34,273 nt of DNA from a virus. How positions within the stretch are numbered: the stretch's first letter is position 1; the number at the start of each line of letters is the position of its first letter. The DNA is taken from positions 1 to 34,273 of IMG/VR virus record IMGVR_UViG_3300032607_000104; one strand, 5' to 3'. Positions 1 through 34,273 of this stretch are shown one piece after another. The translations under genes were made by a program, and so were the position numbers. A model generated the notes under the pieces. The model worked only from the letters and a program-made list of their open reading frames with translations, was not told the DNA's origin and searched no databases.

Positions 1-82
1 AAGCGTGACAGTTGCAGGTGCAGGAATGTTGCCCCATAAAGTGAAAGATTGGGCAATACTTACAGGGTTTGAACTTGCTCAT
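1..82 (-). CDS. Cysteine-rich small protein, partial (runs off left edge)
   Basis: The reading frame opens with an ATG that overlaps the stop of the FmdB-like gene (ATGA junction) and stays open for 27 codons to the window edge. The visible peptide starts MSKFKPCKYC and contains C7-x2-C10 followed by C21, C23 and C25, with H14, H19 and H26 nearby. This suggests a small metal-binding protein. The tight stop/start overlap suggests translational coupling to the gene upstream. Family and function are not recognised, and the C-terminus is missing. Confidence 0.5.
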   Translation of the reverse strand, partial: MSKFKPCKYCPIFHFMGQHSCTCNCHA

Positions 83-249
83 TGTCCGCCCCATCCTCCG
101 CCTTTAAATTGAACTGATGGCGGTGTAAAAACTTTACTCATAGGGCTTCCGCAACGGTCGCAGTTAGGCCTGTCATTAGATTCAAAAGCAATGTGCATCT
201 CTACAACACTACTCTCACACGTATCGCATTTAAAATCATACTTGGGCAT
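79..249 (-). CDS. FmdB-type zinc-ribbon protein (56 aa)
   Basis: This short protein starts MPKYDFKCDTC and carries two Cys pairs, C8-x2-C11 and C30-x2-C33. The N-terminal Y-D/E-x-C-x2-C pattern and the 'P-x-C-x2-C-G' second knuckle are typical of FmdB/CxxC regulatory zinc ribbons, which are common in actinobacteria and their phages. The tail is Gly/Trp-rich (GGGWGG). A good Shine-Dalgarno (GGGAGG, about 7 nt upstream) supports the ATG at 249. It overlaps the end of the PD-(D/E)XK nuclease gene by 14 bp. The role is unknown; a zinc-binding regulator or adaptor is inferred. Confidence 0.75.
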   Translation of the reverse strand: MPKYDFKCDTCESSVVEMHIAFESNDRPNCDRCGSPMSKVFTPPSVQFKGGGWGGQ

Positions 250-1135
250 TCTCTACCTCCCGATATGGCTCACATCGTTTGCAACCCTTTACTGAGTCAA
301 TATTACACGCAGGTGGGCGGTTGTTGTCAACTGCCCAAGCAATGTCCAGGGCCTGATCAAACAGCTCCTTGGTAAACTCTGGGTTGTACTTGACTACGAA
401 CTCTTTATAATCTTGGTTTGCTTTAAGCTCATAGATAAAGACAATCTCATCCGGAGCAGAGGGAAGATCACCACTCTCAACCATAAGATGAGTTAGGTGA
501 AGGTAAACCTGTCCCTGAAGTTGATGCGTACGGAAAGGTGCTCGGATATTACGCCAAGCTTTCTCTAAGTCTCCGTCAGACTGTGCAAGTAAAGCCGGAG
601 CCTCAAAGCGCAGAGTTCCAGCGCCAATAGACTTAATCTCAATAAGGCAATCTTCACCTAAAGTCTTTACCCAACCGTCAGAGTGTCCGCCAATCTTATG
701 CTTATTACTCCACAGAGGGACTTCATCGTAAGTAAAGATGCCACACTCTGAGTCCTCAAAGTTTAAATCAGAAGCTAACTCCCAGTCAGAAGGACCGCAC
801 TCACTGCACTCCCACTTACCGTAAAGAACGCCCATCTCTGTAAGCCACTTCTGCCACTTAGCGTGGATAGTGTGGCCTTCATCAAAGATAGATTGCAAAC
901 GAAGGCTAGGCTTTTCTCTTATCTCTTTGTAGTTGCCACGTATAGCGTGATACTGGGCAAGGTGGCACCACTCAGGCTTGATCATGTCGGATGGGTGAAT
1001 AATATCCATGCGACGATTATCAAAAGGCTTAGACAATAGATGGCGCTCAATTGGCCCCATCAAACGAGTCTCTCGTTTATTTGCGTCTAAGTATGCTTTT
1101 AAAGAAACCGTCTTAGGTTTGCCCGTATTTGCCAT
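236..1135 (-). CDS. Cas4/RecB-like PD-(D/E)XK nuclease
   Basis: This 299-aa protein is a predicted DNA exonuclease or endonuclease acting in phage DNA recombination or processing. The PD-(D/E)XK core is visible: an EGHTIH segment at 86-91, the metal-binding D153 (GGHSDGW), E166-x-K168 (LIEIKS) and a Q-x3-Y motif (HQLQGQVYLH, about 205-214). Cysteines C57, C277, C285 and C288 have the one-early, three-late arrangement that binds an Fe-S cluster in Cas4 and AddB nucleases. It lies in an operon with recA-like and resolvase-like genes. It starts inside the end of the WhiB gene (23-bp overlap). No CRISPR is present, so a recombination role is more likely than spacer acquisition. Confidence 0.8.
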   Translation of the reverse strand: MANTGKPKTVSLKAYLDANKRETRLMGPIERHLLSKPFDNRRMDIIHPSDMIKPEWCHLAQYHAIRGNYKEIREKPSLRLQSIFDEGHTIHAKWQKWLTEMGVLYGKWECSECGPSDWELASDLNFEDSECGIFTYDEVPLWSNKHKIGGHSDGWVKTLGEDCLIEIKSIGAGTLRFEAPALLAQSDGDLEKAWRNIRAPFRTHQLQGQVYLHLTHLMVESGDLPSAPDEIVFIYELKANQDYKEFVVKYNPEFTKELFDQALDIAWAVDNNRPPACNIDSVKGCKRCEPYREVENAQV

Positions 1136-1442
1136 CCTGATCTATCCAATCGTCTAGTGTTAAACCTTGTTTTTCATACTTGCGTTTTGCTGCATTTCTT
1201 TCTCTGTGAGACATTCCCCCAAAGATTCCGTGCAACTCATCATTTATGATAGCTTCTTTAAGACATTCTTTGCGAACTGGACAAGCCGGTCGCCCGTCCT
1301 TTCCCCAACAAATTGCCTTAGCTTGCGTAGCTATCGGTTTATATAAAGCCTTATCTCTTGGGGGAAAAAAGATTTCGGTGTCTTCTCCTCGGCATTTAGC
1401 CAAGTATCTCCAAGCCCAAGTGGGCTCGTCATCATGTTCCAT
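1113..1442 (-). CDS. whiB: WhiB-family Fe-S transcription factor (atypical Cys spacing)
   Basis: This 109-aa protein has the WhiB signature: the first Cys in the context KCRGEDTEIFFPP (C17), then C45, C54 and C60, and the Gly-rich turn GIFGG at 72-76 followed by a basic HRERNAAKRKY segment. WhiB proteins bind a 4Fe-4S cluster and act on the host sigma factor and RNA polymerase. Two oddities are visible. The usual C-x2-C is expanded to C45-x8-C54, and the canonical GVWGG turn is GIFGG. The SD TAGGAG lies 8 nt before the ATG, directly after the stop of the preceding gene. A second, canonical WhiB is at 11242-11496. Confidence 0.87.
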   Translation of the reverse strand: MEHDDEPTWAWRYLAKCRGEDTEIFFPPRDKALYKPIATQAKAICWGKDGRPACPVRKECLKEAIINDELHGIFGGMSHRERNAAKRKYEKQGLTLDDWIDQDGKYGQT

Positions 1443-1760
1443 TTAGTCACTCCTAAGTGCGTTACGAAGTTCAAAGAAATCCTCCTCTCCCAAAACTACG
1501 TAGTTCTCACCGTCAAGATGAAGACCTAACACCGGTATACGACTATCAAGGATAGCTTCGGTAGTAATCTTCTTAAGAACTTCTGATTTAATGGTTACTG
1601 ATTTCTTTCCAGTCCATTTGTGCTCAATCAAAAGATCATCACTCCGTACATCCCCTTTACGTGACCAGAACGCACCCGATGCAGCTGAGCGCTTACCGTC
1701 CACCAATTTCTCTAAACGCTTCTCATGCTTTAGAGATTGTTTCTGTCCCTCACTCTTCAT
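1443..1760 (-). CDS. Holliday-junction-resolvase-like PD-(D/E)XK nuclease
   Basis: This 105-aa protein shows a compact nuclease core: a basic N-terminus (KHEKRLEKLVDGKR), SGAFWSRKGDV with D37, and LLIEHKWT with E46-x-K48, followed by an alpha-helical half. The D...ExK arrangement and small size match archaeal Hjc-like and phage resolvase-like nucleases, which cut branched DNA during recombination and packaging. It overlaps the recA-like gene by 11 bp and abuts whiB. The context (recombinase, Cas4-like nuclease, polymerase) supports a role in phage recombination. Substrate specificity cannot be read from the sequence. Confidence 0.68.
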   Translation of the reverse strand: MKSEGQKQSLKHEKRLEKLVDGKRSAASGAFWSRKGDVRSDDLLIEHKWTGKKSVTIKSEVLKKITTEAILDSRIPVLGLHLDGENYVVLGEEDFFELRNALRSD

Positions 1761-2799
1761 CGAGGGCCAAAATCGGTTGAGCTTTGATAGTGCTCATTAC
1801 CGCTTTACTTAACTCTTCTCGCAACTCAATCTCTTCTCTAAGAGAATCAATAAGAGCCTGAGCTCCTTGCCACTTACGATCACCGTAGTACATCCAGCCA
1901 CCACGTCGTTCTACAATCCCGTTAAGGATAGACAAAGCAACAATTTCTTTACCGGTGTCATAGCCACCAGCATCGATTGCACCACCGTCTGCAAAGTAGA
2001 AATCTAGGTACGCAGTCTGCTGAGGTGGGAAGGTCTTGTTCTTAATTGTGCGAACACGAATAGTCTGTCCTACTCGACGCTTGCTTTCACCGGTACCAAC
2101 CTCTACCCAGTCATCACGCTTTACTTCACACCGCACGCTGTACGCATAGTCCTTACCTAATCCACCAGGAGTGGTTCTAGGATCTCCATGCATAACGCCA
2201 ATCTTCATACGGTACTGATTAATCATAATTCCTAGTACTGGTCGTTCTGATTCGATAAGGTCTCGTTTGGTAGCTGACGCCACTTTTCTAAAGAACTTAT
2301 TGGTAATAAGTGCGCCACGACCCACAGTAAATTCTTCCATGTGTTTTTGATCTTCTGCGCTAGGAACAAGGGCAGGAAGAGAGTCGACAACGACCATGTC
2401 CACAGCCTTGCTCTCCATAAATTGAATAACCGAGTCAAATGCATCCTCCATACTATTAGTTTCTACAAGTAGTACACGACTATTATCTACTCCGCAAAGT
2501 TCTGCGTACTTAGAGTCAAAGTCTTCTGCAGCAATCCATACCGCAGTAAAATCTGGATTAAGTTGTTGATTAGCAGCAATTGTTCTTAAAGCAATTGCAG
2601 TCTTTCCGTGGGAAGCTTCTCCAACTAATTCAACCCAACGATTCATAGGCCACCCACCACCAAGTACAACATCTAGTGTAAGAGAGCCTGAAGTAATGCG
2701 TTGAGAAAGACGTGCTTCACCAGCTAAAATAACTGTGTTTGCACCTAGCTTCTTATTAATACCGGCTGCAATCTTTAGAGCTTCTGCGCTTAATGACAT
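1750..2799 (-). CDS. RecA/UvsX-like recombinase
   Basis: This 349-aa protein is an ATP-dependent strand-exchange recombinase. Walker A is GEASHGKT (60-67), the probable catalytic glutamate is E92 (AAEDFD), Walker B is MVVVDS (135-140), and the segment about 198-216 (MKIGV...TTPGG) corresponds to DNA-binding loop L2. It is about the length of bacterial RecA. The ATG overlaps the stop of the next-upstream gene in a TAATG junction. It probably nucleates on ssDNA coated by the SSB-like protein encoded at 5651-6352, to drive recombination-dependent replication and repair. Confidence 0.92.
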   Translation of the reverse strand: MSLSAEALKIAAGINKKLGANTVILAGEARLSQRITSGSLTLDVVLGGGWPMNRWVELVGEASHGKTAIALRTIAANQQLNPDFTAVWIAAEDFDSKYAELCGVDNSRVLLVETNSMEDAFDSVIQFMESKAVDMVVVDSLPALVPSAEDQKHMEEFTVGRGALITNKFFRKVASATKRDLIESERPVLGIMINQYRMKIGVMHGDPRTTPGGLGKDYAYSVRCEVKRDDWVEVGTGESKRRVGQTIRVRTIKNKTFPPQQTAYLDFYFADGGAIDAGGYDTGKEIVALSILNGIVERRGGWMYYGDRKWQGAQALIDSLREEIELREELSKAVMSTIKAQPILALDEE

Positions 2800-3185
2800 T
2801 ATCCAAGCCTATCTACGATTACGGTTGGGTTAAATCCCCCGCCTTGTGACGGTTGCTTAGCTGCAATTGGTGTGCCACCTTGTCCGGTGCCACCTACGCC
2901 TGTTCCAGCTTGAACAATTGGATACCCGCAATCATAGCAACGTTTACGTTGAGTGCCAACTGGGGCCATGTAGTTGCCGGACATACATCCTGGACAATTT
3001 TCTGGGTTTCTAGCACTTTGAGCACGAGTAACTAATTGATCTTGGTTAGGGTCGTATGAAACTTGAACGTTAGGAGTCTGTTGTGGAGCACGGTACACAT
3101 TACCGGGCGGTAGTTGCGTAGGTGGAGTAGCCGATGCAGGCGCTGCAGTGCCTAATTTATTTGCCCACCAGTTGCTATTACTCAT
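2799..3185 (-). CDS. Proline/Gln-rich protein with a zinc ribbon, unknown function
   Basis: This 128-aa protein has a low-complexity first half rich in Pro, Gln, Ala and Asn. A four-cysteine zinc ribbon follows (C64-x2-C67 and C83-x2-C86, in NCPGC and RCYDCG), and then a Gly-rich tail. The family is not recognised. It sits between the recA-like gene and a hypothetical gene downstream of polA, with 1-bp and 8-bp overlaps, so it belongs to the replication/recombination operon. A protein-protein or nucleic-acid adaptor is plausible but only inferred. Confidence 0.7.
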   Translation of the reverse strand: MSNSNWWANKLGTAAPASATPPTQLPPGNVYRAPQQTPNVQVSYDPNQDQLVTRAQSARNPENCPGCMSGNYMAPVGTQRKRCYDCGYPIVQAGTGVGGTGQGGTPIAAKQPSQGGGFNPTVIVDRLG

Positions 3186-3597
3186 TATCCATACCTACTC
3201 TCGACTCGATTAACCCAATATTTTTTAAAGTTGAAACACAAGAGACAGAAGAAGCCAAAGCAACCATCTTAAATAAGTCGCTTAAAACAGATAGTCCGTC
3301 TACAGGTAGTTCTTCAGGAAGTTCATTGTCTAAAGTATACGCGGCAGTTGCAATTTTAGCCAGGATCTCAGAGTGAGCGTCAATAAAAGGCAACAAGCCA
3401 GCAATATTGCTTAACCTAAGTTCATGCGCATCCTCTTCCATATCAGCTACTTCATCTGAAATTGGAGGTAGACCCATCATCTCTGCAATACCCTCTGTTG
3501 GGGTAAGCATTGTGTCGTAAACAATTTGACGCATAAGAACACTAAGAGGGACTTGAGTAACGCTAACAGCTTTTTTCTTACGTTTCCAAAACCTCAT
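3178..3597 (-). CDS. Hypothetical protein (139 aa)
   Basis: The protein begins with a strongly basic stretch (MRFWKRKKKAVSV) and is otherwise acidic and helical, with segments such as DEVADMEEDAHELRLS and DNELPEELPVDG. No motif is recognised. Its ATG overlaps the polA stop (ATGA), and its end overlaps the zinc-ribbon gene by 8 bp, so it is translated with the polymerase operon. The basic N-terminus is not followed by a hydrophobic segment, so it is not a signal peptide. Confidence 0.65.
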   Translation of the reverse strand: MRFWKRKKKAVSVTQVPLSVLMRQIVYDTMLTPTEGIAEMMGLPPISDEVADMEEDAHELRLSNIAGLLPFIDAHSEILAKIATAAYTLDNELPEELPVDGLSVLSDLFKMVALASSVSCVSTLKNIGLIESRVGMDNE

Positions 3598-5570
3598 TTA
3601 GCCTCTCCCCACCGTTTAACAATTGTAATGTCTGCAATCATAGGTACGTTTAATGCTTTGATATCTTCCATAGCTAAACGAATCTGTTCGGCAGTTTCTT
3701 CAGCAATCTCAGTTGGCGTAACCGTAACAAGTTCATCGTGAACCGTTAAAATTAAAGACGCCCTGTCTGGGATCATTTTGTTAGCCCTAATCATAGCAAG
3801 CTTAATGAGGTCTGCTGCCGACCCCTGGATAACTGTATTAAAGGCCTGACGTTCTGCTCTAGAACGTTTCCAGACCTCGTTAGATCTTAGATCGGGTAGG
3901 TAGCGACGTCGCTTTAGAAGGGTACTTGCGTAAGGAATAGGTGCCTGCCTACGGCTTTCCCCCACAACTTGCTTCTTATACTTTGCAACTGCCGGAAACT
4001 TACGAATAAACTCGTCTAACAACTCTCTAGCCTCAGATAAAGAACAACCAATTGATTCAGAGATCTTGTCTGGACCCACACCGTATGCAAGGGAAAGCAC
4101 AAGTACTTTTCCAGCTTTACGATCTACGCCCATAGTATTACCTATAGTTGTATAGATATCCTCACCGTTTAAGTAAGCACCGCACATAATTCGATCTTGG
4201 CTAAAGGAAGCAATAACTCTAGGTTCAATCTGGCTGTAGTCAGCAACTACTAACGAGTGACCTTCTGGCGCTACAAAAAGATTACGAATAGCTTTTCCGT
4301 TGGTTGTATGTGGAGCAGGAACATTCTGCAAATTAGGGTTACGACTAGAAAACCTACCGGTCTCTGCCCCATACTGAACAAAGTCAGTGTGGATGCGTCC
4401 CTTAAACATAATGCTCTTCTTTGCCATAACCTTTGATTTACCCAGAAGAGTTCTAGTTATATCTCCGCCTAGATAAGGAATCACATAGGTAGTTAAAAGT
4501 TTATTAAGGTCAGAGTATTCGATAAGAGCATCTACCAACATATCTTTTCCTGCGTACGCTTGTAGAGCGGGCTCTGCTACTGAGTAGTCAGCTACAGAAG
4601 ACGCTTGCCCCTCGTCGGCACGCTTTTGTCCAGCAGGAGTAAGAACCTTAGGACGTAAACCACGTCCCCCATCTTTCTTTGGAGAGTACAACAATCGTTG
4701 TTTTTCTGGAACAGAGTTAATGTTAAAGGCTTTACCGGAAAGACGATAGATGGTTGCCTTGCAAGTCTCTAGTTGAACATCAAGGTTAGCTTTAAGCTTC
4801 TCTAACTCTTTAACATCAATGTCTGCGCCACGAAGCTCCATACGACAGATAACCTCTAACACATCCATCTCAAGGTTAAAGATCCCCCGAAGACCATCAG
4901 TGTCTAGATTTGTGGAATAGCGTTGGTACAACTTCCAAGTCCACTCAGCATCTAAAGCAGCATAAGTAGCAACCTCATCAAAGCTGTGCGTCTCTACTGC
5001 CTTACCTACACCCTTAACCATCTCGTACCCAAACTCGCGCTTTAGACAATCATCAAGACCTAGATCATTGCGGTTCTGATTGTTTAGTATAAACGCGGCA
5101 TTTAGAGTACAAAAATATTTTGGTAGGGGTAGTTTCCCAATGTATTTAGTAACGCTTTGTAAATCAAATTTAAGGTTGTGACCAATCTTTACTTGATCAC
5201 TGTGAAGCAAAGTCTTTAAAGATTTAAATACTTCTCCCGCAGTTAGTTGCTCTGGAGCTGGTCCAAAGACACGCGTAGCTTTACGTTCATCTTTACTGTA
5301 GTCAGAGTCGCGCAACTCCATGCCTTTAGAGACGCGAACAACTGAAGAAGGAAGCAAAGGATAATCAGTTTTAATGTACTTGCCGTTAGGGTGGTCCATA
5401 GGTATTACATCTATACGTCCGTGAGTTGCTAAAGCAATCCAAGTAACAGTGTTCTGACGTGGATCCCCGCGATGGTTTCCAACGGTTTCTACGTCAAAGC
5501 AAAACGCATCTACTTTGCTGTAGGCGTCAACAAGTTCATCAAGTTGTTTTTGGGTAGTAACAATATTCAT
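3594..5570 (-). CDS. polA: Family A DNA polymerase with 3'-5' proofreading domain
   Basis: This replicative polymerase has 658 aa from the chosen start. Exo motifs are D26-x-E28 (FDVETVG), GHNLKFDLQS and YAALDAEWTWKLY. Polymerase motifs are A, VVADYSQIEPR (about residue 442); B, RKAGKVLVLSLAYG (about 485); and C, TVHDELV (about 610). There is no 5'-3' exonuclease domain, as in phage T7-type polymerases. The ATG at 5570 is preferred because AAGGAG lies 5 nt upstream. An in-frame ATG at 5603 falls at the edge of the hairpin at 5591-5636. The upstream gene encodes a likely SSB, so the two form a replication pair. Confidence 0.95.
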   Translation of the reverse strand: MNIVTTQKQLDELVDAYSKVDAFCFDVETVGNHRGDPRQNTVTWIALATHGRIDVIPMDHPNGKYIKTDYPLLPSSVVRVSKGMELRDSDYSKDERKATRVFGPAPEQLTAGEVFKSLKTLLHSDQVKIGHNLKFDLQSVTKYIGKLPLPKYFCTLNAAFILNNQNRNDLGLDDCLKREFGYEMVKGVGKAVETHSFDEVATYAALDAEWTWKLYQRYSTNLDTDGLRGIFNLEMDVLEVICRMELRGADIDVKELEKLKANLDVQLETCKATIYRLSGKAFNINSVPEKQRLLYSPKKDGGRGLRPKVLTPAGQKRADEGQASSVADYSVAEPALQAYAGKDMLVDALIEYSDLNKLLTTYVIPYLGGDITRTLLGKSKVMAKKSIMFKGRIHTDFVQYGAETGRFSSRNPNLQNVPAPHTTNGKAIRNLFVAPEGHSLVVADYSQIEPRVIASFSQDRIMCGAYLNGEDIYTTIGNTMGVDRKAGKVLVLSLAYGVGPDKISESIGCSLSEARELLDEFIRKFPAVAKYKKQVVGESRRQAPIPYASTLLKRRRYLPDLRSNEVWKRSRAERQAFNTVIQGSAADLIKLAMIRANKMIPDRASLILTVHDELVTVTPTEIAEETAEQIRLAMEDIKALNVPMIADITIVKRWGEAK

Positions 5571-5590
5571 AGCGCTCCTTGATTGAGTGG

Positions 5591-5636
5591 GCTGGGGGCT
5601 CATTAGAGAAAGGAGACAAGAGACTGAGCCCCCAGC
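5591..5636 (-). promoter_or_regulatory. Perfect 12-bp stem-loop in the polA leader
   Basis: GCTGGGGGCTCA and TGAGCCCCCAGC form a perfect 12-bp stem around a 22-nt pyrimidine-rich loop, in the 80-bp gap between the SSB-like gene and polA. No U-tract follows the stem, so it is not a standard intrinsic terminator. The loop on the transcript contains CTCCTT, the exact complement of the polA Shine-Dalgarno AAGGAG about 30 nt downstream. A pseudoknot that hides the ribosome site is therefore possible (inference). RNA processing or transcript stabilisation is an alternative. Confidence 0.65.
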
Positions 5637-5650
5637 ACGATTATTTGAGG

Positions 5651-6352
5651 TTAGTTACCTGATGCAATTTCACGAGCAATTTCAGCAAGTTCAGCTTTGG
5701 TAGATGTGTGTAACGCATCTGCTCCAAGTGGCTTCATTGTTTTGATTAACTCTGAGGCTGCAACAGGGTCAATACCCCAATCCTCAGCAAGGTCACGCTC
5801 TTTTACTGGTGTAACTGCGTATGCCGTTTTTGTACCGGTGCCAGACTTGCTGACTGCCCAGTAGATGTCGGGACGATTAAGTGGGCCAGTTTTCTTGTCA
5901 GAATCAAGCTTCTCAAGTTGTCCGCATAGACGAACTCCAACAACCATCAATTGAAGTTGTGGATCTTCGTCAGAAAGGTTAAGGACAGTAAACGCAAACT
6001 TTTGGTCTGGCTTACTACCTACAGCAACTAGCGGGTCACCCTCGCCAATGCTAATGAATGATTTCTTACCAGGACGGTTTACCCAGTGCTGCATAAAGGA
6101 CATTGGCTCATTACCAATGAACTTAATTAGTTGGACATCTTCGTCAAATCGGAAATCAGTTGCGAAGGTTTTGTTGGACTTTGCTACAGCTTTCTTAGCC
6201 GCTGCCCAACCTGTTTGAATTACTGAAGAACGCTCAGGAACTTCTGTTTCGTCTTCAGTCTGAAAGATCTCTTCGAGAACTTCAGTTGTTGGTGTATCGA
6301 CTACATAAGAGTCGACGTTAGGTGTTTCGGTTGTTTCAATACGGATACCCAT
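5651..6352 (-). CDS. Probable single-stranded-DNA-binding protein
   Basis: This 233-aa protein has an acidic N-terminus (ETTETPNVD...EEIFQTEDETEVPE) and a beta-rich core. The core begins DVQLIKFIGNEPMSFMQHWVNRPGKKSF and continues to VAVGSKPDQKFAFTVLNL and QLMVVGVRLCGQL. The 'IKF..-x-P-x-x-x-x-HW' pattern is the kind seen in phage SSB-like proteins of actinobacterial phages. The C-terminal third looks helical (AASELIKTMKPLG). It lies immediately upstream of polA. SD AAAGGAG lies 9 nt before the ATG. The assignment rests on pattern and context, not on a decisive catalytic motif. Confidence 0.55.
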   Translation of the reverse strand: MGIRIETTETPNVDSYVVDTPTTEVLEEIFQTEDETEVPERSSVIQTGWAAAKKAVAKSNKTFATDFRFDEDVQLIKFIGNEPMSFMQHWVNRPGKKSFISIGEGDPLVAVGSKPDQKFAFTVLNLSDEDPQLQLMVVGVRLCGQLEKLDSDKKTGPLNRPDIYWAVSKSGTGTKTAYAVTPVKERDLAEDWGIDPVAASELIKTMKPLGADALHTSTKAELAEIAREIASGN

Positions 6353-6397
6353 TTGGGTATCTCCTTTCGGTCAATGGATCATTGGTTGATGGTCATA

Positions 6398-6865
6398 TTA
6401 AGTTGTTTCTTGCGTGTGAATCTTAGTCCATTTCTCCATCAATTCAATTGATAGATCGTGATGTCGATTCCAATCAACCCGAGGTGCCTCAAGAAGTCCT
6501 CTAGATTGAAAGCTTTCGATAGTTGCTTCAACAATTGCTTTGCTGTACATCCGCCATCCAGGCTTCTTTACACCTTTAACAATCATTGACTTCAGGCGAT
6601 AGGGTGCACGCGGTATATAACCTTTTCGTTCCCAAAGCCTCAAAGTAACTAACGGTCTGCCTAATGCAATAGCCATAGCTCCTGCACTAAACAATTCTAT
6701 CACCTTACCGTTTGGTAATGCTTTGACTTGAGGGTCAACATTCCAAGCGTTTGGTGTAGAAACTTTACGGGGTTTTACATTTGGATCTGGTTTACGACGT
6801 TTGCGTTTTGAACCAGGATAGTAATCATCCAGGCTCTTAAACAGTTTGTCAACTTCGTCGTTCAT
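6398..6865 (-). CDS. MerR/excisionase-type HTH DNA-binding protein
   Basis: With the ATG at 6865 the protein is 155 aa. A lysine/arginine-rich N-terminus (SKRKRRKPDPNVKPRK, 19-34) precedes a MerR-like winged helix (FSAGAMAIALGRPLVTLRLWERKGYIPRAPYR, about 59-90) and a helical C-terminus. The start at 6865 has a GGGTAGG ribosome site and leaves a 7-bp gap; the longer in-frame start would overlap the upstream gene by 56 bp. It is the second gene after promoter P2 and precedes the SSB-like and polA genes. A regulator or DNA-architecture role is inferred. Confidence 0.7.
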   Translation of the reverse strand: MNDEVDKLFKSLDDYYPGSKRKRRKPDPNVKPRKVSTPNAWNVDPQVKALPNGKVIELFSAGAMAIALGRPLVTLRLWERKGYIPRAPYRLKSMIVKGVKKPGWRMYSKAIVEATIESFQSRGLLEAPRVDWNRHHDLSIELMEKWTKIHTQETT

Positions 6866-6872
6866 ACCTACC

Positions 6873-7307
6873 CTAAGATTTAGAAGGAATAAAAGCCCAG
6901 ATAATTTTCTTAGGGAACATTGAGTCAATGTCCTCTTCAGTTAACAGACCCTCATAAAGACAGGCCATAACTTGATCTTCGTTTAATACTGGTTCCCAAG
7001 TATAGCAACGCTCTGCTAATCCTTTTACGCCAAGGATACGAGTAGCTTCAGCTGAATCTAAAGATTGAGATACTTTACGTTGACGCTGTAAAGAACGATA
7101 ACCGTCTACTTCTTGCTCTAACGGATACCAGAGGTTTCCTTTATCGTCCGCCTCTCCTTCTTCATCTACAAGATTAGAAAGAAAAGTTTTAAGTAGGGTT
7201 TGTTCTTTAGTAAGATCGTCAACTTGACGCTTAATAGTAATAAATTGTTGTACTTTGCTTAGTACAGAACTTACCGGTGGTTTATCCGGTGGAATAACGT
7301 TTGGCAT
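6873..7307 (-). CDS. Hypothetical protein, first gene after promoter P2 (144 aa)
   Basis: The family is not recognised. Residues about 14-48 (SKVQQFITIKRQVDDLTKEQTLLKTFLS) look like a coiled coil. The remainder is acidic, with several Trp (NLWYPLE, TWEPVL, IIWAFIP). A very strong Shine-Dalgarno (AAAGGAGG) lies 8 nt before the ATG, and predicted promoter P2 is about 20 nt further upstream, so this gene leads the SSB/polymerase/recombinase operon. Small coiled-coil proteins in this position are common in phage replication operons, but nothing more specific can be said. Confidence 0.65.
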   Translation of the reverse strand: MPNVIPPDKPPVSSVLSKVQQFITIKRQVDDLTKEQTLLKTFLSNLVDEEGEADDKGNLWYPLEQEVDGYRSLQRQRKVSQSLDSAEATRILGVKGLAERCYTWEPVLNEDQVMACLYEGLLTEEDIDSMFPKKIIWAFIPSKS

Positions 7308-7329
7308 GTGGTGCCTCCTTTAGAAGCAT

Positions 7330-7357
7330 CCTATAGCACGCCACTGACAAAGTGCAA
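7330..7357 (-). promoter_or_regulatory. Predicted sigma70-type promoter P2
   Basis: On the minus strand: -35 TTGCAC (7357-7352), 16-bp spacer, -10 TATAGG (7335-7330). The spacer shares TTTGTCAGTGGC and then TGC with promoter P1, 140 bp upstream. The start of transcription would fall near 7323, leaving a short leader with the AAAGGAGG ribosome site of the gene starting at 7307. The near-identical spacer implies an operator or a duplicated element rather than chance. Confidence 0.65.
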
Positions 7358-7372
7358 ATCTGAGATAAAAAT

Positions 7373-7463
7373 CAAAAGGCTCCACAGCCCAATGCGATTT
7401 CACGTGACTGATGGTAAAAATACGCTGCGATACTGCTGCATGCAAAAGCGGTGCTGTGGAGCT
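7373..7463 (-). ncRNA. Candidate small structured RNA with a 10-bp closing stem
   Basis: GCTCCACAGC (7462-7453) pairs perfectly with GCTGTGGAGC (7388-7379), and CTTTTG and a second run of five T follow on the transcript. The 5' arm begins where promoter P1 should start transcription (7 nt after its -10). The 64-nt interior contains the 8-mer palindromes TGCATGCA and TCACGTGA and the repeated word ATCGCA. No open reading frame of note lies here. A tRNA is excluded because there is no T-arm. The promoter/closed-stem/U-run order fits a roughly 90-nt phage small RNA; this is inference without homology. Confidence 0.4.
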
Positions 7464-7469
7464 GCGTTA

Positions 7470-7497
7470 ATTATAGCAAGCCACTGACAAACCGCAA
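7470..7497 (-). promoter_or_regulatory. Predicted sigma70-type promoter P1
   Basis: On the minus strand: -35 TTGCGG (7497-7492), 16-bp spacer TTTGTCAGTGGCTTGC, consensus -10 TATAAT (7475-7470). It lies directly after the stop of the ribbon-helix-helix gene and reads into the candidate small RNA. It is almost a copy of P2 (7330-7357). Because the shared block lies between -35 and -10, a regulator bound there would block polymerase; the adjacent RHH protein is an obvious candidate (inference). Confidence 0.7.
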
Positions 7498-7498
7498 G

Positions 7499-7693
7499 TT
7501 ACTTGTGACGATCCCACAGTTCTTGGTCTGGATACCCTGGGGTACGTTGTGAGGGGTTTACATACGCCTTTAAAGCCTCTACGATCACGTCTGTGACTGT
7601 GCGGCCCTCAATAGCAGCCTTCTCTTTTACAGCACCCCAAAGGTCGCTGGATACACGAATAGTACGTGTCGGTGTCTTAGGTGCGTTAGGCAT
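7499..7693 (-). CDS. Ribbon-helix-helix (CopG/Arc-type) DNA-binding protein
   Basis: This 64-aa protein has the RHH pattern: a short basic strand TRTIRVSS (9-16), then helix DLWGAVKEKAAIEG, a turn, and helix TVTDVIVEALKAYV, with a short polar tail. RHH proteins dimerise and insert the beta-ribbon into the DNA major groove, often repressing their own promoters. No clear Shine-Dalgarno is visible; the gene starts 9 bp after the SNF2 helicase stop, so coupling is likely. It ends at promoter P1, whose spacer is repeated in P2. Control of those promoters is a reasonable but untested idea. Confidence 0.8.
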   Translation of the reverse strand: MPNAPKTPTRTIRVSSDLWGAVKEKAAIEGRTVTDVIVEALKAYVNPSQRTPGYPDQELWDRHK

Positions 7694-7702
7694 TGAATAA
7701 GT

Positions 7703-9265
7703 CTAAACCGTAATGTTCTGTAGGAAAGCCCTAAGTGAGCCTGCAGTTAAAGCAACCCCGCCCCTATCGTCAATTCCTTCACCGTCTACTACAGCGTTTG
7801 CAATAGCAATTTTCTGTTGCAACATGGTGTGTTGACGCTCTTCAATAGACCCCTCCATTAAAAAGTCTTGGATAACTATCGACGTCCAAGTAGAGGACGC
7901 CCTACGAATTCGACCATTCCTCTGTACAGCCAACCCAGCATTCCAAGGTAAGTCATAATTGATAAGGAGATTAGCTTGAGGCAAATCCACACCATAACCA
8001 CCGGCATCAGAACTAACAAGTATGCGAATACTGGGATCAGTTTGAAAACTAACTTTAGATTCTTCTTTAGCTTTAGCATTCATCTCCCCTGTGTAAGGAG
8101 TGCTAGCCCAGTTTGGGCGTAACGTATCTCCAATAATATCTACCATGTGAACATAGCTAGTGAATATAACTATTTTGTTGCCTTCGTACTCACCTAAAAA
8201 GTTATCTACATACTCTTTTAAAGCAGATAGTTTTGGAGATTTAGTAACTTTATCTAAACGTCCGGTTTCTTTTAAGTCTGCTGCATATCCGGAGGACTTT
8301 GATGAGAACTCCAGTAGCTGTGGGTGATCGCAAAGCATGCGTAAAGCAGTTAGCTTAGACATAATCTTTCCACGCAAAGCGTCAGCACCTTCCCAGGAGT
8401 TTGCTTGCCCATAGTGATTAAATACGTCAAAGCTTGTTCCGTAAGACTCAACAGCTTCATCTAAATCAGTAAGGATTTCGTTGGCAATACTCTTGTAAAG
8501 TTTAGAGCTTACAGAATCAAATTGAATTAAAATTGGCTCAGCAAATATAGTCTCAGGCAAATAGGGGGCAACATCTGGATCTGACTGACGTTTGCGGACA
8601 CAGGCTTTAGAGAGAGTGGTGTTTAAAAGAGGTAGGTTGCGATAACGGTCTACACCGCCAAAACGATTGCGAACAATAAAAGTTTGGTCAAACAAATCAA
8701 ACCTACCTAAAAGACTATTGTCTACAAACTGCATAATTGAGTAGAGCTCTTCTGGTTTTCCGTTTTCTACGGGTGTACCAGTAAGAGCAAACTTATAATC
8801 GCTCTTTAACTTCTTTACGTACTTGGAGCGTTTGGATCTAAAACTTTTGATTGCGGTTGCTTCGTCGCAGATAATGAATCCTGTAGGGAGCTGTCGTACA
8901 TACTCCCAGTCGTTAACAACTTGCTCGTAGTTAATAATGACGTAATCAACGAGTGTATGCCCCCAGTCGAAGGCTTGCTGGTATTGTTCGATACGCTGTT
9001 TCGGCGTTCCATCAATAACCAAAGCTGTTGAAGACTCATCTGTAAACTTCCTAATCTGATCTGCCCATTGGTATTTGAGGCTAGACAGACAGATAACTAT
9101 ACCTGGCTCCATTATCTTCTGTTCGTCCATAAGACGTTCGATAGCTGCAATCGTAAGCACTGTCTTACCAAGGCCAAGGTCATAAGCAACAAGCATCTTG
9201 CCGCGTTCGCACATGGCGTCTACAGCCTCTGGTTGGTATGGAAGCAGCGTGCCGGTAAAAGTCAT
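7703..9265 (-). CDS. SNF2-family DEAD-like helicase/ATPase
   Basis: From the ATG at 9265 the protein is 520 aa. Superfamily 2 motifs are clear: Q-like LLPYQPEAV; motif I YDLGLGKT (28-35); Ia CLSSLKYQW; motif II DEAT (about 132-135); III LTGTPVEN; V SSDAGGYGVDLPQA; and VI QRNGRIRR (about 450). It should be an ATP-driven dsDNA translocase helping replication, repair or recombination. The upstream in-frame TTG (9322) would overlap the HNH gene by 55 bp; the ATG sits 2 bp after that gene's stop. It is the first gene after the HNH endonuclease, a typical arrangement for a homing nuclease inserted between core genes. Confidence 0.9.
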   Translation of the reverse strand: MTFTGTLLPYQPEAVDAMCERGKMLVAYDLGLGKTVLTIAAIERLMDEQKIMEPGIVICLSSLKYQWADQIRKFTDESSTALVIDGTPKQRIEQYQQAFDWGHTLVDYVIINYEQVVNDWEYVRQLPTGFIICDEATAIKSFRSKRSKYVKKLKSDYKFALTGTPVENGKPEELYSIMQFVDNSLLGRFDLFDQTFIVRNRFGGVDRYRNLPLLNTTLSKACVRKRQSDPDVAPYLPETIFAEPILIQFDSVSSKLYKSIANEILTDLDEAVESYGTSFDVFNHYGQANSWEGADALRGKIMSKLTALRMLCDHPQLLEFSSKSSGYAADLKETGRLDKVTKSPKLSALKEYVDNFLGEYEGNKIVIFTSYVHMVDIIGDTLRPNWASTPYTGEMNAKAKEESKVSFQTDPSIRILVSSDAGGYGVDLPQANLLINYDLPWNAGLAVQRNGRIRRASSTWTSIVIQDFLMEGSIEERQHTMLQQKIAIANAVVDGEGIDDRGGVALTAGSLRAFLQNITV

Positions 9266-9267
9266 AG

Positions 9268-9726
9268 TTAGAAGTCTACTGGAGTGTTTACTAACCGCTT
9301 TACAGAATTGCAAATTTTGCAAGTAATAGAAGGTTCTTCACCGTTGTGGCGAGTACGACGAGTACTTATATGAATTTGAGAGTCTTCATCAAATAGGGGG
9401 TGGCCGTTTACACATAGAGTGGGGTCTGGATTAGCTTTACGGTTTAAGCTGTTCTCAGATTTAGTTACCTGTCTAAGGTGATCTGGGTTGCAACAGTTTC
9501 TAACCTTGCAAATATGATCTATGACCATATCTGGCAAAACAGGCTCTTTCATAACAGCAACCATAAGGCGATGCACTAGGTAAGTGGTTCCCTTAATGTA
9601 AAAACGACCGTACCCATCGTCAACTTTTCCAGTCCACAGCCAACAGTCGTCGGTCTTATTTACTTTATTCCAAAAAGTAGTAGGTAGTTGACCTACTGAG
9701 TTATATTCAAGAGATGCTTTTGCCAT
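9268..9726 (-). CDS. HNH endonuclease (possible free-standing homing nuclease)
   Basis: This 152-aa protein has the HNH core: a TFWNKVNKTDDCWLW N-terminal segment, the YLVHRLMVAV region, then VIDHICKVRNCCNPDHLRQVT with the D-H, N and H residues and zinc-type cysteines. A second Cys/His set lies in CVNGHP and CKICNSVK. HNH proteins of this type make DNA nicks or breaks and are often mobile among phage genomes. It is inserted between a small hypothetical gene (TAATG overlap) and the SNF2 helicase. SD GGAGG lies upstream. No intron or intein is seen around it. Confidence 0.88.
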   Translation of the reverse strand: MAKASLEYNSVGQLPTTFWNKVNKTDDCWLWTGKVDDGYGRFYIKGTTYLVHRLMVAVMKEPVLPDMVIDHICKVRNCCNPDHLRQVTKSENSLNRKANPDPTLCVNGHPLFDEDSQIHISTRRTRHNGEEPSITCKICNSVKRLVNTPVDF

Positions 9727-9920
9727 TATTTATTTCCTCCAACTATTGCCATTACTTCTACAAGTATAGCAGTAGCTGACTTAGGAGAACCGCCCCGGTA
9801 GTACTCGCTTACGTGAGAAATTTCTTTAATGATCTTAGCCCTAATCTCAGTCTCCGTAGATGGCTTGTTCACCAAATACGAAGTGTTTAGCTTTTTCAAT
9901 GCCGTACTCGATTTGTTCAC
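9726..9920 (-). CDS. Hypothetical small protein (64 aa, GTG start)
   Basis: The frame fills the gap between primase and HNH genes and ends with a TAATG overlap onto the HNH start. The GTG at 9920 has AGGAG nine nt upstream but lies 74 bp inside the primase gene; an alternative GTG at 9872 has no ribosome site. The peptide has two helical segments (TEIRAKIIKEISHVSEYY and KSATAILVEVMAIVGG). No family is recognised. The true start is uncertain. Confidence 0.5.
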   Translation of the reverse strand: MNKSSTALKKLNTSYLVNKPSTETEIRAKIIKEISHVSEYYRGGSPKSATAILVEVMAIVGGNK

Positions 9921-10830
9921 GAGACATGTCTCCTATATCTTTTATACCGGTACCGGTATAATTAAAAAACCAACATTCCATGCCTGCTTCTTTACACTTA
10001 GCAAACATTTCTTTAGATGCTTTTTCTCCTGCTGCATCAATTTTAGGGTTATCAAAAGCAAAAATCAACTTCTCAGCTTTCCTAAACAAATCAAACTGCG
10101 CTTGGCTTACGGAAGCGCCATAGGTTGCTAGCCCGCCTAATTGCAGCTTAGATGAGCTGAGCTTCACCACATCCAATGGTGACTCAACTATGAGCACAGA
10201 TGAGTCAATTAAAACGTCAAGACCAAAAAGCGTTAGTGACTTCTGGATTCCTGCCGGCCTGTTACGGAACGTTCTGTTTGTTTGTCCCTTTTCTTGCCAG
10301 CCCATAAGCTTTGAACTCTCAGCATTCCTAATTGGAATAATCCAAGCCTCTTGCTTGCGGTCCCACTTAAGTTCGTGGTTTGACGCAGCACTTCGCGTTA
10401 GCTGTCGTGCCTGTAACGCCCAGTCAGGTACTTCATCAAACACAGCAAGGCGTGCATCGCTCATCTCAATTGGACGTGGAGCAGGACCAACGTAAGCATT
10501 GCGCATCTCTTCGAGTTGCTTAGCAAGTTCTTCAAAGTCAACTTCAATCTCTTGCTGTAGCCATGCTTTTGCAGCCTCATAGTCAGGGCGATCAAACTTA
10601 GTTTTAAGTTCAAGCACGTCTGCTATGAGACCAAGCAAAATACCTTTGTATCCACAGGAGAAGCAGTGGTGGACACCGGTCTCAGTATTGATTGACCAAG
10701 ATGGATTATTATCTTGACGACCAACTCGTTCTAAGTGCATAGGGCACAGACCTGTGATCTCTCTGTTGCGTTGAGACCCATCTACACCCAGACGTAGGAG
10801 TACCTTCTCAATATCCCCGTCGCGGTACAT
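9847..10830 (-). CDS. DnaG-type primase (CHC2 zinc finger plus Toprim)
   Basis: This 327-aa protein makes RNA primers at the phage fork. The N-terminal zinc finger uses C29, H32, C56 and C59 (LCPMH ... HCFSCGYKG). The Toprim domain has VLIVESPLD with catalytic E216 and FAFDNPKID with D260 and D265. It is about half the length of bacterial DnaG and lacks an evident C-terminal helicase-binding domain, as is common in phages; the helicase is encoded separately at 11465-12706. The ATG directly follows the preceding stop (TAGATG), with GGAG about 10 nt upstream. Confidence 0.88.
   Translation of the reverse strand: MYRDGDIEKVLLRLGVDGSQRNREITGLCPMHLERVGRQDNNPSWSINTETGVHHCFSCGYKGILLGLIADVLELKTKFDRPDYEAAKAWLQQEIEVDFEELAKQLEEMRNAYVGPAPRPIEMSDARLAVFDEVPDWALQARQLTRSAASNHELKWDRKQEAWIIPIRNAESSKLMGWQEKGQTNRTFRNRPAGIQKSLTLFGLDVLIDSSVLIVESPLDVVKLSSSKLQLGGLATYGASVSQAQFDLFRKAEKLIFAFDNPKIDAAGEKASKEMFAKCKEAGMECWFFNYTGTGIKDIGDMSREQIEYGIEKAKHFVFGEQAIYGD
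9942..9961. repeat. Perfect 20-bp palindrome inside the primase gene
   Basis: TTATACCGGTACCGGTATAA reads identically on both strands with no central spacer. It lies near the 3' end of the primase gene and encodes the peptide repeat Y-T-G-T-G-I. A dimeric protein-binding site or an accidental product of the TG repeat are both possible; there is no independent support for a function. Confidence 0.6.
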
Positions 10831-11061
10831 CTAAGAAAAATCTCCGATTACACGGTACATAATTTCTGTGTACGTGGCTGCGTTTGCAGCAAGATCTTCT
10901 GGATGATGCAGCTCCCCAGACTCTTCTTCTTCTGACCAGTTAGCTCTCATATAGTTACGCAGTCCTTCTGAAAGACGGTCTACAAACACGTCTACAGTCA
11001 TGTAACCGCGTTCCATAAGCTGCTCATCTGTTGGCATCTCATACTTATTCTTTTTACCCAT
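10831..11061 (-). CDS. Hypothetical acidic small protein (76 aa)
   Basis: The family is not recognised. The protein is acidic and helical, with segments DEQLMERGYMTVDVFVDRLSEG and NWSEEEESGELHHPEDLAANAATYTEIMYRV. It is embedded in the primase/helicase operon: it overlaps the zinc-binding gene upstream by 8 bp, and its stop directly abuts the primase ATG. This arrangement suggests co-translation with the primase and possibly an accessory role in replication, which is inference from position only. Confidence 0.65.
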   Translation of the reverse strand: MGKKNKYEMPTDEQLMERGYMTVDVFVDRLSEGLRNYMRANWSEEEESGELHHPEDLAANAATYTEIMYRVIGDFS

Positions 11062-11245
11062 TTAGAGGCTCCCTATAATCAATTGGTGTTGGTGCTGTAG
11101 CAAGTGCGCCACATAAAACGCACTCCATATCTAACATGTACAAAGAGATTTCTCCCTCTTCAAACATTGCTTGAACCTTCCATAAGAAAGAGCCACAAAT
11201 ACAAACTTCTATTGGAGCATCTTTATCTCTTAAATCTAAACTCAT
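11054..11245 (-). CDS. Small zinc-ribbon-like protein (63 aa)
   Basis: The ATG at 11245 overlaps the WhiB stop (ATGA), which fixes the start better than an upstream in-frame TTG at 11305. The protein has paired cysteines C15-x-C17 and C42-x2-C45 (EVCICGS and ECVLCGA) separated by a short beta-type segment (FLWKVQAMFEEGEISLYML), consistent with a one-zinc ribbon. Function is unknown. Its coupling to whiB suggests the two are made together. Confidence 0.65.
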   Translation of the reverse strand: MSLDLRDKDAPIEVCICGSFLWKVQAMFEEGEISLYMLDMECVLCGALATAPTPIDYREPLNG

Positions 11246-11496
11246 ACTAATGCTCGTTTCCGTCGTCTTAAGTTCTTCCGGTCTTGAGGAGTTGTACCGC
11301 CCCAAACACCATCCAAACTACTGTCCGACATAGCATACTCTAGGCAAGCAGTACTCAGCGGACAGCCCTGGCAAATAGCCTTTGCCTTATCCACGATCAA
11401 ACGATGCGTGTAGTCCTCAGGAAAGAACAACTCTGGATCCACTGACTTGCATGATTGCGAGCCATTAAATGGTGCTGATCCCAAATAAAGATCCAT
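11242..11496 (-). CDS. whiB: WhiB-family Fe-S transcription factor (canonical)
   Basis: From the ATG at 11496 the protein is 84 aa, the usual WhiB size. Cluster ligands are C16, C42, C45 and C51 (SCKSVDPELFFP; AICQGCPLSTAC), with the G-V-W-G-G turn at 63-67 and a basic tail (DRKNLRRRKRA) for DNA contact. An in-frame ATG at 11604 would add 36 residues with no WhiB similarity and lengthen the overlap with the helicase gene from 32 to 140 bp, so the internal start is preferred. A GAAGGGAAG stretch lies just upstream. It probably redirects host transcription. Confidence 0.9.
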   Translation of the reverse strand: MDLYLGSAPFNGSQSCKSVDPELFFPEDYTHRLIVDKAKAICQGCPLSTACLEYAMSDSSLDGVWGGTTPQDRKNLRRRKRALV

Positions 11497-12706
11497 ACTC
11501 TTCAAACTTCCCTTCTTCCCAGTCCCATAAGAGATCACTTGATGCCGGTCCGCAGTTACGACTTGCAACGATACGTAGTTCACGGGAAGTATCGTCTTCT
11601 TCATCTTGCTTTTGTAATCCTAAAATAACATCTGAGTCTTGATAGAAAGATGATGAGTAACCAATTGCATCTGCTGATACTTGTCGCTTCTTCATCTTCC
11701 ATAACAAAACCTGAGTTGAAATAACAATAGGAATTTTCTTAGCCATAGCAAGTTGCTTAAGACCACGAGTTATATTTGTAAGAGCTTGAGGACTGTTCTG
11801 CTCCCCAGTGATCTCATCTACCATCAGATACACACCGTCCACAAACACAATGTCTGGACGAAGCTTGTCGATCTTTGCAGCAAGTCCAGTAACAGTCATT
11901 GCAGATACTGCATCTGTTAAATAGAACTTGTGCATGCCTTCCATATCTTCAAGAACCTTTTGATACCGAGCCTCTTCTTCTTTAGTCAGGGCCCCGCGAA
12001 TCAACCGGGAGTGGGCAATGTGGGAACGCATTGCATCGTGTCGATGTTGCTGCTCAATGTTGTTCATCTCAAAAGATTGAAACAAAGGGACAAAGCCATC
12101 GTTGTGCACGTTGACTGCAACCTGCAAAGCAAGAACTGACTTACCTGTTTTAGGTGGAGCAATAATTGTAATTAGCTGACCAGGTTGCAAACCAGCGGTC
12201 GCTTGATCAATAGTTCTAAAACCAGTAGCAATACCTAACAAACCGTTTGGACGAGTCTTTACATTTAGATACTCATCAAAGCGTTGAATAGCATTAAGAG
12301 TTAAATCAATATCTGTTGTCTCACGAGAACCTTCATCAAGAAGCTTTGCTACTCCCTGATTTAGTACTGCGATAGCAGTGTTGTGATCTCCCGAAGCAAT
12401 TGCTTCTGACGCATCTTGTACAACCGTAATTGTGCTTTGACGTTTACGGTATTCAATAAGCTGATCTAATAAATAATCAATGTTGTCTTCTACTGCTAAC
12501 AAACGATATGTAGGAAAGTTATCTAGAACAGTAACGCCAGTAGGAACTTCTTGATACTTAGTCCAGTGTTGACGGATAAAGCGCCACACTGCTTTGTTCT
12601 CATCTACAAAAAACCAGTCGTCGTTAACACCGGCCTCTAGAAGAATAGAGATATCTCGAGTTCGTACAGCGCGGGAGAGAAGCCGTACTTCGTTATCTGC
12701 TGCCAC
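11465..12706 (-). CDS. DnaB-type replicative helicase
   Basis: This 413-aa RecA-fold helicase has an N-terminal helical DnaB-like domain (1-100), a linker, and a motor domain. The motor domain starts LLGIATGFRTIDQATAGLQPGQL, with Walker A APPKTGKS (183-190), the SLEM-like SFEMN (211-215), and Walker B DIVFVDG (285-291). The remaining H4-type segment includes VISTQ and SSSFYQDSDVIL. The start is GTG, preceded by GGGGGGA. The DnaC-type loader and the winged-helix initiator lie upstream in the same operon, so the phage carries a self-contained loading set. Confidence 0.88.
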   Translation of the reverse strand: MAADNEVRLLSRAVRTRDISILLEAGVNDDWFFVDENKAVWRFIRQHWTKYQEVPTGVTVLDNFPTYRLLAVEDNIDYLLDQLIEYRKRQSTITVVQDASEAIASGDHNTAIAVLNQGVAKLLDEGSRETTDIDLTLNAIQRFDEYLNVKTRPNGLLGIATGFRTIDQATAGLQPGQLITIIAPPKTGKSVLALQVAVNVHNDGFVPLFQSFEMNNIEQQHRHDAMRSHIAHSRLIRGALTKEEEARYQKVLEDMEGMHKFYLTDAVSAMTVTGLAAKIDKLRPDIVFVDGVYLMVDEITGEQNSPQALTNITRGLKQLAMAKKIPIVISTQVLLWKMKKRQVSADAIGYSSSFYQDSDVILGLQKQDEEDDTSRELRIVASRNCGPASSDLLWDWEEGKFEEYGSLFGISTI

Positions 12707-13111
12707 TTATAATCCCCCCATTGCTAAATACTTACTGCCGTACCTTAGACCCCTAGAGGGTATATCCACAACCCCTTTGAGTTCTGGACGATAGGGAAGT
12801 TCTCCCACTAAATCTGCTACTGAGTTATATCTGTTTACGTAATTAAACGGATTGGTACCAAGGTTGTTTAAATCCTCAAGAACTTCTTCCATCTCTTTTT
12901 TAGAATAACCAAAGCCAACTAACTCTAATGTGTATCCAAACTTTTCGCCAAAGCGCCAGAACAAAGAAAGAGACTGACGGTTGTAACTACTTTCTTCTCC
13001 AAAGACAGGTATCCCCAGAACTTTCTTGAGAGTGGGGGACCGGTCAAGAATGCAATCTAAAGTTACTACTACTCGGAGAGGAACCTCGTTTGAGATATCC
13101 CCACCCTTCAT
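12707..13111 (-). CDS. Hypothetical protein, possibly HAD-like (134 aa)
   Basis: A beta-strand followed by LDCILD (RVVVTLDCILD, about 13-23) resembles the first motif of HAD-fold proteins but lacks the full DxD. The remaining sequence, including GYTLELVGFGYSKKEMEEVLEDL and the C-terminal GVVDIPSRGLRYGSKYL, is compatible with a Rossmann-type fold. Assignment is weak. The gene shares 1-bp TGATG coupling with the SWIM zinc-finger gene and abuts the helicase start. Confidence 0.6.
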   Translation of the reverse strand: MKGGDISNEVPLRVVVTLDCILDRSPTLKKVLGIPVFGEESSYNRQSLSLFWRFGEKFGYTLELVGFGYSKKEMEEVLEDLNNLGTNPFNYVNRYNSVADLVGELPYRPELKGVVDIPSRGLRYGSKYLAMGGL

Positions 13112-13410
13112 CAGACTACTTCGATTTTTCCGTAGTTGATTAACAGGTTTCTAAAAGCTTCTGGTGATTGAACAGCCAGGTTAGCTTCTAGGACTGGAGC
13201 CTTTGTAGAAATGTGTGTTGGGTAGACGCCGTTGTTATCGGACATCCGCTCACGGACAAAACGAGTGTGCTTGCAAGAACTTCTGTTCTTGAACCCTGAG
13301 CAGTTGCAACGAACCTTTAGAGAGTTAGCCTCAATCTCTACTTCGTGCACGCCAGTGTCAGATAGAAACAACTGCGACACTTGCCAACTTTTCACTGAAA
13401 ACCTCATCAT
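13111..13410 (-). CDS. SWIM-type zinc-finger protein (99 aa)
   Basis: The motif VRCNCSGFKNRSSCKHTRFV gives C35-x-C37-x8-C46-x-H48, the CxCx(n)CxH signature of SWIM domains, which bind DNA or protein partners and are often associated with SNF2 ATPases and recombination proteins. The N-terminal half is beta-rich (VHEVEIEANSLKVRC), also typical. The ATG overlaps the DnaC stop (ATGA). An SNF2 ATPase is encoded in the same gene cluster (7703-9265), so the two could work together; that is inference. Confidence 0.75.
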   Translation of the reverse strand: MMRFSVKSWQVSQLFLSDTGVHEVEIEANSLKVRCNCSGFKNRSSCKHTRFVRERMSDNNGVYPTHISTKAPVLEANLAVQSPEAFRNLLINYGKIEVV

Positions 13411-14081
13411 CTTCTTAGATCCTTCCCCGAGTTTACATCAATTGCTATGAAAGCTTCATAGGCAAAGCTAGCCATTGGTGCGCCGTATTGCTCTTCCCAC
13501 CTAGTAAGCGGTGTATTACTTGTAACAATAGTCGGTAATCCCGAATTAAAGCGGGAACGAAGCAGTTCGTCAAACGTGTCTTCTGCCCAACGAGATGAAG
13601 CCTTGTGTTCTTTTCCTAAATCGTCTAGAACAAATGTTCGAATGACATTTTCCTTGGGACCGTCTCCATAAATCCCATTGATCATAGTTTCAGTGGCATC
13701 GTCAAACTCATCCCACTGAGATTTCTGGATCCGAAGAAACCGTGGATAGTCCATAAACATGGCTGGCCGTCTCAAAGTCAAATCTGGGGAGCCCCAAGTC
13801 TCCGCTGACATACCCCTCATAAGCTCCTGGAGGGCCACAGAGGCGAGAGTAGTCTTGCCGTGACCAGGTTTACCTAGGAGCAGTAGACCCTTGCCGCAAT
13901 TGGGGCTTCCAGCCGCTTGTACAACCTTGCCGGCTTTGACAGATTTAATCCAAGACTGGATCTTGTCAAAGGAATCGTTAGGTGTTAAATCGGAGAACTC
14001 CATCCCAATGGTTTTCATCGGGAGATTGGCCGCTCTGATTTGGGCACGGACACTTGGAGTTACATCTTCGAGTTTATACAT
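13407..14081 (-). CDS. DnaC-type AAA+ helicase loader
   Basis: This 224-aa ATPase has Walker A LGKPGHGKTT (69-78), Walker B TFVLDDLG (149-156) and sensor-I-like IVTSNTPL, the pattern of DnaC/IstB loaders that place DnaB-type helicases on single-stranded DNA. The N-terminal 40 residues are probably the helicase contact. It sits between the winged-helix initiator gene (TAATG junction) and downstream replication genes, matching the initiator-loader-helicase order seen in many phages. Confidence 0.87.
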   Translation of the reverse strand: MYKLEDVTPSVRAQIRAANLPMKTIGMEFSDLTPNDSFDKIQSWIKSVKAGKVVQAAGSPNCGKGLLLLGKPGHGKTTLASVALQELMRGMSAETWGSPDLTLRRPAMFMDYPRFLRIQKSQWDEFDDATETMINGIYGDGPKENVIRTFVLDDLGKEHKASSRWAEDTFDELLRSRFNSGLPTIVTSNTPLTRWEEQYGAPMASFAYEAFIAIDVNSGKDLRR

Positions 14082-14983
14082 TAGCTCTCCAATAGTTTCA
14101 GCATCTTTTCCTGATGCGCTAGCATATCTTCGTCTAAACCAATCGGTTCGTCAACTCGACTTACCATTCCGTGGATCATTCCGTAATACTTCATAAATCT
14201 TTGATACATAGGAAGTCCAAAACCGGGTTCTGAAATAACTCTAGTGTCTCCAAAGAACATGCGCATGCCCTTGAGAATCTGAATACGCTCAACACCTTCA
14301 CCAACTCGTTTGTTAATCCAAGTAGCAAGTTGTTTTCCAGATATCTGATTTACTGCGCCACTACCACCACAGGTAGCGATGTACAAGTCGTAGAACTCTG
14401 CAACAAGATCTCCGGTAGCCCAGTCTTCCTCTGGGACATTGATCCTATTACGAGCTTCTACTTCAACCCTAGTCTTTTTACGTCGAGCTCCCCCGACCTT
14501 CAAAGTATTTACTTTTCCAATAGCACCTGAATCATCTTCGGTGTCCAAAACCTTCTTCTTAGATTTTGGGGGTGTGCTGTCTTCAAACATGTCCCAACCC
14601 ATTTCGATTCCTTTCTCAGTTTGAGGCGCAGCCTCTATAGATACAGTTACGTTAGTAACTGTATCTATACTCTTAACTCTAGTAGACATATCACTAGTAT
14701 TAGTATTAGTGACTATACCTCTGTCCATGTATAGAACGCCTGATAATCCGTTGTCGGTGAATTTCAAGTTTGTACGCCATTGACCAGAATTGTCTTGATG
14801 CCTTACGGCTTTTATATAACCTTGCAGCTTTAATTCTGCCATAGCATTTCTAATTGCGTCTCGGCCTTCTGGTACCGATGCGGACATTTCTTCCGCGGAT
14901 AACACACGTCCAACTTCAACGTAATAGGCAAATAAACCTCTAGCACGTAGCGAAAGGTTTGGGTCTGAATATGGTGACTTCAT
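14081..14983 (-). CDS. Winged-helix replication initiator-like protein
   Basis: The 300-aa protein starts MKSPYSDPNLSLRARGLFAYYVEVGRVLSAEEM and continues to about residue 85 as a winged helix-turn-helix of the phage initiator type (SVPEGRDAIRNAMAELKLQGYI). A Thr/Asn/Ser/Val-rich linker (about 88-118) follows, then basic SKKKV and RRKKTR patches, and a C-terminal helical domain resembling DnaD/loader-interaction regions. It is the first gene after promoter P3, with AAGGAGGAG before the ATG, and precedes dnaC. The linker is encoded by palindromic, repeat-rich DNA (origin candidate). Confidence 0.72.
   Translation of the reverse strand: MKSPYSDPNLSLRARGLFAYYVEVGRVLSAEEMSASVPEGRDAIRNAMAELKLQGYIKAVRHQDNSGQWRTNLKFTDNGLSGVLYMDRGIVTNTNTSDMSTRVKSIDTVTNVTVSIEAAPQTEKGIEMGWDMFEDSTPPKSKKKVLDTEDDSGAIGKVNTLKVGGARRKKTRVEVEARNRINVPEEDWATGDLVAEFYDLYIATCGGSGAVNQISGKQLATWINKRVGEGVERIQILKGMRMFFGDTRVISEPGFGLPMYQRFMKYYGMIHGMVSRVDEPIGLDEDMLAHQEKMLKLLES
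14636..14712. repeat. Palindrome and iteron-like cluster; putative replication origin
   Basis: A perfect inverted repeat with 15-bp arms (14636-14650 and 14655-14669, TATAGATACAGTTAC and complement) surrounds a 4-bp GTTA spacer. It is followed by TCACTA/TAGTGA (14691-14696, 14707-14712) flanking tandem TAGTAT words. The region is AT-rich and lies within the initiator-like gene, the layout of lambda ori inside gene O. Function is inferred from structure and context. Confidence 0.5.
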
Positions 14984-15007
14984 AGTCTCCTCCTTGTCGG
15001 AGCAGAC

Positions 15008-15035
15008 TCTATAGCGGAGGTACCCTTCTTGGCAA
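15008..15035 (-). promoter_or_regulatory. Predicted sigma70-type promoter P3 for the replication operon
   Basis: On the minus strand: -35 TTGCCA (15035-15030), 16-bp spacer, -10 TATAGA (15013-15008). It has the same TTGC start, 16-bp spacing and GCTATA core as P1 and P2. It overlaps the 3' end of the holin-like gene, whose TAG stop is part of the -10. The start would fall near 15001, giving a leader of about 18 nt with AAGGAGGAG. Confidence 0.6.
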
Positions 15036-15284
15036 GCCGCGTTGAATTCTGTCTGGTGTTCCTGTTAAAAGGTTCTCAACAATAACTGAAGAGGTTAGTC
15101 CTACAAAAGCTGAGGCAAGGACGTAGAAGATTAAATCCCAACCTATAGGCATAAGAACTAAACAAGCCACTGTGCTCATAGAGAGGGCGAGTAAGCCTCT
15201 CCATTTGCCTAAGGATATTAATAGTTCTTCTATGGCCGTTAATAGACAGGCCGTGGCCCAAGCTGCTACTAATAGTTCGGTCAT
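15009..15284 (-). CDS. Small membrane protein, holin candidate (91 aa)
   Basis: From the ATG at 15284 the protein has three hydrophobic segments (about 4-24, 30-47 and 49-70; LLVAAWATACLLTAI, LLALSMSTVACLVLMPIGW, LIFYVLASAFVGLTS). A short basic tail follows (DRIQRGLPRRVPPL), the usual shape of class I holins. It lies at the end of the tail module, where lysis genes are common, but no separate endolysin was found in the window; the tape measure carries cell-wall domains instead. An in-frame TTG at 15320 lies inside the preceding tail gene and is not preferred. Confidence 0.62.
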   Translation of the reverse strand: MTELLVAAWATACLLTAIEELLISLGKWRGLLALSMSTVACLVLMPIGWDLIFYVLASAFVGLTSSVIVENLLTGTPDRIQRGLPRRVPPL

Positions 15285-15294
15285 GGGCAGAAAC

Positions 15295-18200
15295 CTATCG
15301 CCTAAACAAAACCTTGTCAAGGTGGAAGACCCGGCCAGTTCCAGAAACGGAAGGGGTGCAAGTTACTTGAATTTTTGCAAAACCAATGCTGGTGTTAGCA
15401 AAACTAGCTCGTCCAATTATTGCTGTAGAAGCGGTATTAGCAAAGGTTTGTCCATATGAGAAAGTATTAGGTGTTATAGCGGTAATAACAACGCTTCCAT
15501 TAATAGCGTTATAGGCTGAATCTCCAATACCTACGTATAGTTCTTCACCAACTGAAAATCCGTGATTTCCTTGAGTAGTTATAGTAACCACGTTAGTTGC
15601 TACAGATACACTAATTAAGTTAACTGTTTTAGATCCTGGAGCAACTATGTTTAGGTATGCCCAACGATCTCCGCGGTTTAGTACTACGGTGTCTGTTTTT
15701 TCTCGTAAGAAGTTATAGGCTAAGTCGTACCACTTAAGAGTCATAACATAAGTTCCGTATGCGTCTTCGTTTTCTGGACGAATAGCTACCGAACCATAAT
15801 ATCCCTTTCCAGGTATTACTGAAATAAACTCTGTAATAGCTCCAAAGGTTCCTGAACCAGAGGCTTTTACCTTTGCGTAAGCAGCTCCTTGAACAAGTGT
15901 TTCATCAAAGATACTTCCTCTAGCGGCCGTTCTAACAAGAGTTGCTGAAACTCCAGACCAACCATAAGTACTGTTTTCAAATGATCCTGAGGGAGCAAGG
16001 TTATCTTCCACATCTGGAAAACCAATTAATGATGAGAATGGTTGAACAGCCCAAGTAGACCCGGAAGGCATAAAGCTATTTAACGTTGAGGTTAATCGTA
16101 CTTTCTTTTGTAAATAACGGTTTGCGTAGTAACTTTTACCGCTGCTAACCATAAGACTATTAGCAACAGACACTGTTTCTGCCGCATCTGATGGGTTTGT
16201 AAATACAGATGTTTGAGCACTTGCTGGGTCAATATACGGGGTAGACAATCTTCCATACTCTGCTTGAATACCATCTAAGAAAAATACTTTAGTTCCTGAT
16301 CCCGCATCAGACAGGGCAACGGTAATAGTAAACTGCGTTTCTGCCGCTACCGCAACTCTTTGAGTTTCAATACGCGTCCAAACGTTTGGAACAGTAATTC
16401 TAAAGTTACCGGACGTTTGCCCGTTTGTGCTAATTGAGTAAAGTCCTATTACTCCTTTTATGTAAGTAGATATTACTAAATCTTCCCCACCTAATGCTGC
16501 CCCCATAGGTAGTTTTACTACTGTAGACGCAGATCCACCTCCAGAAGCAGAAAGACTTAAAGAGGTAGTTCCGTATTTAAATTCAGAAGTACTTATAGAT
16601 AAAGTTGTGCCAGATGCCGCTGTCCATTTGTTTGCGTTGTCTAAAGAAGAAATAGAAACTAGGTTTACTTGGTTTCTACGTTCCCAAAAACAATCACTAG
16701 TTTTGTAATATTGGTTAGCGTTTGGATCATTTGGTATTGGAGCACCATTACCCTGGAAGTAATCAATAACTTCTGTTGATTCAGCTAATATTGCCCCATC
16801 AAAATAAAACACATCTCCGGCTACAGCATTATCTACATAGATAGATACTTTACACAGTGGGTTTCCGTAATCTGGGGTAGATACCGCAGCTACAGCAGAT
16901 ACTGATGTTCGAGTTGCACTACTAGTTAGTGTCAAAGGTTCGCTGTCTGCGTAATAAGGCTCAGATTTAAAGTATCTTCCATCAACGTCAGAAAGTACAT
17001 TAGTTTGTTCTTCTTCTGTTTGTGGGGAAGAGAATTCAATTCTTGCTTTAGCTACTTTTGCTGTTCCACTTGCGTATATAGCAAAATTATGCGGTGCTCC
17101 CGGAGTTACTGGAATCCAATCAGATATAAGGGCTACCCGGCCGTCAGATAATGCAGTAAGCTTTGCCACAGTGTTACCAAAAATAGCTGAATTTGCAGGA
17201 GCTGGAGTTACTTGAATTAACTCAGCGTTAAATGGTTCCCATCCAGTGGTATTTACATCAAAACCTGGATTTGGTACTAAGTTTTCTAAGTCTGTTCTAA
17301 TGTTTAGTTTAACAAGTCTTGGGTCTTCATATACAAGGGCGGGTAATTTACCACTAACGGTAATTTCACTAACAGGTAGCTCTCTAAATTGAAGCATATC
17401 TATTACGTACTTATCTGCTCCAGCAGTAGGGGTAATAACTAGTGTTGGTTTAGCGTATACGGCGTTGCTTGGAGCAACTAATCCGTCCTCTACTCCAGAA
17501 GAAGCAGATTTAAACTCTGACCAGTAACCGGTAGTAGCAGTTAAAGTTGGTCCAGAAACGCTTGTAGAAATAGAAACGCCCGCAACATCAAACCATTGAA
17601 TTTTTGCTACTGCACTAAACGTAGTTGTTATAGCTCTGATAAATCCTTTAAACATATACCTAGAGTTAGCTTTTACTGGAATACCATACAGTACTGCGCT
17701 AGCGGTAGCTGAAGGGCAACGCAAAGTAATATCGCTGGTACTTGTAGCGGTTACTACGCCTAAAGAAATTTGACGTAGCGGGTAGTCCCTATTAAAAAGA
17801 ACAGGTGTTGGAGGAGTTAACCCAACTCCCAAAGTAGATAGAGTGTCTGCGTAAGTACACACCGCAACAGTTCCGTTAGTTGCTGCCCAACGCCCAACAG
17901 ACTCTTCAAATGAAGAATCGTTATAGTCTAAAAATAGATTATTTCCATATGAAATTCCACTATCCCAGTGAGTTAGGGCGGTAGTGTAGGTTGTTATACC
18001 AGCACTAGTTCCTTTAGCAGAGTTTACAAAGTTTCCTGTTTTGTACAGGGATCTGTGATAAGTATCGCCAAGAGCAGGCTCATAAATAAACCCTAGATCA
18101 GTAATTTTATTCTTTAATAAGTTAGAAGGAATTTTATAGGCATCAAAAGAGTTGTATAGGAGCTCAGCTTGAGCTTTTATCTTGTCATACTCTAAACCGT

Positions 18201-18723
18201 AAGCATCAAGAACTTCGGTTAATTCATTTTCGTTGTACTCACCTGTTGCATCTCCAACGCCTGCAACTTCATTTAGCCAAGCTGCTGGAAGCCAATTTTT
18301 AAAGTAACGTTGAGTTCTATTTGGGATAATTGTGTTTACCTTAGAGGTTCCGCAGTTAATCCAACCACTTAAAGTACTAAAAATCCAAAGAGTGTAAGTA
18401 ACCTCTCTATTTGCTTGAGAAAGATCAGAAGCAGTATCTATGTAGCTTGTTAGGTAAGCTCCAGTACTGCCTGATTCAATGACTTCTCCTGAATAAGCCC
18501 CATCTGGAGTACCAGTAAAAGTTTTTGTTAAACGCCAATGAGTAAGTGTTTCACCTAAAGCAATAGATGCGGGGTTTGCTGTAACAGCTTTCCAACGAAG
18601 AGAAATTACGCCATAGTCGTAAGCCCAAGCAGTAATCTGGGAAGAGTAAAAGAGACGATCAGCGTCGCTTTGACCGTACTTAAAACTGGGATCGCCATAA
18701 ATCCCAAATGCATATTTTGCCAT
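15295..18723 (-). CDS. Tail protein with P2 gpI-like domain and repeated carbohydrate-binding modules
   Basis: The 1142-aa protein has an N-terminal beta domain (1-130), then RTQRYFKNWLPAAWL...LTEVLDAYGLEYDKIKAQAELLYNSFDAYKIP (136-199) and LLKNKITDLGFIYEPALGDTYHRSLYKTG, resembling gpI-type baseplate proteins. Four repeating jelly-roll-like modules follow, each opening with Asn-Leu and a G/K-x-W core. They start at about 262, 482, 687 and 907 (for example NLVPNPGFDVNTTGW and NLAPSGSFENSTYGW), about 205-220 residues apart. Such modules usually bind cell-surface glycans, so this is a probable host-recognition protein. SD AGGGG precedes the ATG. Confidence 0.75.
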   Translation of the reverse strand: MAKYAFGIYGDPSFKYGQSDADRLFYSSQITAWAYDYGVISLRWKAVTANPASIALGETLTHWRLTKTFTGTPDGAYSGEVIESGSTGAYLTSYIDTASDLSQANREVTYTLWIFSTLSGWINCGTSKVNTIIPNRTQRYFKNWLPAAWLNEVAGVGDATGEYNENELTEVLDAYGLEYDKIKAQAELLYNSFDAYKIPSNLLKNKITDLGFIYEPALGDTYHRSLYKTGNFVNSAKGTSAGITTYTTALTHWDSGISYGNNLFLDYNDSSFEESVGRWAATNGTVAVCTYADTLSTLGVGLTPPTPVLFNRDYPLRQISLGVVTATSTSDITLRCPSATASAVLYGIPVKANSRYMFKGFIRAITTTFSAVAKIQWFDVAGVSISTSVSGPTLTATTGYWSEFKSASSGVEDGLVAPSNAVYAKPTLVITPTAGADKYVIDMLQFRELPVSEITVSGKLPALVYEDPRLVKLNIRTDLENLVPNPGFDVNTTGWEPFNAELIQVTPAPANSAIFGNTVAKLTALSDGRVALISDWIPVTPGAPHNFAIYASGTAKVAKARIEFSSPQTEEEQTNVLSDVDGRYFKSEPYYADSEPLTLTSSATRTSVSAVAAVSTPDYGNPLCKVSIYVDNAVAGDVFYFDGAILAESTEVIDYFQGNGAPIPNDPNANQYYKTSDCFWERRNQVNLVSISSLDNANKWTAASGTTLSISTSEFKYGTTSLSLSASGGGSASTVVKLPMGAALGGEDLVISTYIKGVIGLYSISTNGQTSGNFRITVPNVWTRIETQRVAVAAETQFTITVALSDAGSGTKVFFLDGIQAEYGRLSTPYIDPASAQTSVFTNPSDAAETVSVANSLMVSSGKSYYANRYLQKKVRLTSTLNSFMPSGSTWAVQPFSSLIGFPDVEDNLAPSGSFENSTYGWSGVSATLVRTAARGSIFDETLVQGAAYAKVKASGSGTFGAITEFISVIPGKGYYGSVAIRPENEDAYGTYVMTLKWYDLAYNFLREKTDTVVLNRGDRWAYLNIVAPGSKTVNLISVSVATNVVTITTQGNHGFSVGEELYVGIGDSAYNAINGSVVITAITPNTFSYGQTFANTASTAIIGRASFANTSIGFAKIQVTCTPSVSGTGRVFHLDKVLFRR

Positions 18724-18740
18724 ATTTTGCCCCTGTTAAG

Positions 18741-19262
18741 TTACATGCCAGCTAATAAGAATGGATTAAATCTGTTTCCTTTTGCGATTGTTTCAATAGC
18801 TGTTAAAACTGTTGTTAAAGAAGTGTATGCGGTTCCTCCAACGTATAGGACCTCTGAAGTACCTACTTTTGGCAGACCATCAAAATCTACATTAAATTGA
18901 AGAGTGTTTGCGGCATTTCTTGTTTCTACAAGGTTTGTGGTGCCAGCAGTTGTTTTAGCGGTAAGGCCAACTATGCCAGAAGCAGGAGAAATAACATCTC
19001 CAGATTTTTTAAAATAAGGTGCAGCAGCTACTCCAGTAACTAAGCCCGCCTCAATGTTAGCTAGTCGAAGAGACAAAGATGCCCAAGTACCTGTTTGAAC
19101 AAAAGTACCTAAATAACTAGAAGCTAAAAGAGTGGTTCCTAGAGAAACTTCTAAAGCACGTGTTTCGTCTTGAAGGACGTTTACGTGGTCAGCAAATACT
19201 GTGTCTACAAGGTCTACCTTTGGGGTAAAGGACCGGATCGACGAAGGATACTGTGCAGCCAT
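18741..19262 (-). CDS. Minor tail/fiber-associated protein (173 aa)
   Basis: The sequence starts MAAQYPSSIRSFTPKVDLVDTVFADHVNVLQDETRALE, a helical leader with alternating charge that looks like a trimerising stalk. A Gly/Thr/Ala-rich beta stretch follows (LTAKTTAGTTNLVETRNAANTLQFNVD), similar to shaft repeats of phage fibers. It lies between baseplate J and the large receptor-binding-like protein. The exact family is not recognised; a short fiber or a fiber base is the likely role. Confidence 0.6.
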   Translation of the reverse strand: MAAQYPSSIRSFTPKVDLVDTVFADHVNVLQDETRALEVSLGTTLLASSYLGTFVQTGTWASLSLRLANIEAGLVTGVAAAPYFKKSGDVISPASGIVGLTAKTTAGTTNLVETRNAANTLQFNVDFDGLPKVGTSEVLYVGGTAYTSLTTVLTAIETIAKGNRFNPFLLAGM

Positions 19263-19314
19263 TTCTCACCTATTCTATTCTCTTGGGTTATTCTCTAAGA
19301 CTTTAGATCTACTG

Positions 19315-20871
19315 TCATGACAAACCGCCAGTTACGTTAATAATTAAGTTTGCAGTCTGCAATACTGGTATTTGACCACTAGTTAATTGAACACCTGCTG
19401 TAGAAGCTGAGCTTGAGTTGTCAGTGTTTAACTTAGCAATTACTAAGGATGCAACACCTTCTACACCCGCAGCTTTAGCCATAACTGCTGAATACGCAAC
19501 AAGTTGTCCAAAGCCAACACTTTCGTAGGCAAACAAACCACCTGGGTTTAAGAATACATCTATAATTTCTTGTTCAATATCCACGTTGTTATACGCTGGA
19601 TTTGCGGTAACTGTTAAAGTTACGTAAAAGTCTACATATGAAGGTGGTTGAACAGTTACAGTAGTTCCTACAGGTATCTTGTCAACTAAATACGCTGATA
19701 CGGCAGTTGATACGTCAGTCCAATTTAAAGTAGCAGATCCGCTAACAATTCCAGGAGTTACTGAGTCATCATTTTGACTTTGTAAATAAAGGGTTACTGC
19801 GCTGTACACTGCGGCTACAGCTTTTGTTCTTCCAACTCCGGGCACTTGCGAAGCTAGTGCAGAGTAGTCAGCAGTAGTTACAGCTCTACGACGAGTAGTA
19901 ATTGCGCTTTTAACTTTTGAACGTATTTGATCATTATCGTCTCCGTCTGCTCCACCAAAAGCGGCTGAAGGGTTAGAAACAGCTAGGTACCCAATTGCTT
20001 CGGGAACGATGTTTCCAGGAATAAAAGTAATTTCTTCAACAGTTCCTGAGTTTAGATTTCCAGCTGCTCCAGCGCTAATTCTATACAAAGCACTAATTAC
20101 TTGGTTTGCTGGTGGAATAGCCCCGTTAATTCCATCACCAAACTCTAAAGAAACGTTTCCGTCCTCATCTACATTTGTTGTAAAGACTAATTGATTTGGT
20201 CCAGCTTCAGTTAAAGAGTCTACATAACTCCATGGAGTAAACGCAACACCTTGTCCAACATAAACAACAACGGATTTATCAACAATATTAACATCAATTA
20301 AATCTATAATTTGTTGAGCTGTTCCGTCAGAAACACCCAGGTTCACCGGCAAAGGTTTATTTGTAGTTGGGCTAATTAAATCAGGACGGTCTGTGTTAAC
20401 TGTCTTTCCTTCTTGACAGGCTAGAGTTACAGTATCTCCAGCAGCTAACTGTGTAGCGCTAGCAGTAGTTTCAAAGTAAACTTCTGTAAAATCTCCGTAA
20501 AGCAAAGTTGCAAGCACCTGTGTTCCTACAGGAATGTCAATTGCCTCATCGCTAATGTTTTCAAATACTACGTTTAAACGGGCAGGTGTAGGTCCAGAAA
20601 CTCTGTACCCGTATAATTTGCCAAGGTCAATTAGCGTTTTTCTACGAGCAGCGGTGTCTACAGTAAGTTCGTTGGCTACTCGATCGATGTAATAGGACAT
20701 AATGTCGCCCATATAAGCAAAAGATTCTAAAAGAGTTGTACCTAGGTCGCTTGGGTCATCGGCAGTCCAAGCGTAGTTTGTTCTAACATTTACTAGGCTT
20801 GTTAGGTCTTCTAACAGAGCTTGATAGTCTCTAGACGTATAGTCTATTTGTGAGGGTACTTCATTAGCCAT
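19315..20871 (-). CDS. Baseplate J-like protein (T4 gp6 / P2 gpJ family)
   Basis: This 518-aa wedge protein begins with an IDYTSRDYQALLEDL N-terminus and contains the characteristic TTLLESFAYMGDIMSYYIDRVANEL segment (about 46-70), VSGPTPARLNVVFEN, DIPVGTQVLA, and a C-terminal part with AAFGGADGDDNDQIRSKVKSAITTRRRAVTTADYSALASQVPGV, typical of baseplate J. It should form the ring of the contractile-tail baseplate together with gp25 (directly upstream) and the P2 gpI-like protein. Confidence 0.9.
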   Translation of the reverse strand: MANEVPSQIDYTSRDYQALLEDLTSLVNVRTNYAWTADDPSDLGTTLLESFAYMGDIMSYYIDRVANELTVDTAARRKTLIDLGKLYGYRVSGPTPARLNVVFENISDEAIDIPVGTQVLATLLYGDFTEVYFETTASATQLAAGDTVTLACQEGKTVNTDRPDLISPTTNKPLPVNLGVSDGTAQQIIDLIDVNIVDKSVVVYVGQGVAFTPWSYVDSLTEAGPNQLVFTTNVDEDGNVSLEFGDGINGAIPPANQVISALYRISAGAAGNLNSGTVEEITFIPGNIVPEAIGYLAVSNPSAAFGGADGDDNDQIRSKVKSAITTRRRAVTTADYSALASQVPGVGRTKAVAAVYSAVTLYLQSQNDDSVTPGIVSGSATLNWTDVSTAVSAYLVDKIPVGTTVTVQPPSYVDFYVTLTVTANPAYNNVDIEQEIIDVFLNPGGLFAYESVGFGQLVAYSAVMAKAAGVEGVASLVIAKLNTDNSSSASTAGVQLTSGQIPVLQTANLIINVTGGLS

Positions 20872-20877
20872 TTTTCA

Positions 20878-21264
20878 TCACCTCGTAGTAGTCGCGTCTG
20901 GATTTAAAGTAGTGCTAACAATAGTAATGCTGTCTTCAATAAAGTCAGGAAGAGTTACGTTAAGTTCAACAGTAACTGCACCCGTATCTAAAAACCCTAC
21001 TATATTAATAGCATTAACGGTTAAGTTTGGAATCCACTTAGAAATTGCTGAACGGATTGCATCATTAATTGCTTTTTCAACGTTTCCTTGGTTTTCAAAC
21101 ATAGCTATTGCAACATTTGTGCCGTAAGTAGGGCGCATAGGTCGCTCACCTACAGCAGTAGAAAGCAAAGTTAAGACTTTATCTTGATAGATTTTTTTTT
21201 GGTCAGTTGTACTAGTTGTTTTACCAAATGGATCTAAAGTAAAGGGATACGATATTGCTTTCAT
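20878..21264 (-). CDS. Baseplate wedge protein gp25-like
   Basis: From the ATG at 21264, chosen because it overlaps the upstream stop (ATGA) and has AGGAG upstream, the protein is 128 aa. It has KKIYQDKVLTLLSTAVGERPMRPTYGTNVAIAMFEN, the signature of the GPW/gp25 family, followed by VEKAINDAIRSAISKWIPNLTVNAI and a beta-strand C-terminus. Gp25 joins the baseplate to the tail sheath. An alternative ATG at 21282 lacks a ribosome site. Confidence 0.9.
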   Translation of the reverse strand: MKAISYPFTLDPFGKTTSTTDQKKIYQDKVLTLLSTAVGERPMRPTYGTNVAIAMFENQGNVEKAINDAIRSAISKWIPNLTVNAINIVGFLDTGAVTVELNVTLPDFIEDSITIVSTTLNPDATTTR

Positions 21265-21818
21265 CCTTGTACTCCTATCCATACTGGTTCTTCAAGTAGT
21301 CCCGCAACAAACATAATCCACACACGTTGGCCTTTATTTGGCACATACCGGTGTGGGGTGTGTTCATCCGTGCTGGTCTCGTCGTTAAACATTGCTGTTT
21401 TAGCGTCTGACCCATTCCATTTTTTTATGGCGTTTACCACAATTTTATGGGGGTGTTTAAGGGTACCAGCACCTGATTTTGCTACTACGGTTAACGCTGG
21501 CACAGTTACTGAAACCGGGTGGGTGTGGGCTGGAGATCCCCCAGAACTAGCAGTGCCGGAAGCAGAAACTGAAGTTGTTGTTAGTAGTGCGGCAATCTCT
21601 GAAGCTAGGTGTTCTTTATGGTCAGGGTGGTTTGCGTTATGAGTAATAGGCAAGACGGCTCTAGCCCAATCAGTAACCTCTTGACCAGTAACTGTAACTT
21701 GGACTTTAATTCTTCCCTTTTTTAATGGGTCGTTAATCTCTTTAACTATGCCCTCATATATACCAAAAAATCTTGTTCTTCCTTGAGGATCCTGCATATA
21801 GTCGGCGTCTGTAATCAT
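21261..21818 (-). CDS. Baseplate spike / OB-fold protein (gpV/gp5-like)
   Basis: The N-terminus FFGIYEGIVKEINDPLKKGRIKVQV and the C-terminus VPNKGQRVWIMFVAGLLEEPVWIGVQG form the two halves of the OB fold found at the start of gp5/VgrG/gpV spikes. Between them lies a long Ser/Gly/His-rich insert (about 76-125) with AHTHPV and LKHPHK. The protein (185 aa) lacks a lysozyme or long beta-helix. It is encoded next to the split hub, as expected for the tip at the centre of the baseplate. Confidence 0.8.
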   Translation of the reverse strand: MITDADYMQDPQGRTRFFGIYEGIVKEINDPLKKGRIKVQVTVTGQEVTDWARAVLPITHNANHPDHKEHLASEIAALLTTTSVSASGTASSGGSPAHTHPVSVTVPALTVVAKSGAGTLKHPHKIVVNAIKKWNGSDAKTAMFNDETSTDEHTPHRYVPNKGQRVWIMFVAGLLEEPVWIGVQG

Positions 21819-22405
21819 TTAGCCTTCCAAGTCACTTGTCTAGCTACTTGTGAAAAATCGGGCACTTCATTTTTGTAGATATTTGGAGAATACGTTGTTG
21901 CAAGAGGTCTGGCATTAGCGCCGGGAATATTCTTAGCTGACTTAGTATTCTTTACTCCAAGATTAGTCTTTCCATTGTTTACCCCAATAGGGTAGCTGTT
22001 TAATTTAGACCCTTTTGGTTTCAAAGATTGTTTTGAGAGCTCAGACTCAAAGTCTCTTTTTCCTAAGTTTTTTCCAACAGAGGGGTCAGCTCCACCTAAA
22101 GAATCTGTTCCGACTAATACTTCCATTTGATAAGTATAGCTTCCTCCGGCAAATAGATGAGTAACTGATAGCACGGTCCAGTACCCGGACATATTTTGAT
22201 CTAAGTTATCTAAGTAAATAGACTCTCCAACGCTTACGTCAGCGTCCCCCATCAAAGTAGCAACACCCCTGTAGTTATATCTATCGGCTTCTGCTAAATC
22301 CTGAGCAATAAACTTTGCGTCTAATATGGTTGTAGCTACCTCAAAAGGCAAATGTTTTACAAATTTTGCTTTTTGTGAGGTTTTACTGTGAGGGCTCTTT
22401 GTCAT
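21815..22405 (-). CDS. Tail hub protein, C-terminal half (gpD/gp27-like, split)
   Basis: The segment YRGVATLMGDADVSVGESIYLDNL followed by GYWTVLSVTHLFAGGSYTYQMEVLVGTDS (about residues 45-100) corresponds to the last part of gpD/gp27-like hub proteins, here encoded alone. A basic, low-complexity tail follows. Its ATG overlaps the stop of the preceding hub gene by 4 bp, so both pieces are probably made together and assemble into one hub. Confidence 0.65.
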   Translation of the reverse strand: MTKSPHSKTSQKAKFVKHLPFEVATTILDAKFIAQDLAEADRYNYRGVATLMGDADVSVGESIYLDNLDQNMSGYWTVLSVTHLFAGGSYTYQMEVLVGTDSLGGADPSVGKNLGKRDFESELSKQSLKPKGSKLNSYPIGVNNGKTNLGVKNTKSAKNIPGANARPLATTYSPNIYKNEVPDFSQVARQVTWKAK

Positions 22406-23238
22406 TTCTTTAAAAATTTCTTACTAGGGGTCACAACACCTTTAGTTTTCTTTTTAGCAGGTTGAATCTTATGCTTAGTTGCAATAGTTTTATTGTTGGT
22501 TGAGTGTAGGCCCCCTACTACCCTATCTACGGTAGCTCCAGCCATATCCGGGGCCTCATCAGATATCTCAGGGGTAAATTCTACAATAGTTCCCATAGAA
22601 GCAATAGTACGAACAGTAGGTGCCGCAGTTTCTTTAAAAAAGTAAGGCGCTCTACCAGCACTAGCTGAACTTAACTTGTCTTTTGACATAAAGTAGACAG
22701 TGGTTCCAGTAATCTTTAATCCAAAGCCAGTTTGTTTAGCTAATCTTCGTAATAATTGCCAATCACTTTGCCCAGCTTGAGAAATACTTGAAAATACTCT
22801 GGGGTGACGTTGAGTAACTGCTTTTAGTCCGTATTGCTTACAGACTTTTTCAACAATTTGATCTGCGGTTACTTTTTTATAAATTTTTTGTCTAGTTGTC
22901 TTTAAAAGATAGGTTGCAGCAATACACACAATTGTGGTGGTGTTCTCAGCCACAGTAGACGGGATAATTTTGTGCACGTAGCCAACCCAAGTTTTTGTAG
23001 ATCCTCCACCAGAGTAATCAAATTTAACGGGGTCCCCTGACCCAATAAAATTTAAGGTTTCTTCTATTTTTCCAGCGTATTTTATAGTAAGAACGTCGTG
23101 AGAGTTAAATTTTTGATCTAATCTAGCCGTTAAAAAAACTAAACTAAAAGATGGGCTTAAAGGAAATGTTACGGACCTAGAAGGAAAGCGCTCTAATGGC
23201 GTCTTAACTAAGTTCTTTTTAGACAGGGCTGTAGCCAT
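22402..23238 (-). CDS. Tail hub protein, N-terminal half (gpD/gp27-like, split)
   Basis: This 278-aa protein has DVLTIKYAGKIEETLNFIGSGDPVKFDYSGGG...WVGYVHKIIPS, then the ADQIVEKVCKQYGLKAV segment and SQAGQSDWQLLRRLAKQTGFGLKITGTTVYFMSKD. This is the standard order of XkdQ/gpD-type hubs up to the middle of the protein, where the gene ends with a Lys-rich tail (KHKIQPAKKKTKGV). The rest lies in the next gene. SD AGGAG precedes the ATG. Confidence 0.8.
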   Translation of the reverse strand: MATALSKKNLVKTPLERFPSRSVTFPLSPSFSLVFLTARLDQKFNSHDVLTIKYAGKIEETLNFIGSGDPVKFDYSGGGSTKTWVGYVHKIIPSTVAENTTTIVCIAATYLLKTTRQKIYKKVTADQIVEKVCKQYGLKAVTQRHPRVFSSISQAGQSDWQLLRRLAKQTGFGLKITGTTVYFMSKDKLSSASAGRAPYFFKETAAPTVRTIASMGTIVEFTPEISDEAPDMAGATVDRVVGGLHSTNNKTIATKHKIQPAKKKTKGVVTPSKKFLKK

Positions 23239-23239
23239 G

Positions 23240-23521
23240 TTAACTCCTAGGAACTCTAATAATAGTTCCAGGCTCTATTTCTAAAGCGTCTGGAAGACCA
23301 GGGTTTATATCTAATATCTGCCACCACAAATTAGAGTCTCTTAAATAAACTGCAGCTAAGTAATCTAATCTATCTCCATCTACCCAGGTGTAGTCAATAT
23401 AGCTAATAAGTCTAGATTCTGGGAATGCTCGGTATACCGTCCAGGCGTAAGCCCCGGTAGTCTTGTTTTTTATTTGTTGAGCGTCCCCGTCGTCGTAGCG
23501 AGAGTCTCTATATACGGCCAT
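23240..23521 (-). CDS. LysM / gp53-like baseplate protein
   Basis: This 93-aa protein contains SYIDYTWVDGDRLDYLAAVYLRDSNLWWQILDINPGLPDALEIEPGTIIRVPRS. The D-x-L-x-x-L-A...Y-x-x-x-x-x-W-W...I-N-P...G-x-x-I-x-V-P pattern is that of tail LysM/gpX and the T4 gp53 wedge protein. It lies at the expected position between the hub gene and the tape-measure-adjacent tail gene. Its ATG is in a TAATG junction. Confidence 0.85.
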   Translation of the reverse strand: MAVYRDSRYDDGDAQQIKNKTTGAYAWTVYRAFPESRLISYIDYTWVDGDRLDYLAAVYLRDSNLWWQILDINPGLPDALEIEPGTIIRVPRS

Positions 23522-25245
23522 TATAAGAACCCATCTCTTTGTTTACGAGCAGCAATAATGTCGCTACTACTTGTATTTTTAATAACTTGAGTAATTTTAT
23601 TAATGCTTTCAGCCTGTTTAAATTTCTTAAAGTTTCCACTTGCAAGGTCTGGAAGACGTTGAAGTCCTATTTGGACTACAGTTCTAATAGGTATCATGTC
23701 TCTAGTAAACATACTATGCTCTATGTTAATACTCTCCATAATTACCTTGTAGCGCTGTCTTTCAGAAATTTTAAATATAAACGGTAGTTGAGTCATATAG
23801 CCCATATTTGCACTAAGTAGCTCTAAACCATCTAAAGGAGATTCTCCCATTAAAACTACTTTTTGAGGGTTTCCATTTACTACTCTAAATAGGTATTCAA
23901 GATCGTACTCAGTTCCACGGTGTAAAATTCCTGCGCATTGTTCAGCATCCATTAATACTGGGTAAGAGCTAGATAGAAAAGGACCCCCACCATTTTTCTT
24001 CCATTGCTTCATAGTAACCATGTCAGATACTCGGTCTAATAAAATATTTACGCTAATAGTTCCGCCAATACCGTCAGCCACTAGTGCAGCGCCGTTTTCA
24101 TTTGGACGAGTCCAGTCAACCTTATTATTTGAACTCATATTAATGCTTAGATAACTTGGGTTAAACAAAAATCTAAATCCCCAAAGCTTGTCTAAGTTGG
24201 CTGCGGAAGTAGTAGCAAATTCAGCTTGTTTTTTATCTGGAAGATCAATTATTTCTGGGTCTACGTAAAAAGAAGCTAGTTGATCGTACTTATTTGCGTT
24301 TTCATAGGCAATGGATTCGGTATCTGCTCTAGCAGAAAAATGTCTAGTAGATATGTGTGGGTAAGGGTTAAAGTTTTGAGCTCTTGTTACCGAAGGAGGT
24401 GTAGGGCCAGGAGAGGTGTCGGCACCGCCTCCTCCGCCACTATTACCAAGGGCACAGTTTTTAGCTGCGGACAGCAAAGCCTTAGCTTTTTGCCAACCGC
24501 TTCCTTTTTTAGTAAAATCGTAGTTAAATTCTCTTTTATTGTTTAACTTATCTTCTCTTTTAAATTGTCCAAGCTCATCATAATACTTAACAGTAATTGT
24601 TATTTCCCACTTAGGTCCTAAACCTTTTTTTGTTTCGTCCGCAGTTCTGTTTACTTGTACGGCATTGTGCATCCACAAACGGGCCCACTCTCGTTTACAA
24701 GAGTTCCACTCATACTGAGGGGTTTGACCAAGAGAAAAACCTCCATCAGTAGCACTTACGCTAGTTGGTACGCCCGGAGGAGTAGCTTTTTTGCTAAAAA
24801 TAGCTGAGGGGATACTTGAATTTGATTGAATTTTTACATCTGCCCATATACCGTTAACTTGAACTTGAGCGGTAAATTTAGGTGAGGCAGTTCCATTTGT
24901 ACCTTTAGGGGTTAACGTAAAATCGTAAAATTTATCTTGAATTGTTCTAATACCGCTTACATCAGCAAATGCCTTTACTGTTTCTTTAAAGGTAGCAAAC
25001 GGCCCTGTTCCAAGAACCCTAGATTTTACAGTGCCGTCACCAGATATGGCTACGCCGCCATCTGTAATAACAGTAGTGTTTTTATATAGGGTTATTCTGT
25101 AAATAACTCTAGAGTCAATCATTACTGATTTACTTTTAGTAAACCTTACTCCATAAATAGATGGGGCAGTATCTTGATCGGTACTGTACTTATTAATTTC
25201 GTAAGCTTCGACGGTGTAAAAATACCCGGAAGGTGCATCTGGCAT
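23521..25245 (-). CDS. Tail/baseplate protein downstream of tape measure (XkdP-like position)
   Basis: This 574-aa protein has a beta-rich N-terminal half, a Gly-rich hinge (GNSGGGGGAD, about 270), and a C-terminal domain with FRFLFNPSYLSINMSSNNKVDWTRPNENG, VNILLDRVSDM, ILHRGTEYDLEYLFRVVNG and INIEHSMFTRDMIPIRTVVQIGLQRLPD. This matches the domain found before LysM in XkdP-type tail proteins, which contact the baseplate and tail tip. Here LysM is encoded by the next gene. Junction TAATG with the tape measure. Confidence 0.7.
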   Translation of the reverse strand: MPDAPSGYFYTVEAYEINKYSTDQDTAPSIYGVRFTKSKSVMIDSRVIYRITLYKNTTVITDGGVAISGDGTVKSRVLGTGPFATFKETVKAFADVSGIRTIQDKFYDFTLTPKGTNGTASPKFTAQVQVNGIWADVKIQSNSSIPSAIFSKKATPPGVPTSVSATDGGFSLGQTPQYEWNSCKREWARLWMHNAVQVNRTADETKKGLGPKWEITITVKYYDELGQFKREDKLNNKREFNYDFTKKGSGWQKAKALLSAAKNCALGNSGGGGGADTSPGPTPPSVTRAQNFNPYPHISTRHFSARADTESIAYENANKYDQLASFYVDPEIIDLPDKKQAEFATTSAANLDKLWGFRFLFNPSYLSINMSSNNKVDWTRPNENGAALVADGIGGTISVNILLDRVSDMVTMKQWKKNGGGPFLSSSYPVLMDAEQCAGILHRGTEYDLEYLFRVVNGNPQKVVLMGESPLDGLELLSANMGYMTQLPFIFKISERQRYKVIMESINIEHSMFTRDMIPIRTVVQIGLQRLPDLASGNFKKFKQAESINKITQVIKNTSSSDIIAARKQRDGFL

Positions 25246-28184
25246 TAGTTACTTCCTATCGCTGCAATGTCTTTATCGGCTGCAATTGCTTTCTTAAACC
25301 TATCAAGCATTACAAGAACTTCATTATCTCCTGCTTTAGCAATGTTAACAGTCATGTTTACGTTAATAGAGCTAGCTGATCCGCCACCGCTATTGTTTCT
25401 AATACGGTCTGCTTGACCTTTATTAAGAACCATTTCACCGTCGTGCAGGTAAGCAAGGCCTTCTTTAGTTGAGTCAGCGCCATAAAAGTGTCCTGGAATT
25501 CCTGCTGCTTTAGAAGCTGTTTCAGCGTCATCTAAAAATTGTGAGAAAGCGCCGTTCTTATACGCAGACCAAGCTTTCCAATTCTTACCTTCGTTAGAAA
25601 TATTCCACGCTGCTTTAACGTTAAATGACGGATCAAACAAACGCTTGCCGTCTCTCCACTGCCCAGAATCACCAAACTTTTTAGGGTCTTTAAGACTTCT
25701 AATTTGGAAAACACCCATACTTGGACCATAAGTTTTGTTAGTAATTTTCTCATCGCCAACAGCTTTACTACGACCACCAGATTCAGCTAACGCTACTGCA
25801 AAAGCTGTTTGAAGAGACTTGCCTCTAAAACCTTGAGCGTGAAGAGCTTTTAGCAATCCTTTACGAGAACCAAAGGCCATTCCACCAGTGTCTCCAGAAG
25901 CAGAGGTCATTTGATTGTCGCCCATCAAACCATCTAATACAGATGATCCCTGCCCTTTACTTTTAGCCCAGTCTACGGCGCCAGAATCAGAAACATCTCC
26001 GTATGAGAGTGGGCCACCCTGTTGAATCATTGCTAGAAGTTGACCGCCTGCGTAGGCAGTTCCTTTAGGGGTATCTCCTCCCAACACAAACTGTGAAAGA
26101 TCTCCAGCCATATCAGTTTCTTTGTCATTCTTAAACAATCCAGAAACGCTTGATTTAATTTTTCCAAAAATGCTCTTAGGGTCTACTGATTGCTTATTTG
26201 TTTTATCTTTACGTACTTCAAAGTGAAGGTGGGGTCCAGTAGAAGATCCTGAACCAGGTGCTCCCTTTTTACCCCCAGAGTAAGCAATAAGACTTCCTTG
26301 GGTAACTTTTTGCCCAGCTTTTACTACCGCACGACTTAAGTGTGCGTAATAGGTATAAAAACCTTCATGCTTAATTACAACATACAAGCCAAAACTTCTT
26401 GAAGAATTTGGTTGAGTTGTTACTTGATCTACAACACCGTCTGCTGCTGCTAGTACTGGACTACCTACTGGCATGGCATAGTCAATACCACCGTGGTGGT
26501 GCCTTTCCTTAGGGTTGTTTGGATCGGTTCTCCAACCAAATGCAGAAGAAATATGTTTTGAATTTGGAGCAGGATTAACACCTACAGTTTGTGCTACTCC
26601 AGAACTTGCTGGTCCGGAGCTATCTCCACCACCCTTACCCATAAGCTGACCTACTGCGTTTGATCCTCCACCAATTAACGCACCGGCTAATGCTCCCAAA
26701 GGCCCACCAAACATTGCGCCACCACCAGCACCAATAGCAGTGCTAGTTAACAAAGATTTAAAATCAAATCCTTTTTTAGTTTTTGCAGATTGATATCCGC
26801 CGTAAGCAGATAACGCTGCTCCTAAAATAGGCACTGGTTTTGCTAATGAGGCAAACTTACTAAATTTACTTGCTGTAGCTGCAGCACCTGCTGCTGTTCC
26901 AGCTGCTCCAACTGCTCCGGCTCCACCAGCCGCACCTGCAGCACCAGCCGCACCTAAAGCTGGGGCAATAAGTTTTCCACCTCCACCAAGTGCCATACGC
27001 ATCATAAGCATGTTTGAAAGGGCACCTGCAGCACCAGACATGGTTGCCCCTGCGCCACCTGCTTGTGGAAGAGTCTGCAGTATTCCCTTTAGTGATGCTA
27101 AACCGTTTACTACGCCAGGCAATGTTTCAGCTATAGCAGCAAACCCGTTATTAACTGCTGCGGCAGCTCCAAGAGCTCCTTGGTATCCGCCAACTAATCC
27201 TTTTTCTGTTCCCTCTAAAAGACGATTTTGTGAGCTTTGAAAATTAAAGTTACTCTCTTGAACTCCACCTTTAACGCCCATAGTTCCAAGCATGCCTTTA
27301 GCACTTGACATTTGTTTTGCAGTAAGTGGCTTGTTGTTTTTAAATCTAGCCATAAGTCCGCTTGCGTATAGATTAAATAGGCTGGGGTCTCCACCAGCAA
27401 TAGTCATAATTGTCTGATACTCAACACTGTTTGGGCTAAACATTACCTCAGGATTTTTAGGTGTCTTTCCTCGGTATATCTTTGAGTACAACTCGTTAAT
27501 AATTTCGTTAGGTGGTCTAAGGTTTCCCTCTCGGTCACGAAGTCTAATTCCTAGACGCAACATGTTCATTCCGTTTTGGCTAGCGTAAGATCCCGCGGCT
27601 TGTTCGTTGCTCATACCACTGACAGCACTCATGCCACCAAGCTGGTTCATAATTCTTTGTGTGCTTACTGATTGTGCACCGTAACCGCCTTGAGACAGAA
27701 TCTGTCCCATAGCCATAGTTGGTCCCATGGAGCTAGTTGCGTTCCCACGTCCAGCCATAGAGTTTGCAGAACTAATTACTCCTCGAGCACCCATGCGGCC
27801 AGAACTGTACATGGCAACGCCTTCAGCGCTAAGTCTTTGTGTTACAGCAGTCATTGTGTTAGGCATGATGCCCATAGCACCTGCACCAATAGCTGCTACT
27901 CCTAAGCCAACTCTTGAAGCAGTTGACATACCGCCGCCACGGTCAGGTAACTGAGCAAGGCTGCTACCCATAGTGCTGGTAGGTTTGCCATTAGCGGCAG
28001 ATTGAGCATCAGCAGTTGCTTGAGCATGCTTTTTTATTTTTTCGTAACTTTTTTCTATGTTAGTTACGGTTTTGAGCATGTTAAGAAGACCTTTATTACC
28101 GGTCTCAGTTAACTTTTCGACACTCTTTTGACCGGTGAAAGCTTCATCTCCACCGGTGCCTAAGTTTCCTCTTGCCTCTGCCAA
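25245..28184 (-). CDS. Tape measure protein with M23 peptidase and lytic-transglycosylase-like domains
   Basis: This 979-aa protein starts at TTG (28184), preceded by GGCGGTGAG. The N-terminal half is helical/low-complexity and contains a strongly Ala/Gly-rich hydrophobic tract (about 400-430 and 490-520). An M23 zinc-peptidase domain follows (SSAFGWRTDP, HHHGGIDY about 562, YAHLSR, GPHLHFEV about 650), then an SLT-like domain (ALAESGGR about 800, GVFQIRSL), and the C-terminal signature YLHDGEMVLNKGQADRI. It sets tail length and probably digests peptidoglycan during DNA entry. Confidence 0.92.
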   Translation of the reverse strand: MAEARGNLGTGGDEAFTGQKSVEKLTETGNKGLLNMLKTVTNIEKSYEKIKKHAQATADAQSAANGKPTSTMGSSLAQLPDRGGGMSTASRVGLGVAAIGAGAMGIMPNTMTAVTQRLSAEGVAMYSSGRMGARGVISSANSMAGRGNATSSMGPTMAMGQILSQGGYGAQSVSTQRIMNQLGGMSAVSGMSNEQAAGSYASQNGMNMLRLGIRLRDREGNLRPPNEIINELYSKIYRGKTPKNPEVMFSPNSVEYQTIMTIAGGDPSLFNLYASGLMARFKNNKPLTAKQMSSAKGMLGTMGVKGGVQESNFNFQSSQNRLLEGTEKGLVGGYQGALGAAAAVNNGFAAIAETLPGVVNGLASLKGILQTLPQAGGAGATMSGAAGALSNMLMMRMALGGGGKLIAPALGAAGAAGAAGGAGAVGAAGTAAGAAATASKFSKFASLAKPVPILGAALSAYGGYQSAKTKKGFDFKSLLTSTAIGAGGGAMFGGPLGALAGALIGGGSNAVGQLMGKGGGDSSGPASSGVAQTVGVNPAPNSKHISSAFGWRTDPNNPKERHHHGGIDYAMPVGSPVLAAADGVVDQVTTQPNSSRSFGLYVVIKHEGFYTYYAHLSRAVVKAGQKVTQGSLIAYSGGKKGAPGSGSSTGPHLHFEVRKDKTNKQSVDPKSIFGKIKSSVSGLFKNDKETDMAGDLSQFVLGGDTPKGTAYAGGQLLAMIQQGGPLSYGDVSDSGAVDWAKSKGQGSSVLDGLMGDNQMTSASGDTGGMAFGSRKGLLKALHAQGFRGKSLQTAFAVALAESGGRSKAVGDEKITNKTYGPSMGVFQIRSLKDPKKFGDSGQWRDGKRLFDPSFNVKAAWNISNEGKNWKAWSAYKNGAFSQFLDDAETASKAAGIPGHFYGADSTKEGLAYLHDGEMVLNKGQADRIRNNSGGGSASSINVNMTVNIAKAGDNEVLVMLDRFKKAIAADKDIAAIGSN

Positions 28185-28185
28185 G

Positions 28186-28341
28186 TTATCTCACCGCCTT
28201 AGGTCTTGTAATAGCCTTAGATAAAAATATTAATCGTTCTCGTACTGTAAGACCTCTTATATCCCGTAACGACCAGCCCGGGTAGTACTGAGCTAGAAGA
28301 TCATAGGCATCAATTACGTCTTGATATGTTATTTCATTGAC
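28186..28341 (-). CDS. Frameshifted extension of the tail assembly chaperone (51 codons, no start)
   Basis: This reading frame has no ATG, GTG, TTG or CTG before residue 40, yet encodes a convincing peptide (VNEITYQDVIDAYDLLAQYY...WSLRDIRGLTVRERLIFLSKAI) ending in TAA 1 bp before the tape-measure start. It is in the +1 frame relative to the upstream gene, and the two frames meet at TTT CGT C. A G/GT-type chaperone fusion of about 324 residues (273 + 51) is predicted. Evidence is position, lack of a start, and the slip site. Confidence 0.75.
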   Translation of the reverse strand, partial: VNEITYQDVIDAYDLLAQYYPGWSLRDIRGLTVRERLIFLSKAITRPKAVR

Positions 28342-29161
28342 GAAACAACTCTGCCAGTGTTAGTGGCAGGCTTACCTCCTGGCCGCAGTTTTTGCAAGCC
28401 TTTTTAATTTCGCTTAGTTGTGGTCCAGGATTACGCTTTGCAATCTCTTCTAGCAAGGTTCTACGATCATTGATTCCTAGATTTCTAATTCGACTCGAGT
28501 CTAAAACTGGCTGATCACCAATCTCAACTACACAAGAAGTTAACAGCAAAGTATCTAGTTCTGCAGAGTTCTTATCGGTAGCATTAATGATCTTTGTTTG
28601 AACATCTCCGCTAGGTAAGTTTACTTTTGCAAGTCCTGCTTTAAGCTCTACTGTAAATCTACGATCATTGATAGGGTCATCTAGCTCTTTGGTCTCAACA
28701 TCTGTATCTAGATCAATTTTAAAAGTTTGAAGCTCTGGGCATTTATCGCATACAGTAGATAGTTCTACTTCGGCTCCAAATGTTGCTTTTCTAATTGCTA
28801 GAAGCAGAGCTTCTCTGTCTCCTGCAAGTAGAACTCCCAGAATAGCTTTGGTAGCTGGTTGGCCTCCAACGGAGACTGTTCCTCGCTCCAAGATAGCTAG
28901 TAGAGCTTTGCCTGGATCAGAAATCTTTACAATGGCTTCCTCATCGGAGCCTGTAAGTTCTCTAACTTCAGCTGTTCTATGTACAGTTGCTTCAAACGGA
29001 TCAATAAAACCCGCTGGAAGCTTAACCTCTGTTTCAGGGAGTGATGGGATAACCACTTCTGGTATAGATCCCATCACTTCCTGATTAACAAGATTGTTTA
29101 CATCTTCTAACAGTTTGTTCGCCATTGCCGGATTTTCTGCGGCATTGATAGTTGTAGACAT
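28334..29161 (-). CDS. Tail assembly chaperone / gp26-like protein
   Basis: This 275-aa protein is acidic, with an N-terminal leader, a middle domain with LLAGDREALLLAIRKATFGAEV, and two Cys pairs C138-x2-C141 (VCDKCP) and C256-x2-C259 (ACKNCG), a zinc-ribbon-like pattern seen in T4-type baseplate/chaperone proteins. It lies between the tail tube and the tape measure, where chaperones are always found, and ends in TTT CGT CAA TGA, the predicted frameshift site. SD AAAAGGAAT lies upstream. Confidence 0.75.
   Translation of the reverse strand: MSTTINAAENPAMANKLLEDVNNLVNQEVMGSIPEVVIPSLPETEVKLPAGFIDPFEATVHRTAEVRELTGSDEEAIVKISDPGKALLAILERGTVSVGGQPATKAILGVLLAGDREALLLAIRKATFGAEVELSTVCDKCPELQTFKIDLDTDVETKELDDPINDRRFTVELKAGLAKVNLPSGDVQTKIINATDKNSAELDTLLLTSCVVEIGDQPVLDSSRIRNLGINDRRTLLEEIAKRNPGPQLSEIKKACKNCGQEVSLPLTLAELFRQ
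28339..28345 (-). other. Predicted +1 ribosomal frameshift site (TTT CGT C)
   Basis: At codon 273 the frame-0 sequence reads TTG TTT CGT CAA TGA. If the Phe tRNA slips from UUU to UUC, translation continues in GTC AAT GAA with no stop for 51 codons. UUU CGU C is the same heptamer that gives +1 shifting in influenza PA-X. A -2 shift would reach the same frame, but re-pairing is poor. Confidence 0.65.
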
Positions 29162-29184
29162 GTTGTATTCCTTTTCTTAGAGTA

Positions 29185-29808
29185 TTAGAAGGCTGCTGCT
29201 GATCCTGCGGCTGTTAATGCTGAAGCGTACTTAGCATCCCAACCTTCATGAACAAGAGTCATTTCTTCGACCATCAAGCTATTTCCACCAGCATCTAGGT
29301 TGCTGTATGAAAGGTTTGTAATCCACGCATTATATACGCGGAAACGAATAGCTACGTGAGGTGTATCTGAGTTTACTCCTGCAAGAGTTGCATCTGCACC
29401 AGATAGACCAGCAGGGTTTGGATGGCTAAGAACGCGGATATCCAAATCGCAACGGAAATCTGCTCCAATACCAGCTTTAGCTCCTGAGCTAACTACTGAG
29501 AATAGACGCTTCATCCAAGCGGCCTGTGAGGAATCCCCCAACATTACTCCTTTGCTAAGTGTGATTGGACTAAACGAAGTTTGTCCAGGCAATTGGTGAA
29601 CAGTGGTGTTATATCCACCTTCACGGTATTGGATTGCTTCAGTAGAGACGGTTAGGCCTGATACTGAGGTAAATCCCATTTTAGTGTCGAAACTGAATAC
29701 GGGTGTAGCTGCATCAGTTGTCGGTAGAAAGTCTACGAGAAACCGAAAGTTACGAACTGGATCGGTTGCTAGAGTACTTAATACGTTAGTAAACGCGGGT
29801 TTTGCCAT
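29185..29808 (-). CDS. Tail tube protein (T4 gp19-like)
   Basis: This 207-aa protein has the tube signature: VRNFRFLVDF near residue 20, GFTSVSGLTVSTEAIQYREGGYN, LPGQTSFSPITLSKGVM, a central acidic portion (DFRCDLDIRVLSH) and a C-terminal AWITNLSYSNLDAGGNSLMVEEMTLVHEGW strand. It forms the inner tube of the contractile tail. It lies directly after the sheath gene, as in T4, and precedes the chaperone and tape measure. Confidence 0.93.
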   Translation of the reverse strand: MAKPAFTNVLSTLATDPVRNFRFLVDFLPTTDAATPVFSFDTKMGFTSVSGLTVSTEAIQYREGGYNTTVHQLPGQTSFSPITLSKGVMLGDSSQAAWMKRLFSVVSSGAKAGIGADFRCDLDIRVLSHPNPAGLSGADATLAGVNSDTPHVAIRFRVYNAWITNLSYSNLDAGGNSLMVEEMTLVHEGWDAKYASALTAAGSAAAF

Positions 29809-29828
29809 GATCTATTATCCTTTCCTTA

Positions 29829-31355
29829 CTACGCCGAAGCGTTTCCGGTGATCTGCCCAATGCTGATCACAATGAATTCTGCAGGATATTCAACAGCCAC
29901 ACCAACTTCGATGTTTACTCGACCATTTAAAATATCTGTAGCTGTGTTATTTGAAGCATCGCATCTTACGTAAAATGCTTCCTCTGGAGTTTGTCCACGT
30001 AGGCCACCCTGTGACCAGTAATTACGAAGGAAGTTTCCAATCGCAGTACGAAGTTGGTTCCAAAGAATCTCGCTGTTGTTCTCAAACACGGCAAAGTTGC
30101 TTCGGTCAGTGATTTCTTTCTTCAAGAAGATCATTGAGCGGCGTACGTTGATGTAACGCTCTCCGGTTGAGTTGTTAAGTGTACGACCACCCATAATTAC
30201 AATGCCGCCACCAGGAACGTTACGAATAGCGTTTACTGGCTTAGATGCTGAGTTAAGTGAATCTAGTTCTGCGTTTGTTAGGGTGCGCTCTAGAGCAACG
30301 GCACTTCCAATTTTTGTACCAAAGCCCGCTGGGGTCTTGAATACTCCACGTGAAGCGTCTGTTTCTAGATACTTACCTGCTGCAATTGCTGCTGGTCCAA
30401 CTACGCGAGTTGCGCCTGGCGCTGATTTTAGTAGGTCTGGAATTACTACCCATGGGAAGTAGATTGCTGCGTTTCCGCCATCTACTGCTCCGCAACCATC
30501 GATTGCGTAAGTAACGGCTTCTGCGGCTGTACTTCCTGCTGGTGGATCAATTAAAGCAAATACATCTCCACGAGCATCTGCATAAGCAGTTATATCGTTG
30601 TCTAAAAGAACCTTAGCTGCACGAGCACCTGTCTCACCACCTGATGCAAATGCATAAGATGCATCTGCGTTCATCATAATTAGTGGGTTAGTAATTGAAT
30701 CAAAGGTTGATAGGGCAGTTTGGTAGCTAGCACGTGTAGGTGCTGATCCGTCTGCTCCTGAAGTAAACGCCTTGACTCCAGCAATTTCCGGCTGGTTAGC
30801 TGGAGCTGCTGTACCTGAAGTTAGGTTAGTAAGTGTTACGTAATATGAAGCTGAGTTTACGTAAGCTACCGCGTAGCGGCTGTTTGTTGTGGACATGCTT
30901 AGATCAGTAAACTGTTCTAAGATGCCATTTGCATCTGAAATAATCAGATTAAATGTGGTTGTAGAAGAAGATGTAACTTCTGCTGTCAATGCGTTACCCC
31001 AAGCACCAGCACTTTTTGCTGTTACTCGAATTGTACTAAGTGGGGTACCTGCACGGTCACGAAGGACTACGGATGCTGCTGTAGCACCTGAACCTGTAAC
31101 ACGCTTAATGTATGCACTACGTCCGCCATTTGCAAAAAACGAATAGATTGCCCAGGTAGCTGGGTAGCTATCTGAAAGGCTTCCAAAAGTTTTTCCAAAG
31201 TCATACCAGCTTTGAATTAAGACTGGCTCTGTTGTAGGTCCTTGTGCAAATGCACCTAGGAACGCTCCGCGAGCTTGTCCGTTGTTTGCTAGTGTGATTA
31301 ATTGAGGCAGAGGTACTTCATTGATGAAGACTCCTGGTCTGCTATAACTTGCCAT
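29829..31355 (-). CDS. Contractile tail sheath protein
   Basis: The 508-aa protein starts MASYSRPGVFINEVPL, and its C-terminal region contains RYINVRRSMIFLKKEITDRSNFAVFENNSEILWNQLRTAIGNFLRNYWSQGGLRG, TPEEAFYVRCD and NIEVGVAVEYPAEFIVISIGQ, the conserved sheath core. The middle is a variable, Ala/Gly/Thr-rich outer domain. It drives contraction during injection. SD AAGGAG precedes the ATG. Confidence 0.95.
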   Translation of the reverse strand: MASYSRPGVFINEVPLPQLITLANNGQARGAFLGAFAQGPTTEPVLIQSWYDFGKTFGSLSDSYPATWAIYSFFANGGRSAYIKRVTGSGATAASVVLRDRAGTPLSTIRVTAKSAGAWGNALTAEVTSSSTTTFNLIISDANGILEQFTDLSMSTTNSRYAVAYVNSASYYVTLTNLTSGTAAPANQPEIAGVKAFTSGADGSAPTRASYQTALSTFDSITNPLIMMNADASYAFASGGETGARAAKVLLDNDITAYADARGDVFALIDPPAGSTAAEAVTYAIDGCGAVDGGNAAIYFPWVVIPDLLKSAPGATRVVGPAAIAAGKYLETDASRGVFKTPAGFGTKIGSAVALERTLTNAELDSLNSASKPVNAIRNVPGGGIVIMGGRTLNNSTGERYINVRRSMIFLKKEITDRSNFAVFENNSEILWNQLRTAIGNFLRNYWSQGGLRGQTPEEAFYVRCDASNNTATDILNGRVNIEVGVAVEYPAEFIVISIGQITGNASA

Positions 31356-31399
31356 TCTTATTACTCCTTAGGGTTGAGTTGTTTTCTCGGGGTGCCAAT

Positions 31400-32029
31400 T
31401 TATATTTGTATTGTTTCAAACGGGATGTCCTGGCTATTGAGCGATATTAGAGGAGGGGTTTGTACTGGGTACTTCTGAGCAATAGCAGTAGGCAAGACTT
31501 CAGCACTAATGCGTATGTTGTACACATTAGAGAATAGTCTCTTACCGTTTTGATCAGTAGTATCTTTTTTTGACATTCCCAGAAATTCAACACGTCTAAG
31601 CGTTTTGTCTTCTGGAACAATAAGGCGGCCAAAACGCAATGGGATGCGGTGGCCAGATAGCATTGCTGCCATGATTGCACGATCATGTCTAGGCTGACGT
31701 GCGTAGGTAGTAATTTGATAATCAAGGTTTACTGGAATAGGCATTTCAGTAACATATTGCTTTGAGCCAGCACCACTTGAAAGTGTTGTTCCAGCATCTA
31801 CACCTTCTGGGTAATAAGGCATAGTAATAGTTCCGCGATGAGCTCGTTCAAAGTCTTCAGAGTAACCAATAAAGTCAAGAGTGATATATGGGTATACCTG
31901 ATCTCTAATTTCCATATCAGGTTGTCCATACCAGACTCCTACTGGGCGTACAGCGTTTCCACTATCAGAAACGTTTATGCCTTGTAGAGCAGCCTTCAGG
32001 GCTTTATCTTCATTTAGAATAATAGGCAT
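31400..32029 (-). CDS. Tail completion/neck-type protein (209 aa)
   Basis: No family is firmly recognised. The protein is mixed alpha/beta, with PVGVWYGQPDMEIRDQVYPYITLDFIGYSEDFERAHRGTITMPYYPEG, YVTEMPIPVNLDYQITTYARQPRHDRAIMAAMLSG and HRIPLRFGRLIVPED. Its position, after a head-tail connector-like gene (TAATG junction) and before the sheath, is that of tail terminator or sheath-stabiliser proteins. That role is inferred from position. Confidence 0.6.
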   Translation of the reverse strand: MPIILNEDKALKAALQGINVSDSGNAVRPVGVWYGQPDMEIRDQVYPYITLDFIGYSEDFERAHRGTITMPYYPEGVDAGTTLSSGAGSKQYVTEMPIPVNLDYQITTYARQPRHDRAIMAAMLSGHRIPLRFGRLIVPEDKTLRRVEFLGMSKKDTTDQNGKRLFSNVYNIRISAEVLPTAIAQKYPVQTPPLISLNSQDIPFETIQI

Positions 32030-32352
32030 TAGATGAGCCCCTGCAATCTCAAGCTATTTGACATGCCGGTAGCAAAGCTATCTTGATCTATGAAGTTAGT
32101 TAGAAAATTTCTAAGCACAGCGGATGGAGGGGTATCTTGATCCCCATACTCTAAAAAGTTGACTTGAGCTGAAAGGTGTGGTGGATAGTAGATCTTGTAC
32201 TCACCGTCTTTGTGGACGATGGACATTTGGCTTACTACAGCCTCAGGCCATTTGTTCATACGGCACCAAGTTTTAAGGCGCTGAGTAGTGATACGAGAGT
32301 CTTCTATTTCTGCTGCAGAGACCGAGCTAGTTATAAGGTCTGATAGCTTCAC
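32029..32352 (-). CDS. HK97 gp10-like head-tail/tail completion protein (107 aa)
   Basis: The start is GTG, overlapping the preceding stop (GTGA). The C-terminal VNFLEYGDQDTPPSAVLRNFL resembles the V-x-x-G-T...P-P...R-x-x-L motif of gp10-like tail completion proteins. The N-terminal part is helical with a basic KTWCRMNKWPEAVV patch. The position just before the tail-terminator-like gene supports a connector role. The assignment is motif-level only. Confidence 0.55.
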   Translation of the reverse strand: MKLSDLITSSVSAAEIEDSRITTQRLKTWCRMNKWPEAVVSQMSIVHKDGEYKIYYPPHLSAQVNFLEYGDQDTPPSAVLRNFLTNFIDQDSFATGMSNSLRLQGLI

Positions 32353-32510
32353 TTACGGCCCGCGATTACTTTAGCAGTTAGACTTCCTGCAATCCATCCG
32401 GCTACCATCGAGCCAGCATGAAATTTGTCTAAGCCAAGTACACCGCGTACGAATTGCTCTCGGTCGGCATCGCTCTCTTCGCGTGCCAAACGGTCAAGTA
32501 AGTAAATCAT
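32349..32510 (-). CDS. Small hypothetical protein with C-terminal hydrophobic helix (53 aa)
   Basis: The peptide starts MIYLLDRLAREESDADREQF with a charged first half and ends MVAGWIAGSLTAKVIAGRK, a moderately hydrophobic helix. GGAGG lies 6 nt before the ATG and the stop overlaps the next gene (GTGA). Small proteins like this at the head-tail junction are common but not recognisable. It is the first gene downstream of the terminator at 32588-32609, so it may open the tail transcription unit. Confidence 0.65.
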   Translation of the reverse strand: MIYLLDRLAREESDADREQFVRGVLGLDKFHAGSMVAGWIAGSLTAKVIAGRK

Positions 32511-32552
32511 CAGAATCCTCCAAAAGAAGATGCGGGGTCAAGCTGCAGGGTT

Positions 32553-32566
32553 CCGGATTACTCCGG
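32553..32566 (-). other. Small hairpin with GTAA tetraloop after the terminator
   Basis: CCGGA and TCCGG pair around GTAA (a GNRA-type loop) on the transcript, about 22 nt downstream of the terminator hairpin. There is no U-run, so it is not a terminator. It lies in the leader of the tail unit and could stabilise an RNA 5' end; the evidence is structural only. Confidence 0.35.
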
Positions 32567-32587
32567 CGTCAAGAACAAGAGTAAATG

Positions 32588-32609
32588 AAAAAGCCCCCTT
32601 TCGGGGGCT
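32588..32609 (-). terminator. Intrinsic terminator at the end of the mini-protein cassette
   Basis: On the transcript strand a 7-bp GC-rich stem AGCCCCC/GGGGGCT closes a GAAA tetraloop, followed by TTTT. It lies 26 bp after the stop of the Lys-rich gene at 32635. No other equally clear terminator was found between 34273 and 15009. Confidence 0.88.
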
Positions 32610-32634
32610 AATCATTTATTTCTTTTTAAGAGTA

Positions 32635-32796
32635 TTACATACCCTTTTTGCGGACCATTGACTTCTTCTTAGTCATTGGGCGGGCATTTGGGTCTGCCTT
32701 CTTCTTGTTACGGAGCATCTTAAAGTCTGCCCCATCGATCTTCTTAGGATTGCCAGCTGTAGCAGCTAGCTTCTTTTGCTTTTCTGACATTGCCAT
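32635..32796 (-). CDS. Lysine-rich small protein (53 aa)
   Basis: The peptide begins MAMSEKQKKL and contains ADFKMLRNKKKADPNARPMTKKKSMVRKKGM, a strongly basic sequence (about 16 Lys/Arg in 53). SD AGGAG lies 6 nt upstream. It is the last gene before the terminator. Function unknown; binding to DNA or to the capsid interior is a possibility from charge alone. Confidence 0.7.
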   Translation of the reverse strand: MAMSEKQKKLAATAGNPKKIDGADFKMLRNKKKADPNARPMTKKKSMVRKKGM

Positions 32797-32805
32797 TAGG
32801 TCTCC

Positions 32806-32946
32806 TTAGTTAAAGTGTTCTGGGCGGGCAGCAGGTACTTCTTCAGGTACATTGTCACAAAGACAGGCGTACTTGCCAATTTCCGGTATAAGATTTGTAT
32901 TCTCGCACATATCACACGGTTGGTCTCTAAAAATAGTCTCGTGCAT
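32806..32946 (-). CDS. Small zinc-binding-type acidic protein (46 aa)
   Basis: The peptide starts MHETIFRDQPCDMCENTN, with C11-x2-C14 and C28-x-C30 (ACLCDN), and an acidic C-terminal part (VPEEVPAARPEHFN). It starts in a TAATG junction with the gene before it, with AAGGAG upstream. The cysteine pairs suggest one bound zinc. No family recognised. Confidence 0.65.
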   Translation of the reverse strand: MHETIFRDQPCDMCENTNLIPEIGKYACLCDNVPEEVPAARPEHFN

Positions 32947-33065
32947 TACTTCTTCTCCTTTTTCTTCTTAGGGGCTTTCTTCTTATCAAACTTCTTATTT
33001 GCGGCAGTCACGGTCTTCATGCCGTGTTTGTTCTTAGGCATGCCACAGCCACAGGTAGCGCACAT
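32946..33065 (-). CDS. Cys-cap, Lys-tail mini-protein A (39 aa)
   Basis: The sequence starts MCATCGCGMPKNKHG, with cysteines at 2, 5 and 7, and ends with a poly-lysine-like tail (KKFDKKKAPKKKKEKK). It is clearly related in layout to the next upstream gene (MCAACGCGKKK), pointing to tandem duplication. Joined to both neighbours by TAATG overlaps. Function unknown. Confidence 0.65.
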   Translation of the reverse strand: MCATCGCGMPKNKHGMKTVTAANKKFDKKKAPKKKKEKK

Positions 33066-33184
33066 TACTTCTTTTTTGCCTTACATGACTTACAGGTACC
33101 GCAAGTACAGGCCTTAGCCTTAGGCTTGCCTTTACCAAATCCTGGCTGACCTTTTTTCTTACCACATCCACATGCTGCGCACAT
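33065..33184 (-). CDS. Cys-cap, Lys-tail mini-protein B (39 aa)
   Basis: The sequence starts MCAACGCGKKKGQPGFGKGKPK and ends ACTCGTCKSCKAKKK. Cysteines lie at positions 2, 5 and 7 and in the cluster C26-x-C28-x2-C31-x2-C34. The N-terminal eight residues differ from mini-protein A at one position. A metal-binding protein with a basic tail is inferred. Joined to neighbours by TAATG overlaps. Confidence 0.65.
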   Translation of the reverse strand: MCAACGCGKKKGQPGFGKGKPKAKACTCGTCKSCKAKKK

Positions 33185-33315
33185 TATTTCTTACCTTTCT
33201 TAGGTTTAGCTACTTTGTCTTTTCCTTTACCTTCAGGTACACAGTTTGGCACCTTCTGGCCATTCTTGGTCTTCATACCTACTTGAACGTAACCTTTCCA
33301 ACAAGGATCAGCCAT
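33184..33315 (-). CDS. Small basic protein with C-W-K-G-Y ... V-P-N-C-V-P motif (43 aa)
   Basis: The peptide begins MADPCWKGYVQVGMKTKNG and continues QKVPNCVPEGKGK with a Lys-rich tail. The motif P-C-W-K-G-Y...G-M-K-x-K-N-G-x-x-V-P-N-C-V-P resembles a short motif that recurs in structural and head-associated proteins of many marine and freshwater phages. GGAGG lies 7 nt before the ATG. It is joined to both neighbours by TAATG overlaps. A capsid-associated role is plausible. Confidence 0.7.
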   Translation of the reverse strand: MADPCWKGYVQVGMKTKNGQKVPNCVPEGKGKDKVAKPKKGKK

Positions 33316-33524
33316 TATTTTCCTCCTTCGTGAGGGTTCTTCCGATGCCAAGCACGGGTTGCTCGTTCCCCCGCTTTGATTGTTTTAGCACCAGCTTTTT
33401 TAGTGAGGTTGATCTTATCGTACTTTCCAGCTTTGGCCTTGGCCTCATGGTCGACAATTACGTCTCCCGTTTTATTCTTTTTTACAGTGTGCTTGGCTCC
33501 ACCGACTTTAATTGTTTTAGCCAT
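33315..33524 (-). CDS. Lysine-rich basic protein (69 aa)
   Basis: The peptide MAKTIKVGGAKHTVKKNKTGDVIVDHEAK is followed by AKAGKYDKINLTKKAGAKTIKAGERATRAWHRKNPHEGGK. It is highly basic throughout, with an internal repeat-like KTIK and a Trp/His-rich end. It begins just after the probable connector gene (GGAGG before the ATG) and ends in a TAATG junction. Function unknown; DNA or capsid binding is inferred from charge. Confidence 0.7.
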   Translation of the reverse strand: MAKTIKVGGAKHTVKKNKTGDVIVDHEAKAKAGKYDKINLTKKAGAKTIKAGERATRAWHRKNPHEGGK

Positions 33525-33525
33525 C

Positions 33526-34104
33526 CTAGCCTCCGTTATTAAATGGGTTGTAATTTGAGTATGCTAAGAATTGTGGGTCGTTGACCAACTCTTCTGGATT
33601 TACCTGGTTTAGGTCCATAGTAATGAAAGTGTAGTCCTCTCCCATTAAACCTCTAGGAAGGAATTTAGCTGGGGACCAAACGGTGTTTCTAAATACTATG
33701 CGATCTCTTAAAAATCTATCCGGGTCGCTGCTAAAGTAATCATCATCAGTTGTGGTACTACCAAAGTATGAGTTTCTCTTCTTAGATACGTCTCCCCGAA
33801 TAACATCTATGTTAAAGGTAAGTCGTAGTTGATCCACGGTGTAAAGACCTCGGTCATTGCGCATCATTACGCCTTGCTCAAGCTTGGCAGAGATCACGGG
33901 AAGGGTAGATTCCTTTTTCCACCTACGACCTACAGTAGAAGAGCCCACATCGTAAATAGGGTCTACTTGGCTAGCTACAGAATCCCAAGCCCACCAATCT
34001 ACGGACATACCAACGGTACGCACCATATCTTTGGTTACGCCTAATTTAATAGACTCTTTTTCAGAGGCGATAGTAAATCTGCCTTGTACTTGGTCTCCAC
34101 GCAT
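33526..34104 (-). CDS. Probable virion/connector protein (192 aa)
   Basis: No family recognised. The protein is mixed, with WWAWDSVASQVDPIYDVG, STLPVISAKLEQGVMMRNDRGLYTVDQLRLTFNIDVIRGDV and a C-terminal FLPRGLMGEDYTFITMDLNQVNPEEL. Its place, upstream of the mini-protein cassette and of the connector/tail genes, suggests a head-completion or neck protein. This is inferred from position and the structural look of the sequence. Confidence 0.55.
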   Translation of the reverse strand: MRGDQVQGRFTIASEKESIKLGVTKDMVRTVGMSVDWWAWDSVASQVDPIYDVGSSTVGRRWKKESTLPVISAKLEQGVMMRNDRGLYTVDQLRLTFNIDVIRGDVSKKRNSYFGSTTTDDDYFSSDPDRFLRDRIVFRNTVWSPAKFLPRGLMGEDYTFITMDLNQVNPEELVNDPQFLAYSNYNPFNNGG

Positions 34105-34113
34105 CTTTATATT

Positions 34114-34273
34114 TTAAGGCTGAATGAAGAAAAAGAAAGCGTTAGCCAGTACGTTATTAAATGGGTCTGGGAACTCTGAGCGTACAAATTCTTGGTCAGC
34201 CGCAAAGAATAGACCTTCGTTCTCTACCCCCTCAAAGGGTTCTCCACCTACTGTGGTTTCCCAACCCAGGTGT
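34114..34273 (-). CDS. Virion protein, C-terminal fragment (runs off right edge)
   Basis: The frame is open to the window edge and ends in TAA. The visible 52 residues (including TVGGEPFEGVENEGLFFAADQEFVRSEFPDPFNNVLANAFFFFIQP) are acidic and aromatic. It is the most upstream gene of the visible virion module and probably belongs to the head or neck. Its start and family cannot be determined here. Confidence 0.5.
   Translation of the reverse strand, partial: HLGWETTVGGEPFEGVENEGLFFAADQEFVRSEFPDPFNNVLANAFFFFIQP

Follow-up and report, generated by a model that had tools for sequence, protein, structure and literature searches.

Frameshifting in the tail chaperone is a widespread means of setting the assembly of phage tails, and the signals described for it are mostly -1. 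Lambda gpG/gpGT and most known tail chaperone shifts make use of a -1 slip on a slippery heptamer (Xu, Hendrix and Duda 2004, cited in PMC5009743), and a +1 shift has been proposed in the tail chaperone of HSTV-2 (cited in PMC5009743). In HF1-like haloviruses a +1 shift at TTT-CGC has been proposed between two chaperone ORFs, which the authors themselves call unproven (PMC7230728). A shift at CCC_U is known in structural genes of Listeria and SPP1, and SEA-PHAGES genomes have furnished 350 forward training sites, with the authors of PRFect stating that no general motif is known for forward shifts (PMC10885494). A preliminary description of the DNA studied here had held that a +1 event with the PA-X heptamer would be unusual in a phage; for a +1 shift in the chaperones of tailed viruses, HSTV-2, the HF1-like haloviruses and the SEA-PHAGES sites are precedents. 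Influenza A PA-X shifts at UCC_UUU_CGU and plant amalgaviruses at UUU_CGN (PMC3498833, PMC5052127). As to stimulation, an engineered hairpin placed 5' of the slip site promotes +1 shifting in yeast (PMC3639245), and on 70S ribosomes a stable engineered 5' hairpin has about 60% of the effect of an internal Shine-Dalgarno on +1 shifting (PMC6321510).

Here we describe a tail assembly chaperone locus in the window, by which we mean the whole stretch of viral DNA that was analysed (34,273 nt; IMG/VR record IMGVR_UViG_3300032607_000104). We judge, with a probability of roughly 0.88, that this locus encodes a two-form chaperone (TAC-N and TAC-NC) by means of programmed +1 ribosomal frameshifting, a reading that is drawn from sequence comparison, with no protein, ribosome-profiling or reporter data behind it. 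Similar to lambda, the locus keeps the order tube, chaperone, tape measure, and would make its extended form by a shift near the end of the short ORF; unlike lambda, it pairs a +1 site at UUU_Y with a 5' hairpin, in a chaperone of the T4 gp26 type (PF12322). It likewise resembles the HF1 group, where we inspected the HF2 junction, in that two chaperone ORFs preceding the tape measure gene are proposed to be joined by a +1 shift; however, the HF1-like viruses and HSTV-2 are archaeal viruses, and no slip-adjacent hairpin has been proposed for them. HF2 was rejected as a homologue, its TAC-N having no match to PF12322. The TTT CGC site of HF2 (L305, minus strand, about 1341-1811) has a strong stem-loop ~20 nt upstream, not adjacent to it.

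Organization of the tail module and its chaperone

The tail module of the window lies on the minus strand throughout and runs from sheath through tube, chaperone and a short overlapping frame to the tape measure gene (Table 1), and in the window as in the named phages the chaperone gene is placed between those for tail tube and tape measure. The tape measure gene apparently starts at a TTG adjoining the stop of the extension, and its product carries M23 peptidase and lysozyme-like domains. Because the window holds two WhiB genes, its content suggests that the host of the virus is an actinobacterium; hosts are unknown for most contigs in the comparison set.

The short form of the chaperone belongs to the T4 gp26 family (PF12322, E=1.9e-10, 41.3 bits against a curated cut-off of 24.5), also matches phrog_150, and possesses two conserved CxxC pairs. 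A sequence search of the PDB found no match. In structure comparison with the PDB, the AlphaFold model of TAC-N (pLDDT 93.6) places the HK97 tail assembly chaperone 2ob9 at rank 2, with a modest Z of 4.2 and an rmsd of 4.6 over 96 residues, and its structural neighbours in BFVD are T4-like baseplate hub or assembly proteins. VIA-align returned only middling Z values, and the absence of a family from it is no evidence; TAC-N and the extension were modelled separately, not as a fusion.

The 3' end of the chaperone gene reads CTG GCA GAG TTG TTT CGT CAA TGA on the minus strand, and is overlapped in the +1 phase by a frame that is open from stop to stop over 57 codons (28359-28186). A fusion of about 324 aa had been foreseen in the preliminary description, and as a predicted reading it stands, since a slip from UUU to UUC gives 273 shared residues plus 51.

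Table 1. Coordinates of the predicted features of the tail chaperone locus and of the WhiB genes, as positions in the window.
Feature	Position	Strand	Domain match or support
Tail sheath protein	29829..31355	-	phrog_23, PF17482
Tail tube protein (gp19-like)	29185..29808	-	PF06841
Tail assembly chaperone, short form (TAC-N), 0-frame ORF with ATG start, 275 aa	28334..29161	-	
Shine-Dalgarno-like AGGAGGU inside the chaperone gene, 28 nt 5' of UUU	28374..28380	-	
5' RNA hairpin CUGCCA-CUAACAC-UGGCAG	28351..28369	-	Fold; synonymous shuffles; stem scan
E-site codon UUG, strongly preferred	28346..28348	-	55% of Leu codons here against 14% expected
P-site slip codon UUU (UUU to UUC, +1)	28343..28345	-	UUU then C/U in 242/242 distinct junctions
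UUU CGU C heptamer of the preliminary description	28339..28345	-	CGU C part varies among relatives
+1-frame extension (TAC-C part), running from the post-slip UUC to TAA, adding 51 aa	28186..28344	-	
Tape measure protein gene, TTG start, directly downstream of the extension	25245..28184	-	
Two WhiB-family regulators	1113-1442, 11242-11604	-	PF02467

Conservation of the slip codon and of the +1 phase

Loci for comparison were fetched by the chaperone protein or by chaperone alignments alone, together with the named phages, so that the junction itself was not selected for. They span 98% down to about 31-40% identity and include viral contigs, Streptomyces isolates and actinobacterial chromosomes. 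After removal of duplicates a first set held 193 distinct junctions, which form 87 clusters at 70% identity; a later set from two further scans added 49 new ones, for a total of 242. Every junction (193/193, then 49/49) has TTT at the corresponding position, and in every one the extension lies in the +1 frame. The base after UUU is C in 233/242 junctions (185/193 in the first set) and U in 9/242 (8/193), this U always being the first base of a stop codon, and TTC is never used at the slip position. The A-site codon is CGN in most, and otherwise CAR, CUN, CCN or a stop (the last in 9/242).

We conclude from these alignments that the conserved core of the slip is UUU_Y, and that the UUU CGU C heptamer singled out in the preliminary description is one version of a wider rule. 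That heptamer is present in the window but is not conserved, CGU occupying the A site at only 40/242 junctions. For the same reason the search of relatives that had been advised recovers the +1 phase and UUU_Y throughout but not a fixed CGU C, and the resemblance to the heptamer of PA-X is only partial, covering the UUU_Y core while the A-site codon varies. The core is one at which a tRNA-Phe (GAA anticodon) re-pairs one base forward, as it does when UUU precedes a pyrimidine.

Streptomyces phages BRock, GiJojo, pSt2308 and LuckySocke share this arrangement, as do chromosomal loci of Streptomyces, Nonomuraea and Saccharothrix, and +1 versions with TTTCGT and TTTCAC occur in Streptococcus phage SagM-GXN1 and Bacillus phage SP-15. 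Chromosomes of these three actinobacterial genera (L128-L134) carry the whole sheath-tube-chaperone-tape measure module with UUU_C and the +1 extension. Left out of the counts were L041, which has a broken ORF, L135 (Lysobacter), which has a different layout, and L136 and L138, which are both +1 with UUU_C, distant, and have overlaps that are laid out differently.

From codon usage the chance of finding TTT in all 87 clusters would be P about 1e-39, a figure that we give as an indication only, for the sequences are related and nominal probabilities overstate their independence; moreover, the codon usage taken for the GC-rich loci rests in part on unverified ORFs. For comparison, another conserved Phe of the chaperone gene is written TTT 48 times and TTC 25 times. 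Among the 92 conserved columns tested, the slip Phe is the only one that we saw fixed to a single codon in 87/87 clusters (51% expected).

In the window the A-site codon CGU is not a rare one, because it is the commonest Arg codon of the phage, and a rare A-site codon was for that reason rejected as a driver of the shift in this phage. An Rfam search gave no match at the frameshift site.

The extension is a selected protein-coding frame

Past the chaperone stop the median dN/dS is 0.14 in the +1 frame, compared with 1.31 and 1.67 in the other two. On this evidence the extension is protein-coding and under purifying selection at the protein level. Its model consists of three helices (mean pLDDT 86.9), for which a Foldseek search returned no significant match. 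A link to gp51 can be drawn in two steps, each of them a weak profile match, from the extension to the SP-15 type (E 4e-4, prob 36%) and from there to KVP40 gp51 (E 7e-5, prob 62%); the direct match of the extension to KVP40 gp51 is also weak (E 4e-3, prob 9%).

It is conceivable, if improbable, that the downstream ORF forms a small gene of its own, translated from a rare or non-canonical start, and that no fusion is made. KVP40 and Bellamy have a gp51-like ORF of this kind, annotated as a gene and with its own ATG, and in the records of Streptomyces phages BRock, GiJojo, LuckySocke and Alone3 the extension is entered as a short gene by itself. However, as the preliminary description had pointed out, the overlapping ORF of the window has no usable start, the sole ATG, GTG, TTG or CTG in its extension being a GTG two codons before the stop. 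The start codon in related phages that would have spoken against a frameshift is likewise lacking as a shared feature: 31/87 clusters have no ATG, GTG or TTG between the slip and a conserved W, and an internal start was rejected as a candidate on finding that start positions are not conserved among clusters. A separate gene would also leave unexplained both the constant +1 phase and the fact that UUU_Y never varies where the upstream gene ends. We retain the frameshifted fusion, and the separate-gene annotation in the four Streptomyces phages is probably a mis-annotation. In those records the extension stands as a hypothetical protein at 5815-5997 (BRock, L043), 5815-6012 (GiJojo, L044), 5872-6027 (LuckySocke, L046) and 2372-2527 (Alone3, L307); no joined feature was found in the Streptomyces phage records that we viewed, these four among them.

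Granted that ribosomes cross into this frame, they could do so by moving two bases back, as in the gpGT of phage Mu, which offers a precedent in a tail chaperone (PMC3498833). A +1 and a -2 shift reach the same frame and can be distinguished only by the junction peptide. We give the backward route little credence, as UUU followed by C or U permits perfect re-pairing of tRNA-Phe one base forward at all 242 junctions, whereas two bases back this tRNA would usually face UGU or a related triplet, mismatched at the central base, on which it would re-pair poorly.

A conserved hairpin precedes the slip codon

The 5' hairpin was missed by the preliminary description and is the more novel element of the locus. 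Its 3' arm stops 5 nt before UUU in the window, and 3-8 nt before it in most relatives, and a stem scan found it independently. For the 33 nt ending at UUU the mean MFE in the first set was -10.2 kcal/mol against -5.9 in synonymous-codon shuffles, whereas other windows along the chaperone gene show about no excess over such shuffles; in the later set of 49 junctions the corresponding values were -11.7 and -5.1, with 86% at p<0.05. A single-stem score reached P<0.05 against shuffles in only 40% of the first-set clusters, and we infer from this that some members have a weaker hairpin, or one in a different place. Windows 3' of the site gave little sign of a downstream stimulatory structure (mean z -0.4 to -0.8).

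The stem is written differently from clade to clade: its arms are CTGCCA/TGGCAG in that of the window, CCGCTA/TAGCGG in a second and GTTCCGA/TCGGAAC in a third, with CCCAC/GTGGG in BRock and GTCCCC/GGGGAC in another group. Covariation was assessed in 60 distinct sequences of a single related clade (L219-L298). Here a 7-pair stem is 91.9% paired, and cells compensated by a double change number 38; shuffles gave 10.9 +/- 2.6 such cells, and sliding the partner never more than 19. One of its pairs occurs as GC 25, AU 10, UA 9 and CG 5 times, both bases being third codon positions. Because the register of the stem differs between clades while its place stays constant, the comparison suggests that selection acts for a stem at this place and not for a particular sequence. 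We regard the hairpin, on these alignments, as conserved as an RNA feature; any stimulating effect is inferred.

Could the hairpin together with UUGUUU instead be a weak intrinsic terminator or attenuator before the tape measure gene, with the UUU as part of its U tract? A consensus scan does flag the stem plus the tail AGTTGTTTCG, but such scans yield 1.2 hits per shuffle, the tail has no continuous U run, and other clades have CTGTTTCAG or TATCCTGTTTCG at this position. Nor would a terminator fix an in-frame UUU, demand that C or U come next, or keep a selected +1 ORF, and we hold this explanation to be very improbable. That the frame break might be an artefact of assembly, a sequencing error (which the preliminary description had named as a possible refutation) or the mark of a gene in decay has the metagenomic origin of the window as the sole point in its favour. 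It is refuted by conservation, since 242 distinct sequences, isolate phages and bacterial chromosomes among them, break frame at this very position, and by purifying selection after the break.

A Shine-Dalgarno-like element upstream

Further upstream the chaperone gene contains an AGGAGGU whose AGGU is kept in 74/87 clusters and in 48/49 new junctions, and is retained even where the Glu codon becomes Lys or Gln. The Glu eleven codons upstream of the slip is GAG in 97%, compared with 52% expected. No conserved start codon follows AGGAGGU in the relatives compared, and the element is not at the distance found in prfB (28 nt vs 3 nt). A Shine-Dalgarno of the prfB type, about 3 nt 5' of the P-site codon, was considered and rejected, the G-rich bases at 3-5 nt being the 3' arm of the hairpin.

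Proposed mechanism and comparison with other systems

Taken together, the programmed +1 frameshift in the chaperone that had been proposed on the window alone is upheld by comparison, in that phase, slip codon and a selected extension are conserved over very large divergence. The shifting itself and its efficiency are inferred. We envisage that most ribosomes would end at the UGA, UAA or UAG that lies 0-6 codons (usually 2-3) past the slip, giving the 275-aa form, while a fraction of those with tRNA-Phe on UUU in the P site would slip +1 to UUC (or to UUU where a stop follows) and go on to the 324-aa form, whose last 51 residues are predicted to fold into a small helical unit resembling the C-terminal domain of the T4 gp51 type. 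The 3' arm of the hairpin would sit inside the ribosome or at its exit when UUU occupies the P site. The hairpin may fold again in the mRNA exit region, drawing the message backwards and easing the re-pairing of tRNA-Phe at UUC, although this pushing role is inferred. A weak E-site UUG would help the slip, which fits the idea that weaker E-site pairing raises +1 shifting (discussed in PMC3498833), and in some members a stop or slowly read A-site codon may help it too, the stops at 9/242 junctions serving as a slow step. As for the function of the long form, we infer that the ratio of the two forms could serve tail assembly around the tape measure protein, like that of lambda gpG and gpGT.

As in PA-X and the amalgaviruses, the P-site tRNA-Phe would slip from UUU to UUC, and CGN is the commonest A-site class; however, those shifts take place on 80S ribosomes, with UCC in the E site where here it is UUG or CUG, and unlike theirs the A-site codon of this family is not fixed and a 5' hairpin is present; no homology is implied. 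Bacterial prfB (RF2) shares with it the 70S ribosome, the +1 direction, a pyrimidine-rich P-site codon and, in some members, a stop in the A site, but has an SD-antiSD duplex by the E site where the window family has an intramolecular hairpin instead; we saw no sign of RF2 autoregulation at the window locus. The stem lies immediately 5' of the slip site as in the engineered reporters, but unlike in them it is natural and conserved.

Within the chaperone family itself both directions of shift seem, from the reading frames, to be represented. Vladimirov et al. 2022 is reportedly a paper on T4-like chaperones. The TAC-N of T4-type KVP40 and of cyanophage Bellamy falls, like that of the window, in PF12322, and the window's extension resembles a gp51-type C-terminal peptide through the chain of weak profile matches given above; in contrast to the window, their C part (55-56 aa, gp51-like) lies in the -1 frame beside UUUUUUC. 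PF12322 relatives with a downstream ORF in the -1 frame are KVP40, Bellamy, Phosso and L301. At the TTTTTTC chaperone ends of Bellamy (L302, 2680-2869) and KVP40 (L303, 3310-3489) a -1 frameshift in addition to the separate start is possible. In Sinorhizobium phage Phosso (L137, 4560-4812) the chaperone ends CAT TTT TTC GAA TGA, and a small -1 ORF follows with an ATGA overlap.

Frameshifted tail chaperones and +1 proposals, including one at TTT-CGC, are already known; what is new here is the conserved 5' hairpin. We found neither a +1 site of the PF12322 family nor a natural 5' hairpin for +1 shifting in the open-access literature, subscription papers being outside the search, and the hairpin may be a kind of frameshifting signal not previously described in nature. 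On balance we lean, without great assurance, towards regarding it as the first natural +1 signal driven by refolding of a 5' hairpin against the back of the ribosome, acting on UUU_Y, possibly together with AGGAGGU, and spread over many contractile-tailed phages that are mostly actinobacterial where hosts are known, with the T4-type relatives being -1.

The combination of UUU_Y with a 5' hairpin, maintained over very large divergence, is a concrete and searchable signal for forward shifting, and the site lends itself, as a natural case, to asking whether ribosomes are pushed forward by a hairpin that closes behind them. Small genes that have been annotated after such chaperones (e.g. BRock gp135) probably encode the terminal parts of fusion proteins. 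Moreover, because -1 and +1 versions share one protein family, the evolutionary switch in the direction of the shift is open to study.
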